This document shows positions 1 through 64,000 of a stretch of DNA of 64,000 nucleotides, piece by piece (position 1 is the stretch's first letter; the number at the start of each line of letters is the position of its first letter). Both the position numbers and the translations under genes were made by a program. The stretch spans positions 26,555 to 90,554 of the forward strand of contig NZ_QYTW02000002.1 in NCBI RefSeq assembly GCF_003605405.2. The letters run 5' to 3'. The notes beneath the pieces are model-generated. The model was not told where the DNA came from. It was given only the letters and a program-made list of their open reading frames with translations, and searched no databases. The stretch comes from Siminovitchia terrae (lineage in GTDB: Bacteria > Bacillota > Bacilli > Bacillales > Bacillaceae_C).

Positions 1-490
1 GTTAAGCGGCGTACAGACTGGACGCCTCCTGACGAGATAAAGGAAACACGGTGAAGCCAAAGGCGAGCCGATGTTGACTTATCGTAGGAAGGAGAAGGAA
101 GTCTGCTAGTCGCTGGAGCCCGAAGCTGGACAATAGAAAAGCGTAGGGCGAGTTAAGCGGCGTACAGACTGGACGCCTCCTGACGAGATAAAGGAAAAAT
201 GAAGTGCGAGAGTGCCTGATTATCGGCAACAAAGCATAAGACGAGCACTGAAGAAGGCGTAGTTTTCCTGCGGCAGCGATTGGCTTATGACCTCGAGCCG
301 ATGACACTCGACCTCCTCAAGTCGCGCCACATCCTGTGGCTTCGGTGGCACTAGGACATCTTTTCCGTCGACAGGCTCAAAGCAGCGACATCCTGCCGCT
401 TCGCCTGCACTAGCACATCCCTGTGCGTCGCAGGCTCAGAACGCTACGCTTTAAGTCGGCCAGGCGCCATCGGCGGAAGGATCTAGCCAG
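1..490. repeat. Family B composite repeat, copy B1
   Basis: This stretch is gene-free repeat DNA. A unit starting GTTAAGCGGCGTACAGACTG occurs at 1 and again at about 153, each followed by GACGCCTCCTGACGAGATAAAGG. Further on are alternating segments ending in TGTCGCTTCGCCTGCACTAG-like sequence. Closely related blocks lie at 13212-13866, 18258-18602 and 38602-39345. The short open frames inside it on both strands have no ribosome-binding site and change from copy to copy, so I do not call genes. Confidence 0.75.
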
Positions 491-703
491 CAAGGAGGCA
501 TATTCAAAGTAGAATGTGCTCCTGCGGCAAAGCTTATTTGAGGAAGTAATTGGAACATCATAGCAAAGCTCCATGAAGCATTCTCAGAGATGCTTCACAC
601 GATGTGATGAAAATCTGCTGCTCTTCTGTGGTGACTGAGAAGCAGCCTCCTCGCAATTTGTGTAGTGCTTGTCGCCTTAAGAATGCGCGCCTTACCCTTT
701 TCT
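491..703. other. Gene-free spacer downstream of cls
   Basis: No gene is supported here. Part of it (about 505-600) resembles the segment at 38645-38740, sharing the string AATGTGCTCCTGCGGC, so it is probably a decayed edge of the family B repeat. A small hairpin with stem TGAAGCAT/ATGCTTCA lies at about 572-597, but it has no T-run in either direction. Confidence 0.5.
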
Positions 704-1906
704 TTATAAAAAGCTTTTCAGCAGCATTCCGGCCCATCCTTTCAAGCGAAAAGAAAAAGGCGGATCAGCAAGATCTTCTACAGACAACTTGCTGGAAAGA
801 TTTATATCCTCCTGAACGATTCTTTCAGTTTCCTCAATGAAATCTTGATTGTAAATGAAACAATTGATTTCGTAATTCAGTTTAAAGCTTCTGTAATCAA
901 AGTTGGCTGTTCCGATATCGCAAATCCGTCCGTCTATTAAAATGACTTTCGCATGAAAAAAACCGTCCTCATATTGATAGACAGTCCCTCCGGCTCCAAG
1001 AAGTTTCCGCAAGTAGTGCAGCGAAGCCTCCTTTACAATCGGATGGTCCGATTTGTTCGGGACAAGAATTGATACGGAGATGCCTCTTTGAATTGCCTGC
1101 ATGAGTCCTTCCACCAGTTTTTCAGGAGGAATGAAGTAGGGGGTACCGATAAAAATCCTCTTTTCCGCTTGGTTAATAAGACGCAGGATTTCTTCTTCCG
1201 CGTTGATTCCCCGTGTTGGAAAAAAACGGTGAGGCATCGGCCCTTTCTCTAAAGGAGGAAAAAGAGAGTGGTCCTCCAAATGACTGTTACCTGTTGCCTG
1301 CTCCCAGTCCATCAGAAATTCTGACTGCAGATCAGATATACCTTCTCCTTTGATCCTGAGGTGATAGTCACGCCAAGGTGAAAGAACAGGATCCAGATCA
1401 ATATACTCTTTTCCCACATTAAATCCGCCTACATAACCGATTTTTCCATCGATGATGGTCACTTTTCGATGATTTCGTTGTTGGAGGGAGAAAAAGAAAA
1501 AGGGTAAGCGAGGGCGGTGGCAAAATGTGACTTCAACTCCGGCAGAGCGGGCCTTTTTAATAAGTTTTTTTGAAACCTCCCTGCTTCCAAACCAGTCAAG
1601 CAGAAGCCGTACCTTGATCCCTTTTCGGGCTTGATCGATCAATATTTCAAAAAACAGTTCGCTGAAGCGGTCATTTTTTACAATATAAAAGAGCACATGG
1701 ATACTCGATTCCGCCTTGTAGAGATCATCAAAGTAATTAGAGAAAAGGTCAGGGCCGCTTGTGATTAATTGCAGATGTCCATTTCTAACAGGATAGCTAC
1801 TGTGCCTTGTTTTTTTTTCATGAACATACCTGCCTATAAAAAAATCCACAGAAGCGGCAATCAATACTACAACTATTAAAATGATGGACCCGATCAACCA
1901 CTTCAA
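704..1906 (-). CDS. cls: Cardiolipin synthase (phospholipase D superfamily)
   Basis: Cardiolipin synthases of this family condense two phosphatidylglycerol molecules into cardiolipin and glycerol at the membrane. The 400-residue product has one N-terminal hydrophobic segment (about residues 3-25), then two PLD domains. Their HxKxxxxD motifs are at H146/K148/D153 (HRKVTIIDG) and H318/K320/D325 (HAKVILIDG). It is the counterpart of B. subtilis YwjE by neighbourhood (next to fadF, then rpoE/pyrG). B. subtilis-type proteins are close in length, with one TM rather than two. The TTG start follows GGGGAGGGGA on the minus strand. It is transcribed away from btuF. Confidence 0.9.
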   Translation of the reverse strand: MKWLIGSIILIVVVLIAASVDFFIGRYVHEKKTRHSSYPVRNGHLQLITSGPDLFSNYFDDLYKAESSIHVLFYIVKNDRFSELFFEILIDQARKGIKVRLLLDWFGSREVSKKLIKKARSAGVEVTFCHRPRLPFFFFSLQQRNHRKVTIIDGKIGYVGGFNVGKEYIDLDPVLSPWRDYHLRIKGEGISDLQSEFLMDWEQATGNSHLEDHSLFPPLEKGPMPHRFFPTRGINAEEEILRLINQAEKRIFIGTPYFIPPEKLVEGLMQAIQRGISVSILVPNKSDHPIVKEASLHYLRKLLGAGGTVYQYEDGFFHAKVILIDGRICDIGTANFDYRSFKLNYEINCFIYNQDFIEETERIVQEDINLSSKLSVEDLADPPFSFRLKGWAGMLLKSFL

Positions 1907-1999
1907 TGGAATCCCCTCCCCGAAACTAAATTAAAGAAGAACACTTGATTAGTATTCCCCAAAACAATGGTGAAAAAGCTGTGAAAACGGAATAAATCA

Positions 2000-2008
2000 T
2001 GTATAATT
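2000..2008 (+). promoter_or_regulatory. Candidate -10 box for the btuFCD transcript
   Basis: A perfect TATAAT lies at 2002-2007, about 25-30 nt before the conserved cobalamin riboswitch core, where a vegetative promoter is expected. The -35 region is weak (GTGAAA around 1981-1986), so only the -10 is well supported. Confidence 0.45.
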
Positions 2009-2029
2009 ACATTTAATCTAAAAAATTAT

Positions 2030-2225
2030 AAAGCTGGATGCGGTTGCTTTCCGTGCTGTAAGCATGAAAGCTGAAAAGGGAAGTTGGTGAAATTCCAACG
2101 CGGTCCCGCCACTGTAAATGGGAGTCTTCTACTTAAACCACTGTGTTTTTGATGCATGGGAAGGGGTAGGATACGATGAACATGAGCCAGGAGACCTGCC
2201 GAATCCAAACACCAAAAACCTGCGC
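2030..2225 (+). ncRNA. Cobalamin (AdoCbl) riboswitch
   Basis: The leader carries the strongly conserved cobalamin riboswitch elements in order: a GGGAAG...GGTGAAATTCC segment (about 2079-2098), CGCGGTCCCGCCACTGTAA (about 2099-2118), a variable helix, and a closing GAGCCAGGAGACCTGCC (about 2183-2199). It lies directly upstream of the B12-binding lipoprotein gene btuF, the typical place for this RNA. Binding of adenosylcobalamin in this family represses the downstream uptake genes. It ends before a terminator-like hairpin at 2288-2318. Confidence 0.95.
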
Positions 2226-2286
2226 GGATGGGAGAGGTGACAAACAGCTGGCAATGTCTGTTTGGTATTCATGTCCTTATACATAC

Positions 2287-2320
2287 TCATCTCCTGCGCA
2301 CGGGGATGTTTTTTATTTTT
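2287..2320 (+). terminator. Riboswitch-controlled terminator before btuF
   Basis: CATCTCC pairs with GGGGATG across a short loop (2288-2308) and is followed by TTTTTTATTTTTT. It lies between the cobalamin riboswitch and the btuF ribosome-binding site. An upstream segment (TGCGCGGATGGGAGAGGTGA, about 2220-2239) can pair partly with TCATCTCCTGCGCA and could act as antiterminator. This suggests control by transcription attenuation; the exact fold is inference. Confidence 0.7.
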
Positions 2321-2340
2321 TATATAGGAGGATTTACTGT

Positions 2341-3309
2341 ATGAAAAAGATTTATTCATTGTTAATGGCATTATTGCTGATAGGGTTTTTGACAGCCTGT
2401 GGCGACCAGGAAGAAGCCAATAAAGGGAAAGAAAATACTGAACCCAAAACCGAGCAAGCTTCAGAGGACAGTTTTCCGGTAACGCTGAAAGATGCGGTAG
2501 ATAAAGAAGTAACCATTGATAAGAAGCCGGAAAAAATTATTTCGCTGATTCCAAGCAACACTGAAATTCTTTTTGCTCTCGGTGCAGGAAGTGAAGTTGT
2601 AGGTGTTTCTGAGCATGATAATTACCCTGAAGATGTAAAAGACAAAGAGAAGGTGGCAGGGCTTGAATTAAACATTGAAAAGATCATTTCTTTGAAGCCG
2701 GATCTTGTTTTGGCACACGCTTCAGCCGGAGATATGTGGGATTCGGGGATAAAACAATTGGAGGATAGCGGGATACCAGTTCTTGTTGTTCACAATGCCG
2801 AAAGTTTTGATGAAGTGTATGATACTGTTGATTTTATTGCCAAAGCGACTGGACATACGGAAGAAGCTTCGAATGTCACCGATGTGATGAAAGAAAAACT
2901 GGACGAGATTGAAAAGAAAGCGGTTGAAATCAAGGAAGAAGATCAAAAATCAGTGTTTGTAGAGATTTCTCCGGCGCCTGAAATCTATGCAGCTGGAAAA
3001 AATACATTTATGGACCAAATGCTGAAAACGATCAACGCAAAGAATGCTGTTCAAGAAGAGGGCTGGCCAATGATGAACGAAGAAGCGATCATTAAAGCAA
3101 ATCCCGATGTGATCATCGTGAACTATAATAATGTAGAGAATGCGGTGGACCAAGTACTTGATCGCAAAGGATGGCAAGACATTACAGCAATCAAAGACAA
3201 GAAGGTCTACATGGTGGACGAAAGTCTTGTAAGCCGTTCTGGCCCGCGGATCGTTGAAGGAGTAGAGGAGCTTGCAAAAGCTGTTTATCCGGAAGTTTTC
3301 GGCAAGTAA
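2341..3309 (+). CDS. btuF: Cobalamin ABC transporter substrate-binding lipoprotein
   Basis: The lipid-anchored binding protein captures corrinoid outside the cell and hands it to BtuC. The start is the ATG at 2341, which follows TAGGAGG with good spacing and begins a lipoprotein signal: a Lys-rich N-terminus, a hydrophobic core, then the lipobox LTAC with Cys20. A longer reading from 2176 would run through the riboswitch and is not credible. The mature part is a periplasmic-binding-protein type III fold (for example KPEKIISLIPSNTEILFALG), as in B. subtilis YvrC. The last 38 nt overlap the btuC start. Confidence 0.93.
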   Translation: MKKIYSLLMALLLIGFLTACGDQEEANKGKENTEPKTEQASEDSFPVTLKDAVDKEVTIDKKPEKIISLIPSNTEILFALGAGSEVVGVSEHDNYPEDVKDKEKVAGLELNIEKIISLKPDLVLAHASAGDMWDSGIKQLEDSGIPVLVVHNAESFDEVYDTVDFIAKATGHTEEASNVTDVMKEKLDEIEKKAVEIKEEDQKSVFVEISPAPEIYAAGKNTFMDQMLKTINAKNAVQEEGWPMMNEEAIIKANPDVIIVNYNNVENAVDQVLDRKGWQDITAIKDKKVYMVDESLVSRSGPRIVEGVEELAKAVYPEVFGK

Positions 3310-4330
3310 CATTACAGCATATTCTGCGGCAATCATTTTTATGGTTGCCGCCATTCTTGCTGGTATTTCGATAGGATCTGTGAGAGTCCCCGTAGGAGAT
3401 ATTGTAAATATAATGTTTGGGCAGGTTCTGCCAGTTTTAAACGAGAAACAAACTGATCCGATGTATGCCAATATTGTTATGAATATTCGCCTTCCTCGCG
3501 TAGTGCTGGCAGGTCTTGTTGGTGCGTCACTTGCAATTGCAGGCGCGGCTTTTCAAGGACTGCTACGTAATCCACTTGCTGATCCGTATACGCTGGGTGT
3601 TTCTTCAGGTGCTTCTGTCGGAGCGGTTGTCACTTTGTTTTACCGAATCTCCTTGCCATTGGTGGGAATATATACCCTGCCTCTTCTAAGTATCGCTTCA
3701 GCATTCATCACCATTGTGATTGTGCTTTTTTTTGCCAAAAGTATTGACAGATCCATGAAAGTGGAAACAATCATTCTAACGGGCATTATTTTCAGTTCAT
3801 TTCTAGGAGCCCTCATCTCCTTGATGATTGCATTGTCCGGGGAGGAACTTAGGCAAATCATTGGTTGGCTGCTGGGAAGTGTCTCAATGAGAGGCTGGAG
3901 CTATGTGCAAATTATTTTGCCATTCCTGATTGTAGGGAGCGCTGTGCTTTTATTGAATGCAAGAGAGCTGAATGCCATAGCCTTTGGGGAAGAGCGTGCC
4001 CAATATCTTGGTGTTAATGTACCTGCCAGGAAATTTGCTGTCCTTGCGGCCAGCTCCATGATCACCGGAGCTGCAGTAGCTGTTTCGGGTGCAATCGGTT
4101 TTGTGGGGCTAGTCATCCCGCATTTGACTAGAATATTATGGGGACCGGATCATAAGCACCTTTTCCCGCTCTCCATGTTAATCGGTGCAGGATTCCTAAT
4201 TTTGGCCGATTTGGCTGCGAGGAGTGTCATTGAACCGGCAGAAATTCCTATTGGTGTTATCACTGCATTGATAGGAGCTCCTGTATTTGCTTTTATTTTG
4301 TTGAGAAGACGAATGGAAAGAAGTGGGTGA
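3272..4330 (+). CDS. btuC: Cobalamin ABC transporter permease
   Basis: This is the membrane-spanning subunit of the B12 importer, FecCD/BtuC family, 352 residues with about ten hydrophobic segments. Typical motifs include RLPRVVLAGLVGASLAIAG near residue 70, NPLADPYTLGVSSGAS, and GFVGLVIPH near the coupling region. The TTG start lies inside the end of btuF, preceded by GAAGGAG...GAGGAG, so translation is probably coupled to btuF. The stop overlaps the btuD start. Order btuF-btuC-btuD behind a cobalamin riboswitch makes B12 the likely substrate rather than iron-siderophore. Confidence 0.92.
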   Translation: MQKLFIRKFSASNITAYSAAIIFMVAAILAGISIGSVRVPVGDIVNIMFGQVLPVLNEKQTDPMYANIVMNIRLPRVVLAGLVGASLAIAGAAFQGLLRNPLADPYTLGVSSGASVGAVVTLFYRISLPLVGIYTLPLLSIASAFITIVIVLFFAKSIDRSMKVETIILTGIIFSSFLGALISLMIALSGEELRQIIGWLLGSVSMRGWSYVQIILPFLIVGSAVLLLNARELNAIAFGEERAQYLGVNVPARKFAVLAASSMITGAAVAVSGAIGFVGLVIPHLTRILWGPDHKHLFPLSMLIGAGFLILADLAARSVIEPAEIPIGVITALIGAPVFAFILLRRRMERSG

Positions 4331-5672
4331 CATGCTTCAAGTAAAAAATCTTTCTGGTGGCTATTCGGATGTAAATATTTTAAGAAATGTATCTTTTTCT
4401 GTAAGCCGAGGAGAAATGTTTGGAATTCTTGGGCCGAATGGAAGCGGAAAGTCGACTCTGCTTAAAATGATAAGCAGGGTTCTTTCAATTAAACATGGGG
4501 AAATAATGATTGATGGCCGTTCTCTTCAACAATATTCTTCGAAAAAGCTAGCAAGGCTGTTAGCCGTATTGCCGCAAGTCACAAGTGAAGTCTTCCCGTT
4601 CACTGTTAAAGAAACAGTTGAACTGGGAAGGTATGCTCATCAGAGAGGTTTGTTTCAAACATGGAGCCCGAAAGATGAGGCAGTTGTCCAAGAAGTAATG
4701 ACTTTGACAAAGATCAAGGAATTTCAGGGGGTATCATTGCAAGAGCTTTCCGGAGGCGAGCGGCAAAGGGCCTTTCTGGCTCAGGCACTTGCACAAGAAC
4801 CGGACATACTCTTACTTGACGAACCGACAAATCATCTGGATCTGTCCCACCAAAAGGGTTTGCTTGATCAATTGAAAAGGTGGACCAGGCAAAGAGGACT
4901 TACAGTTGTTACGGTTTTTCATGATCTTAATCTAGCCAGTCTTTATTGCGACCGTCTGCTTCTTTTAAATGAAGGGGAAGTCGTTTGTCTTGGCACACCA
5001 GAAGACGTTCTGAATGAAACATTGATACAGCAGGTTTATAAAACAGTGCTGGAAAATCACCCGCACCCGGAGGTACCGAAGCCCAATATGGTACTCATAC
5101 CAGAGCCAGAGTGGGGTGAGAGGACAACCTTGGATGAAAATTATTTATCTAGAAATGATGAAGGTGTCATGTTTCATTCGCCCATCCCACTAAAAACAAT
5201 AGCGTCTGCTTCACGAGGATCTGGTCTGGGGTGGAAGGAAAAATTCGTCATTAGTAAAGGCAGGTTATTCATAGAAAAAAATGAAAAAACTGTTGAGATG
5301 CAGACCCATTCAGCTGATCAGATATACACACAGTATGCTGCATATGATGAAGAAGGATTTTCCATATTAATCATATTGACTGCAGATTGTCACCTGAATT
5401 ATTTTCATACTTGGCTTTTTATCAATGGGCAGGTTAGTGAAAATACGTTGATTGAGTCACTGGCGTCTGCTTTAGAAGGGAAGCAAACCGCTTTGAAAGA
5501 AAAGCTCCGCCCAAATGGCTGGGAAGATGGCATTGTGGTGGCTGCAACGCAAAAGGGTGAAAACTTAACAACGGGAAGACCCTCTTCCAAACTGGGACAA
5601 ACTATCCTGAAAGGGATGCAGGATTGCTCGGAAAAACTATGCAATAGTATCAAATCAAGCTTGTCGAATTAA
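4323..5672 (+). CDS. btuD: Cobalamin ABC transporter ATPase with C-terminal CbiZ-like domain
   Basis: Residues 1 to about 255 are an ABC ATPase: Walker A GPNGSGKST, signature LSGGERQR, Walker B ILLLDEPTNHLD, and switch His in TVFHDLN. The remaining 190 residues are not part of a standard ATPase. They contain LKTIASASRGSGLGW near the beginning and GIVVAATQKG...LGQTILKGM near the end, resembling CbiZ, the adenosylcobinamide amidohydrolase used in corrinoid salvage. B. subtilis YvrA is likewise long. The GTG at 4323 overlaps the btuC stop; ATG 4332 is an alternative. CbiZ catalytic activity is not shown by reading. Confidence 0.88.
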   Translation: MGDMLQVKNLSGGYSDVNILRNVSFSVSRGEMFGILGPNGSGKSTLLKMISRVLSIKHGEIMIDGRSLQQYSSKKLARLLAVLPQVTSEVFPFTVKETVELGRYAHQRGLFQTWSPKDEAVVQEVMTLTKIKEFQGVSLQELSGGERQRAFLAQALAQEPDILLLDEPTNHLDLSHQKGLLDQLKRWTRQRGLTVVTVFHDLNLASLYCDRLLLLNEGEVVCLGTPEDVLNETLIQQVYKTVLENHPHPEVPKPNMVLIPEPEWGERTTLDENYLSRNDEGVMFHSPIPLKTIASASRGSGLGWKEKFVISKGRLFIEKNEKTVEMQTHSADQIYTQYAAYDEEGFSILIILTADCHLNYFHTWLFINGQVSENTLIESLASALEGKQTALKEKLRPNGWEDGIVVAATQKGENLTTGRPSSKLGQTILKGMQDCSEKLCNSIKSSLSN

Positions 5673-5732
5673 TGCGGTTTTTTTATCGGGTGTGTATGAT
5701 AGAATAAAATTAAAGAAAGGAGGGGAAAAGAT

Positions 5733-6092
5733 TTGGATGTTCATGAAAAGTTAGATTTGATTTTGGAAATTCTCGGTGGTCACAGTGAAAAGTTGGACGA
5801 GCACAGCCAGAAGCTTGATGAACAAGGCAGAAAACTGGATGAGCACAGCCAGAAACTTGGTGAACACAGTGAATTGCTTGGGGCATTAATCCATGGCCAG
5901 CAGGAAATTAAGGCTGATTTGGATGGGTTCAAGCTAGCAACGTTCAAAAGATTTGATGACTTGAATAAAAGATTGGATTCATCCGAGTCAAAGCAGGGCG
6001 AGCTGGAAGCAAAAGTTGAACTTTTAGAAAATCGGACATGGACAAATGAATCGGATATTCACCGCCTCAAAAATTTAATTGGAATGAAGTAA
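5733..6092 (+). CDS. Small coiled-coil protein with heptad repeats
   Basis: I do not recognise a characterised family. The 119-residue product is nearly all predicted coiled coil. Residues about 14-52 form near-perfect seven-residue repeats of the pattern xHSxKLDE (HSEKLDE, HSQKLDE, QGRKLDE, HSQKLGE, HSELLGA). A further helical section (FKRFDDLNKRLDSSESKQGELEAK) follows, and the end is NLIGMK. There is no signal peptide or membrane segment. The TTG start at 5733 is preceded by AAAGGAGGGG. It lies 60 nt after btuD and is closed by a terminator at 6169. Function unknown. Confidence 0.75.
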   Translation: MDVHEKLDLILEILGGHSEKLDEHSQKLDEQGRKLDEHSQKLGEHSELLGALIHGQQEIKADLDGFKLATFKRFDDLNKRLDSSESKQGELEAKVELLENRTWTNESDIHRLKNLIGMK

Positions 6093-6168
6093 ATGCAAAT
6101 AGCCTCGGAAGATTCTCTCATCAATGTAAACTCCAAATGATATACCTGCATATTAAATATTTCCTTTT

Positions 6169-6210
6169 AGCTGTCCCTAATGATTACAATGGGGGCAGCT
6201 TTTTCATTTT
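6169..6210 (+). terminator. Rho-independent terminator after the coiled-coil gene
   Basis: AGCTGTCCC (6169-6177) pairs with GGGGGCAGCT (6191-6200) allowing a G-U pair, followed by TTTTCATTTTT. It ends the btu-side transcript before the fadF promoter. Confidence 0.75.
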
Positions 6211-6215
6211 TCATC

Positions 6216-6243
6216 TTGACTGAATGCTCATTCATTATATAAT
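6216..6243 (+). promoter_or_regulatory. fadF promoter overlapped by FadR-like operator
   Basis: TTGACT (6216-6221), a 16-nt spacer, and TATAAT (6238-6243) make a good sigma-A promoter. Lying over it is TGACTGAATGCTCATTCA (6217-6234), which matches the FadR consensus of Bacillus (TGAATGA-NTAN-TCATTCA) at all but two specified positions. FadR is the acyl-CoA-responsive repressor of beta-oxidation genes, so a bound repressor would block this promoter. The operator call rests on my recollection of the consensus. Confidence 0.65.
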
Positions 6244-6308
6244 AGAGTTAATAACTTTCAGAAAAATCATTTGATGTGTAAACATTCGGAAGGGAGCGGT
6301 TACTTCAT

Positions 6309-8423
6309 ATGCATGCTTTGCTGTGGTTGAACTGGATAGCGTTTCTGCTTGTCACTGCATACGGTATTTCTCTTTTTGTCTATGTAGTCATGACACGCAT
6401 CAAGTTTATTAAACTTGGAAAAAAGGCTGAATTTGATAATGACGTCAAAGAGCGGCTGAAAAATATTTGGACATTTGTTTTCGGACAAAAAAAACTGCTA
6501 AAAGATAAAAAGAGCGGAATCATCCATGTCATGTTTTTCTATGGATTTATTCTCGTGCAATTTGGTGCAATCGATTTCATTTGGAAAGGACTCGTTCCGG
6601 GTTCTCATCTTCCACTCGGTCCTATCTATCCTGGATTTAAATTCTTCCAGGAAATCGTGACGCTCATTATATTGGTCGCAGTAGTATGGGCATTTTATAG
6701 GCGGTATATTGAAAAGTTAGTGAGGCTAAAACGTGGTTTCTATGCAGGGCTTGTCCTTCTTTTTATCGGGGGACTCATGCTGTCCGTTTTGCTTGGGAAT
6801 GGAATGGCGCTTGTTTGGCAAGAAGAGGCGCTGACATGGACTGAGCCTGTGGCTTCTGGAATTGCAACCGTATTCAGTTGGATGAGTCCGTTTGCTTCGG
6901 GGGGTATATTTTATATCGCTTGGTGGATTCATCTCCTGATTTTACTTGCTTTCCTTGTTTATGTGCCGCAATCAAAGCACGCTCATTTGATTGCAGGTCC
7001 AGCAAATGTTTATTTGGAGCCGATGGATGGAGGTAAAAAGCTGAAACCGATTGATTTCGAGGATGAAACAGCAGAAACTTTCGGTGTGGGAAAAATCAAT
7101 GAGTTCACAGACCTTCAGCTCGTGGATCTTTATGCTTGCGTGGAATGTGGTCGATGTACGAATATGTGTCCAGCGACAGGTACGGGAAAAATGCTGTCCC
7201 CGATGGATATCATGATCAAACTCAGAGACCATTTAACGAATTACGGGGCTGCTGTAACGAGAAAGCAGCCATGGGTTCCGACTTATGCTTTCGCGAACAC
7301 GCTTGGCAATCAAATTGCAAAGGCTGGCATAGGAGAAGGTGCATCCGAAGTAGCTGCATCATTAGATTACCAGCCGAGTATGATTGGCGATATCATCACG
7401 GAAGAGGAATTATGGGCTTGTACAACATGCCGGAATTGTGAAGACCAATGCCCGGTCATGAACAAGCATGTGAGTCATATTATCGACATGCGCCGCTATC
7501 TTGTTCTAACGGAAGGTAAAATGAATCCAGATGCACAGCGGGCCATGCAAAATATCGAAAGGCAGGGCAACCCTTGGGGGCTGAATCGGAAAGAAAAAGA
7601 GAACTGGCGTGAGCTTCGGGAAGATGTGCAGGTGCCAACCGTCAAAGAGCTGAAGAAAGTCGGAGAAGAATTCGAATATCTGCTTTGGGTGGGTTCAATG
7701 GGTGCGTTTGACAATCGCAGCCAGAAGATCGCCTTGTCGTTTGTGAAACTGTTGAATGAAGCCGGAGTGAAATTTGCTATCCTTGGAAACAAGGAGAAAA
7801 ACTCTGGCGATACGCCACGGCGTCTCGGTAATGAATTTTTATTTCAAGAGCTGGCTGCTGCTAATATTAAAGAATTTGAGAAAAATAACGTTAAAAAAAT
7901 TGTGACAATTGACCCTCATGCATATAATATATTTAAAAATGAGTATCCTGATTTTGGATTGGAAGCCCAAATTTATCATCATACCGAACTGCTTGATCAG
8001 TTGGTGAAAGAAGGACGCTTAAAGCCAAAATATGAAGTAAATGAAAAAATCACTTTTCACGATTCCTGTTATCTTGGACGCTATAATGACGTCTATGATC
8101 CTCCAAGGGAAATTCTCAAATCGATTCCAGGTGTCACTCTTGTGGAAATCGAAAGAAACCGTGAAAACGGCATGTGCTGCGGAGCCGGCGGTGGATTGAT
8201 GTGGATGGAGGAAGATACAGGACAGCGCATTAACGTTGCCAGAACTGAGCAGGCACTTGCTGTCAATCCTTCCGTTATCAGTTCCGGATGCCCATACTGC
8301 CTGACGATGCTGTCAGACGGCACTAAGGCAAAAGAAGTGGAGGATACAGTAAAAACATATGATGTAGCAGAGCTTTTGGAAAAGGCCGTATTTGGAGAGT
8401 CGGGAACGGTTAAAGCTTCGTAG
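6309..8423 (+). CDS. fadF: Membrane iron-sulfur oxidoreductase FadF (heterodisulfide-reductase-like)
   Basis: FadF-type proteins are thought to pass electrons from acyl-CoA dehydrogenase/ETF to the membrane quinone pool. The 704-residue product has about six N-terminal membrane helices (residues 1-220, nitrate reductase gamma-like). Next come two 4Fe-4S motifs, CVECGRCTNMC with a following CP and CTTCRNCEDQCP. Two cysteine-rich CCG domains follow, the second seen as HDSCYLGR...GMCCGAGGG. Length and order match B. subtilis YwjF. The ATG at 6309 follows GGAAGGGAG. It heads the acyl-CoA block. Confidence 0.9.
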   Translation: MHALLWLNWIAFLLVTAYGISLFVYVVMTRIKFIKLGKKAEFDNDVKERLKNIWTFVFGQKKLLKDKKSGIIHVMFFYGFILVQFGAIDFIWKGLVPGSHLPLGPIYPGFKFFQEIVTLIILVAVVWAFYRRYIEKLVRLKRGFYAGLVLLFIGGLMLSVLLGNGMALVWQEEALTWTEPVASGIATVFSWMSPFASGGIFYIAWWIHLLILLAFLVYVPQSKHAHLIAGPANVYLEPMDGGKKLKPIDFEDETAETFGVGKINEFTDLQLVDLYACVECGRCTNMCPATGTGKMLSPMDIMIKLRDHLTNYGAAVTRKQPWVPTYAFANTLGNQIAKAGIGEGASEVAASLDYQPSMIGDIITEEELWACTTCRNCEDQCPVMNKHVSHIIDMRRYLVLTEGKMNPDAQRAMQNIERQGNPWGLNRKEKENWRELREDVQVPTVKELKKVGEEFEYLLWVGSMGAFDNRSQKIALSFVKLLNEAGVKFAILGNKEKNSGDTPRRLGNEFLFQELAAANIKEFEKNNVKKIVTIDPHAYNIFKNEYPDFGLEAQIYHHTELLDQLVKEGRLKPKYEVNEKITFHDSCYLGRYNDVYDPPREILKSIPGVTLVEIERNRENGMCCGAGGGLMWMEEDTGQRINVARTEQALAVNPSVISSGCPYCLTMLSDGTKAKEVEDTVKTYDVAELLEKAVFGESGTVKAS

Positions 8424-8803
8424 GTGCTTCTTTTAACAGGAGCACCTCCTTCTAAAAAAATTAATCGAGTGAGCGTTCAGTCGTCTTTTTGAAAGCGTTT
8501 TATATGTAAAGGGGGGAAAGTATCAGCTTCAGAGTCCAGCGACTGGCAAACATTACCCTCTTATTTTCGAAAAGGCTCCACTTTTTTCTATCTTTATCGG
8601 AGAAGTGGTATTAGAGGATAACATCAGCTTCGACGCTTAGCCCCGCAATGATTAATCCGATTACCGGTAGTTGTTGAAGTACTGTTTCTTGGGGAATGCC
8701 CCATTTTCCCGAGCTAACTAAGATGTATTCGCATTTCTGTCCTGTTTGTACATCGTTAAAGGGCATCTGTGTAATTCTAATAGATTAAAAGGGAGATGAA
8801 AGA
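8424..8803. other. Leader region before the thiolase operon, no gene seen
   Basis: A hairpin with stem AGGTGCT/AGCACCT (8422-8447) closes fadF but has no T-run. Next is an imperfect palindrome AGTGAGCGTTCAGT (about 8469-8482), weakly reminiscent of a FadR or TetR site, then TTTTATATGTAAAGGGGGG. From about 8630 to 8710 are fragments that recall family B repeats (CTTCGACGCTTAGCCCCGC, CTTGGGGAATGCCCC), too decayed to define. The thiolase ribosome-binding site AAGGGAG lies at 8789-8795. No open frame with a plausible start was found. Confidence 0.5.
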
Positions 8804-9994
8804 ATGACTAGAACAGCAATTCTTGAAGGTGCAAGAACCCCCTTTGGAAAATTTGGCAGCAGCTTGAGTTCATTGACTGCATCTGACCTTGGCGGAATCG
8901 CTGTAAAAGAAGCGTTGGTCAGATCCGAAGTAAGGCCGGAGGAAGTTCAGGAAGTAATTCTTGGTACAGTTTTACAAGGAGGTCAAGGGCAAATTCCATC
9001 AAGGCAAGCGGCAAGGAAGGCAGAAATCCCTTGGGAAGTGAAGACGGAGACTGTGAATAAGGTTTGTGCTTCAGGAATGAGGGCTGTCACATTGGCAGAT
9101 CAGATTATCCGGGCAGGTGATGAGGAAGTCATTGTGGCCGGTGGCATGGAATCGATGTCCAATGCCCCTTATATATTGCCGAAAGCCAGGTGGGGCTACA
9201 AGATGGGAGATGCATCGGTAATCGACCTGATGATTCATGATGGCCTGACCTGCTCTTTTTCAGGTTTCCATATGGGGACATACGGAAATAATAGTGCACT
9301 ACGATATGAGGTTACGAGAGAAGCTCAGGATAACTGGGCACTTAGAAGCCATGAACTGGCTATCCAGGCAAGAGATAAAGGAGTTTTTGCAGAGGAGATC
9401 ATTCCAGTGAAAATCCCGCAGCGAAAAGGAGATCCGCTTGTTGTGGACCAGGACGAGGGACCGCGGAGCGATACATCGATAAAAAAATTAGCTCAGCTTA
9501 AACCTGCTTTCGGGCCGGATGGAACGATCACCGCTGGTAATGCTCCGGGGGTGAACGATGGTTCAGCGGCTCTCGTGTTAATGAGCGAAGAACGAGCAAA
9601 TCACGAAGGAAGAAATCCCCTTGGGTTCATTGTCGGTCATGCGGAGGTTGCAGTTGAGGCAAAGGATTTTCCCGAAACCCCTGGTCTTGTTATCAATGAA
9701 CTGTTAAAAAAGTGTGGGAAAACAGCAGAAGAAATTGACCTTTTTGAAATTAACGAAGCTTTTGCTGCTGTTGCGTTGGTGAGCAGCAAAATTGCTGGAC
9801 TTGACCCTCAAAGAGTGAATGTAAACGGAGGAGCCGTAGCGCTTGGACATCCTATTGGTGCCAGCGGTGCCAGGATTATTCTGACGCTCGCTTATGAGTT
9901 AAGGCGTCGAGGAGGAGGGATCGGAATTGCTTCTATATGCTCGGGCGGGGGCCAGGGCGATGCAGTGATGATTGAAGTTCCGAGAAATGATTGA
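8804..9994 (+). CDS. Acetyl-CoA acetyltransferase (thiolase)
   Basis: Thiolases cleave 3-ketoacyl-CoA with CoA, or condense two acetyl-CoA. The 396-residue protein carries the nucleophile Cys in [14 protein letters not shown], the NEAFAAV motif, the [11 protein letters not shown] His motif, and the second active-site Cys in CSGGGQGDA. The ATG start has AAAGGGAGATG upstream. It is followed 17 nt later by the 3-hydroxyacyl-CoA dehydrogenase gene, so the two reactions are probably consecutive. Whether it acts in degradation (MmgA/FadA type) or acetoacetyl-CoA formation cannot be decided from sequence; the neighbours favour degradation. Confidence 0.92.
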
Positions 9995-10011
9995 CGGGGA
10001 GGGAACAATAA

Positions 10012-10875
10012 ATGCAAATTGAAAAAGTAATGGTTGTCGGTGCTGGCCAGATGGGAGCAGGAATTGCACAAGTTTGTGCACAAGCAGGCTATCAGGTTTA
10101 TTTAAACGATATGAAAGAAGACATCGTTGAAAAAGGGCTGGGAGTTATTGCTAAAAATTTGGAAAGACAGGTTCAGAAAGAAAGGATTAGCTCAGATGAA
10201 AAAGAGCGTATTCTTGCAAGGTTTATTAAATCAATTGATTTAAAAGATGCCAAGAATGCGGATATCGTGATCGAGGCGGCTGTTGAAAACTTAAAGATAA
10301 AAATGCAGATTTTCGAGGAGCTGGATCAATATGCACCGGCCCATGCCATCTTAGCCACCAATACTTCTTCTCTGCCCATCACAGAGATTGCAGCAGCTAC
10401 AAAGCGTCCGGAAAAGGTGATAGGCATGCATTTCATGAACCCGGTTCCCGTTATGAAACTAGTGGAAATTATCAGGGGGCTTGCAACAGAGGGGGAAGTG
10501 TATGAAGCCGTGGAAGCAATGACAGAACGTTTGAAAAAAGTACCTGTAGAAGTGAATGATTTTCCAGGATTTGTGTCAAACCGGGTTCTCATGCCTATGA
10601 TCAATGAGGCAGTCTACACATTATATGAAGGAGTTGCAACAAAAGAAGCGATTGATGAAGTGATGAAGCTTGGGATGAATCACCCAATGGGACCGTTGAC
10701 CCTTGCTGATTTTATCGGGCTCGACACGTGCCTTTATATTATGGAGACACTTCATGAAGGCTTTGGGGACGATAAATACAGGCCTTGTCCTCTATTACGA
10801 AAATATGTAAAAGCAGGCTGGCTTGGGAAAAAATCAGGTCGAGGGTTTTATGTATATCCATCGAAGGACAAATAA
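10012..10875 (+). CDS. hbd: 3-hydroxybutyryl-CoA dehydrogenase
   Basis: It oxidises 3-hydroxyacyl-CoA to 3-ketoacyl-CoA with NAD(P) in the cytoplasm. The 287-residue protein has an N-terminal Rossmann motif GAGQMGAGIAQ (about residues 9-19), NTSSLPI, the GMHFMNPVPVMKLVEI segment containing the catalytic His, and a C-terminal domain with HPMGPLTLADFIGLD. Length equals the short stand-alone Hbd/MmgB family, not the FadB/FadN multifunctional form. The start ATG 10012 follows GGGGAGGG. It is part of the thiolase-hbd-acd-acd run. Confidence 0.92.
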   Translation: MQIEKVMVVGAGQMGAGIAQVCAQAGYQVYLNDMKEDIVEKGLGVIAKNLERQVQKERISSDEKERILARFIKSIDLKDAKNADIVIEAAVENLKIKMQIFEELDQYAPAHAILATNTSSLPITEIAAATKRPEKVIGMHFMNPVPVMKLVEIIRGLATEGEVYEAVEAMTERLKKVPVEVNDFPGFVSNRVLMPMINEAVYTLYEGVATKEAIDEVMKLGMNHPMGPLTLADFIGLDTCLYIMETLHEGFGDDKYRPCPLLRKYVKAGWLGKKSGRGFYVYPSKDK

Positions 10876-10911
10876 TCAACTAAAAAACGTCGAGGAATGA
10901 AGGAGGCAGCG

Positions 10912-12048
10912 ATGAACCTTCAATTTACTGAAGAACAGTTGATGATGAGAGAAATGGTACGCAGATTTGCTGAAACCGACATTAAGCCGAATATTGAAAG
11001 AATGTCAGCCGGGGAGTTTCCTAGGGATATCATCGAGAAAATGGGAAAGCTGGGCCTAATGGGAATCACCACTCCGGAACAATACGGCGGAGCGGGGATG
11101 GACTTCACCTCCTATATCATTGCGATCCATGAACTTTCAAAAGTAAGTGCGACGGTGGGAGTCATTTTGTCCGTCCACACTTCCGTCGGGACGAACCCGA
11201 TTCTCCAGTTCGGGACGGAAGAGCAGAAACAGACATTTGTTCCGAAGCTTGCGGAAGGAAAATCATTGGCAGCGTTTTGTCTTACGGAGCCTGGGGCAGG
11301 CTCGGATGCGGGAGCCATCAAATCCAGAGCAGTCAAAAGAGGGGAGTTTTATGTGATCAATGGCTCCAAAATATTCATCACGAACGGTGGAGAAGCCGAT
11401 ATTTATATTGTTTTTGCTGTGACTGATCCAACTAAAGGAAGCCGTGGAATCTCTGCCTTCATTGTTCAAAAGGACACTCCGGGACTTCTCATTGGAAGAG
11501 ACGAAAAGAAGATGGGACTAGACGGATCGAGAACGGTTTCTCTCACCTTTGATGACATGAAAGTCCCTGCAAAAAACCTGCTAGGAGAAGAAGGAAAAGG
11601 CTTCAAAATTGCAATGGCTAATCTGAATATTGGCCGGATCGGGATTGCTGCACAGGCCCTTGGTATTGCTGAAGCCGCTTTTGAAGCCGCAGTCGATTAT
11701 GCAAAGGAACGCAAGCAGTTCGGCAAGCCGATTGCTGAACTACAGGCCGTGGCTTTTAAACTCGCTGACATGGGAACCGCTGTAGAAAGCGCCAGATTAT
11801 TGCTATATCGTGCGGCTGCCCTTTGTGCAACGGGGGCCCAATGTGTAAAGGAAGTATCGATGGCTAAGCTGTTTGCTTCAAGGACTGCGATGGAAAATGC
11901 TACAGAGGCAATTCAAATATTCGGAGGATACGGATACACGAAGGATTATCCAGTTGAACGCTATTTCAGAGATGCCAAGGTAACGGAAATATATGAAGGA
12001 ACAAGTGAAATCCAAAGGGTTGTCATCAGTAAGCAATTGTTGAAATAG
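10912..12048 (+). CDS. Acyl-CoA dehydrogenase (short/branched-chain type), first copy
   Basis: An FAD enzyme that introduces the 2,3-double bond in acyl-CoA, passing electrons to ETF. The 378-residue product has the typical CLTEPGAGSDAG flavin/substrate motif, the [12 protein letters not shown] motif, and the catalytic Glu in IYEGTSEIQ near the C-terminus. I place the start at ATG 10912 (MNLQFTEEQL) because AAGGAGG stands just upstream; the earlier in-frame ATG at 10897 would put the RBS inside the gene. It is closely related to the next gene, suggesting old duplication. MmgC/Bcd-like; exact chain-length preference unknown. Confidence 0.9.
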   Translation: MNLQFTEEQLMMREMVRRFAETDIKPNIERMSAGEFPRDIIEKMGKLGLMGITTPEQYGGAGMDFTSYIIAIHELSKVSATVGVILSVHTSVGTNPILQFGTEEQKQTFVPKLAEGKSLAAFCLTEPGAGSDAGAIKSRAVKRGEFYVINGSKIFITNGGEADIYIVFAVTDPTKGSRGISAFIVQKDTPGLLIGRDEKKMGLDGSRTVSLTFDDMKVPAKNLLGEEGKGFKIAMANLNIGRIGIAAQALGIAEAAFEAAVDYAKERKQFGKPIAELQAVAFKLADMGTAVESARLLLYRAAALCATGAQCVKEVSMAKLFASRTAMENATEAIQIFGGYGYTKDYPVERYFRDAKVTEIYEGTSEIQRVVISKQLLK

Positions 12049-12074
12049 AGAGAACAGGTTGAGGAGGAGTCTCG

Positions 12075-13211
12075 ATGAATTTTAAATTAAGTGAAGAACA
12101 TGAAATGATCAGAAAAATGGTGCGTGACTTTGCGAAAAACGAAGTGGAGCCGACCGCAGCGGAGCGTGATGAAGAAGAACGCTTTGACGTGGATATTTTT
12201 CAAAAAATGGCCGGGCTGGGATTGACGGGTATCCCATGGCCGGAAAAATATGGCGGTATCGGCAGTGATTATTTGGCGTATTGCATTGCCATCGAAGAAT
12301 TGTCCCGCGTCTGTGCATCTACTGGAGTAACGCTTTCTGCCCATACATCCCTTGCAGGCTGGCCAGTTTATAAATTTGGCACAGAGGAGCAGAAGCAGAA
12401 ATATCTGAAGCCGATGGCAGAAGGCAAAAAGATGGGGGCTTACGGCCTGACGGAGCCTGGTTCCGGATCAGATGCAAGCGGTATGAGGACAACGGCCAAG
12501 CGGGAAGGGGACCATTATGTTTTGAACGGCTCCAAGATTTTTATAACAAATGGCGGGATCGCTGATATTTATATTGTTTTTGCCCTGTTGGATCCGGAGG
12601 ATAAACGGAGCTCTACAGCTTTTATCATTGAGAAAGACTTCGAAGGGTTTTCTGTCGGAAAAAAAGAGAAGAAACTGGGAATCCGGTCCTCTCCCACAAC
12701 AGAAATCATTTTTGAAGACTGTAAAGTCCCGGCGGAAAATGTACTAGGAGAGGAAGGACAGGGCTTTAAAATTGCCATGATGACCCTTGACGGTGGCCGA
12801 AATGGAATTGCGGCGCAAGCAGTCGGAATCGCCCAGGGAGCTTTAGATGCTGCTGTCGAGTACGCGAAGGAACGTAAGCAATTTGGAAGGCCAATCGTTG
12901 ACAATCAGGCTATCTCCTTTAAATTGGCAGATATGGCAACAAGTATCGAAGCATCAAGACTATTAACCTATCAAGCGGCGTGGCTTGAGTCGGAAGGTCT
13001 TCCATATGGGAAAGAGTCGGCCATGTCTAAGTTGATGGCTGGAGATACAGCGATGAAAGTGACAACCGAAGCAGTACAGATATTTGGCGGCTACGGATAT
13101 ACGAAGGACTATCCGGTTGAACGATATATGCGCGATGCCAAAATCACTCAAATATATGAAGGAACGCAGGAAATCCAAAGGCTTGTCATTTCCAGAATGT
13201 TAACGAATTAG
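12075..13211 (+). CDS. acdA: Acyl-CoA dehydrogenase AcdA, second copy
   Basis: This is the second of two adjacent acyl-CoA dehydrogenases. It has 378 residues with [25 protein letters not shown] and the catalytic Glu in IYEGTQEIQ. Its place just before the rpoE-pyrG side corresponds to acdA of B. subtilis, where acdA sits beside fadF. The ATG at 12075 follows GAGGAGGAG. Its TAG stop is directly joined to a family B repeat (GAAAAGCGTAGGG), leaving no native 3' spacer. Substrate is probably a short straight or branched acyl-CoA, inferred from IcmF and Hbd nearby. Confidence 0.88.
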
Positions 13212-13866
13212 AAAAGCGTAGGGCGACGTTTAGCGACGTACAGACTGGAGCGTCTTCGACGAGATAAAGGAAACACGGCGACGAAGGAGCCGATGTTGAC
13301 TTATCGTAGGAGGGGGCGGGAAGTCTGCTAGTTGCTGGAGCCCGGAGCTGGCCAATAGAAAAGCGTAGGGCGACGTTTAGCGACGTACAGACTGAGCTGA
13401 AATGTGGAAGACGGCCGTTTAGGGGCGACAAGCGCTGGAGGGCAATCCAGTGAAGTCGTTCTTTGACTTCATAGGATTGACCGAAGCGACCTCGAGCCCC
13501 TGCCGTCTGCAACTAGACAAGAGCGTCTTCGACGAGATAAAGGAAAAATGAAGTGCGAGAGTGCCTGATTATCGGCGACAAAGCATAAGGCGAGCGCTAA
13601 AGAAGGCGTAGTTTGCCTTCAGCGGCGATTGACTTATGACCTCGAGCCGATGGCACTCGGCAGGCTCAAGCAGCGACGTCCTGTCGCTTCGCCTGCACTA
13701 GCACATCCCTGTGCGTCGGCAGGCTCAAGCAGCAACGTCCTGTCGCTTCGCCTGCACTAGCACATTCCTGTGCGTCGGTCGCCTCAAGTCGCCACATCCT
13801 GTGGCTTCGGTGGCACTAGGACGTCCTATCCGTCGGAGCTGGCCAATAGAAAAGCAGATAGTGACA
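13212..13866. repeat. Family B composite repeat, copy B2
   Basis: The spacer between acdA and the TetR gene is wholly repeat. The unit GAAAAGCGTAGGGCGACGTT occurs at about 13212 and again near 13360. Blocks ending in CTGTCGCTTCGCCTGCACTAG-like sequence repeat near 13680 and 13740. Many segments match copies B1, B3 and B5. The copy ends near ATAGAAAAGCAG at 13848-13857. No gene is supported. Confidence 0.8.
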
Positions 13867-13911
13867 CGGTTTTAGAACTAGTACTGGACAATAGAAAGAA
13901 GGTGAATCATA

Positions 13912-14559
13912 TTGACCGTTAAAAGGGAGATTCAGGCATCAGTCAAAGACGAACAACTTGTGGAAAAACGCAGGAATCAAATGATCCGCGGAGCGGTGTC
14001 CCTTTTTAAAGAGAAAGGTTTCCATCGGACGACTACAAGGGAAATTGCGCGAGCTGCTGGTTTTAGCATCGGTACTTTATATGAATATATCAGGACAAAA
14101 GAGGATGTGCTTTTCCTAGTATGCGATAGCATTTATGAGCAGGTCAGGAACAGGCTGAGCAGCATGGATCTTGAAAGAGGGACGTTAGAAAGCTTGAAGC
14201 TAGGAATTGATCATTATTTCAGAATCATTGATGAGATGCAGGATGAAGTACTTGTTATGTATCAGGAAGCAAAGGTTTTATCCAATGAAGCCTTACCTTA
14301 TGTGTTAAGGAAAGAATTGGAAATGGTCGGTATGTTTGAAAAATTGATTAGTCGCTGTGTGGAAAATGGAGAGCTCGATATCAGCAACGAGCATCAGCAG
14401 CTATTAGCGCATAATATTTTTGTACAAGGACAAATGTGGGGATTCCGGAGATGGGCTCTGCAAAAAACATGCTCAATTGATGATTATATTTGCCTCCAGA
14501 CCGATTTGCTTTTTTCAGGAATCAAAGGCTTTAAGAGACAAATGGAAGTAGGAGGATGA
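13912..14559 (+). CDS. TetR-family transcriptional regulator
   Basis: A 215-residue one-component repressor of the TetR type. The N-terminal helix-turn-helix is seen at about residues 24-70: [43 protein letters not shown]. The C-terminal ligand domain is not diagnostic. The TTG start at 13912 is preceded by AAGGTGA. Its last codons contain the GGAGG that serves as the icmF ribosome-binding site, so it is co-transcribed with icmF and probably controls it, or the acyl-CoA block, in response to an acyl-CoA. That role is inferred from context. No clear operator was found in the 45 nt before it. Confidence 0.85.
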
Positions 14560-14563
14560 AAAA

Positions 14564-17500
14564 GTGAATGAAATCTACACGCCCAAACACCATGTCCGAT
14601 TTATAACAGCTTCCAGTCTGTTTGACGGGCATGACGCTTCCATCAATATTATGCGAAGAATATTGCAAGCCAGCGGAGCAGAAGTGATTCATCTTGGACA
14701 TAACCGATCGGTGGAGGAAGTGGTCAATGCGGCAATTCAGGAGGATGTGCAGGGGATTGCCATTTCCTCTTATCAAGGAGGACACGTAGAATATTTTAAA
14801 TACATGCATGATTTGTTGAAGGAAAAGGGAGCGGCAAATATACGCATTTTGGGGGGAGGCGGTGGGGTAATCATTCCCCGTGAAATTAAGGAACTCCATC
14901 AATACGGGATTGCTCGTATTTTTTCTCCTGAGGATGGGCGGACTCTTGGCCTGCAAGGCATGATCAACCTGATGCTGGAGGAATGCGATTTTTCAACTGT
15001 TGGTGATTCTATCAGCGCAGAAGTTGAGAGATTAAAAGAAGGCAGCAGTTCAGCTGCCGCTAAATTGATCTCATTGGCTGAAAACCGGGCAGGAGAAAGG
15101 GACAATAAAAAATATTCGAAGGTTTTTGCCGAAATTCAGGAAATGAATAAAAAGGTACCGGTTTTGGGAATCACAGGAACAGGCGGTGCGGGTAAGAGTT
15201 CGTTAACTGATGAACTGATTCGCCGGTTTATCCATGAAATTCCGGAAAAAAAAGTGGCAGTATTATCAGTGGATCCGACCAAGCAAAAGACAGGCGGAGC
15301 GTTATTGGGAGATAGGATCCGGATGAATGCCATTTTTTCACCGCGTGTGTATATGAGAAGTCTAGCAACCCGAGGCTCAAGAAATGAGCTTTCTGAAGCT
15401 ATCCAAGATGCCATCCAAATCGTAAAAGCAATGGGTGTTGACCTTGTGATTGTTGAAACAAGCGGAATCGGCCAGGGCGATGCCGAAATAAGGGAAGTAA
15501 GCGATGTTTCCATGTATGTAATGACAAGCGAGTTTGGCGCTCCCACGCAATTGGAAAAAATCGATATGATTGATTTTGCTGATATTATCGCTATCAACAA
15601 GTTTGAGAAAAAAGGATCCGAGGATGCAAGGGATCAGGTCAGGAAGCAATATCAAAGAAGCCATATGCTCTTTGATAAGGATTTGGAAAAAATGCCGGTG
15701 TACGGAACGATCGCCAGCCAGTTCAACGATCCTGGAACGAATACCTTATTTGCGGCCCTGATTGATCTGTTGAATGAAAAATGCGGTACGAACTGGAGTG
15801 TTTCTTTTTCTAAAGATGCAGGAGAAGGAAAGCAGAGTGTGATTATACCGGCTTCACGTCAGCATTATTTGCGCGAAATTGCCGATACTGTCAGAAGGTA
15901 TCATAAGCAGGCAGAGGAGCAGGTCCAAGTCGCAAGGCAGCTCTTTCAAATTGAAGGAACAATTAAAGCGGTAAAAAATAGAGGGGAACACGAGGCTATA
16001 TTGACGACCCTCGAGGAACTAAAAAAAGAAACGGAAGAAAAGCTCACTCCCTATTCGAAGAAAGTATTGGAGGGTTGGGAGGAAACGAAAAAATCTTACG
16101 CAGAGGATCGATTTGTCACAAGAATAAGAGGCAAAGAAATTGTAACAGAACTAAAGACAAAAAGCTTATCAGGACTTTCCATCCCGAAAGTAGCTCTTCC
16201 TTCCTATAAAGATTATGGAGAAGTTTTAAATTGGATATATAAGGAGAACGCTCCGGGATCCTACCCTTATACAGCGGGTGTGTTTCCTTTTAAAAGACAG
16301 GGGGAGGATCCGAAACGACAGTTTGCTGGAGAGGGGACGCCTGAAAGAACGAATCGCCGATTCCATTATTTATCGAAAGATGATGAGGCTAAACGGCTAA
16401 GTACTGCTTTTGACTCAGTTACATTGTATGGAGAGGATCCTGATTACCGTCCGGATATATATGGAAAAGTGGGGGAAAGCGGTGTTAGCATCTGCACACT
16501 TGATGATATGAACAAACTGTATGACGGTTTTGATCTTTGTGCCCCATCCACCTCTGTTTCGATGACGATTAACGGTCCCGCTCCGATCATCCTGGCGATG
16601 TTCATGAATACGGCCATTGAGCAGCAAGTAAAGAAAAAACGGGCGGAGCTAGGACGTGAATTGACTGAAATTGAATATGAAGAAGTGAAGAAGCATACAT
16701 TGAAAACAGTTAGGGGGACAGTTCAGGCTGATATTTTAAAAGAAGACCAAGGTCAGAATACATGCATTTTTTCAACTGAGTTTGCCTTAAGGATGATGGG
16801 TGACATTCAGCAGTATTTCATTGACCATCAGATAAGAAACTATTACTCGGTATCGATTTCTGGGTACCATATTGCTGAAGCAGGCGCCAATCCTATTTCA
16901 CAATTGGCTTTTACCCTGGCTAACGGATTTACGTATGTTGAATACTATTTAAGCCGGGGAATGGACATCGATGATTTCGCACCGAATCTGTCGTTCTTTT
17001 TTTCAAATGGGCTTGATCCAGAGTATACGGTCATTGGCCGGGTGGCCAGGAGGATTTGGGCAATTGTCATGCAGGAGAAGTATGGCGCAAATGAACGGAG
17101 CCAGAAGTTGAAATATCACATTCAAACGTCAGGTAGATCTCTTCACGCACAAGAAATTGATTTCAATGATATCCGGACGACACTCCAGGCGTTGATGGCC
17201 TTACAGGATAATTGTAACTCACTTCATACGAATGCGTATGATGAAGCTATCACGACACCAACGGAAGAATCGGTCAGAAGGGCAATGGCCATTCAGATGA
17301 TTATCACAAAGGAACACGGTCTTTCAAAAAATGAAAATCCTCTACAAGGTTCATTTATTGTGGAAGAGCTCACTGACCTCGTTGAGGACGCCGTGCTCAA
17401 GGAGTTTGAAAGACTAAATGATCGAGGGGGAGTGCTCGGCTCCATGGAGACTCAGTATCAGCGTGGGAAAATACAGGAAGAGTCCATGTATTATGAAACG

Positions 17501-17818
17501 CTTAAGCATTCCGGAAAACTGCCGATTATCGGGGTGAATACGTATCTGAATCCGAATCCCCCTTCCGAAGAGGAACTGGACAATATCGAATTGGCACGAG
17601 CAACAACAGCGGAAAAAGAAACGCAGATCCGAAACCTTCACGATTTCCAGGAAAAACATCTAGATGAAGGCGAAGAAGCGTTAAAACGATTGAAAAAGGT
17701 TGCCATCAGCGGAGGAAATATCTTTGCAGAGTTGATGGAGACAACCAAAACAGCAAGTCTTGGACAGATTACCCATGCCTTATATGAGGTGGGGGGACAG
17801 TATAGACGCAATATGTGA
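14564..17818 (+). CDS. icmF: Fused isobutyryl-CoA mutase (adenosylcobalamin-dependent) with G-protein chaperone
   Basis: IcmF interconverts isobutyryl-CoA and n-butyryl-CoA (some members also isovaleryl/pivalyl-CoA) using adenosylcobalamin. In the 1084-residue chain, residues about 10-140 are the B12-binding domain ([11 protein letters not shown] with the cobalt-ligating His, SSYQGGH, GGGGG). Residues about 200-450 are the MeaI/ArgK-type GTPase ([31 protein letters not shown]). The rest is the TIM-barrel mutase domain ([26 protein letters not shown]). This full-length fused architecture is diagnostic. GTG 14564 is four bases after the tetR stop. The B12 importer in this window would supply the cofactor. 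Confidence 0.95.
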
Positions 17819-17904
17819 GAAAAACACATCCACCTATCCTGGATTTTTATTCTCTGTCTGGATAAAATAAGTAATAAATCTTATATATGACTGGATGTGG
17901 GTGC

Positions 17905-18084
17905 ATGAAATTCGGGCTCAAGATCATAGGCTTTTTCCTTGCTGCGGCAATCAGTTATTTTCTGTACCAAAGCGGTCTTGGAGCGATTCCGTTTCTAGTT
18001 ACCTCAGTCGTATTATTTTACCTTGGTTATCGCCTTACTCTCAGTTCTGATAATAATCGGACGGAGGGGCGGCCGCCTAAGTAG
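17905..18084 (+). CDS. Small two-helix membrane protein
   Basis: I do not recognise the family. From ATG 17905 the product is about 59 residues with two hydrophobic segments (GLKIIGFFLAAAISYFLY and AIPFLVTSVVLFYLGYRL) and a hydrophilic tail rich in Asn, Arg and Pro. An upstream in-frame start at 17887 would add six residues including two Cys. Neither start has a strong ribosome-binding site (GGATGTGGG precedes 17905). It follows icmF by 86 nt and precedes a terminator at 18195. Could be a genuine small membrane protein; function unknown. Confidence 0.5.
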   Translation: MKFGLKIIGFFLAAAISYFLYQSGLGAIPFLVTSVVLFYLGYRLTLSSDNNRTEGRPPK

Positions 18085-18194
18085 AGATGGATACCACAGC
18101 ATGAGTGGCTATACCTTTTCATGATGATCATGCTTCGTGGAACTGATAGGTGGAAAAATTAAAAGGACCTTCGTAAGACTATCATGTTTATAGA

Positions 18195-18227
18195 AGCCTA
18201 AATGTGTTTGTGTTTGGGCTTTTTTTG
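18195..18227 (+). terminator. Rho-independent terminator after icmF region
   Basis: AGCCTAAAT pairs with GTTTGGGCT (two G-U pairs) around a short loop and is followed by seven T. It closes the icmF / small membrane protein transcript. Confidence 0.85.
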
Positions 18228-18257
18228 TTGTAATATTTTATCGCATTATGTTACGTC

Positions 18258-18602
18258 TTGTTCCAGCGTCTATCGACTAGCAACTCCTGTTGAAGCTAAA
18301 GGATGTGCGACTTGAGACGGCCTGTGTCGCCGTGTTTTCTGAATGCGACGTACAGGGAGGTGCTTGTGCAGGCGAAGTGATAGGATGTCGATGCTTGAGC
18401 CGAAAAGCAAGCACTCTAGTACTTCCTTTTCCTCTATCTCGTCGAAGGCACTGTCCAGCTACAACGCTTAGCCTCTTGGGGTCATAAGTGGTGGCTGAGG
18501 AACGCCTCCTTGGGAATTGTCTTATGCTTGTCGGGGCTAATCAAGGCGTTTTCGCATTTCACCTCAGTCTGTACGTAGATGAACAGGCGCTAGCGCTTTT
18601 AT
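18258..18602. repeat. Family B composite repeat, copy B3
   Basis: Shares TCCAGCGTCTATCGACTAGC-type starts, GCGACGTACAGG-A-AG, a TAGGATGTCG segment and the CTCAGTCTGTACGT end with B5 and, in reverse orientation, with B1/B2. It fills most of the space between the icmF terminator and the rpoE promoter region. Open frames inside it are not credible genes. Confidence 0.7.
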
Positions 18603-18749
18603 TCTGCCAACGAGTGCATCAAATATCCAAATGAAAAATTAATGAATAAAAAGGTAGCATATTGGAAAGATATTTGTTTATAATGTTGAGTATCTATATT
18701 TTAGCATTAAAGGCAACGGGCTGGCCTTTTATCAATAGGCGGAAAGGTT

Positions 18750-19301
18750 GTGCAGGGATTGAAACTTGAGCAATTATCTATGGATGAGCGTAAAGAGATG
18801 TCTTTTATTGAAATTGCGCAAAGCATATTGGAAGAAAAAAAGCAGGGAATGCCATTTCAGGAGCTTACAGCAGAGATTGGAAATTTTTTGGAGTTGCCCG
18901 AAGAAGAGCTGCGTTCAAGAATGCTTCAATTTTATACCGACTTGAATGTCGATGGCAGTTTCCTAGCATTGGGAGAAAACCAGTGGGGGCTGCGTGAATG
19001 GTATCCGTTTGATCAAGTAGACGAAGAAGTCATTGCTCCAATACCGACGAAGAAGAAAAAGAAAAAATCGAAAGCTGCATTGGAGGAAGAAGACCTGCTG
19101 CTTGATATCGAGGATGACGAAGTAGATTTTGATGATGATTTAGATGATGACATAGAAGAAGATGAGAGCCTTGAAGCCCTTCGTGAAGAAGAAGCTGATT
19201 TTGAAGATGAAGATGAGGAACTGCTTGATGATGACGACTATGACTTGGATGATGATGATGATGATTTAGATCTGGAAGAAGAGGAAGAAGAGGAAGAATA
19301 G
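18750..19301 (+). CDS. rpoE: RNA polymerase delta subunit
   Basis: Delta is a Gram-positive accessory subunit that promotes RNA polymerase recycling and lowers non-specific initiation. Residues about 15-95 form the folded HARE/winged-helix domain (FQELTAEIG, MLQFYTDLNVDGSFLALG, WGLREWYPFDQ). After a Lys-rich patch (TKKKKKKSK), the last 85 residues are almost pure Asp/Glu, the disordered acidic tail of this family. GTG 18750 is used here; TTG 18759 is as likely, since it gives the N-terminal length of B. subtilis RpoE and sits 11 nt after GGAAAGG. Confidence 0.95.
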   Translation: MQGLKLEQLSMDERKEMSFIEIAQSILEEKKQGMPFQELTAEIGNFLELPEEELRSRMLQFYTDLNVDGSFLALGENQWGLREWYPFDQVDEEVIAPIPTKKKKKKSKAALEEEDLLLDIEDDEVDFDDDLDDDIEEDESLEALREEEADFEDEDEELLDDDDYDLDDDDDDLDLEEEEEEEE

Positions 19302-19304
19302 TTC

Positions 19305-19346
19305 TTGACTTCTTATCTCCCAGTATGTAGAATTTTACTTGGGCTC
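19305..19346 (+). promoter_or_regulatory. pyrG promoter with GGGCT start site
   Basis: TTGACT (19305-19310), exactly 17 nt, TAGAAT (19328-19333), then seven bases and GGGCTCC from 19341. The GGGC initial transcribed sequence is the hallmark of the B. subtilis pyrG promoter, where low CTP makes polymerase stutter and add extra G residues. The promoter begins four bases after the rpoE stop codon. Confidence 0.8.
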
Positions 19347-19374
19347 CTTGAAAAAGGACTGACTCACAATACTC

Positions 19375-19407
19375 AACGCTCCCTTACTTTTGTAGCGGGG
19401 CGTTTTT
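19375..19407 (+). terminator. pyrG leader attenuator (CTP-sensing terminator)
   Basis: AACGCTCC pairs with GGGGCGTT, followed by TTTTTTT. Its 5' strand holds the pyrimidine tract GCTCCCTT, able to pair with a poly-G run at the transcript 5' end. In B. subtilis this pairing is the antiterminator that turns pyrG on when CTP is scarce. Position, about 35 nt after the GGGC start, matches. It would also stop rpoE transcripts. Confidence 0.78.
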
Positions 19408-21163
<1,756 letters not shown>

Positions 21164-21210
21164 GACTAATACCTTTTCATGTCTAAAAAGCTATTCGCAT
21201 CTTTAAAATA

Positions 21211-21240
21211 AAACTGCCCAAAGGACTGGGCAGTTTTATT
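21211..21240. terminator. Bidirectional terminator between pyrG and ywjG
   Basis: AAACTGCCCA pairs with TGGGCAGTTT, with T-rich sequence on the plus strand and A-rich sequence upstream giving a T-run on the minus strand. It serves the convergent pair pyrG (+) and ywjG (-); the hairpin overlaps the last codons of ywjG. Confidence 0.9.
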
Positions 21241-21757
21241 CATTTTCCAAAATAATTTCATCTATAGTTAATTTCAATATGTGGTAAATATAAAGGGCGG
21301 CGATTAGGGATGGGAAAACCACTCTCTTTCCATCGTCAGCTGGAAGGATGGCCCTGATAACATGCGTGTCAATATGAATATCGGCCAAATCAGTCAAATC
21401 CTCTTTTGCCTCATTCTTTGCAGCTGAAACGGAAACAAAAGGAATGCCTTTTTCCATAAGTTCTTGGCCGAGGGAGACTGCTTCCGGAGTGTCGGAAAAG
21501 CGAGAAAAGACAATGACACGGTCCGTATGAGTCAGCGCATTCGTTTGATCCAGTGTTTCCGCATGCATCATAGGTTCGGCCCCTTCTATGGCTTCAAGAA
21601 TAACTCCTTCCATTTCGTTGAAGCCTTTAAAATATATTTTACCTTCACCTGCAGGAGCCTGGGCTAATAGTCTTGCCCCATCTTCCAAGGCTAATTCTTC
21701 TTTTTCTTTTAGTTTCAAAAACAGCCCGGTCAGTTGGGTTGATAACATTTTTAACAT
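21236..21757 (-). CDS. ywjG: DUF2529 family protein YwjG
   Basis: Conserved between pyrG and spo0F in Bacillus, on the opposite strand as here. The 173-residue product begins MLKMLSTQLTGLF, which aligns with B. subtilis YwjG as I recall it. ATG 21757 has AAAGGAAG nine bases before it, while the more upstream ATGs at 21778 lack one. Features such as TDRVIVFSRFSDTPEAVSLGQELMEKGIPFVSVSA suggest a SIS-like alpha/beta fold that binds a phosphosugar or nucleotide, but no function is established. Confidence 0.85.
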   Translation of the reverse strand: MLKMLSTQLTGLFLKLKEKEELALEDGARLLAQAPAGEGKIYFKGFNEMEGVILEAIEGAEPMMHAETLDQTNALTHTDRVIVFSRFSDTPEAVSLGQELMEKGIPFVSVSAAKNEAKEDLTDLADIHIDTHVIRAILPADDGKRVVFPSLIAALYIYHILKLTIDEIILENE

Positions 21758-21980
21758 GAAATAACTTCCTTTCATCAAGCGTCTATAACTTATTATAGAT
21801 GTCTGGACTTGGGAAAAAAAGAAAGAGACAGTGGGAGAAGGTGGAAAGGATATATATCTTTAGAAGGAAATAAGGCATCGGACAGCGAAAGGATATAACG
21901 ACAAACAAAATTTGAAAAGTTAAAGCTGAAAGTTTTTGAGGTGGTTGTTAGAATAGCAATTTAATAAAGGGGGGATAGCA

Positions 21981-22364
21981 TTGAGAGAAAAAGTGTTAAT
22001 AGTCGATGATCAATTTGGGATACGGACTTTATTAAATGAGGTTTTACAAAAAGAGGGCTATGAAATTTTTCAAGCTGCAAATGGTTTGCAGGCGTTGAGT
22101 GTGACAGAGCAGTATGCTCCGGACCTTGTTTTATTGGATATGAAGATTCCGGGAATGGATGGCCTTGAAATATTGAAAAAAATGAAAGAAATTAATTCCG
22201 ATATCAAGGTCATTATCATGACAGCATACGGCGAGCTGGATCTTATTGAACAAACGAAAAAATTGGGAGCGCTCGCGCATTTTTCAAAGCCGTTTGATAT
22301 CGAAGAAATCCGTTCAGCTGTAAAGAATTATTTAAGGGTTAATTCAGATCAGGCAACTACATAA
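21981..22364 (+). CDS. spo0F: Sporulation phosphorelay response regulator Spo0F
   Basis: Spo0F takes phosphate from sporulation kinases and passes it to Spo0B, then Spo0A. It is a stand-alone receiver of 127 residues with no output domain. Conserved residues are D9 and D10 for metal binding, phosphoacceptor D53 ([11 protein letters not shown]), T81 (IMTAYGE) and K103 (FSKPFDI). The TTG start at 21981 follows AAAGGGGGGAT. Upstream, TTTGTCGT on the minus strand near 21900 resembles a 0A box imperfectly; a sigma-H promoter could not be settled by eye. Confidence 0.95.
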
Positions 22365-22487
22365 AACATGAACTTCAAAAAATACTCCATCGTTGGTATT
22401 GTAGTAAATAATTTGATATGATGATACTGCAAAAAAACGACTGAGGCTTCTATTGGGGTAGCCCAATATTTAAAGGAGGAAAAGATT

Positions 22488-23351
22488 TTGCCTTTAGTAT
22501 CAATGAGAGAGATGTTACATAAAGCAAATGAAGGAAAATACGCGGTTGGCCAATTTAATTTGAACAACCTGGAATTTACGCAGGCCATTCTGCAGGCGGC
22601 CCAGACAGAGAAATCACCTGTTATTTTGGGGGTTTCGGAAGGTGCGGCTCGTTACATGGGCGGCTTCAAACTAACAGTACGCATGGTTGAAGCACTTATG
22701 GAAGAATACGGGGTAACAGTCCCAGTAGCGATTCATCTTGACCATGGATCCAGCTTCGAAATGTGCGCTAAAGCCATACATGCAGGTTTCACCTCTGTCA
22801 TGATTGATGGTTCTCATCTACCACTTGAAGAAAACATCGAACTGACAAAGAAAGTGGTCGAACTTGCGCATATGTTTGGTGTTTCAGTAGAAGCTGAACT
22901 AGGAAGAATAGGCGGCCAAGAGGATGACCTGACAGTGGACGATGCTGAAGCATCTTATGCAATTCCCGAAGAATGTGACCGCCTCGTAAGAGAAACGAAT
23001 GTGGACTGCTTCGCGCCTGCTCTCGGTTCTGTTCATGGACCATACAAAGGCGAGCCTAATCTTGGTTTCGACCGTATGGAAGAAGTCATGAAATTAACAG
23101 GTGTACCGCTAGTTCTTCATGGTGGAACAGGCATTCCGCTTAAAGATATTCAAAGAGCGATTTCCCTGGGAACAGCTAAAATTAACGTAAATACGGAGAA
23201 CCAGATATCTTCCTCGAAGCGTGTGCGTGAAGTGCTCGCAGAAAATCCTGAAATGTATGATCCTCGTAAGTTTTTGGGTCCTGCAAGGGAAGCGATCAAA
23301 GAAACTGTCATTGGAAAAATGAGAGATTTCGGATCTTCAGGAAAAGCGTAA
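22488..23351 (+). CDS. fbaA: Fructose-1,6-bisphosphate aldolase, class II
   Basis: Zinc-dependent aldolase joining or splitting fructose-1,6-bisphosphate in glycolysis and gluconeogenesis. The 287-residue protein shows the metal/catalytic motif [21 protein letters not shown], the metal His in GSVHGPYKG, and LHGGTGIP. Length and order (spo0F-fbaA-tal) match B. subtilis. TTG 22488 follows AAAGGAGGAAAAG. The last codons GGA AAA GCG TAA coincide with the border sequence of a family B repeat that begins immediately. Confidence 0.95.
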
Positions 23352-23480
23352 ACGCCTTGCTCAGCCCCGACAAGCATAAGACGATTCCCGAGGAGGCAGT
23401 TCTTCAGCCGCCACAGGGAATCAGCTTATGACCTCGAGGGGCTAGGCGTTGGAGCTGGACAGTGGAAAAGCGTAAACGCC
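23345..23480. repeat. Family B repeat, compact copy B4
   Basis: A single clean palindromic unit: AACGCCTTGCTCAGCCCCGAC...AAG on the left pairs with CTTATGACCTCGAGGGGCTAGGCGTT on the right, with an inner TTCCCGAGGAGGC...GCCGCCACAGGGAA stem. It runs from the fbaA stop codon to GAAAAGCG. It is almost the same as copy B6 and the right end of B5. Confidence 0.8.
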
Positions 23481-23520
23481 AGTATTTGATTTATAAAAAC
23501 TATAGAAATAGAGAACAATG

Positions 23521-23546
23521 AAACCGCCTGGCTTACTTGGCGGTTT
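23521..23546 (+). terminator. Probable terminator after fbaA
   Basis: AAACCGCC pairs with GGCGGTTT. The following bases are CCATGTTATA rather than a T-run, so termination efficiency is uncertain. It lies between two family B fragments. Confidence 0.45.
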
Positions 23547-23561
23547 CCATGTTATATACAG

Positions 23562-23636
23562 AAAAGCGCAAGGCGCCTAGCCATCGAAGCTAGACAATAA
23601 AAGAAAAGCGGATGGCGCCTGAAGCTAGACAATACT
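23562..23636. repeat. Family B end fragments before tal
   Basis: Two tandem short fragments of the type AAAAGCG-(n)-GGCGCCT-(n)-GAAGCTAGACAAT, i.e. only the repeat's terminal sequence. They stand directly before the tal ribosome-binding site, and a spurious in-frame extension of tal runs into them. Confidence 0.6.
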
Positions 23637-23656
23637 ACAAAAAGGAGTTGTATCCA

Positions 23657-24304
23657 TTGAAGTTTTTTCTAGATACTGCCAATCTTGATGAAATAGAGAA
23701 AGCGATTGAATTTGGAATCATCGACGGAGTTACAACAAATCCGTCATTGGTGGCGAAAGAGGATGTTTCTTTTCATGAGCGTTTAAAAGAAATTACCAAA
23801 GCTGTTCCCGGTTCCGTTAGTGCTGAAGTACTCGCGCTAGACACAGATGGGATGGTCAAAGAGGGGATGGAACTGGCAGCCATCGCTCCGAATATTACGG
23901 TCAAAATTCCCATGACTCATGATGGGATGAAAGCTGTAAACATCCTTTCCAAAGAAAATATCAAGACGAATGTTACGCTCATTTTTAACTCCAACCAGGC
24001 TCTTGTTGCAGCTCGGGCAGGAGCTACTTATGTTTCTCCATTTATTGGCCGTTTGGATGATATCGGGCACAGCGGTGCGGAGATCATTGCTGAAATTGCG
24101 GATATCTATTCAATCCACAATCTAGATACTCAAATCATTGCTGCATCCATCCGCCATCCGCAGCATGTGACAGAAGCCGCTTTAAATGGTGCTCATATTG
24201 CAACACTTCCATACAAAGTGCTTGTGCAGCTGTTTAAACACCCACTGACAGATTGGGGAATTGAATCTTTTATCCGTGATTGGGAAGCAAGAAAAAATAA
24301 GTGA
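23657..24304 (+). CDS. tal: Transaldolase, small (TalC/MipB) type
   Basis: Transfers a dihydroxyacetone unit between sugar phosphates in the pentose phosphate pathway. The start is TTG 23657 ([15 protein letters not shown]), nine bases after AAAGGAG; an upstream in-frame ATG at 23612 lies in repeat DNA and would break the family's usual 212-215 residue length. Schiff-base Lys is in NITVKIPMT, with [11 protein letters not shown] and [11 protein letters not shown] also typical. Members of this subfamily may instead act as fructose-6-phosphate aldolases; the Bacillus ones are annotated as transaldolase (YwjH). Confidence 0.92.
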
Positions 24305-24422
24305 TAATTTTGTGGTTTAAGATCCTGAAGTCTACATGTTTCGCCAATATTTGTTTATAATAAGGGGTATAATGCCTTTTTTGAAAAAATGATACCTTAA
24401 CAGGCGTGAAAGGAAGTCAAAG

Positions 24423-25709
24423 ATGGAGAAGCTAAAGATTGCTGGCGGTTACCCGTTAAAAGGAACAATAAAAGTGAGCGGTGCAAAGAACAGTGCTGTC
24501 GCACTTATACCAGCTACCATTCTGGCAGATTCCCCTGTGAGAATTGAGGGCCTACCCGACATTTCGGATGTAGATTCGTTGAGCGGCTTATTGGAAGAAA
24601 TCGGCGGGAAGGTTATGCTAGATAACGATGTTATGCACGTGGACCCGAGTAAAATGATTTCAATGCCTTTGCCGAACGGAAAAGTGAAAAAGCTGAGGGC
24701 CTCTTATTATTTGATGGGCGCTATGCTAGGGCGCTTTAAAAAGGCTGTGATCGGATTGCCTGGGGGTTGCCATTTGGGACCACGCCCAATCGACCAGCAT
24801 ATTAAAGGGTTTGAAGCTCTAGGTGCAAAGGTAACTAACGAACAGGGAGCTTTATACCTTCGGGCAGATGAATTGAAAGGTGCCAGAATTTACCTGGATG
24901 TTGTTAGTGTCGGAGCTACGATCAATATCATGTTGGCGGCTGTAATGGCGGAAGGGCGAACTGTAATTGAGAATGCTGCCAAGGAGCCGGAAATTATTGA
25001 TGTAGCGACCTTATTGACAAACATGGGGGCAAAAATAAAAGGAGCAGGAACTGATGTTATCCGGATAGATGGGGTAGAGCGGCTGCACGGATGTCAGCAT
25101 ACAATAATTCCTGACAGAATTGAAGCAGGAACTTTTATGATTTTAGGCTCGGCAATTGGAGAAGGCGTATTGATCGACAATGTCATTCCGCATCATTTGG
25201 AGTCTCTTACGGCGAAATTAAGAGAAATGGGTGTCCCGGTCGAAACAAGTGATGAACAGGTTTTTATCGGAAAAAGTGACAAACTGAAGCCGGTAGATGT
25301 CAAAACGCTCGTATATCCGGGTTTTCCAACGGACTTGCAACAGCCTTTCACTTCTTTGTTGACAAGAGTAGAAGGATCTTCTATTGTCACTGATACCATT
25401 TATTCCGCGCGTTTCAAACATATTGATGAATTGCGGAGGATGAATGCCAATATTAAGGTGGAAGGAAGCTCTGCAATTGTTAATGGCTCGTCTGTCCTTC
25501 AGGGGGCGAGAGTCAAGGCATCTGACCTTAGAGCGGGAGCTGCTCTCGTTATCGCTGGGTTAATGGCCGAAGGGATTACCGAAGTGACCGGCCTTGAACA
25601 TATTGACAGGGGCTACAGCGGATTGGTGGATAAATTAAATGGTCTTGGCGCTACCATTTGGCGTGAAAAATTGACGGACCAAGAGATTGAACAGCTAAAA
25701 AGCTCTTAA
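24423..25709 (+). CDS. murA2: UDP-N-acetylglucosamine 1-carboxyvinyltransferase, second paralogue
   Basis: Adds enolpyruvate from PEP to UDP-GlcNAc, the first committed step of peptidoglycan synthesis; target of fosfomycin. The 428-residue protein has the EPSP-synthase-like fold with KN22-23 (SGAKNS), the active-site Cys116 in [16 protein letters not shown], and PDRIEAGTF. It corresponds to B. subtilis MurAB/MurZ by position between tal and glpX. A second paralogue lies at 50301. ATG 24423 follows GAAAGGAAG. Confidence 0.95.
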
Positions 25710-25836
25710 ACCCCATGTCGAGCCATATACTTTTCTTAATTGGCAAATTATATGCAATACAGAAAATGGCAGAATATGATATACTTTTACTTCAGGGCAA
25801 TCTAGTAGATTGCTGCCAATGACGGGAGGAAAGTCA

Positions 25837-26802
25837 ATGGAAAGAAGTTTAACTATGGAGCTCGTAAGGGTGACAGAAGCAGCTGCGCTCAAATCTGCAA
25901 GATGGATGGGGCGCGGAATGAAAAATGAAGCAGATGATGCTGCTACCACTGCAATGCGTAATGTTTTTGATACGATCCCGATGCAAGGGACAGTGGTTAT
26001 TGGTGAAGGAGAAATGGACGAGGCTCCAATGCTTTATATCGGTGAAAAGCTTGGAACTGGGCAAGGACCGAAAGTCGACGTAGCCGTTGACCCATTGGAA
26101 GGCACATCAATAGTGGCTTCCGGAGGATGGAATGCTCTGTCTGTTATTGCTATTGCTGATGCAGGGAATCTTCTTCATGCTCCAGATATGTATATGGAAA
26201 AAATTGCTGTTGGTCCAGAAGCAGTAGGGAAAATCGACTTGAATGCCTCAGTTACAGATAATTTGATAGCAGTGGCGAAGGCAAAAAATAAAAATATCGA
26301 AGATGTCGTGGCGACTGTGTTGAACCGCCCGCGTCATGAAAAAATTATTGCTGAATTGCGTGAGGCTGGTGCTCGAATCAAATTGATTGATAATGGCGAC
26401 GTAGCCGGAGCAATCAATACTGCTTTTGATCAAACAGGTGTTGATATTTTGTTTGGTACAGGAGGAGCTCCTGAAGGTGTCATTGCCGCAGCTGCGCTCA
26501 AATGCCTTGGTGGAGAACTGCAAGGCAGGCTTGTACCTTCCAATGACGCTGAATTGGAACGATGCAAGAAAATGAATATTGATATCAATCAAGTATTCCG
26601 AATGGAAGATTTGGTGAAGGGTGATGACGCCATATTTGCCGCTACTGGGGTAACAGACGGCGAATTGTTAAAAGGCGTTCAATTTAAAGGCTCTTTCGGG
26701 TCTACTCATTCAATTGTCTTGCGAGCTAAATCGGGAACAATTCGTTTTATCGAAGGCCGACACAGTCTTAGCAAAAAACCTAATATGGTCGTGGAATCTT
26801 AA
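25837..26802 (+). CDS. glpX: Fructose-1,6-bisphosphatase, class II
   Basis: Hydrolyses fructose-1,6-bisphosphate to fructose-6-phosphate in gluconeogenesis. The start is ATG 25837 ([20 protein letters not shown]), preceded by GGGAGGAAA; the reading from 25810 is an unsupported extension. The 321-residue protein shows the metal-binding [17 protein letters not shown], and GGAPEGV motifs of the GlpX family. It is the counterpart of B. subtilis YwjI. The gene ends in a hairpin (AGGAGGGA/TCCCTCCT, 26807-26828) without a T-run, followed by a family A element. Confidence 0.94.
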
Positions 26803-26850
26803 TTTTAGGAGGGATGTATTCCCTCCTTCATGACTTTTAAGTTGTGTAAT

Positions 26851-27040
26851 TTCATTCAGCAGAAATCTTCCACTTCTATAAGTGGTGAGATGAATGCATA
26901 TTGGTATTCCATTCAGTGGGGGGTCAAACCCCGGCTGAATAAAGTTAAAGCCTCCGGCGGATGCCACAGATTTTCAGAGGAAATTTATCGAGCTTAAGCT
27001 CGATAAAATCTGGGCGCAAATACGCCAAGGCGCATTTGAT
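26851..27040 (+). repeat. Family A multi-hairpin element, copy A1
   Basis: 190 nt from TTCATTCAGCAGAA to GGCGCATTTGAT. Order of structures: CCACTT/AAGTGG hairpin; CATTCAG-TGGGGG/CCCCGG-CTGAATAA hairpin; CTCCGGCGGATGCC; CAGATTTT/AAAATCTG helix enclosing ATCGAGC/GCTCGAT with loop TTAA; terminal CAAATACGCC/GGCGCATTTG hairpin with one mismatch. The base before it is TGTAAT rather than the usual TTTAAC. No coding frame is supported. It sits between glpX and rho, in gene orientation. Confidence 0.85.
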
Positions 27041-27240
27041 CACAACGCCATGGTCTCATTCTTCCTATTCTTCATGTGAAATGCACTCAAAAAAATCCTT
27101 CCACTTTCTCAACATAATGTTATATTACAATCAACGACTTCAAGAGGATTAACAGACAAGAAGATTAAAGCAGGATGAAAACAAGTGTGTGCGAATTTAG
27201 TATAAAAACAATAAAATATTTGAAAAAGTGTGGTGTAGAA

Positions 27241-28491
27241 ATGGCTGGTTTAACCATCTCTTCATTAGAAGATATGAAACTGAAAGAATTATATGAACTT
27301 GCCCGTGAATACAAAGTTTCCTATTACAGCAAACTTACAAAAAAAGAATTGATATTTGCCATTTTAAAAGCTCGTGCGGAGCAGGAAGGCTTCTTTTTCA
27401 TGGAAGGAGTCTTGGAGATCATTCAATCTGAAGGATTTGGTTTCTTAAGGCCAATTAATTATACGGCAAGTTCTGAGGATATTTATATCTCGGCATCACA
27501 GATTCGCCGTTTCGATTTGCGCAATGGAGATAAGGTTTCCGGAAAGGTGCGACCGCCTAAGGAAAACGAACGGTACTATGGATTGCTTCATGTGGAGGCG
27601 GTCAATGGAGATGATCCAGAAAGTGCTAAAGAGCGTGTCCATTTCCCGGCATTAACTCCGTTGTATCCAGATAGACAGATTAAACTGGAGACGACCCCTT
27701 CAAACTTATCTACTAGAATCATGGATCTTATTTCCCCGGTTGGTTTTGGACAGCGTGGCTTGATTGTGGCTCCTCCGAAAGCCGGTAAAACAATGCTGTT
27801 AAAATCGATCGCCAATTCAATTACGACAAATCATCCCGAAGCAGAATTGATTGTATTGCTAATTGATGAAAGGCCTGAGGAAGTTACAGACATTGAACGC
27901 TCAGTAGATGCGGAAGTTGTAAGCTCCACATTCGATGAGGTTCCGGAAAATCATATTAAAGTGGCTGAACTTGTGCTTGAACGTGCCATGAGGCTAGTAG
28001 AGCACAAACGAGATGTGATCATTTTGATGGATAGTATCACAAGGCTTGCCCGCGCATATAATTTAGTCATTCCTCCAAGTGGAAGAACGCTTTCCGGAGG
28101 TATTGATCCAGCGGCATTTCACCGTCCAAAGCGATTTTTTGGTGCCGCTAGAAATATTGAAGAGGGTGGCAGCCTGACTATTTTGGCGACAGCCCTTGTA
28201 GATACGGGTTCCCGTATGGATGATGTGATTTACGAGGAGTTCAAGGGAACTGGGAACTTGGAACTGCATTTGGATCGTTCTTTGGCCGAAAGAAGAATTT
28301 TCCCTGCCATCGATATTCGCCGTTCTGGGACAAGGAAGGAAGAGCTTCTTATACCGAAAGATCGGCTTGAAAAAATGTGGAAATTGCGTAAAGCGATGTC
28401 GGACACTCCTGACTTTGCGGAGAAATTTCTGCGTAAGCTGAAGCAAACAAAGACGAACGAAGAGTTCTTTGAAGCATTGACTACAAAGTAG
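27241..28491 (+). CDS. rho: Transcription termination factor Rho
   Basis: Hexameric RNA helicase that ends transcription at Rho-dependent sites. From ATG 27241 ([21 protein letters not shown]) the product is 416 residues and lines up with B. subtilis Rho from its first residues. An in-frame ATG at 27175 with AGCAGG nearby would add 22 residues, and 27241 itself lacks a clear Shine-Dalgarno, so the start is unsure. The N-terminal SAP-like and OB domains are followed by Walker A PPKAGKT, Walker B VIILMDS, and GRTLSGGID. Confidence 0.95.
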
Positions 28492-28498
28492 ATTTAAC

Positions 28499-28674
28499 GT
28501 CATTCAGCAGAAGTCTCCCACTTCTGTAAGTGGTGAGATGAAAGCCTATTGGTATTCTATTCAGTGGGGGTCAAATCCCGGCTGAATAAAGTTAAAGCCT
28601 CCGGCGGAGGCCCCAGATTTTATCGAGCGGAGCTCGACAAAATCTGGGCGCAAATACGCCAAGGCGCATTTGAT
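28499..28674 (+). repeat. Family A multi-hairpin element, copy A2 (short form)
   Basis: 176 nt, starting at GTCATTCAGCAG just after rho (TAG then ATTTAAC). It lacks the TCAGAGGAAATT internal loop present in other copies, so CAGATTTT-ATCGAGC now pairs in one continuous helix with GCTCGAC-AAAATCTG, loop GGA. All other stems are kept. It points to a structure that tolerates loss of the internal loop. Confidence 0.85.
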
Positions 28675-28818
28675 AAATATTTCGTTGAGCTTGAATTGCA
28701 TTTTTACTTTCACCTTGTTATAATAAAAAATGTGCTTTTTTGAATTACTGCAGATTTATGTCTGCATCGTAATATAGAACTCTGTTTCAGCAAATGATTC
28801 AGGGCATTAAGGAGATGA

Positions 28819-29025
<207 letters not shown>

Positions 29026-29035
29026 TCATACGTTG

Positions 29036-29068
29036 AAAAACGGGCAAGGCGACTTGCCTGTTTTTTTA
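29036..29068 (+). terminator. Terminator after rpmE
   Basis: AAAAACGGGCAAG pairs with CTTGCCTGTTTTT around the loop GCGA, leading into seven T. Strong intrinsic terminator. Confidence 0.92.
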
Positions 29069-29090
29069 TGCCCGGACTCATTTATGAACT

Positions 29091-29142
29091 TGTGGACAAA
29101 TGAGAAGTGGCTTACGAAAAAAATGGATAGAGGTGTGGATAA
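29091..29142. promoter_or_regulatory. DnaA boxes upstream of tdk
   Basis: TGTGGACAA (29091-29099, one mismatch) and TGTGGATAA (29134-29142, perfect DnaA box read on the minus strand) stand directly before the tdk start codon. A further perfect box TTATCCACA is at 29814-29822 after tdk. Their meaning for DnaA binding is inferred from sequence only. Confidence 0.55.
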
Positions 29143-29760
29143 GTGGAAATCTCCAACCAAAAGGGCTCAATTGAAGTGATTTGTGGCAGTATGTTCTCCG
29201 GGAAAACAGAAGAATTGATTCGTCGGATCAGAAGGGTGCAATATGCCCGGCAAAATTTGATGATATTCAAGCCGAAATTAGATGATCGTTACAGTGTTAA
29301 TGAAGTTGTTTCCCACAATGGGCTATCTGCTATGGCACAACCTGTGGATAACTCTGTCGATATTTTTCAGTGGGTTCATGCTGACGTAGATGTTATTGCA
29401 ATTGATGAAGCACAATTTTTTGATGGGAAAATTGTAGAGGTTGTAAATCAGTTAGCTAACTCAGGTCATAGAGTTATTGTAGCAGGGTTGGATCAGGATT
29501 TCCGTGGCGAGCCTTTTGGATCCATGCCCGGGTTACTGTCTATGGCAGAATACGTGACAAAGCTGCAAGCTGTTTGTGTTGTCTGTGGTGAACCTGCCAG
29601 CCGGACACAGCGTCTAATTAACGGCGAGCCAGCTTGTTTTGATGATCCAATTATTTTAGTGGGAGCTTCTGAAGCATATGAGGCAAGGTGCCGCCGCCAT
29701 CATGAAGTGCCTGCGGGAGTGAGCAGGCATTTGGCACAGTCTGTAAAAGGTGAAGAATAG
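29143..29760 (+). CDS. tdk: Thymidine kinase
   Basis: Phosphorylates thymidine to dTMP for nucleotide salvage. The 205-residue type II enzyme has the P-loop [18 protein letters not shown] (the DEQFF-like Walker B), [13 protein letters not shown], and a zinc site formed by CVVCGE and the RCRRHHEV end. GTG 29143 follows AGAGGTG closely. In B. subtilis tdk has the same neighbours rpmE and prfA. Confidence 0.94.
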
Positions 29761-29770
29761 ATGATCTTTA

Positions 29771-29805
29771 AAAAAATCCAGATGAAACGCTGGGTTTTTA
29801 TTTTT
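29771..29805 (+). terminator. Terminator after tdk
   Basis: AAAAAATCCAG pairs with CTGGGTTTTT (one G-U), followed by ATTTTT. Moderate-strength intrinsic terminator. Confidence 0.7.
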
Positions 29806-29846
29806 AAAATGTCTTATCCACATGTTAATAACCAATACGTTTTAAC

Positions 29847-30047
29847 TTCATTCAGCAGAAGTCTCCCAAAAAGTCTCCACTTCTGTAAGTGGTAAGATGA
29901 ATGCATGTTGGTATTTCATTCAGCAGGGGGTCAAACCCCGGCTGAATAAAGTTAAAGCCTCCGGCGGATGCCACAGATTTTCAGAGGAAATTTATCGAGC
30001 TTAAGCTCGATAAAATCTGGGCGCAAATACGCCAAGGCGCATTTGAT
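29847..30047 (+). repeat. Family A multi-hairpin element, copy A3 (long form)
   Basis: 201 nt, preceded by TTTTAAC. Near the left end it carries a short internal duplication, GTCTCCCAAAAAGTCTCC, making it the longest copy. Stems and the right end GGCGCATTTGAT are as in copy A1, with loop TTAA in the ATCGAGC/GCTCGAT hairpin. It fills most of the 394-nt tdk-prfA spacer. Confidence 0.85.
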
Positions 30048-30154
30048 ACTTACAAAAATAAAACGAAGTGCTTTTTCAAAAAAGTTTGCTTTGCAGAAAG
30101 TGGTCAGTGTACTATAAAAAGAGCATGTAAGGAAAAACTTTGAGGTGAAGACTT

Positions 30155-31225
30155 GTGTTCGATAGATTACAATCGGTGGAAGACCGTTATGAGAAATTAA
30201 ATGAGTTGTTGAGCGACCCTGAAGTTGTCAGCAATTCGGAAAAACTCCGGGAATTTTCGAAAGAACAATCTTCCATAGCAGAGACGGTTGAAGTGTATAG
30301 GGAGTACAAAGAGGCTAAATCAGAATACGATGATGCCAAAGAAATGCTGGATGATAAGCTTGATCCCGAAATGCGCGAAATGGTTAAGGAAGAGATTGAT
30401 GAATTGGAAGTCCGGATCAAGGATTATGAAGAAAGATTGAAAATTCTTTTGATCCCGAAAGACCCAAACGATGATAAAAACGTCATTATGGAGATTCGGG
30501 GAGCTGCTGGAGGAGATGAGGCGGCTTTGTTCGCCGGTGATCTTTACCGGATGTACAGCAGATATGCAGAAGCCCACGGATGGAAGACGGAAGTGATCGA
30601 AGAACATTCTACGGGTCTGGGTGGTTTCAAAGAAATCATTTTCATTATCAACGGAAATGGAGCTTTTTCAAGGTTGAAATATGAAAATGGAGCACACAGG
30701 GTGCAACGTGTGCCAGAGACAGAATCAGGCGGCCGCATCCATACATCAACAGCAACGGTAGCTGTCCTTCCTGAAGCAGAGGAAGTGGAAGTAGATGTAC
30801 ATGAAAAAGATATTCGCGTCGATACGTTCGCTTCCAGTGGGCCTGGAGGACAAAGTGTCAATACGACAATGTCAGCCGTACGTTTAACTCATATTCCGAC
30901 TGGAATAGTCGTTTCCTGCCAGGATGAAAAGTCTCAGATTAAGAATAAAGAAAAGGCGATGAAGGTTCTTCGTGCCCGCATTTATGATAAATTCCAGCAA
31001 GAGGCCCAAGAAGAATATGATGCAAACCGTAAATCCGCTGTAGGAACTGGTGACCGTTCTGAAAGGATCCGGACATATAACTTTCCGCAGAATCGTGTGA
31101 CGGACCATCGCATCGGTTTGACTATTCAGAAGCTGGATCAAATCTTGGAAGGTAAGCTGGGTGAAGTCATTGATGCACTGATTGTTGAAGATCAATCCAA
31201 AAAGCTTGAAAGCGTGGAAGATTAA
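30155..31225 (+). CDS. prfA: Peptide chain release factor 1
   Basis: Releases finished protein at UAA and UAG stop codons. The 356-residue protein has an N-terminal coiled-coil domain and the catalytic GGQ loop in [17 protein letters not shown], which PrmC methylates. It is nearly collinear with B. subtilis PrfA. GTG 30155 follows TTGAGGTGAAG. The next gene, prmC, begins on the base after its stop, so the modifier and its substrate are co-expressed. Confidence 0.96.
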
Positions 31226-32101
31226 TTGTCTAATGAACGGACTATATTCAAAGCCCTATCCTGGGCTTCTTCTTTTTTAATAGAAAATGGAAGAGACGCT
31301 AACGCCGGTGAAATTTTACTGAGAGCCCAACTGAACATGAGTCGATCAAAACTACTTGCTGAACAGAAAATGCCTCTTGCCGAGCAGGAATGGAATCGCT
31401 TTGAAGAAGCAGTTAAGGAACATGCAGCAGGCAAGCCTGTCCAGCATATCATCGGATATGAAGAATTTTACGGAAGAAAATTTCTTGTAAATGAAGATGT
31501 TCTGATTCCGCGTCCCGAGACGGAAGAGCTGATTGAGGCTGCATTAAAAAAGCTGGGTACAACATTTAAATCTTTATCCGGCTTAAAAGCGGCGGATATT
31601 GGAACAGGAAGCGGTGCTATTGCTGTAACATTAAAATTGGAAAGGCCTGTTCTGTCTATTTTTGCATCTGATTTATCTGAAAGGGCACTTCAGACGGCTA
31701 AAAAAAATGCTGAATGCCTAAACGCCGAAGTTCAGTTTTTACAGGGAGATTTGCTCCAGCCGTTTATTGATAATGGACTGAAGTTGGATATCATCGTGTC
31801 CAACCCTCCTTATATTCCTGCCCATGATGAATTATCAGATGTCGTCTCCGAACATGAACCACATTCGGCATTGTTCGGGGGCGAAGATGGACTGGATTTC
31901 TATCGGCGGTTTGCATCTGAATTGCCAAATGTTTTAAAGGAACAATCCCTTGTTGTTTTTGAAATCGGTGACGGACAGGGGAAGGATGTGAGCCTGCTGC
32001 TGGAGAAAAGTTTTCCAGAAGCGGAGATTGACGTTGTAAGAGATATTAACGGTAGGGAGCGTATTGTCACTATGGCAGTACAGAAAATATCATTTGATTG
32101 A
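31226..32101 (+). CDS. prmC: Release factor glutamine methyltransferase
   Basis: Methylates the Gln of the GGQ motif in release factors 1 and 2 using S-adenosylmethionine. The 291-residue protein has the SAM-binding ADIGTGSGAIAVTL motif and the catalytic NPPY (VSNPPYIPAH), with PRPETEELIE typical of the family. The TTG start at 31226 directly follows the prfA stop with only a weak ribosome-binding site, suggesting translational coupling. Counterpart of B. subtilis YwkE. Confidence 0.93.
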   Translation: MSNERTIFKALSWASSFLIENGRDANAGEILLRAQLNMSRSKLLAEQKMPLAEQEWNRFEEAVKEHAAGKPVQHIIGYEEFYGRKFLVNEDVLIPRPETEELIEAALKKLGTTFKSLSGLKAADIGTGSGAIAVTLKLERPVLSIFASDLSERALQTAKKNAECLNAEVQFLQGDLLQPFIDNGLKLDIIVSNPPYIPAHDELSDVVSEHEPHSALFGGEDGLDFYRRFASELPNVLKEQSLVVFEIGDGQGKDVSLLLEKSFPEAEIDVVRDINGRERIVTMAVQKISFD

Positions 32102-32155
32102 TTATAAGATTTAAAAATTGTCCATACTGTCCTAGTGAAGGGACGGGTGGGGAAT

Positions 32156-32869
32156 ATGAGAAAAAATAGTAAACAAAAATTCTATCAAAAATACATTGCA
32201 AGTGCATATATAGCGATTCTCTCGCTGGCAGCTGTCATGAACTTTTATTTTCCGGATCAAGAGAGCTCCGCAGCAGAAAACGTGCAGGTTATTCCAGAAG
32301 AGGCGATCCGGCTTCGGATTCTTGCCAACAGTGACAGTGAAAAAGATCAGGAAGTTAAACGGGCTGTCCGGGATGCTGTGAATAAACAGATTAACGAGTG
32401 GGTGGAACAATTGACTTCTATTGAGGAGGCCCGGCATGTGATTTCTTCAAGGCTTCCTGAACTTGAAAAGATTGCGAAAAACGAACTTATAAAGCACGGC
32501 CTTTCATATTCAGTCAGCATCGATTTTGGGGATGTTCAGTTTCCGACGAAATTATATGGGCAATACCTTTATCCTGCCGGAACATATGAAGCTGTCTTAA
32601 TCACTCTTGGTGAAGGAAAAGGGGCCAACTGGTGGTGTGTACTTTTTCCGCCGCTTTGTTTCCTGGATTTTTCCAACAGTGCAGCGGTAAGTCAAGGGAT
32701 TGAAGAAGATGTGGATAACGCTGTTGATATAGAAATGGAGCAGGATGAAAGCTTATCGTACGTAGAGGATGAACAGACTGAGGTGCCTGTTCCAGCATTC
32801 GTAGGAGAGCAGGAAGAGGAAGTAGAGGTCAAATTTTTTCTGAAAGAACTGTTTGATGAGCTGCTTTAA
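32156..32869 (+). CDS. spoIIR: Stage II sporulation protein R
   Basis: Secreted by the forespore, SpoIIR triggers SpoIIGA to process pro-sigma-E in the mother cell. The 237-residue product from ATG 32156 (RBS GGGTGGGG) has an N-terminal signal/anchor helix (AYIAILSLAAVMNFYF) and then the conserved domain beginning IPEEAIRLRILANSDSEKDQEVKRAVRDAV. WWCVLFPPLCFLD is a hallmark of the family. A GTG at 32135 is possible but less good. Its TAA stop is part of the TTTAAC that borders a family A element. A sigma-F promoter was not recognised. Confidence 0.93.
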   Translation: MRKNSKQKFYQKYIASAYIAILSLAAVMNFYFPDQESSAAENVQVIPEEAIRLRILANSDSEKDQEVKRAVRDAVNKQINEWVEQLTSIEEARHVISSRLPELEKIAKNELIKHGLSYSVSIDFGDVQFPTKLYGQYLYPAGTYEAVLITLGEGKGANWWCVLFPPLCFLDFSNSAAVSQGIEEDVDNAVDIEMEQDESLSYVEDEQTEVPVPAFVGEQEEEVEVKFFLKELFDELL

Positions 32870-32870
32870 C

Positions 32871-33059
32871 TTCATTCAGCAGAAGTCTCCCACTTCTGTA
32901 AGTGGTGGGATGAATGCCTATTGGTATTCCAATCAGAGAGGGTTCAAACCCCGGCTGAATAAAGTCAAAGCCTCCGGCGGATGCCACAGATTTTCAGAGG
33001 AAATTTATCGAGCAGAGCTCGATAAAATCTGGGCGCAAATACGCCAAGGCGCATTTGAT
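32871..33059 (+). repeat. Family A multi-hairpin element, copy A4
   Basis: 189 nt starting right after CTTTAAC, in which TAA is the spoIIR stop codon. Loop of the ATCGAGC/GCTCGAT stem is AGA. The hairpin-2 strand reads AATCAGAGAGGGTTCAAACC, somewhat diverged. Right end GGCGCATTTGAT is intact. Confidence 0.85.
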
Positions 33060-33068
33060 TACACAATG

Positions 33069-33092
33069 AATCTCTCGAAGGGGAGATTTTTT
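33069..33092 (+). terminator. Terminator after spoIIR
   Basis: AATCTC pairs with GAGATT and is followed by TTTTTTG. It lies just downstream of the family A element, so spoIIR and the element would share one transcript. Confidence 0.7.
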
Positions 33093-33171
33093 GTTTTATA
33101 TGGTAAAAATAAAGTGTGAGAGTTAAGCTTAAATGCAAAATCGGCATGCTGTACTTGGAACTCTTGCTTAC

Positions 33172-33260
33172 TGTGGGAAACTTCAACGGTTATTCACAAA
33201 AACACGTGAAGTTACCCACATTTTACCCGATTCTATCCACAAGTTGTTAATAACTCATTC
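33172..33260. promoter_or_regulatory. DnaA-box cluster upstream of ywlC/tsaC
   Basis: Four DnaA-box-like nonamers lie in 70 nt: TGTGGGAAA (33172, reverse, two mismatches), TTATTCACA (33190, fits TTATNCACA), TTACCCACA (33212, one mismatch) and CTATCCACA (33233, one mismatch). Their starts are 18, 22 and 21 bases apart, roughly two helical turns. AT-rich GTTGTTAATAACTC follows. B. subtilis has one of its known DnaA-binding clusters at ywlC. Confidence 0.72.
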
Positions 33261-33342
33261 ATCAAAGGTTGGACTTGAAAACTATAACGATAGAAATGCC
33301 CCTATATAAAGGTGGGTCTTTAGCTAAAAAGAGGTGGAATAA

Positions 33343-34401
33343 ATGAAGACAAATTATTGGACTGTGGATATTGATGTGGATATAAAAAATATTTATCCCC
33401 AGGTTGTGGAAGCTGCACATTATTTAAAAGAAGGAGAAGTTGTGGCCTTCCCAACAGAAACAGTTTATGGCTTAGGTGCTAACGCGTTGACGGACAAGGC
33501 TGTTGCAAAAATATTTGATGCAAAAGGAAGGCCCGCAGATAATCCACTGATTGTCCACATAGCAAATGTGGACCAGCTTGACTTATTGACAAAAGAAATC
33601 CCGGAAACGACTATCAAGCTCATGGATGAATTTTGGCCAGGCCCGTTGACCTTGATTTTCAAAAGGAAACCTAATGCTGTTTCATCATTAGTAACCGCCG
33701 GTCTCGATACAGTCGCTGTGAGAATGCCGGATCATCCGGTTGCGCTTGCACTCATTCACACTGCGGGCGTGCCTATTGCTGCTCCCAGCGCTAATAAGTC
33801 CGGAAAACCAAGTCCCACCATGGCAACGCATGTTTTGGCTGATTTGGAGGGCTTGATAGCAGGTATAGTTGATGGGGGTCCCACGGGTGTTGGTCTGGAG
33901 TCTACAGTCCTTGACTGTACTCCAGAGGTTCCGGTCATTTTACGTCCCGGCGGTTTGTCCAAAGAAGAGATTGAAAGAGTCATCGGGCAGGTGGATCAGG
34001 ATCCTGCTCTACAACATTCAGAGTCTTCTCCTAAATCTCCCGGGATGAAATACCGGCATTATGCACCGTCTGCACCATTATTTTTAGCAGACGGGGATAA
34101 GGAATGGATTCAAGAACTGATCGATCAAAAGAGGAATTCAGGCACAAAGGTCGGTGTTCTTGCTCCTAAGGAATCGGCTTCCTTTTACAATGCGGATGTG
34201 GTAGCTGTTTGTGGGAGCCGGTCGAATTTAAAGAGTGTGGCGCATACCCTTTATCAGGCATTAAGAAGCTTTGATGAAAAGAATCTTGATATGATATATG
34301 CGGAGGTTTATCCGGTTCAAGGAGTGGGAGCAGCAATCATGAACAGACTTGAAAAAGCGGCTGCTCATAGAAGGGTCACGCAGGGGAAAACGGAGAAATA
34401 A
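33343..34401 (+). CDS. tsaC: L-threonylcarbamoyladenylate synthase (TsaC/Sua5)
   Basis: Makes threonylcarbamoyl-AMP from threonine, bicarbonate and ATP for t6A37 modification of ANN-decoding tRNAs. The 352-residue protein is the longer Sua5 form: an N-terminal YrdC domain (AFPTETVYGLGANA, AKGRPADNPLIVH, PGPLT, APSANKSGKPSPT) and a C-terminal Sua5 domain joined by SPGMKYRHYAP. Equivalent to B. subtilis YwlC. ATG 33343 follows AAGAGGTGG. A DnaA-box cluster lies in its upstream region. Confidence 0.94.
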   Translation: MKTNYWTVDIDVDIKNIYPQVVEAAHYLKEGEVVAFPTETVYGLGANALTDKAVAKIFDAKGRPADNPLIVHIANVDQLDLLTKEIPETTIKLMDEFWPGPLTLIFKRKPNAVSSLVTAGLDTVAVRMPDHPVALALIHTAGVPIAAPSANKSGKPSPTMATHVLADLEGLIAGIVDGGPTGVGLESTVLDCTPEVPVILRPGGLSKEEIERVIGQVDQDPALQHSESSPKSPGMKYRHYAPSAPLFLADGDKEWIQELIDQKRNSGTKVGVLAPKESASFYNADVVAVCGSRSNLKSVAHTLYQALRSFDEKNLDMIYAEVYPVQGVGAAIMNRLEKAAAHRRVTQGKTEK

Positions 34402-34408
34402 TTTTTGG

Positions 34409-34436
34409 AAAGCCGGACAAATAAATCCGGCTTTTA
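34409..34436 (+). terminator. Terminator after tsaC
   Basis: AAAGCCGGA pairs with TCCGGCTTT around CAAATAAA, then TTA. Good stem, short T-run. Confidence 0.8.
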
Positions 34437-34538
34437 CTTCATCGATAATGGTTATTAATCCCTTTCAGGATGTCTACTCTCTCATCTCGGCGCATATGAT
34501 TTTTTATAGGCACGTCCGAGGTGAAAGGAGATTTATCC

Positions 34539-35087
34539 ATGATGGTTCCTGAATTGGTGACATTAGTAATCATGGCATTTGCGGTGGGAATGGATGCTTT
34601 TTCTGTTTCCCTTGGCCTGGGAATTTTTAAACTTAGATTACGTCAAATATTTTCAATTGGGATAACAATTGGTCTGTTTCATATGGCGATGCCCCTTTTG
34701 GGGATCATGACGGGGCATCTACTGTCCACGACTTTCGGGAAAATTACGGGTTATATTGGTGGTATGCTCCTTGTTGTTATGGGTGTTTTGATGATTGTTT
34801 CATGTTTTCGTAACAATGAGCAAACGATTGTCACACCTATTGGGTGGGGATTGATTTTTTTTAGTATGGTCCTAAGCCTAGACAGCTTTTCCGCCGGGTT
34901 AAGCTTGGGGATGTTTGGTGCAAGGGCGATTGCTGCGATGATTATTTTTGGAGCGGTTTCCACCTTATTAACATGGAGCGGACTTATTTTGGGGAGAAAA
35001 GTACAAAACTGGCTCGGTTTTTACGGAGAACTGCTTGGTGGCTTTATTTTAATCGTTTTTGGTATCAAGTTAGCTTTTATTGGCTGA
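34539..35087 (+). CDS. mntP: Manganese efflux pump MntP
   Basis: Exports excess Mn2+ through the cytoplasmic membrane. The 182-residue protein has six hydrophobic helices and the duplicated Asp-containing motifs of the family, GMDAFSVSLGLG in the first half and SLDSFSAGLSLG in the second. ATG 34539 (or the adjacent ATG 34542) stands eight bases after GAAAGGAG; the GTG at 34521 overlaps that RBS and is rejected. Counterpart of B. subtilis YwlD. No yybP-ykoY riboswitch was recognised in the 100 nt upstream. Confidence 0.9.
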   Translation: MMVPELVTLVIMAFAVGMDAFSVSLGLGIFKLRLRQIFSIGITIGLFHMAMPLLGIMTGHLLSTTFGKITGYIGGMLLVVMGVLMIVSCFRNNEQTIVTPIGWGLIFFSMVLSLDSFSAGLSLGMFGARAIAAMIIFGAVSTLLTWSGLILGRKVQNWLGFYGELLGGFILIVFGIKLAFIG

Positions 35088-35117
35088 AAATGCGTATATA
35101 TGATGTTGAAACTTCTG

Positions 35118-35141
35118 AAGCTGTCTAATTACAGCTTTTTT
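35118..35141 (+). terminator. Terminator after mntP
   Basis: AAGCTGT pairs with ACAGCTT, followed by TTTTTTA. It is a compact intrinsic terminator. Confidence 0.85.
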
Positions 35142-35282
35142 ATCGTTGAGGAAACTATATAATGCATAATGTTAATAGCATCTTATTACATTATGATACG
35201 TCTAGCTTCGACGAAATAGATGCCCTAGTGACACCTGGTACAAGCAGAAGCGACAGGTCAGGGCCTTGTTGCCTTAGTCCGG

Positions 35283-35470
35283 ATCAAATGCGCCTTGGCG
35301 TATTTGCGCCCAGATTTTATCGAGCTCCGCTCGATGAATTTCCTCTGAAAATCTGTGGCATCAGCCGGAGGCTTTGACTTTATTCAGCCGGGGTTTGAAC
35401 TCCCACTGAATGAATACCAATAGGCATTCATCTTACCACTTACAGAAGTGGGAGATTTCTGCTGAATGAA
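35283..35470 (-). repeat. Family A multi-hairpin element, copy A5 (reverse)
   Basis: 188 nt, the only copy on the minus strand. Read in reverse it begins TTCATTCAGCAGAAATCTCCCACTTCTG after TTTAAC and ends GGCGCATTTGAT at 35283. It lies between the mntP terminator and ywlE, against gene direction. Loop of the central hairpin is CGG. The stretch 35195-35280 before it contains decayed family B sequence (CTAGCTTCGACG, AAGCGACAGG). Confidence 0.85.
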
Positions 35471-35587
35471 GTTAAAGGCATTTCAGTCTGGATTGTTGCT
35501 TGTACCTTGTTCTAGGCAATCTAAGGATTGGGTAGTGAAACTTCTTTTAGTGATATAATATATAGAAAACTTTATGAGGGGGCAGCT

Positions 35588-36022
35588 ATGAAAAACATAC
35601 TGTTTGTTTGCACTGGTAATACGTGCCGTAGCCCAATGGCTGAAGCGATTTTTAACAATATCCAAAATGGGAATGCTTTTGCCAGGTCCGCCGGTTTATT
35701 TTCAGCCGAAGGCAGCCGGGCGGCAGAAAATGCATCGAGAGTTTTGGCTGAAAATAAGATACAGCTCGAGCATAGGTCCAAACAGTTGGTTGAGGAAGAT
35801 TTGGAATCGGCTTCATATGTATTTACTATGACGAGAGCACATAAAGAAATGCTGATGGACAAGTATCCGGCAGCTGCCGATAAAATTTTCACTTTGAAGG
35901 AGTATGTCAAGGGGCCTGAAGGCAACATTGATATTGTGGACCCTTTCGGTGGAAATATACATACATATCGGGAGACATTTCAAGAGATGAAAAGTTTGAT
36001 TGAAAAGCTTTCGCTTGATTAG
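35588..36022 (+). CDS. ywlE: Protein arginine phosphatase
   Basis: Removes phosphate from phospho-arginine residues placed by the kinase McsB, countering the arginine-phosphate degradation tag. The 144-residue low-molecular-weight phosphatase has the P-loop CTGNTCRS (C8 to S15) and the general acid in IVDPFGG. The Thr inside the P-loop (T12) is the residue that favours phospho-arginine over phospho-tyrosine in this family. ATG 35588 follows GAGGGGG; the extension to 35528 is unsupported. Confidence 0.92.
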   Translation: MKNILFVCTGNTCRSPMAEAIFNNIQNGNAFARSAGLFSAEGSRAAENASRVLAENKIQLEHRSKQLVEEDLESASYVFTMTRAHKEMLMDKYPAAADKIFTLKEYVKGPEGNIDIVDPFGGNIHTYRETFQEMKSLIEKLSLD

Positions 36023-36113
36023 TCAAAATCCTAGCGCTCCAAAATGGTAACTGGACTACTCTTCTTTTATAATGAAGGAAACGTGTAACGAACAATAAGG
36101 AGGAAAAACTTTC

Positions 36114-36560
36114 ATGAAAGTCGCAATTGCATCGGATCATGGTGGTGTCAACATCCGAAAGGAAATTCTCCAGTTGCTGGATGAAATGAACATTGAATAT
36201 GAAGATCTAGGCTGTGAAGACAGTTGTTCCGTAGATTACCCTGACTATGCGATTCCTGTGGCGGAAAAAGTAGTAAGCGGGGAGTGTGACCGAGGAATCC
36301 TAATTTGTGGAACCGGCATCGGAATGAGCATAGCTGCCAATAAGGTGAAGGGAATTCGTTGTGCGCTTGTACATGATGTGTTTAGTGCAAAGGCAACCAG
36401 GCTTCATAATGACAGCAATATTTTAGCGATGGGTGAGCGTGTAATTGGCCCCGGATTAGCTCGTGAAATTGCCAAAACTTGGCTGAAGACAGACTTTGAA
36501 GCTGGCCGTCATGAAAAGCGGGTGCAAAAAATAACAGATTATGAATCGGATAGACGATAA
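36114..36560 (+). CDS. rpiB: Ribose-5-phosphate isomerase B
   Basis: Interconverts ribose-5-phosphate and ribulose-5-phosphate. The 148-residue RpiB/LacAB protein has IASDHGG at the N-terminus, catalytic Cys in ILICGTGIGMSIAANK, and HNDSNILAMG. ATG 36114 follows AAGGAGGAAAA. Known in B. subtilis as YwlF, in the same ywlE-ywlF-ywlG-glyA order. Confidence 0.93.
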   Translation: MKVAIASDHGGVNIRKEILQLLDEMNIEYEDLGCEDSCSVDYPDYAIPVAEKVVSGECDRGILICGTGIGMSIAANKVKGIRCALVHDVFSAKATRLHNDSNILAMGERVIGPGLAREIAKTWLKTDFEAGRHEKRVQKITDYESDRR

Positions 36561-36586
36561 TCTTAATTAACAAGGGGGAGTTCTAA

Positions 36587-37159
36587 ATGGCAATTGAACA
36601 ATGGCAGGAAGAAGTGCGTACCCTTCTTGACGAGTGCAGGGAAAATCTGCCCATCGGAGAAGGAAAAGTGTTGGTTATCGGCTGTTCAACATCTGAAATT
36701 GCCGGGCAACAAATTGGTACTTCCGGAGTGATGGAACCGGCAAATATGTTATATGAAGAATTGAAAAAGTTTGCGGATGATAAAAAGGTTCATCTTGCTT
36801 TTCAATGCTGCGAACATTTAAATCGTGCTTTGGTCGTTGAAAGGCAGACTGCCTTAGAGAATGGCTGGGAAGAAGTGACGGTTATTCCAGTTCGTAAAGC
36901 GGGCGGTTCCATGGCTACTTGTGCTTATTCACAAATGAAGGATCCGGTTGTTGTTGAATTTATCAAGGCAGATGCGGGTATTGATATAGGTGATACGTTT
37001 ATCGGAATGCATTTAAAGCATGTAGCTGTACCTATAAGAGTCAATCAAAAATCAATAGGTGGCGCCCATGTAACGATTGCAACGACACGGCCAAAGCTAA
37101 TTGGTGGGGCGAGAGCAGTATATGAAAGTCAAAAACTGAACGATCATTGCTCATCTTAA
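36587..37159 (+). CDS. ywlG: TIGR01440 / DUF436 family protein YwlG
   Basis: A conserved Firmicutes protein of 190 residues encoded between rpiB and glyA, function not established. Visible features are VLVIGCSTSEIAGQQIGTSG near the N-terminus, AFQCCEHLNRALVVER with a Cys-Cys pair and His, AGGSMATCAY, and IGDTFIGMHLKHVAVPIR. The pattern of Cys and His suggests possible metal or substrate binding. ATG 36587 follows AGGGGGAG. Confidence 0.85.
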   Translation: MAIEQWQEEVRTLLDECRENLPIGEGKVLVIGCSTSEIAGQQIGTSGVMEPANMLYEELKKFADDKKVHLAFQCCEHLNRALVVERQTALENGWEEVTVIPVRKAGGSMATCAYSQMKDPVVVEFIKADAGIDIGDTFIGMHLKHVAVPIRVNQKSIGGAHVTIATTRPKLIGGARAVYESQKLNDHCSS

Positions 37160-37189
37160 TGATAATGTTCCGTTTTTGTTAAAATAAGT

Positions 37190-37218
37190 TTGGAAAATTC
37201 ACACCTTCATGTTAAAAT
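37190..37218 (+). promoter_or_regulatory. glyA promoter
   Basis: TTGGAA (37190-37195), 17-nt spacer, TAAAAT (37213-37218), 50 nt before the glyA start. Upstream at 37164-37176, AATGTTCCGTTTT matches the reverse of the PurBox consensus with one mismatch; glyA belongs to the PurR regulon in B. subtilis. A second, paired box was not found, so PurR control is only suggested. Confidence 0.5.
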
Positions 37219-37269
37219 ATAAGCGATTAACGAATACAAGCGAAACTCGAAAGGATGAGGGGGAGCAAT

Positions 37270-38532
37270 ATGAGCAAACTGAGTGAGAATAGTACTTTAA
37301 GTGCTATCGCACAAGAAGATCCGCAAATTTATGAAGCTATCCAAAAGGAATTGAACAGGCAACGTGCGAAAATTGAGTTGATTGCATCCGAGAACTTTGT
37401 CAGCAAAGCAGTAATGGAAGCGCAAGGATCGGTTTTGACAAATAAATATGCTGAGGGCTATCCCGGCCGCCGTTATTACGGGGGTTGTGAGTATGTCGAT
37501 ATAGCTGAGGACTTGGCACGCGACCGGGCGAAACAAATTTTTGGTGCTGAGCATGTAAACGTACAACCGCATTCCGGAGCTCAAGCAAACATGGCGGTTT
37601 ATTTTACTATTCTTGAGCATGGAGACACTGTGCTTGGCATGAACTTGTCACACGGCGGACACCTTACCCATGGAAGCCCTGTTAACTTTAGTGGGGTACA
37701 ATACAACTTTGTTGAATATGGTGTTGATAAAGAAAGCCATCGCATCAATTACGAAGATGTACGCCAAAAAGCTCTTGAACATAAGCCGAAGCTGATTGTT
37801 GCGGGTGCAAGTGCTTATCCAAGAGTCATTGATTTTGAGAAATTCCGTGAAATTGCCGACGAAGTCGGGGCTTATTTTATGGTGGATATGGCTCATATTG
37901 CGGGACTTGTGGCAGCAGGCCTTCATCCTAATCCGGTACCATATGCTGATTTTGTCACCACAACTACACACAAAACATTGCGTGGTCCACGTGGTGGAAT
38001 GATTCTTTGTAAAGAGGAATTTGCAAAAGCGATTGACAAGTCTGTTTTCCCAGGATTACAGGGTGGACCGCTTATGCACGTCATTGCGGCAAAAGCTGTT
38101 GCATTCGGAGAAGCTTTGCGTGATGATTTCAAAGATTATGCCAAACTCATTATAGAAAATGCAAACAGACTTGCCGAAAGTCTTAAAAAGGAAGGCGTGA
38201 ACCTTGTTTCTGACGGGACGGACAACCATTTACTTTTATTGGACGTACGCTCTTTAGGATTAACCGGAAAAGATGCGGAAAAAGTTCTAGATGATGTTGG
38301 GATCACTGCAAACAAAAACACAATCCCTTATGACCCTGAAGGTCCATTCGTAACAAGCGGTGTCCGTATTGGAACAGCGGCTGTTACATCACGTGGATTT
38401 GGAATGAAAGAAATGGATGAAATTGCATCTTTGATTGCTTTTGTTCTGAAAAATCACGATGATAAAGAGAAACTGGAAGAAGCTAGCAAGAAGGTTGAAG
38501 CGATCACGTCTCGCTTTCCTCTATATGAATAA
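37270..38532 (+). CDS. glyA: Serine hydroxymethyltransferase
   Basis: PLP enzyme that converts serine and tetrahydrofolate to glycine and methylene-THF, the main one-carbon source. The 420-residue protein shows [22 protein letters not shown], and the PLP-binding Lys in [14 protein letters not shown]. Start is ATG 37270 ([10 protein letters not shown]) with GAGGGGGAG upstream; the frame from 37255 merely includes the RBS. A hairpin terminator follows. Confidence 0.96.
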
Positions 38533-38539
38533 TTTTGAT

Positions 38540-38573
38540 GAACAGTCTGTCTAAAGGATAGGCTGTTCTTTTA
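38540..38573 (+). terminator. Terminator after glyA
   Basis: GAACAGTCT pairs with AGGCTGTTC (one G-U) and is followed by TTTTA. Moderate terminator, placed before the large family B block. Confidence 0.75.
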
Positions 38574-38601
38574 TGTACTGAATATACAGGCGTTGTTTTT
38601 G

Positions 38602-39345
38602 TTATTCATGTAGCTCCAGCGCCTATCGACTAGCAGACTTCGCGCCCAATGTGCTCCTGCGGCGCAGAGTATTCGAGGATGTAAACCTCACCTCGTCGCA
38701 AAGCTGTATGAAGCTCACTCAAGAAGTCTCTCACGAGGTACTCCAAGTAAGCTGCTTTCCTACGATAAGTCAACATTGGCTCCGACGTACAGGAAGTACT
38801 AGTGCAGGCGAGGCGACAGGACGTCGCTGTTTGAGCCGGCCGACGGACACGGTGTTCTAGTGCAAGCGAAGCGACAGGATGTCGCTGCTTAAGCCTGCCG
38901 AGTGCGTAAGGATTAAGCCAATCGCTTCTGAAGGCAAACTACGCTTTCCTCAGCACTCTCTTATGATTGTCGCCGATAAGCAGGCACTCTCGCACTTCAT
39001 TTTTCCTTTATCTCGTCGAAATCACTCTGTCCAGCTCCAACGCCTAACCCCTCGAGGTCATAAGGCAATTCCCTGTGGTGGCTGAGGAACGCCTCCTCGG
39101 GAATTGCCTTATGGTTGTCGGGGTTAAGCAAGGCGTTTCCGCATTTCAGCTCAGTCTGTACGTCGATGAACAGGCGCTTATGCTTTTGTTCATCGTCTAG
39201 CTCCAGCGCCTATCGACTAGCAGACTTCGCGCCTTCTCCTACGATAAGTCAACATCGGCTCCTTCGTCGCCGTGTTTCCTTTATCTCGTCGAAATCGCTC
39301 CAGTCTGTACGTCGAAGAACAGGCGCTTATGCTTTTGTTCTTGCC
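38602..39345. repeat. Family B composite repeat, copy B5 (largest)
   Basis: About 740 nt of repeat between glyA and upp. TAGCTCCAGCGCCTATCGACTAGCAGACTTCGCGCC occurs twice in it (about 38610 and 39196, quoted here as its core TCCAGCGCCTATCGACTAGC). In the middle (about 39030-39130) lies the compact palindromic unit seen alone in B4 and B6, with CCCCTCGAGGTCATAAG and CTTATGGTTGTCGGGG as its arms. AGCGACAGGATGTCGCTG segments also repeat near 38810 and 38870. Apparent open frames, including a long 5' extension of upp, are repeat artefacts. Confidence 0.8.
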
Positions 39346-39472
39346 GAAAGTTTTTCTTTTATGTAAAATGAGCAAGGATATAGCGACCAGAGCGAGGGTG
39401 AATTGGTTCATCCGAATCACTTCGAATGCTCCCGTCTTGATCGTGAATAAAAAGAACAAAGGAGAGAGCACT

Positions 39473-40102
39473 ATGGGCAATGTTCATGTAATCGACCATC
39501 CTCTCATTCAGCACAAAATTACGTACATCCGCGATAAAAATACAGGGACAAAGGAATTTCGTGAGCTTGTTGATGAAGTTGCAACACTTATGGCTTTTGA
39601 AATTACTAGGGATATGCCGTTAAAAGAGATTGAGGTAGAAACCCCTGTGAGCAAGGCTACCTCAAAAGTGCTGGCTGGAAAAAAGATAGGCATCGTCCCG
39701 ATCCTCAGAGCTGGAATCGGAATGGTGGACGGTATATTAAAATTGATTCCTGCTGCAAAAGTAGGACATGTCGGTCTTTACCGTGACCCGGAAACTTTAA
39801 AGCCAGTTGAATATTATTTAAAACTGCCAAGTGATGTACAGGAGAGATTTTTCATTGTCGTCGATCCTATGCTTGCTACGGGTGGAACTGCTGTAGAAGC
39901 AATCCATTCATTGAAAAAACGTGGCGCCAAACAAATTAAGCTTATGTGCCTGATCGCTGCTCCAGAGGGAGTCGAAGTGATCCAGGAAGCTCATCCGGAC
40001 GTGGACATCTATGTTGCGGGCGTAGATGAAAAGCTTGATGAAAAAGGATATATTGTACCAGGCTTAGGGGACGCCGGGGATCGTTTATTTGGAACAAAGT
40101 AA
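39473..40102 (+). CDS. upp: Uracil phosphoribosyltransferase
   Basis: Salvages uracil to UMP using PRPP. The start is ATG 39473 ([22 protein letters not shown]), seven bases after AAAGGAGAG; the 67 upstream codons in frame come from the family B repeat. The 209-residue protein has [37 protein letters not shown] (PRPP loop) and [13 protein letters not shown] at the C-terminus. It follows glyA as in B. subtilis. Confidence 0.96.
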
Positions 40103-40142
40103 TTCCTATCATAAAAATGAAAGAAGAGGGATCTGATTCCAA

Positions 40143-41294
40143 ATGAATAGACGAATCAAAGTACTATCTGTTTTTGGTACAAGACCTGAGGCCATTAAAA
40201 TGGCGCCCCTAGTGAAGGAACTAAAGGCAAGAGACCATGACTTTGAATCGTTCGTGGCTGTTACCGCCCAGCATCGGCAAATGCTTGATCAGGTTCTCGA
40301 AGTTTTCAATATCGAGCCGTATTATGACTTGAATATCATGAAGGAAAGCCAAACCCTGATAGATATTACAACACGCAGTCTTGAGGGGCTTGACGGAATA
40401 ATGAAGGAGCTTCAGCCCGATATTGTCCTTGTTCATGGCGATACGACAACAACATTCTCTGCAAGTATCGCCGCATTTTACAACCAGTCCGCTGTAGGGC
40501 ATGTTGAAGCGGGATTAAGGACTTGGAATAAATACTCTCCTTTTCCCGAAGAGATGAACCGGCAACTGACAGGGATTATTGCGGATCTGCATTTTTCGCC
40601 TACTGAAAAAGCGGCTCGGAATCTGATCAATGAAGATAAACAAGAAAACAGTATCTTTATTACAGGCAACACAGCGATCGATGCTCTTAAAACGACGGTA
40701 AAAAACAAATATGAACATGAGGTACTCGATAAACTGGGCAGGGACCGCTTGATTCTTCTTACTGCCCACCGCAGGGAAAATTTGGGACAGCCCATGAGGA
40801 ACATGTTCAGGGCCATTAAACGAATTATTAATGAGCAGCCGGATATCCAAGTTATCTATCCGGTTCATTTAAATCCGGTTGTCCGAGCCATTGCGAGTGA
40901 AGAATTGGGAGATGACCCACGAATACACTTAATTGAACCGCTTGGAGTTATTGATTTTCATAACTTTGCGAACCGAGCTTACTTGATCCTCACTGATTCG
41001 GGTGGAGTGCAGGAAGAGGCTCCCTCGCTCGGTGTTCCAGTCCTTGTTCTCCGCGATACGACAGAGCGTCCTGAGGGTATTGAAGCAGGGACCTTGAAGC
41101 TTGCTGGAACGGATGAAGAGACAATCTATAGTCTTGCAACGGAATTGATTACTGATTCCGAAAAATATAAGAAAATGGCTCACGCCATGAATCCGTATGG
41201 CGATGGAGAAGCTTCAAAGCGGATTGCGGATGCCATATTGTATTATTTTAAAAAGAAAAATGTAAGGCCGGAACCTTTTCGGCCAGTTGATTAA
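40143..41294 (+). CDS. mnaA: UDP-N-acetylglucosamine 2-epimerase
   Basis: Converts UDP-GlcNAc to UDP-ManNAc, used for the wall teichoic acid linkage unit and other envelope glycans. The 383-residue protein carries GTRPEAIKMAPL at the N-terminus, VHGDTTTTFSAS, GHVEAGLRT, LTAHRRENLG and LTDSGGVQEEAP, all typical of WecB/MnaA. ATG 40143 follows AAGAGGGATC. Its place between upp and the atp operon differs from B. subtilis 168, where mnaA is elsewhere. A strong terminator follows. Confidence 0.94.
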   Translation: MNRRIKVLSVFGTRPEAIKMAPLVKELKARDHDFESFVAVTAQHRQMLDQVLEVFNIEPYYDLNIMKESQTLIDITTRSLEGLDGIMKELQPDIVLVHGDTTTTFSASIAAFYNQSAVGHVEAGLRTWNKYSPFPEEMNRQLTGIIADLHFSPTEKAARNLINEDKQENSIFITGNTAIDALKTTVKNKYEHEVLDKLGRDRLILLTAHRRENLGQPMRNMFRAIKRIINEQPDIQVIYPVHLNPVVRAIASEELGDDPRIHLIEPLGVIDFHNFANRAYLILTDSGGVQEEAPSLGVPVLVLRDTTERPEGIEAGTLKLAGTDEETIYSLATELITDSEKYKKMAHAMNPYGDGEASKRIADAILYYFKKKNVRPEPFRPVD

Positions 41295-41322
41295 ACAGGA
41301 GGAGAATTTCCTCCTGTTTTTG
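41293..41322 (+). terminator. Terminator after mnaA
   Basis: AAACAGGAGGA pairs with TCCTCCTGTTT, with the loop GAAT, then TTTTGG. Strong stem separating mnaA from the atp promoter. Confidence 0.88.
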
Positions 41323-41606
41323 GTACTCCTGCAAGGAGGATTTATCTTTCATCAGCCTTGACAAAAAAAGGTCGAAAAACCACATGTTAGATGAAATTTG
41401 ATGAAATTGTGACAAACTAAAAAACGAGATTAGTTTGTTTCTAATTTCACATGAAACCCGTTGACTTTGACATAACCCTATTGTATGCTAACAAAGGGTA
41501 TGAAGAGGAGAGTATGTTCACTTTCTTTCATCCAAAAATCGTTCGGATTTTGTTAAATAAACACGGAATTTGTAGCCTGATTAAAAAATGCGAAAGATGA
41601 TGCAAA
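41323..41606 (+). promoter_or_regulatory. atp operon promoter region
   Basis: TTGACT (41461-41466), 17-nt spacer, TATGCT (41484-41489) form a good sigma-A promoter about 120 nt before atpZ. The 140 nt upstream of it are AT-rich, with direct repeats of GATGAAATT-type sequence near 41391 and 41400. A leader of about 115 nt precedes the first gene. No other gene seen. Confidence 0.7.
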
Positions 41607-41822
41607 TTGAGTAGGAAAAAACGTCATCCGCTTCATGGGATGGCCCTTTATTCTGCCATTTTGGCACAGTTGGCTGGCTCTGTTCTAGTGGGAATTTTCC
41701 TTGGAAGATGGCTGGATGAAAAAATCGGACTTGAGCCGCTTTTCTTGATTGTCTGTCTTCTTGCCGGTTTGGCAATAGGAGTTTTTGGGGTTATTTTAAC
41801 AATCCGGCAATCGGGGGATTAG
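41607..41822 (+). CDS. atpZ: AtpZ-like ATP synthase accessory protein
   Basis: A 71-residue membrane protein of the ATPase gene 1 / AtpZ type, found at the head of many Bacillus atp operons. In alkaliphilic Bacillus, AtpZ with AtpI is reported to help Mg2+ supply or assembly. Two hydrophobic helices (ALYSAILAQLAGSVLVGIFLG and LFLIVCLLAGLAIGVFGVIL) flank LDEKIGLEP. The TTG start at 41607 has only a weak ribosome-binding site. It is 6 nt from atpI. Confidence 0.75.
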   Translation: MSRKKRHPLHGMALYSAILAQLAGSVLVGIFLGRWLDEKIGLEPLFLIVCLLAGLAIGVFGVILTIRQSGD

Positions 41823-41828
41823 AAAGAT

Positions 41829-42221
41829 ATGGATAACCTCCAGCAGTTATTTAATAGACAAAGGAAGTACATACTGTACTTATTGGCAATTCTTGTATTG
41901 GGTTGGGGCTTCACTCCTTACCAATCTATTTTTATGGGATTGATTCTTGGGACTTCCATCAGTTTCTTTAACCTGTGGATGATGGTCCGCAGAATGAACA
42001 AGTTTGGGGAAGCTGTGCTGACAGGACGCAAAATGCGTTCCTTAGGAACATTATCCAGGATGGCTGCCGCCATTTTGGGAGTATTCATCGCCATGCAATA
42101 CCCTGAAACCTTCAATCTCATAAGTGTGATTATAGGATTAATGACATCTTACCTTGTCATAGCGATAGATGCTTTAATCTCCATCCTTTTTAGAAAAGAC
42201 AAGCAGCGGGAAGAGAGGTGA
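41829..42221 (+). CDS. atpI: ATP synthase protein I
   Basis: Membrane chaperone thought to assist assembly of the c-ring. The 130-residue protein has four hydrophobic segments, starting YILYLLAILVLGWGF, and a basic tail RKDKQREER. Its position directly before atpB is diagnostic. ATG 41829 is 6 nt after the atpZ stop, with the upstream GGGGGATTAGA as probable ribosome-binding site. Confidence 0.88.
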   Translation: MDNLQQLFNRQRKYILYLLAILVLGWGFTPYQSIFMGLILGTSISFFNLWMMVRRMNKFGEAVLTGRKMRSLGTLSRMAAAILGVFIAMQYPETFNLISVIIGLMTSYLVIAIDALISILFRKDKQREER

Positions 42222-42228
42222 GTTCTAA

Positions 42229-42942
<714 letters not shown>

Positions 42943-42979
42943 TATATACTTGTTCATCAAAATGGACAAAGAATTTTAA

Positions 42980-43231
<252 letters not shown>

Positions 43232-43259
43232 CATTTATTGAATAATCAGAACATGTTTG

Positions 43260-43294
43260 AAAATGGCGAAGAAGAAAACACTTCGCCATTTTTT
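43260..43294 (+). terminator. Terminator-like hairpin between atpE and atpF
   Basis: AAAATGGCGAAG pairs perfectly with CTTCGCCATTTT, followed by TT. Twelve base pairs with a nine-base loop make this a strong intrinsic terminator candidate in the middle of the atp operon. It could raise atpZ-I-B-E message over the distal genes. Confidence 0.8.
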
Positions 43295-43296
43295 AA

Positions 43297-43446
43297 GAAA
43301 AGCGGAGGCGCCTTGTTTAGCCCCGACCAGCACAAGACGATTCCCGAGGAGGCAGTACTTTAGCCGCCACAGGGAAGTGGCTTGTGACCTCGAGGGGCTG
43401 GGTGCCGAAGCTGGACAATAAGAAAAGCGGAGGCGCCTTGTTTAGT
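43297..43446. repeat. Family B repeat, compact copy B6, inside atp operon
   Basis: Starts GAAAAGCGGAGGCGCCTTGT and repeats the same string at about 43422 as its right end. In between, TTAGCCCCGACCAGCACAAG pairs with CTTGTGACCTCGAGGGGCTG, enclosing a TTCCC...GGGAA stem. Together with the hairpin before it, this makes the 325-nt atpE-atpF gap. Downstream, ACCGG/CCGGT (43495-43511) forms a small hairpin before the atpF ribosome-binding site. No gene is present. Confidence 0.82.
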
Positions 43447-43481
43447 GATCCATTCCGCTATTAGCAGTAAAAACCATTTGA

Positions 43482-44617
<1,136 letters not shown>

Positions 44618-44632
44618 GAACGATTTGAATAA

Positions 44633-46159
<1,527 letters not shown>

Positions 46160-46174
46160 GATAAATGACGGCTG

Positions 46175-46211
46175 AAGGTGCCAAGGTTCTGAGTCCCTGG
46201 CGCCTTTTTAA
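46175..46211 (+). terminator. Terminator-like hairpin between atpA and atpG
   Basis: AAGGTGCCA pairs with TGGCGCCTT (one G-U), extended by AGG/CCT inside, followed by TTTAAA. It is a plausible intrinsic terminator or processing/stability hairpin inside the operon. Confidence 0.65.
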
Positions 46212-46243
46212 AGACTATGATTACTTCAAATACAGGGTGGTGA

Positions 46244-47107
<864 letters not shown>

Positions 47108-47145
47108 ATGAATGAAAAACAAACTTGATTATTATTAATATTTGA

Positions 47146-48588
<1,443 letters not shown>

Positions 48589-48592
48589 ATAG

Positions 48593-49012
<420 letters not shown>

Positions 49013-49022
49013 AACACTTCAT

Positions 49023-49063
49023 ATAACACCTTCTGGTCTTGCCTGATCGGAAGGTGTTATTTA
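49023..49063 (+). terminator. Terminator at end of atp operon
   Basis: ATAACACCTTC pairs with GGAAGGTGTTAT, followed by TTAT. The stem is long but the T-run is short. Confidence 0.75.
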
Positions 49064-49120
49064 TGAAAGGCAACTGGAACATTTCCTCTGATGTACGCAT
49101 TCGAACAAGGAGGCACTCCA

Positions 49121-49363
49121 ATGATTGATGGAATGGATTTGGGTCAACAGGCTCTCATCAGCATCATTTCGCATTTGATATTTATTGGCTTCACTTTTTG
49201 GGCTCTTCAGGCACTGCATTTGGATAAGCTTCTAAGTGCTGGCCGGGTTTTTCAGGCCAGAATTTTGTATATTTTTTTAACGATTGCTATCGGGTCTACC
49301 GTCAGCAACTTCTTTTTAGACTATTTACATTGGTCTCGTCAGCTGCAGTATTTTTTTAAATAG
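49121..49363 (+). CDS. ywzB: DUF1146 membrane protein YwzB
   Basis: A conserved Bacillus membrane protein of unknown function, encoded right after atpC as in B. subtilis. The 80-residue product from ATG 49121 (MIDGMDLGQQALISIISHLIFIGFTFWALQ) has two membrane helices and ends in QLQYFFK. AAGGAGG stands before 49121, while the frame's earlier ATG at 49091 is unsupported. Confidence 0.85.
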   Translation: MIDGMDLGQQALISIISHLIFIGFTFWALQALHLDKLLSAGRVFQARILYIFLTIAIGSTVSNFFLDYLHWSRQLQYFFK

Positions 49364-49532
49364 GTCTTTTGGCCCGTTTTCAAACGACATCTTTTTGTTT
49401 ATGATTTGAGTTGTGAGTGTGTAATTTAAGAAATTTGTCGAAAAGGCATAGATAAATTGTCTATAAATGCAGTTATTCTTAAAGTATGTACTCCTTAGCA
49501 GTGGAAACACTTATGTTAAGGGGGAGAGTACA

Positions 49533-50267
49533 ATGAAAGAACGCTGCAGGAAATATTTGATTCCATTTATGCTTTTCACTTGTTTGATTACTGTTTTTAT
49601 TGGGAATAAAACAAGTGTTGCAGGACAAAGTGAGCTGGATATTGAAAAGTTAGCATATGCAGTTCAAAACCAACACGGAACCATCATTGAATGGTCTCTA
49701 CATACAAGAGAATTGGGTAAACAACCACAGGAATGGACTGTCACCAGGCTGGAGAAAGCATTTCCCGATTGGGAATGGTCTTTGTCTGCTGTTTCAGAGA
49801 AAGAAACGGTGACAGGAATCAAACGGCATGGCGATATAGAAGAAAAAATAAAAGCTGTGACTGCCGACAACAAGGCCAATCTCGTTTCTTACGTTTCCTA
49901 TGAAGTCACAGGTTCAGCGTGGGAGAAGAGTGCGGTCAAAAGAGCATGGAAGTTATTACAATCCAGGACAGAACTGATTTTTAATCAAAACCCTGTTGTT
50001 TTCTCTTGTATCAAAGGCGTATTCAATGATGAAGATGAGTTTGGACAGTTTCACGCAAGCGAAATATTGTCATCTCTTCAGGCGAAGGAAAAAGAGGCAC
50101 TCAGTGAGGAGGATTTTGTATCAATTTCAGCGTATTCTTCTCTTTTTTCGGAATCTCTGTCTCTTCTCGATGAAGAAATGAACCTGCAGATTGGTCTGCG
50201 CAAAAAAAATGCAGGACATGGTACATACTTCACGGTAGGCACACCCATCCTGACAAATGAATACTAA
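49533..50267 (+). CDS. ywmB: YwmB family exported protein
   Basis: A conserved sporeformer protein (DUF1779; TATA-box-binding-protein-like fold) encoded before murA, function unknown. The 244-residue product begins with a signal peptide (YLIPFMLFTCLITVFIG), then ASSQ-less mature sequence starting near SELDIEKLAYAVQNQ. ATG 49533 follows GGGGGAGAG; the in-frame extension to 49467 has no RBS. Confidence 0.82.
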   Translation: MKERCRKYLIPFMLFTCLITVFIGNKTSVAGQSELDIEKLAYAVQNQHGTIIEWSLHTRELGKQPQEWTVTRLEKAFPDWEWSLSAVSEKETVTGIKRHGDIEEKIKAVTADNKANLVSYVSYEVTGSAWEKSAVKRAWKLLQSRTELIFNQNPVVFSCIKGVFNDEDEFGQFHASEILSSLQAKEKEALSEEDFVSISAYSSLFSESLSLLDEEMNLQIGLRKKNAGHGTYFTVGTPILTNEY

Positions 50268-50300
50268 TATAAAAGAAAATAGACGCGGAGGGGAATACTC

Positions 50301-51611
50301 TTGGAAAAGATCATCGTCCGCGGCGGGAAAAGGCTCAGCGGCACAGTCAAGGTTGAAGGTGCAAAAAATGCTGTTTTGCCTGTTATCGCTGCATCATTAT
50401 TGGCAAGCGAAGGAAAAAGCGTCATTCGCGAAGTACCAACTCTCTCCGATGTATACACTATTGGTGAAGTGTTGCGTCACTTGAATACTGAAGTGAAATT
50501 TGAAAATAAAACGGTTTATGTGGATGCTTCAAAAGAACTCAATATCGAAGCTCCATTTGAATATGTTCGGAAAATGAGGGCATCAGTGCTTGTGATGGGG
50601 CCATTACTGGCAAGGCAAGGCAAAGCTCGCGTGGCTCTTCCAGGCGGATGCGCAATCGGTTCACGGCCAATCGATTTGCATTTAAAAGGTTTTGAGGCAA
50701 TGGGAGCAAAAGTATCTGTAGGAAATGGATACATTGAAGCTTCTGCTGAACAATTGACAGGTGCTAAAATTTACTTGGATTTTCCAAGTGTCGGTGCTAC
50801 ACAAAATATTATGATGGCAGCTGTACTAGCTAAAGGTACAAGTGTGATTGAAAATTGTGCGAAGGAACCCGAAATCGCGGATCTTGCCGCTTACTTAAAT
50901 AAAATGGGAGCTATTGTAAGAGGGGCCGGTACTGAAACGATTGTTATCGAAGGTGTCGATCGGTTGTATGGTGCGGACCACACGATTATGCCAGACAGAA
51001 TTGAAGCTGGGAGCTTTATGGTTGCAGCGGCCATAACCGGAGGGGACGTGCTCGTCGAAGGGGGAATCGCAGACCACATGGCTTCTGTCGTAGCTAAGCT
51101 TGAGGAAATGAATGTGAAGATCATTCAGGAAGAAAATGGACTTCGCGTGATTGGCCCGGAAAAACTGAAGCCGGTAGATATTAAAACAATGCCGCATCCA
51201 GGATTTCCAACGGATATGCAATCTCAAATGATGGCTTTGCTGCTTTGTGCAGAAGGAACTAGCGTCATTACAGAAACGGTATTCGAAAACCGTTTTATGC
51301 ACGTAGAAGAATTCCGTAGAATGAACAGTGATATTAAGATTGAAGGGCGTTCAGTCATTATCCAAGGACCGTGCGAGCTTCAAGGAGCTGAAGTTGCTGC
51401 CACCGACTTGCGTGCAGCTGCTGCTTTGATCATCGCAGGGTTGAAAGCAGACGGATATACCCGTGTAACTGAGCTTAAACACTTAGACCGTGGTTATCTC
51501 GACTTCCACAAGAAACTGCAAGGCCTTGGAGCCGATATAGAACGGATTACGGAAGTTTCCAGCGAAATCAATCAAGAAGAAACAAATATTGTGACTGACA
51601 TGAATGCATGA
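50301..51611 (+). CDS. murA: UDP-N-acetylglucosamine 1-carboxyvinyltransferase, first paralogue
   Basis: The main peptidoglycan MurA (B. subtilis MurAA) by its place between ywmB and spoIID. The 436-residue protein has active-site Cys117 in [17 protein letters not shown]22-23 in EGAKNA, and PDRIEAGSF. It differs from murA2 (24423) around the Cys and at the C-terminus, where it is extended by an Asn/Glu-rich tail. TTG 50301 follows GGAGGGG. A compact terminator follows. Confidence 0.95.
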
Positions 51612-51618
51612 TATGATG

Positions 51619-51641
51619 AACCCGCGAAGGCGGGTTTTTTT
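51619..51641 (+). terminator. Terminator after murA
   Basis: AACCCGC pairs with GCGGGTT, with loop GAAG, then TTTTTT. Strong intrinsic terminator; the last T bases run into TTTAAT, the left flank of a family A element. Confidence 0.92.
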
Positions 51642-51644
51642 AAT

Positions 51645-51829
51645 TTCATTCAGCAGAAATCTCCCACTTCTATAAGTGGTGAGATGAATGCATATTGGTA
51701 ATCCAGTCAGTGGGGGTTCAAACCCCGGCTGAATAAAGTCAAAGCCTCCGGATGCCACAGTTTTCAGAGGAAATTTATCGAGCGGAGCTCGATAAAATCT
51801 GGGCGCAAATACGCCAAGGCGCATTTGAT
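51645..51829 (+). repeat. Family A multi-hairpin element, copy A6
   Basis: 185 nt, flanked on the left by TTTAAT contributed by the murA terminator T-run. It lacks the GCGG of the usual CTCCGGCGGATGCC (here CTCCGGATGCC) and one A in CACAGTTTTC. Central loop is GGA. The insertion leaves the murA terminator intact. Confidence 0.85.
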
Positions 51830-51885
51830 TAAAGAAAAGAAAGTATAAGTTTTTTAGGTTTAACAATTTGAACAAAGTGGATTGT

Positions 51886-52070
51886 TGTCCAGCTACGACG
51901 TACAGGAAGTACTAGTGCAAGCGAAGCGACAGGACGTCGCGTTCTGAGCCTGCCGACGTACAGGAAGTGGCGGATTGAGGCGGCCAGCGCCTAGCCCCTC
52001 GCCTCGGGTACAAGCCGCTTCCCTGTGGTGGCTGAAGAACTGCCTCCTCGGGAATCATCTTGCGCTTTTC
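51886..52070. repeat. Family B composite repeat, copy B7
   Basis: Begins near TTGTCCAGCTACGACGTACAGG and ends GGGAATCATCTTGCGCTTTTC, containing AAGCGACAGGACGTCGCG and the CCCCTCGCCTCGGGTACAAG...GTGGTGGCTGAAGAACTGCC core. It fills the murA-spoIID spacer with copy A6. No gene seen. Confidence 0.75.
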
Positions 52071-52174
52071 TAAATTACCGATCTTATATAGCATAAATGC
52101 TTGTCCTTCTGAATAAATTGGACCGAGGTGATTGTTTTCAAGTCACCTTAATTTTTATATTGGAGGCATCAGGC

Positions 52175-53206
52175 ATGAAGCAACTAAAACCGCTACTTTT
52201 TACGTCCGCGCTCTTAATCGCCGTTTCTTTTCTCGTTCCATCCCTACTCGTTCTACCATTTTCTAAAGAAAAAACTACGGTTGAACTAGATGAACAGCCA
52301 GCCAAATTGCCGCCAAAAAAGACCGCTCAGCCAGCCACCCAGCCATCTGCTGAAGTTGCAGTTTACCGTACCACTACGAAGTCAGTGGAAAAACTCCCGT
52401 TAGAAGAATATGTGGTTGGGGTGGTAGCGTCAGAAATGCCGGCTGATTTTGAAGAGGAAGCATTAAAAGCCCAGGCACTTACAGCAAGAACCTATATTGT
52501 AAATCAACTGGTTAATCCCGAAAACTCTCAGGTTCCAGAAAACGCAAATGTGACGGATACTGTTCTCCATCAAGTTTTTAAAAATAAGAAGGAACTGAAG
52601 CTCCAATGGGGTAAAGATTTCGAATGGAGGCTGGAAAAAATAGTGAAAGCTGTGAAGGCAACGGAAGGTAAGGTTCTTACTTATCATAACAAGCCAATTA
52701 CCGCTTCCTTTTTCTCCACAAGTAATGGTTATACGGAAAGTGCAGAGGATTATTGGGATAAGCCTGTACCTTATTTGAAAAGTGTAGAAAGCCCTTGGGA
52801 CAGTCACTCTCCGAAATTCAATGACCAGAAAGTGATTAGTGTAAAAGAGTTTCAGCAAAGGCTTAATGTCAACATTGAAAAATCGGGAGATGTTGGAACG
52901 ATTACAGCACGAACACCAGGAAAAAAGGTGGCTGCAGTCACCATTGGCGGCAAGAGCTTTACAGGCAGAGAGGTACGTGAGAAGCTTGACCTGAAATCGA
53001 CCGATTTTAAATGGGAGAGGAAAGGAAATTCCATTATCATAAATACAAAAGGCTATGGGCACGGCGTGGGAATGAGTCAGTATGGTGCGAACGGAATGGC
53101 AAAGGAAGGGAAAAAATTTGATGATATCGTCACCCATTATTATCAGGGTGTTAGTATTTCAAATGCAAGCCAGTTTTTTGATAAAACAGTTGCGTCAACC
53201 CAATGA
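52175..53206 (+). CDS. spoIID: Stage II sporulation protein D (engulfment lytic transglycosylase)
   Basis: Mother-cell membrane enzyme that cleaves glycan strands during engulfment with SpoIIM and SpoIIP. From ATG 52175 (GGAGG eight bases before) the product has 343 residues. It begins with an N-terminal membrane anchor ([21 protein letters not shown]) and a Pro/Lys/Thr-rich linker. The SpoIID domain includes catalytic Glu87 in [31 protein letters not shown] and [11 protein letters not shown]. The upstream frame to 52097 is unsupported. A sigma-E promoter is expected; CATAAATG near 52092 is only a partial match. Confidence 0.95.
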
Positions 53207-53209
53207 TAT

Positions 53210-53243
53210 AAGCCGGCAGCCCCATAACGGGGCGCCGGCTTTT
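53210..53243 (+). terminator. Terminator after spoIID
   Basis: AAGCCGG-CA-GCCCC pairs with GGGGC-G-CCGGCTT around ATAAC, followed by TTCTG. The stem is very stable, the T-run short. Confidence 0.85.
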
Positions 53244-53337
53244 CTGTTAAATAAGGTGGAAATCAAGTGAATTATTGATTTTGTTGAATAAAAAATACAT
53301 AATATCAGAAAATAAGAAGTGTTTTTCTCGTTTTCAA

Positions 53338-53366
53338 GTATATAATTCTGTCTTTCTGTTCAAAAT
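53338..53366 (+). promoter_or_regulatory. Candidate sigma-F promoter of spoIIQ
   Basis: GTATA (53338-53342), 15-nt spacer, GTTCAAAAT (53358-53366) fit the sigma-F pattern GYATA / GGNNANANT with one -10 mismatch. spoIIQ is a sigma-F gene in B. subtilis. The inferred leader would be only about 13 nt, a reason for caution. Confidence 0.4.
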
Positions 53367-53385
53367 GATGGCAGAGGTGATGAAA

Positions 53386-54207
53386 ATGAGAGAGGAAGAA
53401 AAGAAGCGATCTTCTCTAAAAAATTTTTTTAGTAAGCGGTGGGTGTTTCCAGCAATCTATCTAGCCAGTGCTGCATTGCTCATTTCCGTGATATTCTGGT
53501 ATCAGACAGCCGGCCAGAATACGGCTGAAAAGCCTAACTTGACTGAGGACAGCAAAGAGCTGACTGGTATGAACAATGATACAGTCATTGAGGTCAATCA
53601 GTCCCTTGAAAATGTCTCAGTTCCGGTGAAAGACGAAAATGAAGTGGAATATATTAAACGTTTCTTTGATGCCAATGCATCGCCGGATGAGCAGGAAGCA
53701 GCACTCATTGTAGATGGAAATAAATATCGCACAAACATGGGAATTGATATTGCCATGAAAGACGGCTCTGAGTTTGATGTAACGGCAGCTCTTAGCGGTA
53801 AGGTAACAGCAGTTCGAAATGATTCTCTGCTTGGTAACGTCGTTGAGGTGGAACATGAAAATGGCGTTAAGACGATCTATCAATCGGTTCAAGACATGCA
53901 GGTTAAATCCGGGGATGCTGTTAAGCAAGGGCAAGTGCTTGCTACATCAGGCACAAGCCAGTTGAATAAGGAAGCGAAAAACCATCTGCATTTTGAAATT
54001 CGGAAAGATAACACGGCACTTAACCCGATCGACTTTTTCGGGCAGCCATTCACCGCTTTGGAAGATGTAGACAATGAAGAAGTTGACACGGACAAGCAGG
54101 AGGAAGCAGCCGGTGAAACGGAACAAAATCCTGCAGCAGGAGATTCCGAGACGCAAGAGACTGATGCGGAAGAGGATCCTCAGTCCCCCAAAATGACAGA
54201 TGAATAA
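53386..54207 (+). CDS. spoIIQ: Stage II sporulation protein Q
   Basis: Forespore membrane protein that binds mother-cell SpoIIIAH, linking the two membranes during engulfment. From ATG 53386 (AGAGGTG upstream) it has 273 residues. After one membrane helix (WVFPAIYLASAALLISVIFWY) comes a LytM/M23 domain (about residues 110-205), with HLHFEIR kept. The first zinc ligand His is replaced by Asn in TNMGIDIAM, so it is probably not an active peptidase, as in B. subtilis SpoIIQ. The tail is long and acidic (Glu/Asp/Thr). Confidence 0.93.
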   Translation: MREEEKKRSSLKNFFSKRWVFPAIYLASAALLISVIFWYQTAGQNTAEKPNLTEDSKELTGMNNDTVIEVNQSLENVSVPVKDENEVEYIKRFFDANASPDEQEAALIVDGNKYRTNMGIDIAMKDGSEFDVTAALSGKVTAVRNDSLLGNVVEVEHENGVKTIYQSVQDMQVKSGDAVKQGQVLATSGTSQLNKEAKNHLHFEIRKDNTALNPIDFFGQPFTALEDVDNEEVDTDKQEEAAGETEQNPAAGDSETQETDAEEDPQSPKMTDE

Positions 54208-54219
54208 TTGATATATTGA

Positions 54220-54252
54220 GACAGGCAAGGGTGTATCTAGCCTGTCTTTTTT
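54220..54252 (+). terminator. Terminator after spoIIQ
   Basis: GACAGGC pairs with GCCTGTC, followed by TTTTTTATTTTTT. Strong intrinsic terminator. Confidence 0.88.
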
Positions 54253-54606
54253 ATTTTTTCACAAATTTCTCTTCCTGTTATGTGTTTTTATCATAAAAAT
54301 ATTTGTCCTTCACCTTGTCCTTATTGCCTTTTTCGAGCATATATCTTCACTTGGACAAATAAGATGATACCAACACGATAAAAACAGAGAGTGCTTGAGG
54401 TGAGTAATCGTTTAAATAGAGCCTACGTTCATTTGATATTTGTTTAAATCCTGTAAAATGAGCCTGATTTGCAAAAAATGACTTCCTATCCGTACAGTAT
54501 GCTGTGGAACAGGTGGAAGGTTCCAATAAAGCAGACCCAGTATGTATATACAAAAGACGAGTCTCATTTCACACTCCTCACATCCAATTCAGGGAGGGCG
54601 AGTGGT
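54253..54606 (+). other. Upstream region of spoIIID, no gene seen
   Basis: About 350 nt of AT-rich DNA. An in-frame extension of spoIIID reaches 54469 but lacks family similarity. A sigma-E promoter is expected here; TATACAAA near 54548 resembles part of the -10, but I could not place a matching -35. The ribosome-binding site GGGAGGG is at 54592-54598. Confidence 0.4.
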
Positions 54607-54867
54607 GTGCACGATTACATCAAAGAGCGAACGATCAAGATTGGAAAGTATATCGTGGAGACGAGAAAAACGGTTCGCATGATTGCGAAAGAGTTTGGCG
54701 TATCCAAAAGTACTGTCCATAAAGATTTGACTGAACGGCTCCCGGAATTAAATCCGGAGCTTGCTAACCAGGTGAAAAGCATCTTAGAATACCATAAATC
54801 AATCAGGCATCTCAGGGGGGGAGAAGCGACCAAACAAAAGTATAAAAAAGCTGAGCTTCAAAAATAG
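54607..54867 (+). CDS. spoIIID: Sporulation transcription factor SpoIIID
   Basis: Small DNA-binding regulator that switches genes on and off in the mother cell after sigma-E. The 86-residue product begins MHDYIKERTIKIGKYIVET, nearly identical to B. subtilis SpoIIID. It has a helix-turn-helix (TVRMIAKEFGVSKSTVHKDLTERL) and a basic C-terminal part (HLRGGEATKQKYKK). GTG 54607 is used, eight bases after GGGAGGG. The C-terminus is a few residues shorter than in B. subtilis. Confidence 0.95.
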   Translation: MHDYIKERTIKIGKYIVETRKTVRMIAKEFGVSKSTVHKDLTERLPELNPELANQVKSILEYHKSIRHLRGGEATKQKYKKAELQK

Positions 54868-54876
54868 TCTCTCGCG

Positions 54877-54909
54877 GAAGAAGGCAAGAAGTTACAGGCC
54901 TTCTTCTTT
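54877..54909 (+). terminator. Terminator after spoIIID
   Basis: GAAGAAGGC pairs with GCCTTCTTC, then TTTGATTTTT. Good intrinsic terminator. Confidence 0.82.
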
Positions 54910-55101
54910 GATTTTTAAAACTTTGTTTGGCTGCTGCTAAACGTCGATCACCGTTCTTCTCTAAGTCAAAAAACCTAAAGTTTGTCAATCCTTCATTCCT
55001 TTTTGGGGCTCAAGTATGATAAAATATATAATAGCGATATGTGTGTGTTCTCGGAAGTGTACATAATAAAGTTCTAATATATGAAGGTAGGGATAGAAAA
55101 A

Positions 55102-56103
55102 ATGTTTGCAAAGGATATCGGCATTGACTTGGGGACGGCTAATGTTCTGATTCACGTAAAGGGGCAAGGGATCGTTTTGAACGAGCCATCGGTTGTGGCT
55201 ATTGATAAAAATACGAACAAAGTTCTTGCGGTTGGTGAAGAGGCCAGACGTATGGTTGGACGGACACCGGGAAATATCGTAGCCATTCGTCCTTTAAGGG
55301 ATGGAGTCATCGCCGATTTTGATGTTACAGAATCAATGTTGAAGCATTTTATCAATAAATTAAATGTAAAAGGATTCTTATCAAAACCTCGCATTCTTAT
55401 TTGCTGCCCGACGAACATTACGAGTGTTGAACAGAAAGCGATTAAAGAAGCGGCTGAAAAAAGCGGCGGAAAGAAAGTTTACCTTGAAGAAGAGCCTAAG
55501 GTTGCCGCAATCGGTGCGGGAATGGATATTTTTCAGCCGAGTGGAAATATGGTGATTGATATCGGCGGCGGTACTACAGACGTTGCTGTGCTTTCAATGG
55601 GAGATATTGTAACCTCGGCTTCCATTAAGATGGCAGGCGACAGTTTTGACAACGAGATCTTAAACTATGTAAAAAAAGAATACAAGCTGTTGATCGGTGA
55701 AAGAACAGCTGAAAACATTAAAATTAATATCGGGACAGTATTCCCTGATTCCCGTGATGAGGAAATGGAAATACGCGGACGAGATTTGGTTAATGGACTT
55801 CCGCGGACAATCACTGTTACTTCGAAGGAAATAGAAGGGGCTTTACGAGAATCGGTCGATGTTATTGTTCAAGCTGCCAAAAATGTATTGGAAAAAACTC
55901 CTCCTGAGCTTTCCGCAGATATTATTGACAGAGGAGTTATTTTGACAGGTGGCGGAGCGCTCCTTCATGGTATTGATCAATTACTTGTAGAGGAACTGCG
56001 TGTACCTGTCTTGGTAGCAGAAGAGCCAATGGATGCTGTTGCGATCGGGACGGGCATCATGCTGGAGAATATTGATAAAATTGACAGGCGCAGTATAGTT
56101 TAA
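55102..56103 (+). CDS. mbl: MreB-like cell shape protein Mbl
   Basis: Actin-like filament protein that guides cell wall synthesis along the cell. The 333-residue product from ATG 55102 (MFAKDIGIDLGTANVLIHVKG) aligns from the first residue with B. subtilis Mbl. Actin-fold phosphate motifs are GIDLGTANV and VIDIGGGTTDVAV, with an adenosine motif near ILTGGGALLHG. The seven-codon extension to 55081 overlaps the RBS-like GAAGGTAGGGA. Its TAA stop lies in GTTTAAC, the left flank of a family A element. Confidence 0.96.
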   Translation: MFAKDIGIDLGTANVLIHVKGQGIVLNEPSVVAIDKNTNKVLAVGEEARRMVGRTPGNIVAIRPLRDGVIADFDVTESMLKHFINKLNVKGFLSKPRILICCPTNITSVEQKAIKEAAEKSGGKKVYLEEEPKVAAIGAGMDIFQPSGNMVIDIGGGTTDVAVLSMGDIVTSASIKMAGDSFDNEILNYVKKEYKLLIGERTAENIKINIGTVFPDSRDEEMEIRGRDLVNGLPRTITVTSKEIEGALRESVDVIVQAAKNVLEKTPPELSADIIDRGVILTGGGALLHGIDQLLVEELRVPVLVAEEPMDAVAIGTGIMLENIDKIDRRSIV

Positions 56104-56104
56104 C

Positions 56105-56293
56105 TTCATTCAGCAAAAATCTCCCACTTCTGTAAGTGGTGAGATGAATGCATAATGGTATTCCATTCAGTGGGGGTTCAAACCCCGGCTGAATAAAGTT
56201 AAAGTTTCCGGCGGATGCCACAGATTTTCAGAGGAAATTTATCGAGCGAAGCTCGATAAAATCTGGGCGCAAATACGCCAAGGCGCATTTGAT
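56105..56293 (+). repeat. Family A multi-hairpin element, copy A7
   Basis: 189 nt from directly after the mbl stop (TTTAAC) to GGCGCATTTGAT. The flhO ribosome-binding site AAGGGGG begins one base later. Central loop is GAA. The entire mbl-flhO spacer except 15 nt is this element, so it also forms the flhO leader. Confidence 0.87.
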
Positions 56294-56308
56294 AAGGGGG
56301 CATGATCA

Positions 56309-57085
56309 ATGTTAAGAGGCCTTTTTACAGCTGCATCAGGAATGTATGCTTCGCAGCGAAAGACGGAAATGTTAACAAACAATATGGCTAATGCCCAAAC
56401 ACCGGGATATAAAGCAGACCATTCCCATGTACGGGCTTTTCCGGAAATGCTTATTGAGCGGTTTAATGCTGGGAAGAGCCGGACGAGTCAGGTAGGAACC
56501 CTGCATACTGGTGTATATGTTCAGGAGGTTACCCCGCGTTTTATACAGGGGGATACTATTCAAACGGAGCGCTCTACTGACCTCGCACTGTTAGATCGGG
56601 CAGATGGAACTGCTTTTTTTTCAGTGGAACAGAACGGTCAGGTGAGATATACACGAAACGGTAAATTTACAGTCGATCCATCAGGAGTATTAACAACGGA
56701 AAACGGCTGGCCAGTCCTTGATGTGAATGGTAATCAGATTAGGGTAGCTAGCGATGAGTTCGAAGTTGACGAAACCGGCAGGGTTACAGAAAATGGAGAA
56801 CAAGTCGCCCTTTTAGGAATCGTGCTGACAGATAATCCTGAGAATCTTGCTAAAGATGGAGACGGGCTTTTCCGGACGGAAGATGATGCTCAGCTTCCGT
56901 TTGCCCAAAATACTGATTTTACCGTTTCTCAGGGATTTGTTGAGAAATCGAATGTTGATATTACGCGCTCGATGACGGACATGATTACTGCTTACAGAAC
57001 GTTTGAAGCAAATCAAAAAGTTGTTCAAGCTTACGACCGCAGCCTGGACAAAGCAGTTAATGAAGTCGGAAGGGTCAACGGATAG
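56309..57085 (+). CDS. flhO: Flagellar basal-body rod/hook protein FlhO
   Basis: A FlgF/FlgG-family distal rod protein, exported through the flagellar secretion system. The 258-residue product has the N-terminal rod motif (GLFTAASGMYASQRKTEMLTNNMANAQTPGYKAD) and the C-terminal rod helix (MITAYRTFEANQKVVQAYDRSLDKAVNEVG). Order mbl-flhO-flhP matches B. subtilis. ATG 56309 has AAGGGGGCATGATCA upstream, immediately after a family A element. Confidence 0.93.
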   Translation: MLRGLFTAASGMYASQRKTEMLTNNMANAQTPGYKADHSHVRAFPEMLIERFNAGKSRTSQVGTLHTGVYVQEVTPRFIQGDTIQTERSTDLALLDRADGTAFFSVEQNGQVRYTRNGKFTVDPSGVLTTENGWPVLDVNGNQIRVASDEFEVDETGRVTENGEQVALLGIVLTDNPENLAKDGDGLFRTEDDAQLPFAQNTDFTVSQGFVEKSNVDITRSMTDMITAYRTFEANQKVVQAYDRSLDKAVNEVGRVNG

Positions 57086-57098
57086 AGGATGATGAAGA

Positions 57099-57929
57099 GT
57101 GAATAGAACAATGGTAACGGCTGTTAATACACTTGGACAGTTACACAAACAAGTGGATTTGATCGGCCATAACTTGGCAAATGCTGAGACCGCTGGTTAT
57201 AAATCAAGGGAAGCTTCTTTTGCAGACTTAATGGCTCAACAGATTAACAATTATTCTTCCGCCGGCTCAGAAGTTGGCAGGCAGTCACCCCTGGGGATCC
57301 GTCAAAGCCCTGGTGCTAGGATTTCCCAAACAGCGATGCTCTCCAAGCAGGGTTCATTGAAAACAACTGGCCGCCCCCTTGATATTGCTTTTACAAAAGA
57401 GAATCAGTATTTAAAAGTAAGAGTTCAGGAAGACGGCACATCCCAAATCCGGTTTACTCGAAATGGGGAGCTGGATATTGTCAATGCCGGGGATCAATGG
57501 GTGCTTGCAACAAAAGATGGCCATCTGGTCTTAGATGAAAACGACCAAGTGATTACTTTTTCTGGAAAAGTCGAAGAGGTTAAAATGATTCAGCCTGGTA
57601 CCTTGGAAGCAACGATGGATAATGGCCAGAATATCGCATTCCGATTAGGAGTCATCGCTTTAAACAAGCCCCAGTATCTGGAACAGATGGGAAATACGCT
57701 TTTAGGGCTGCCTGATGGTGCGGATAATAATATAAACCAGATTTATTCGGATTTGAACGGAGCCCGAAGGCAGGAGATCTCCCTTCAACAGGGCGTATTG
57801 GAAGCTTCCAATGTTGATATTGGAAAAGAAATGACTGATTTGATGGCTTCCCAGCGCTCGATTCAGTTTCAATCCAGATCCATTACTCTTGCAGACCAAA
57901 TGATGGGTCTGGTTAATGGAATACGTTAA
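57099..57929 (+). CDS. flhP: Flagellar basal-body rod/hook protein FlhP
   Basis: The partner of FlhO in the rod, same family. The 276-residue protein has NTLGQLHKQVDLIGHNLANAETAGYKSRE at the N-terminus and MTDLMASQRSIQFQSRSITLADQMMGLVNG at the C-terminus, forming the coiled-coil D0 part. GTG 57099 follows AGAGGATGATGAAGA; an ATG at 57111 is possible. It ends in CGTTAAC, whose TAA is the stop and whose flank receives a shortened family A element. Confidence 0.92.
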   Translation: MNRTMVTAVNTLGQLHKQVDLIGHNLANAETAGYKSREASFADLMAQQINNYSSAGSEVGRQSPLGIRQSPGARISQTAMLSKQGSLKTTGRPLDIAFTKENQYLKVRVQEDGTSQIRFTRNGELDIVNAGDQWVLATKDGHLVLDENDQVITFSGKVEEVKMIQPGTLEATMDNGQNIAFRLGVIALNKPQYLEQMGNTLLGLPDGADNNINQIYSDLNGARRQEISLQQGVLEASNVDIGKEMTDLMASQRSIQFQSRSITLADQMMGLVNGIR

Positions 57930-57931
57930 CT

Positions 57932-58060
57932 TCATTCAGTGGGGTTCAAACCCCGGCTGAATAAAGGCAAAGCCTCCGGCGGATGCTACAGATTTTCAGA
58001 GGAAATATATCGAGCAAGCTCGATAAAATCTGGGCGCAAATACGCCAAGGCGCATTTGAT
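57932..58060 (+). repeat. Family A element, copy A8 (internally deleted)
   Basis: 129 nt. It joins the left-end TTCATTCAG directly to TGGGGTTCAAACCCCGG. The first hairpin and about 55 nt between the two CATTCAG repeats are missing. The rest, to GGCGCATTTGAT, is complete, with central loop AA. Deletion between the short direct repeats explains it. Confidence 0.85.
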
Positions 58061-58101
58061 TTTTCTACGTTCATTCAAACGGCCAAAAGGAGTTCTTTTC
58101 T

Positions 58102-58380
58102 ATGTCAGCTAAATTTATCAGCAAAGATCAATCCAAGACACATGAGCAAATGGATAAAAAGCGAAACAAAGAAAAAAATACGGAAGAGTCTTTAAAAAGG
58201 ATCAAAGTTAGGCTCATCCCCATTTGGCTGAGGGTTTTGATTGTTATTTTTTTAACCGCCGTCAGTTTAATTGCCGGCGTCGTGACAGGATACGCTGTTA
58301 TAGGTAATGGAAAACCGCAAGATGCCTTAAAAAAAGAAACATGGACTCATATTGTTGATCTTGTAAATAAAGAAAAGTAA
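58102..58380 (+). CDS. EpuA-like single-pass membrane protein
   Basis: A small protein of the EpuA family (PF11772), often listed as an RNA polymerase beta subunit because of a naming artefact, which its sequence does not support. The 92-residue product has a basic cytoplasmic part (about 1-45), one membrane helix ([26 protein letters not shown]), and a short outside tail. ATG 58102 has AAAAGGAG upstream. It follows flhP and precedes fabZ. Role unknown. Confidence 0.82.
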
Positions 58381-58401
58381 AGGCTGTCTCAGCCTTTTCT
58401 T
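58380..58401 (+). terminator. Terminator before fabZ
   Basis: AAAGGCTG pairs with CAGCCTTT and is followed by TCTTACTATTT. Short stem, moderate T-richness. Confidence 0.65.
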
Positions 58402-58429
58402 ACTATTTATTGTTCTGGGGGAATGAATC

Positions 58430-58855
58430 ATGATGGATATTCAGCAAATTAAAGAAATTATACCGCACCGTTACCCTTTTTTACTCGTTGACCGGATTCT
58501 TGAAATCGAGGAAGGCAAGCGGGCTGTTGGATTGAAAAATGTAACAGCAAATGAGGAATTTTTCAATGGACATTTTCCGGATTATCCAGTTATGCCTGGA
58601 GTTTTGATTGTTGAGGCGCTTGCGCAAGTGGGAGCAGTGGCCATGCTAAAAAGAGAAGAAAATCGGGGCAAGCTTGCGTTTTTCGCAGGAATTGATAAAT
58701 GCCGTTTCAAGCGGCAGGTTAAGCCAGGCGACCAGCTTCATTTAGAAGTGGAAATTGTTCGCGTGAAAGGCCCGATGGGCAAAGGAAAAGGAATCGCCCG
58801 TGTGGGTGAGGAGATTGTATGTGAAACAGAAATCATGTTTGCAATTGGGGAATAA
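58430..58855 (+). CDS. fabZ: 3-hydroxyacyl-[acyl-carrier-protein] dehydratase FabZ
   Basis: Removes water from 3-hydroxyacyl-ACP in type II fatty acid synthesis. The 141-residue hot-dog-fold protein has [12 protein letters not shown], catalytic His48 in [13 protein letters not shown], and Glu62 in IVEALAQ, near-identical to B. subtilis YwpB. ATG 58430 or the adjacent ATG 58433 may be used; GGGGGAATG lies upstream. Confidence 0.95.
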
Positions 58856-59033
58856 TGGATAAAGATGATTGTAAAAGCGGATTGATGGAAAACAACGAAA
58901 AAAAATTGAAGAATTTTGGAGGATTTGGGAAAGCTAAGTTCAGACCAATAAGGTCCAATACAAACGGAAATTGGCAATAGCCGATCTTACCCACAAGAAG
59001 TGGGCCTAACAAAATCTGAAAGGAGCTTACCAA

Positions 59034-59276
59034 ATGAATCCAAAACCTCGAAAAATCATTGGAGCTATCGCCTTGTCATCTTTGCTTTTTGCAGGATGCG
59101 CAAATAATAATCCAGAGCCGCCACCGCCAAATGACAATGTTCAGGACAACAATGGTATCAATGATAACAATGGTTTGAATAACGACAATAATCTGGACAA
59201 CAATAACGGAGTCAATACGGATAACAATGATTTAGACAACAATAATAATCGTATGGATGAAGACGATAATAAATAA
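59034..59276 (+). CDS. Small lipoprotein with Asn/Asp-rich tail
   Basis: I do not recognise a characterised family. From ATG 59034 (AAAGGAG upstream) the 80-residue product starts with a lipoprotein signal (IIGAIALSSLLFAGC, lipobox LFAGC). The rest is low-complexity: PEPPPPND, then repeated NN/DN units such as NGINDNNGLNNDNN. It is likely a secreted, disordered, lipid-anchored tail. A bidirectional terminator follows. Confidence 0.7.
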   Translation: MNPKPRKIIGAIALSSLLFAGCANNNPEPPPPNDNVQDNNGINDNNGLNNDNNLDNNNGVNTDNNDLDNNNNRMDEDDNK

Positions 59277-59301
59277 AAAGCGGGGCTTCCCGCTTTTTTT
59301 T
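59276..59301. terminator. Bidirectional terminator, lipoprotein / ywpF
   Basis: AAAAGCGGG pairs with CCCGCTTTT, with TTTTTT on the plus strand and T-rich on the minus. It serves the convergent lipoprotein gene (+) and ywpF (-). Confidence 0.88.
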
Positions 59302-59728
59302 ATTCCTTGGTAACAAGCTGTTTCATTCTTATTCTTGCCTTAAATTCGTTCAATAGTTTTTCTCCGCTAAATCCTTCTTTTATCAAATCGTCCAGCAGCA
59401 ATTCTAAGTATTCGTTCCGGCGCTTGCTCAGACGACCTGTAAATAAAACGCTAATGTGGTCTTTTACGGGTCTGATGGAATGAATTGAAACGGTGAAAGG
59501 GGCAGGGTCGTTGGCTGCATGGGTAATAATCACTCGAATTTCGAATGGTTCTCTTTTTTCATAAATAGACTTGAAATACGATTGAAATTTGTTATCGACA
59601 TAAGCCTCAATGATCCAGCTTCCTTCTTCATTCTCTTTATTGATAATCAATCCGTCGGTAAGTGGAATATTTTTTGCCTCATGTTGATCACCGAGTATTT
59701 GCAGGGCTACGATTTTAAATGTTTTCAA
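59300..59728 (-). CDS. ywpF: YwpF-like protein
   Basis: A conserved Bacillus protein of unknown function in the same place as B. subtilis ywpF, next to ssbB. The 142-residue product begins MKTFKIVALQILGD and has mostly beta-type alternation, no signal or membrane segment, and a basic end ARIRMKQLVTKE. On the minus strand the ATG is preceded by GGAGGAG. Confidence 0.82.
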   Translation of the reverse strand: MKTFKIVALQILGDQHEAKNIPLTDGLIINKENEEGSWIIEAYVDNKFQSYFKSIYEKREPFEIRVIITHAANDPAPFTVSIHSIRPVKDHISVLFTGRLSKRRNEYLELLLDDLIKEGFSGEKLLNEFKARIRMKQLVTKE

Positions 59729-59934
59729 ATCGAGTCTCCTCCATATGTTCTTTTTTAAAGTATATCATTTTCTCAATTCTTCTTCATAGCTATATGAGAA
59801 GCTTTTATTCGACATACTTTTTCAAAGTTTGATCTTTTTTAATCACTTTCAAGATTCTTTTATAAACACAAAAAAACATTAAAAATTGAAATTTAATTAA
59901 CGAACTGTTTACTTTTTAAAAGCATTCCTTGAGG

Positions 59935-59947
59935 AAAAATGATTTTT
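59935..59947 (+). promoter_or_regulatory. Candidate ComK AT-box upstream of ssbB
   Basis: AAAAATGATTTTT matches the AT-box AAAA-N5-TTTT exactly. A second half 18 bp upstream (59904-59916) keeps TTTT but not AAAA. ComK needs two boxes, so this is only suggestive; ssbB is a competence gene in B. subtilis. A TATAAG -10-like sequence lies about 28 nt downstream. Confidence 0.35.
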
Positions 59948-60011
59948 GTGGATTTTACATCATGAAGCTTCGCTTATAAGATATAGGTACTAAACAAAAA
60001 GGGGTGATCAA

Positions 60012-60374
60012 TTGATAAATCAGGTAACGTTGGTTGGGAGGCTGACGAAAGATCCGGAGCTTCGTTACACAGTAGAAGGAAAGGCGGTATTGAATATTAC
60101 CCTAGCACTTAACCGCCATTATCGAAATGCCCAGGGTGAATTCGATGCAGACTTTGTGCTTTGTACACTTTGGAACAAAGTTGCTGAAAATACAGCTAAG
60201 TATTGCAGCAAAGGTTCCATAGTTGGAATCATGGGAAGAATACAAACCAGAAATTATGAAAACCATGATGGAAAAAGAGTTTATGTTACCGAAGTCATTG
60301 CCGTTTCAGTGAAATTCATGGGAGGGCGAACAAAAGATGAAAGGCCTGCTGTTTCGAGTCAGCCCGCAGGCTAA
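60012..60374 (+). CDS. ssbB: Single-stranded DNA-binding protein SsbB
   Basis: Protects single-stranded DNA, in B. subtilis mainly during natural transformation. The 120-residue protein has one OB fold (INQVTLVGRLTKDPELRYT, RHYRNAQGEFDADFV, VGIMGRIQTRNYENHDGKRVYVTEV). It ends right after the domain, without the acidic IPF/DDLPF tip of the housekeeping SSB, which identifies the short competence type (YwpH). TTG 60012 follows AAGGGGTGATC. Confidence 0.92.
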   Translation: MINQVTLVGRLTKDPELRYTVEGKAVLNITLALNRHYRNAQGEFDADFVLCTLWNKVAENTAKYCSKGSIVGIMGRIQTRNYENHDGKRVYVTEVIAVSVKFMGGRTKDERPAVSSQPAG

Positions 60375-60387
60375 GGGAGGTGAATAT

Positions 60388-60579
60388 TTGAGAAGAGCTG
60401 CTCATCAAGGTGATTCGCTGGAACTTCTTGTCAGTGACCTCATTTTCAAGCTCGGAAAAGCAAATCAGCAAATCCACTCTTTATCCCAACGGGTCCATCA
60501 ACTTGAACTTCTCTTAAATCAACAGACACCCGAACATCTTTCTTCAACAAAAACGTACGACCTTCTAGAGAAACATTAA
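60388..60579 (+). CDS. Small helical/coiled-coil protein downstream of ssbB
   Basis: I do not recognise the family. A 63-residue product from TTG 60388, which follows AAGGGAGGTG. A start at 60337 inside ssbB would also be in frame but lacks an RBS. It is Leu/Gln-rich with heptads (LELLVSDLIFKLGKANQQIHSLSQRVHQLELLLNQQ), so a short coiled coil is likely. It lies 13 nt after ssbB and is probably co-transcribed. Confidence 0.6.
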   Translation: MRRAAHQGDSLELLVSDLIFKLGKANQQIHSLSQRVHQLELLLNQQTPEHLSSTKTYDLLEKH

Positions 60580-60648
60580 TCCTTTCAAAAATCAGCCTCA
60601 AAAAACCGAATTTATTGTACCCTCGTTAGGCCACCTCAAAAATAGAGG

Positions 60649-60677
60649 ACCAGCTATGATTTGGCTGGTCTTTTTTG
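60649..60677 (+). terminator. Terminator after ssbB operon
   Basis: GACCAGC pairs with GCTGGTC around a loop of about nine bases, then TTTTTT. Strong intrinsic terminator. Confidence 0.88.
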
Positions 60678-61272
60678 GGGAAATGTTAATTCAAATCCTC
60701 GGAGCTGCATATGAATTGAAAGCTGCAAAGGACGTAAAACAATAGCTGTTTATCTAGCGTTTGGTGTGTTTGTTGTAGCGCTGCTGTCATTTAACAACAA
60801 AAACTAATCCCCACCCTTGAATTTGGGCCCAAGTGGATTATTTCTGTCCGCTACCACTTCAGATGTTTTTAATGTATTCATTACTAATAGTAGATTGGTT
60901 ACTTTTTTAAGGAGAAACAAAACACAAAAGAGTGAACGGTTTGTTTTCAGTATGGAGCTTCAACAAACCGACTATTTTCACTGAGTATGCTCGTTTCTGT
61001 GATTCGGCCAACCGAGCCCTCGAAAAAGTGCCCTTTATCCAGGATCATCCTTCTTTGTATCTCTTAATTGCGTAACTTGGCTAAGGGCGGCGAAAAGGCA
61101 AAGAAAACCAAGTAGGCTAACAGGCACTCACAAAACTGAATAACGCTCTTCAACTGCCACTAAGTCATGGGATTTTCCTGATTTCCTAATGCTTTTCTGA
61201 CAAATCGGCTACAGAGATAAAGCCAACCCTTGACTTCGTTTACGTCAACATTGCCTCAAAGAGTAATGATCC
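60678..61272. other. Gene-poor stretch between ssbB operon and alkaline phosphatase
   Basis: No full gene is supported. At about 60716-60808 a frame ends RKTIAVYLAFGVFVVALLS followed by FNNKN and a stop. This looks like a small membrane peptide or remnant, but the only possible start is ATT. An imperfect hairpin (TAATCC...GGATTA) follows at 60807-60841. From 60900 to 61272 nothing recognisable was seen. Confidence 0.45.
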
Positions 61273-62802
61273 TTAGAGCAGAGGAATCCAGAAATCCTTA
61301 CCATTATAGATGACAATTCCTGGCAGTGTCTCTTTTTGTCCATTAACCATTCGGATATTTTGGTTGGCGGGATATTCAATGGTTCTTCCGTTGTTTTCAG
61401 CTATGAAGCTGGCTTGTTTGTTTTTATTTATCTTTATTTTCGTTTTATATCCCATTTTTACAAAATGCTCCTGAGCAGGCACAAACTTTCTATTTGTAAG
61501 TTCAGAAAGTGGGGGAAGGTTCAGATGTTTGATGACATATTCAGGTAGATCCGTATTATTTATGAGGCCCTGCGGTTTATGCAAAACTCCTTTACCACCA
61601 TAGCTGTATAGAAAGACGTCTTCACCTGAATGCCCGCGGGTAGTGAAACCCAAATGAGCCCGATTAGCCATCAACTGAACCATCGCTTTTTCTATGTCCT
61701 TCTCTTTTTTTATCTGTTGTATCTGAGCTTTTGAAAGATCATCCAGGCCGTAGCTTTTTAAGACTTCTTTAATATTTGATCTGTTTTCCTTTAATTGAGA
61801 TAGAGCACCTGTCACAGAAAGGGATGCTTTTTTTAAAGGCTCTGTGAACTGCTCCGGCGGTGTTTGCGGGTACGTTTTATCCGTCTGCCTGTTTCCCATT
61901 GTCAACCCGCTGTTGCCATGGTCTGTGACAGCGATCAGAAGGGTGTTCTGGTCTGTCTTTGCAAATTGTAGAGCTTCTTTAACAGCATCATCAAATGCCA
62001 GGACCTCGCTGACCATTCCTACCGGGTCATTTTTATGACCGGCAAAATCAACTTTACTCCCTTCAATAAAGAGAAGAAAACCATTGGAATTTTGATTGAG
62101 AGTTTGTAAAGCTTTTTTGGTCATCTCGGCTAGGGAAGGCTGTTCAGGATGCAGCTTTTCTCTATCAAAATCATACGCCATATCTTCTTCAGAAAAAAAT
62201 CCGTGAAGCTGCAATCCGTATGAATTCATCATTTCTTTTTTTGTAGAAATAGAGCTCGGGAGAAATGAATACTTTTTTCCGCCGCCAAGCATGACATCGA
62301 TATTTTGGTGAGCCTGTTGAAAGCCAATTTCCTTCATTTGGTGCCGACTATTAGAGTGCGCCGAAAAAGCGGCAGGTGTAGCATGTTGAACAGGAGCCGT
62401 TGCGATGATTCCTGTTGCTAATCCTTTCTCTTTTGCAGCCTCCAAAACGTTTGCGACCGGACGGCCTCTGCGTTCTCCTTCTTTTTCATTAACAGGAACC
62501 ATTCCAATAAAATCAACAGTTGTTTTATGTCCGGTGGCCATTGCAGTCGCAGCCGCTGCTGAATCCGTAATGGCTGAACGCAGAGAATAAGTATGGACTC
62601 CGCCTGTCAAAATTTGATCCAATGCAAGTGGCTTGCCTTTGTAATGTCTAGCCAATGTAACGACGTCTGAATTTGTTCCGTCCATCACCATGAAGATGAC
62701 ATTCTTTCTGCTGACTTCGCCAAGAACAGCCTCGGCGTTATGGGGCATAATAAAAGTAAAAGAATATATAAGAACCGCAATGATTATCTTTTTGAACATC
62801 AT
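61273..62802 (-). CDS. Alkaline phosphatase, secreted
   Basis: Releases phosphate from organic phosphomonoesters outside the cell. The 509-residue protein has a signal peptide (FKKIIIAVLIYSFTFIMPHNAEA). The PhoA-family domain has VMDGTNSD (metal Asp), the phosphorylated Ser in ITDSAAAATAMATGHKT, FIEGSKVDFAGH, VTDHGNSG and TRGHSGEDV. About 90 C-terminal residues after VIKHLNLPPLSEL form an extra domain (IEYPANQNIRMVNGQKETLPGI) not part of the core. ATG 62802 or 62799, GGAGGT upstream. No PhoP box recognised upstream. Confidence 0.9.
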   Translation of the reverse strand: MMFKKIIIAVLIYSFTFIMPHNAEAVLGEVSRKNVIFMVMDGTNSDVVTLARHYKGKPLALDQILTGGVHTYSLRSAITDSAAAATAMATGHKTTVDFIGMVPVNEKEGERRGRPVANVLEAAKEKGLATGIIATAPVQHATPAAFSAHSNSRHQMKEIGFQQAHQNIDVMLGGGKKYSFLPSSISTKKEMMNSYGLQLHGFFSEEDMAYDFDREKLHPEQPSLAEMTKKALQTLNQNSNGFLLFIEGSKVDFAGHKNDPVGMVSEVLAFDDAVKEALQFAKTDQNTLLIAVTDHGNSGLTMGNRQTDKTYPQTPPEQFTEPLKKASLSVTGALSQLKENRSNIKEVLKSYGLDDLSKAQIQQIKKEKDIEKAMVQLMANRAHLGFTTRGHSGEDVFLYSYGGKGVLHKPQGLINNTDLPEYVIKHLNLPPLSELTNRKFVPAQEHFVKMGYKTKIKINKNKQASFIAENNGRTIEYPANQNIRMVNGQKETLPGIVIYNGKDFWIPLL

Positions 62803-62870
62803 TTACCTCCAAGTTATACTGAATGCTCTTATTATTGGAGGGAAAAATGAATTTATTCGAGGTCGAAAAT

Positions 62871-62906
62871 AAAAAACCGCAACGCCTGTTTCTGCGTTGC
62901 GGTTTT
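62871..62906 (-). terminator. Terminator after the LysM hydrolase gene
   Basis: Read on the minus strand, AAAACCGCAACGC pairs with GCGTTGCGGTTTT, followed by TTATTTTC. Very stable 13-bp stem placed 5 nt after the stop of the LysM-P60 gene. Confidence 0.9.
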
Positions 62907-62910
62907 CTGT

Positions 62911-63993
62911 TCAATAGAACTTTTTGAATCCGTCAAATTTGCTCTTCCAGTAGGAATTATTGAGGCTTGAAACCTCAACTCCGTTGTTTCCTGCATGGAT
63001 GAATTGGTTGCTTCCCAGATAGATTCCCATATGAGAGATACCACTGCGATATGTATTTTTGAAAAAGACTAAATCACCAGCTTGAGGGCTTTTTGTATAA
63101 TATGAGCGATTATAGTAACCGTCTGTACCTAACCTACTGATGTTGTGGCCGGCTTGTTTAAATGCATAATAAATGAATCCGCTGCAATCAAATCCTGCAG
63201 GGGTTGTCCCGCCCCACGCATATTTTACTCCAATATGCTGTTTGGCTGATTGTACGACGTTGCCCACTTTTCCCTGAGTTGGCCTTGACACTGAAGCAGC
63301 AGCTGAATTCTGGTTATTTCCAGAGGAGCCTGTGGAAGGAGCACTTCCGTTCAGGCGAAGGACTTGACCGACATAAATTATGTCTGATCTTAATCCGTTT
63401 GCTTGTTTTAAGTTTGCTACGGTTGTTCCGTATTTTGCAGCTATCCGGCCAAGTGTATCTCCAGAAACCACCTTATATGTAGTAGTACTGCCGCTGTTGC
63501 TATTTGCTGACGGCCTTGGACTTGAAGAGGTTGATGGTGCTGGAGCAGATGAACTGCTACCTTGTGATACTTTTAATACCTGTCCTGGCCTAATCATATC
63601 AGATGTCAGACCGTTCCATTGTTTTAGTTGGCTAAGGGTGATACCGTGTGCATTGGCAATTCTAATTAGGTAATCACCTGATTTAACTGTGTATGTATTC
63701 CCCGCTTTTGAGGAAGTGACCGGACCTTGAGTTGAGGTTTTGGAAGTTGTTGAGGTAGTTGGCTTATTAGTTGTGTTGCTATTTCCATCTATTTTAAGAA
63801 CTTGCCTTGGATAGATAATATCACTACTTAAACCATTCAACTTTTTAATATTATTTATAGTCGTTTTGTACTGGTTTGCGATTTTCCATAGACTGTCACC
63901 AGGCTTAACTTCGTGGCTTGCCGCAGAAGCTTTACCAGAAAAAGTTGCCACTAATGCTACTGTAGCCACGCCGCCTACTAACTTTTTCCGCAC
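62911..63993 (-). CDS. lytE: Cell wall DL-endopeptidase with three LysM domains and NlpC/P60
   Basis: Secreted D,L-endopeptidase that cuts peptidoglycan stem peptides; architecture of B. subtilis LytE (three LysM) rather than LytF (five). The 360-residue product has a signal peptide ending near residue 25 (GKASAAS). LysM units lie at about 27-69, 100-142 and 172-215, separated by Ser/Thr-rich linkers. The NlpC/P60 domain spans 243-360, with Cys270 (FDCSGF), His321 (SHMGIY) and His333 (FIHAG). GTG 63993 is the only possible start (TAA is two codons upstream), but its RBS lies beyond the window edge. Confidence 0.9.
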   Translation of the reverse strand: MRKKLVGGVATVALVATFSGKASAASHEVKPGDSLWKIANQYKTTINNIKKLNGLSSDIIYPRQVLKIDGNSNTTNKPTTSTTSKTSTQGPVTSSKAGNTYTVKSGDYLIRIANAHGITLSQLKQWNGLTSDMIRPGQVLKVSQGSSSSAPAPSTSSSPRPSANSNSGSTTTYKVVSGDTLGRIAAKYGTTVANLKQANGLRSDIIYVGQVLRLNGSAPSTGSSGNNQNSAAASVSRPTQGKVGNVVQSAKQHIGVKYAWGGTTPAGFDCSGFIYYAFKQAGHNISRLGTDGYYNRSYYTKSPQAGDLVFFKNTYRSGISHMGIYLGSNQFIHAGNNGVEVSSLNNSYWKSKFDGFKKFY

Positions 63994-64000
63994 AATTTAT

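Follow-up and report, generated by a model that had tools for sequence, protein, structure and literature searches.

A gene-less repeat family of Siminovitchia terrae and its probable movement in trans as single-stranded DNA

Described elements and the family A repeat

IS608, ISDra2 and their relatives are described as moving as single-stranded DNA on the lagging-strand template, with subterminal hairpins and a target that precedes the left end; transposition in the IS200/IS605 group uses a guide at the hairpin foot and leaves no duplication (PMC6006769, PMC7290912). In the part of the literature drawn on here, the left and right ends of these elements are not always alike (PMC7290912). PATEs, defined in PMC3119063, are described from Haloquadratum and Halanaerobium (PMC3119063, PMC7290912). 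Within Bacillus, the bcr1 element of the B. cereus group is a short mobile repeat whose mobility is linked to a TTTAT motif (PMC6542083, PMC2267715), and it is said to have plasmid copies (PMC6542083).

The window analysed here, a stretch of 64,000 nt from Siminovitchia terrae, holds eight copies of a repeat that we call family A, seven full and one 5'-truncated. The family A element is mobile, gene-less and about 190 nt long; its size excludes transposase coding, the aligned copies of its own genome spanning 165-215 nt including the target, with a mode of 195 nt (n=147, copies selected for that length range). The copy under study and the other copies of the window are laid out as follows.

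28493..28497, plus strand: TTTAA target pentamer, which precedes the element and lies outside it (empty sites in relatives; flank logo of 83 full copies)
28498..28674, plus strand: family A element under study, of a subtype with 12 nt deleted (empty sites and 83-copy flank logo)
28498..28508, plus strand: 5' strand of helix P1, pairing with 28581-28591; its outer pairs would extend into the TTTAA target (cross-genus pair counts)
28509..28513, plus strand: AGAAG, foot of the left hairpin, putative left-end guide
28514..28538, plus strand: P2, left-end hairpin with a bulged T, resembling IS605-type left ends
28581..28596, plus strand: 3' strand of P1, GCTGAATAAAG, then TTAAA facing the target
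28597..28612, plus strand: conserved hinge GCCTCCGGCGGAGGCC, family consensus GCCTCCGGCGGATGCC (alignment A1)
28613..28648, plus strand: P5, the central hairpin of the sequence-only reading, with loop 28629-28631, an A28622.C28638 mismatch and the 12-nt internal loop absent
28651..28672, plus strand: P6, right-end hairpin
28670..28674, plus strand: TTGAT, right terminus of the element (empty sites and flank logo)
26850..27040, plus strand: family A copy, target TGTAA at 26845-26849 (empty-site comparison)
29846..30047, plus strand: family A copy, target TTTAA (empty-site comparison)
32870..33059, plus strand: family A copy, target TTTAA (empty-site comparison)
35283..35471, minus strand: family A copy, the only minus-strand copy of the window; no clean empty site
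51644..51829, plus strand: family A copy, target TTTAA
56104..56293, plus strand: family A copy, target TTTAA
57915..58060, plus strand: family A copy, 5'-truncated

The ends of the element, CTTCATTC... and ...CATTTGAT, are not inverted copies of one another, so that family A has no terminal inverted repeats. As set out in the sources drawn on here, PATEs resemble it in being short, in lacking terminal inverted repeats, target duplication and a transposase gene, and in carrying subterminal palindromes, of which the left one in family A is related to IS605-type elements. Family A differs from them in number (an extrapolated 577 copies or so, where two Haloquadratum strains have 177 and 194 PATEs), in a right palindrome unlike the IS605-type right ends seen, in its long conserved core and in its Bacillales host. 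With IS608, ISDra2 and the resident tnpB elements it shares a left hairpin with a guide-like foot, a target preceding the left end and an orientation tied to the lagging-strand template, whereas it is gene-less and has a different right end (compared as described in PMC6006769). AGAAG, which by eye recurs in the majority of the IS200/IS605-type left ends compared, may act as the left-end guide, by analogy with the guides described in the consulted part of PMC6006769. Known here by description and not by aligned sequence, bcr1 resembles family A as a short mobile Bacillus repeat; judged by the same description, family A differs from it in giving no Bacillus plasmid match at E 0.001 and in spanning several families of the order. 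REP/REPIN repeats with their RAYT are likewise high-copy and palindromic, with a Y1 relative as presumed mover, while family A has about 190 nt and an IS605-type left end (PMC6006769 for the features compared). GTGG does precede helix P3 of family A, whose inner stem has 4-5 bp (by eye), and by eye no long REP-type stem is apparent behind GTAG/GTGG; a REP/RAYT element would have GTAG/GTGG at a distance of 0-2 nt from a following basal stem of 7-20 bp.

The left end recurs in elements that carry tnpB. Searched against plasmids at E 0.001, the whole element matched one record, a Clostridiaceae plasmid, over 43 nt of the left hairpin, next to a putative TnpB remnant (by eye). The 41-nt consensus hairpin matched 12 plasmid records at E up to 10, among them records from Clostridiaceae (2e-7), Leptotrichia and Fusobacterium (2e-5), Mycoplasmatota (8e-5), Paenibacillus (0.04) and Brevibacillus (0.5); an Enterococcus match appeared only with the clostridial hairpin as query. 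In the Fusobacterium animalis plasmid the hairpin (E 2e-5) stands 52 nt upstream of a coding sequence annotated as IS200/IS605 TnpB, which Pfam confirms as TnpB, and in the Mycoplasmatota plasmid (E 8e-5) 85 nt upstream of one annotated as transposase. That of Paenibacillus larvae precedes an unlisted frame, a putative TnpB by eye, and that of Enterococcus faecium a putative broken Y1 gene (by eye); the Leptotrichia and Brevibacillus stretches have the hairpin and no such gene annotated. These seven left ends are preceded by TTTAAC (four), TTTATC (two) or CTTAAAC (one), as read by eye without empty sites. In the S. terrae genome itself, a similar hairpin with GATGAAT behind it occurs at 4 of the 9 TnpB loci fetched, preceded by TTTTAAC (L262), GATTAAC (L266), CTTTAAC (L269) and TTTATC (L258). 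Outside family A, 864 kb of this genome contain the strict left-end pattern nowhere and a looser hairpin pattern three times.

The right hairpin ends at TTTGAT, and no IS605-type right end compared resembles it. No tnpA or tnpB gene lies between both family A ends in 23 Y1 loci (4 own, 19 in relatives) and 30 TnpB loci; near these loci family A is found only as complete copies. Y1 genes are carried by 159 of 199 genomes of the order and by 8 of 9 genomes with family A, so the presence of Y1 in a genome is uninformative for the mobilisation of family A; one carrier of family A, G146, has no Y1 domain at E 0.001.

Two variant forms of the element were seen in relatives. Forms of about 90 nt (L058 in G172, L046 in G022) have the left hairpin and the right terminus ATTTGAT and no core; they are either minimal mobile forms or internal deletions. 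Three copies in G030 (L040, L045 and L067) share a P5 tip that is swapped for a longer hairpin stretch, carrying ACGTCCTGT (or ACGTCATGT) and ACATCCTGT motifs like a second repeat family. That second family consists, in the window, of hairpin repeats of 58-59 nt, partly in tandem (325-429, 13657-13833, 38779-38907 and 51892-51962), with ACGTCCTGT/ACAGGATGT motifs that we take to resemble a CsrA site; at 51899-51964 an Rfam match to Bacillaceae-1 barely passes the gathering score.

Insertion, orientation and distribution

Empty sites in sister species were found for four of the five copies tested and show precise insertion 3' of TTAA/TAA without duplication, with the joints (insertion point at the slash) GTGTAA/CACAAC, CGTTTTAA/TCTTAC, CTTTAA/GACACA and CTTAA/AATATT. 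The fifth, the copy at 35283, gave no clean empty site, its flanks being too diverged. Across 83 full copies the flank logo shows TTTAA on the left and a nearly featureless right flank, and target duplication is at chance level or below. One head-to-tail pair is joined as TTTGAT followed directly by CTTCATTC, with no TTTAA between, which is the joint to be expected if the same target had been used twice.

Sampling covered 864 kb, made up of the window and 40 further stretches, each of 20 kb and placed at a round position, on contigs known from match lists; 7 of 101 matches were dropped for overlapping better ones, as far as seen on the opposite strand. The sample holds 94 non-overlapping copies, 83 of them full, which extrapolates to about 577 copies in 5.30 Mb, some 2% of the genome. 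A first-pass search had listed 598 candidates in this genome, of which 40 were scored. Copies are nearly always intergenic: a simple, crude ORF caller with an 80-codon minimum places 2 of 94 within ORFs, and none of the 101 matches lies inside an ORF longer than 450 bases.

The plus strand of 90 of the 94 copies is on the G-rich strand (p 1.5e-5 against the long-ORF share, 79.6% of long-ORF bases being on that strand), where the leading strand was assigned by the GC skew of 20-kb stretches. This holds for 44 of 46 copies with leading-strand genes on both sides, for 39 of 40 whose neighbours lie on opposite strands, for the single copy with an unknown neighbour and for 6 of 7 flanked by two counter-oriented, lagging-strand genes. 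Because the bias persists between counter-oriented genes, orientation follows replication and not the neighbouring genes. The relatives lean the same way, with 25 of 27 copies on the G-rich strand in the sister species G003, 2 of 2 in G117 and 3 of 3 in G195, or 30 of 32 altogether (p 0.07 against the expected 80%, short of significance by itself, and 2.5e-7 against 50%); no copies lay in the 40 kb sampled of G146 or the 120 kb sampled of G005.

Family A was found in 7 of 40 genomes including its own, and in 9 of 199 in a draw of the order, again including its own, belonging to several families by taxonomic label. The exact right-end pattern occurs in at least 80 stretches of named genomes, whose genera include, among those listed, Bacillus, Fredinandcohnia, Schinkia, Psychrobacillus, Ureibacillus, Amphibacillus, Cytobacillus, Lederbergia, Peribacillus, Siminovitchia and Alkalihalobacillus. 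A record labelled Arthrobacter beigongshangensis (L188) also bears it, through either horizontal transfer or a mislabelled contig. The whole element matched nothing in a phage collection at E 0.001; with the left hairpin alone, 12 phage records came up at E up to 10, led by an unannotated one at 4e-4. Rfam gave three matches in the window at gathering scores, none on family A, and two for the copy under study at E up to 10, both far below gathering scores. Elsewhere in the window, Rfam places a cobalamin riboswitch at 2024-2217. None of the published titles and abstracts searched describes family A; the same sequence under another name would escape such searching.

The copy at 28493-28674 is intergenic. 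It lies between a stop codon ending at 28491, of a gene that by eye we take to be rho (putative), and an L31 leader and gene, the leader matching Rfam L31-Firmicutes at 28780-28814. In G003 the right-end hairpin of the orthologous copy is gone, in G001 nothing of it but the ends, TTTAACTTCATTTTGAT, remains, and G002, G004 and G005 have no copy at this site. Since the orthologous copy is decayed or nearly deleted in sister species, it is unlikely that the copy serves its neighbouring genes.

Conservation of the fold

Folded as RNA, positions 28499-28674 reach -78.2 kcal/mol, against -48.8 (sd 4.4) in 200 shuffles, and the strong structure of this copy is thus far beyond chance (z -6.6). The sequence-only reading had proposed that family A keeps its stems while its loops change, pointing to selection on RNA or single-strand structure. 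The central hairpin with varied loops is present in all eight window copies, where the loops are TTAA (two copies), GGA (three, including the minus-strand copy), AGA, GAA and AA; the loop CGG, also claimed, is in none of them. Its account of the copy under study, in which 12 nt of a one-sided internal loop are gone and the flanking helices are fused and still paired, holds, and the same deletion columns are absent in 14 of 147 aligned own-genome copies, so the deletion is not unique. The stem said to be constant is not: this very copy has ATCGAGC/GCTCGAC, with the A.C mismatch listed above, and exact ATCGAGC/GCTCGAT is found in just 115 of 147 own-genome copies. The minus-strand window copy has C before ATCGAGC where the others have T.

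Within the genome, 47 pairs of six helices were counted in 147 copies, leaving out pairs 9-97 and 177-188, whose consensus is non-standard, and pairs reaching into the target; with C at position 9 opposite A97 in 127 of 147, most copies carry one mismatched P1 pair. One-sided changes broke the pair in 181 cells and left G-U in 100, and two-sided changes kept it in 3 and broke it in 2, where partners shuffled over 200 rounds gave means of 180.5, 102.9, 2.3 and 1.6. Taken together, 183 cells with an altered pair are broken and 103 still pair, matching the shuffled partners, and there is no compensation beyond chance among these copies. All 47 pairs are intact in 52 of 147. G-U and A-C cells number 100 and 82.

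Substitutions are rarer in stems (0.021 per site) than elsewhere (0.054) across the 147 copies. Change types private to one copy amount to 0.74 per site in stems and 0.64 elsewhere, while those common to at least five copies amount to 0.17 and 0.40. Stem-breaking as frequent as loop change had been named as what would speak against selection, and it is seen among one-copy changes and not among widely shared variants, these rates being compared without a significance test. As private changes are as frequent in stems and shared ones rarer, structure is kept by what spreads and not copy by copy. One simple view of P1, in which pairing of TTTAA with TTAAA sets the target, was also rejected: position 102 is C in 49 of 147 copies and breaks the pair with target position 4, yet only 3 single or double variants of the target occur there, so P1 does not simply set the target.

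Between genera, alignment A1 holds 44 sequences (45 representatives minus L054); many of its loci were retrieved by the exact right-end pattern, which overstates right-end conservation. The cross-genus counts use a named structure of 53 pairs, partly derived from the same sequences, in which 87.7% of cells form standard pairs. Cells changed on both sides number 57, a count that none of 500 shuffles reached (29.3, sd 4.3); slid partners gave 20-34. Less striking are the number of pairs with two-sided change (19 against 14.5 shuffled, 25 of 500 as high, and 14-21 slid) and that of further pair types (56 against 51.9 shuffled, 48 of 500 as high). On a tree, kept two-sided changes come to 22.7 against 2.9-6.4 for slid partners, the slid versions beginning with fewer paired cells. 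G-U cells exceed A-C cells by 123 to 93, or 123 to 66 without two A.C-rich positions, an exclusion chosen post hoc, and this excess weakly points to the plus strand. By eye, the right-end hairpin of L211 is a striking case, AAATTCTCC/GGAGAATTT, and L051, L181 and L224 share a two-sided shortening from CAGAT/ATCTG to CGAT/ATCG.

The covariation proposed as a check is found in the pooled counts, where two-sided cells exceed shuffles, and not in single pairs under a phylogenetic null: 118 sequences gave no pair at E<0.05 or at E<1, the best E being 9.3, with the top-scoring pairs mostly outside the model structure. RNAalifold on A1 gave 17 pairs, a covariation term of 0.06 and 2 pairs with two-sided changes. 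Both tests speak against strong covariation, and alternative helices (outer P3, inner P3, P6 h1 and short P4), pooled, gave nothing clear above shuffles. A broken tip, CTAAGGTAAA, is common to 5 of the 44 A1 copies (L041, L221, L222 twice and L179), so a broken form has spread too. Selection on a folded single strand, as the sequence-only reading had it, is supported for the spreading lineage, by the cross-genus counts, and not for each copy, given no compensation within the genome and no protection of stems from private changes.

Probable transposition as single-stranded DNA and its alternatives

Family A is very probably a non-autonomous, PATE-like element of the IS200/IS605 type that is moved in trans as single-stranded DNA, on the basis of its ends, precise insertion, G-rich orientation, a left end common with IS200/IS605 tnpB elements and the decay of single copies. 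This kind of element is already known; family A has no Rfam match. The plus strand would become single-stranded on the lagging-strand template, where the left hairpin and the right-end fold could form and be bound by a Y1 transposase supplied in trans. The enzyme would cleave behind TTTAA at the left end and behind TTTGAT at the right end, and the resulting single-stranded circle would insert behind another TTTAA in lagging-strand template DNA. The stems would be conserved because only foldable copies get moved, and copies would drift once inserted. Counting against this reading are the lack of a tnpA or tnpB gene between family A ends in the loci searched, the missing Y1 domain of G146 at E 0.001, and a right end, GCGCAAATACGCCAAGGCGCATTTGAT, that resembles none of those of the TnpB elements compared; the conserved core GCTGAATAAAGTTAAAGCCTCCGGCGGATGCC is superfluous in the simplest model. 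A chimera, in which an IS605-type left end and an unfamiliar right end surround a conserved core that encodes a TnpB guide-type RNA acting in trans, is improbable; TTTAA would then be the adjacent motif and the right flank the guide for resident TnpB nucleases, and such an element, itself without genes, would secure its copy number by cutting the empty donor sites it leaves.

That family A is instead a functional RNA (a regulator, attenuator or processing element), each copy being kept for its effect on neighbouring genes, would agree with the strong fold, the cross-genus covariation, the excess of G-U over A-C cells, the conserved hinge and the nearly always intergenic setting. We consider it quite improbable, since private changes are equally frequent in stems and elsewhere, compensation within the genome is at chance, orientation tracks replication and not adjacent genes, no Rfam family matches, and the orthologue of the copy at 28493 lacks its right-end hairpin in G003 and keeps only its ends in G001; the mutation spectrum and this decay reject a per-site functional RNA. 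The lack of target duplication, the fixed orientation and the RNA-like fold would also fit a retroelement that travels as RNA (SINE-like, or a fragment of a group II intron) and is reverse-transcribed into the lagging-strand template, but such an origin is extremely unlikely given that no intron or other Rfam model matches family A and that its left end is common with IS200/IS605 elements, which move as DNA. Precise TTAA insertion, the absence of target duplication, the replication-tied orientation and the IS200/IS605-type left end together favour single-stranded DNA over RNA.

The mover itself could be a resident RAYT-like Y1 protein (TnpA-REP) that mobilises family A as a REP/REPIN-like element in place of an IS200/IS605 TnpA. 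The genome does encode a 189-aa Y1 protein, RAYT-like by eye (L103, G000:C13:34702-35028), and Y1 frames similar to it in size occur in several family A genomes; nevertheless this is very unlikely, as the left end matches IS605-type left ends and the L103 gene has GGGGTCTGACCCC-type palindromes, not family A, on either flank. A classical MITE moved by a DDE transposase is rejected by the lack of terminal inverted repeats and of target duplication.

With several hundred copies, family A counts as a major repeat here, and its range takes in several families of the order. The bias in its strand, which is independent of gene orientation, allows the direction of replication to be read from the sequence. 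With family A, two kinds of structural conservation can be held apart: selection for the ability to spread and selection for a function at each site. The two are distinguished by comparing private with shared changes and not by covariation alone. A right end and core unlike those of known elements raise the question of one transposase recognising two unlike ends.
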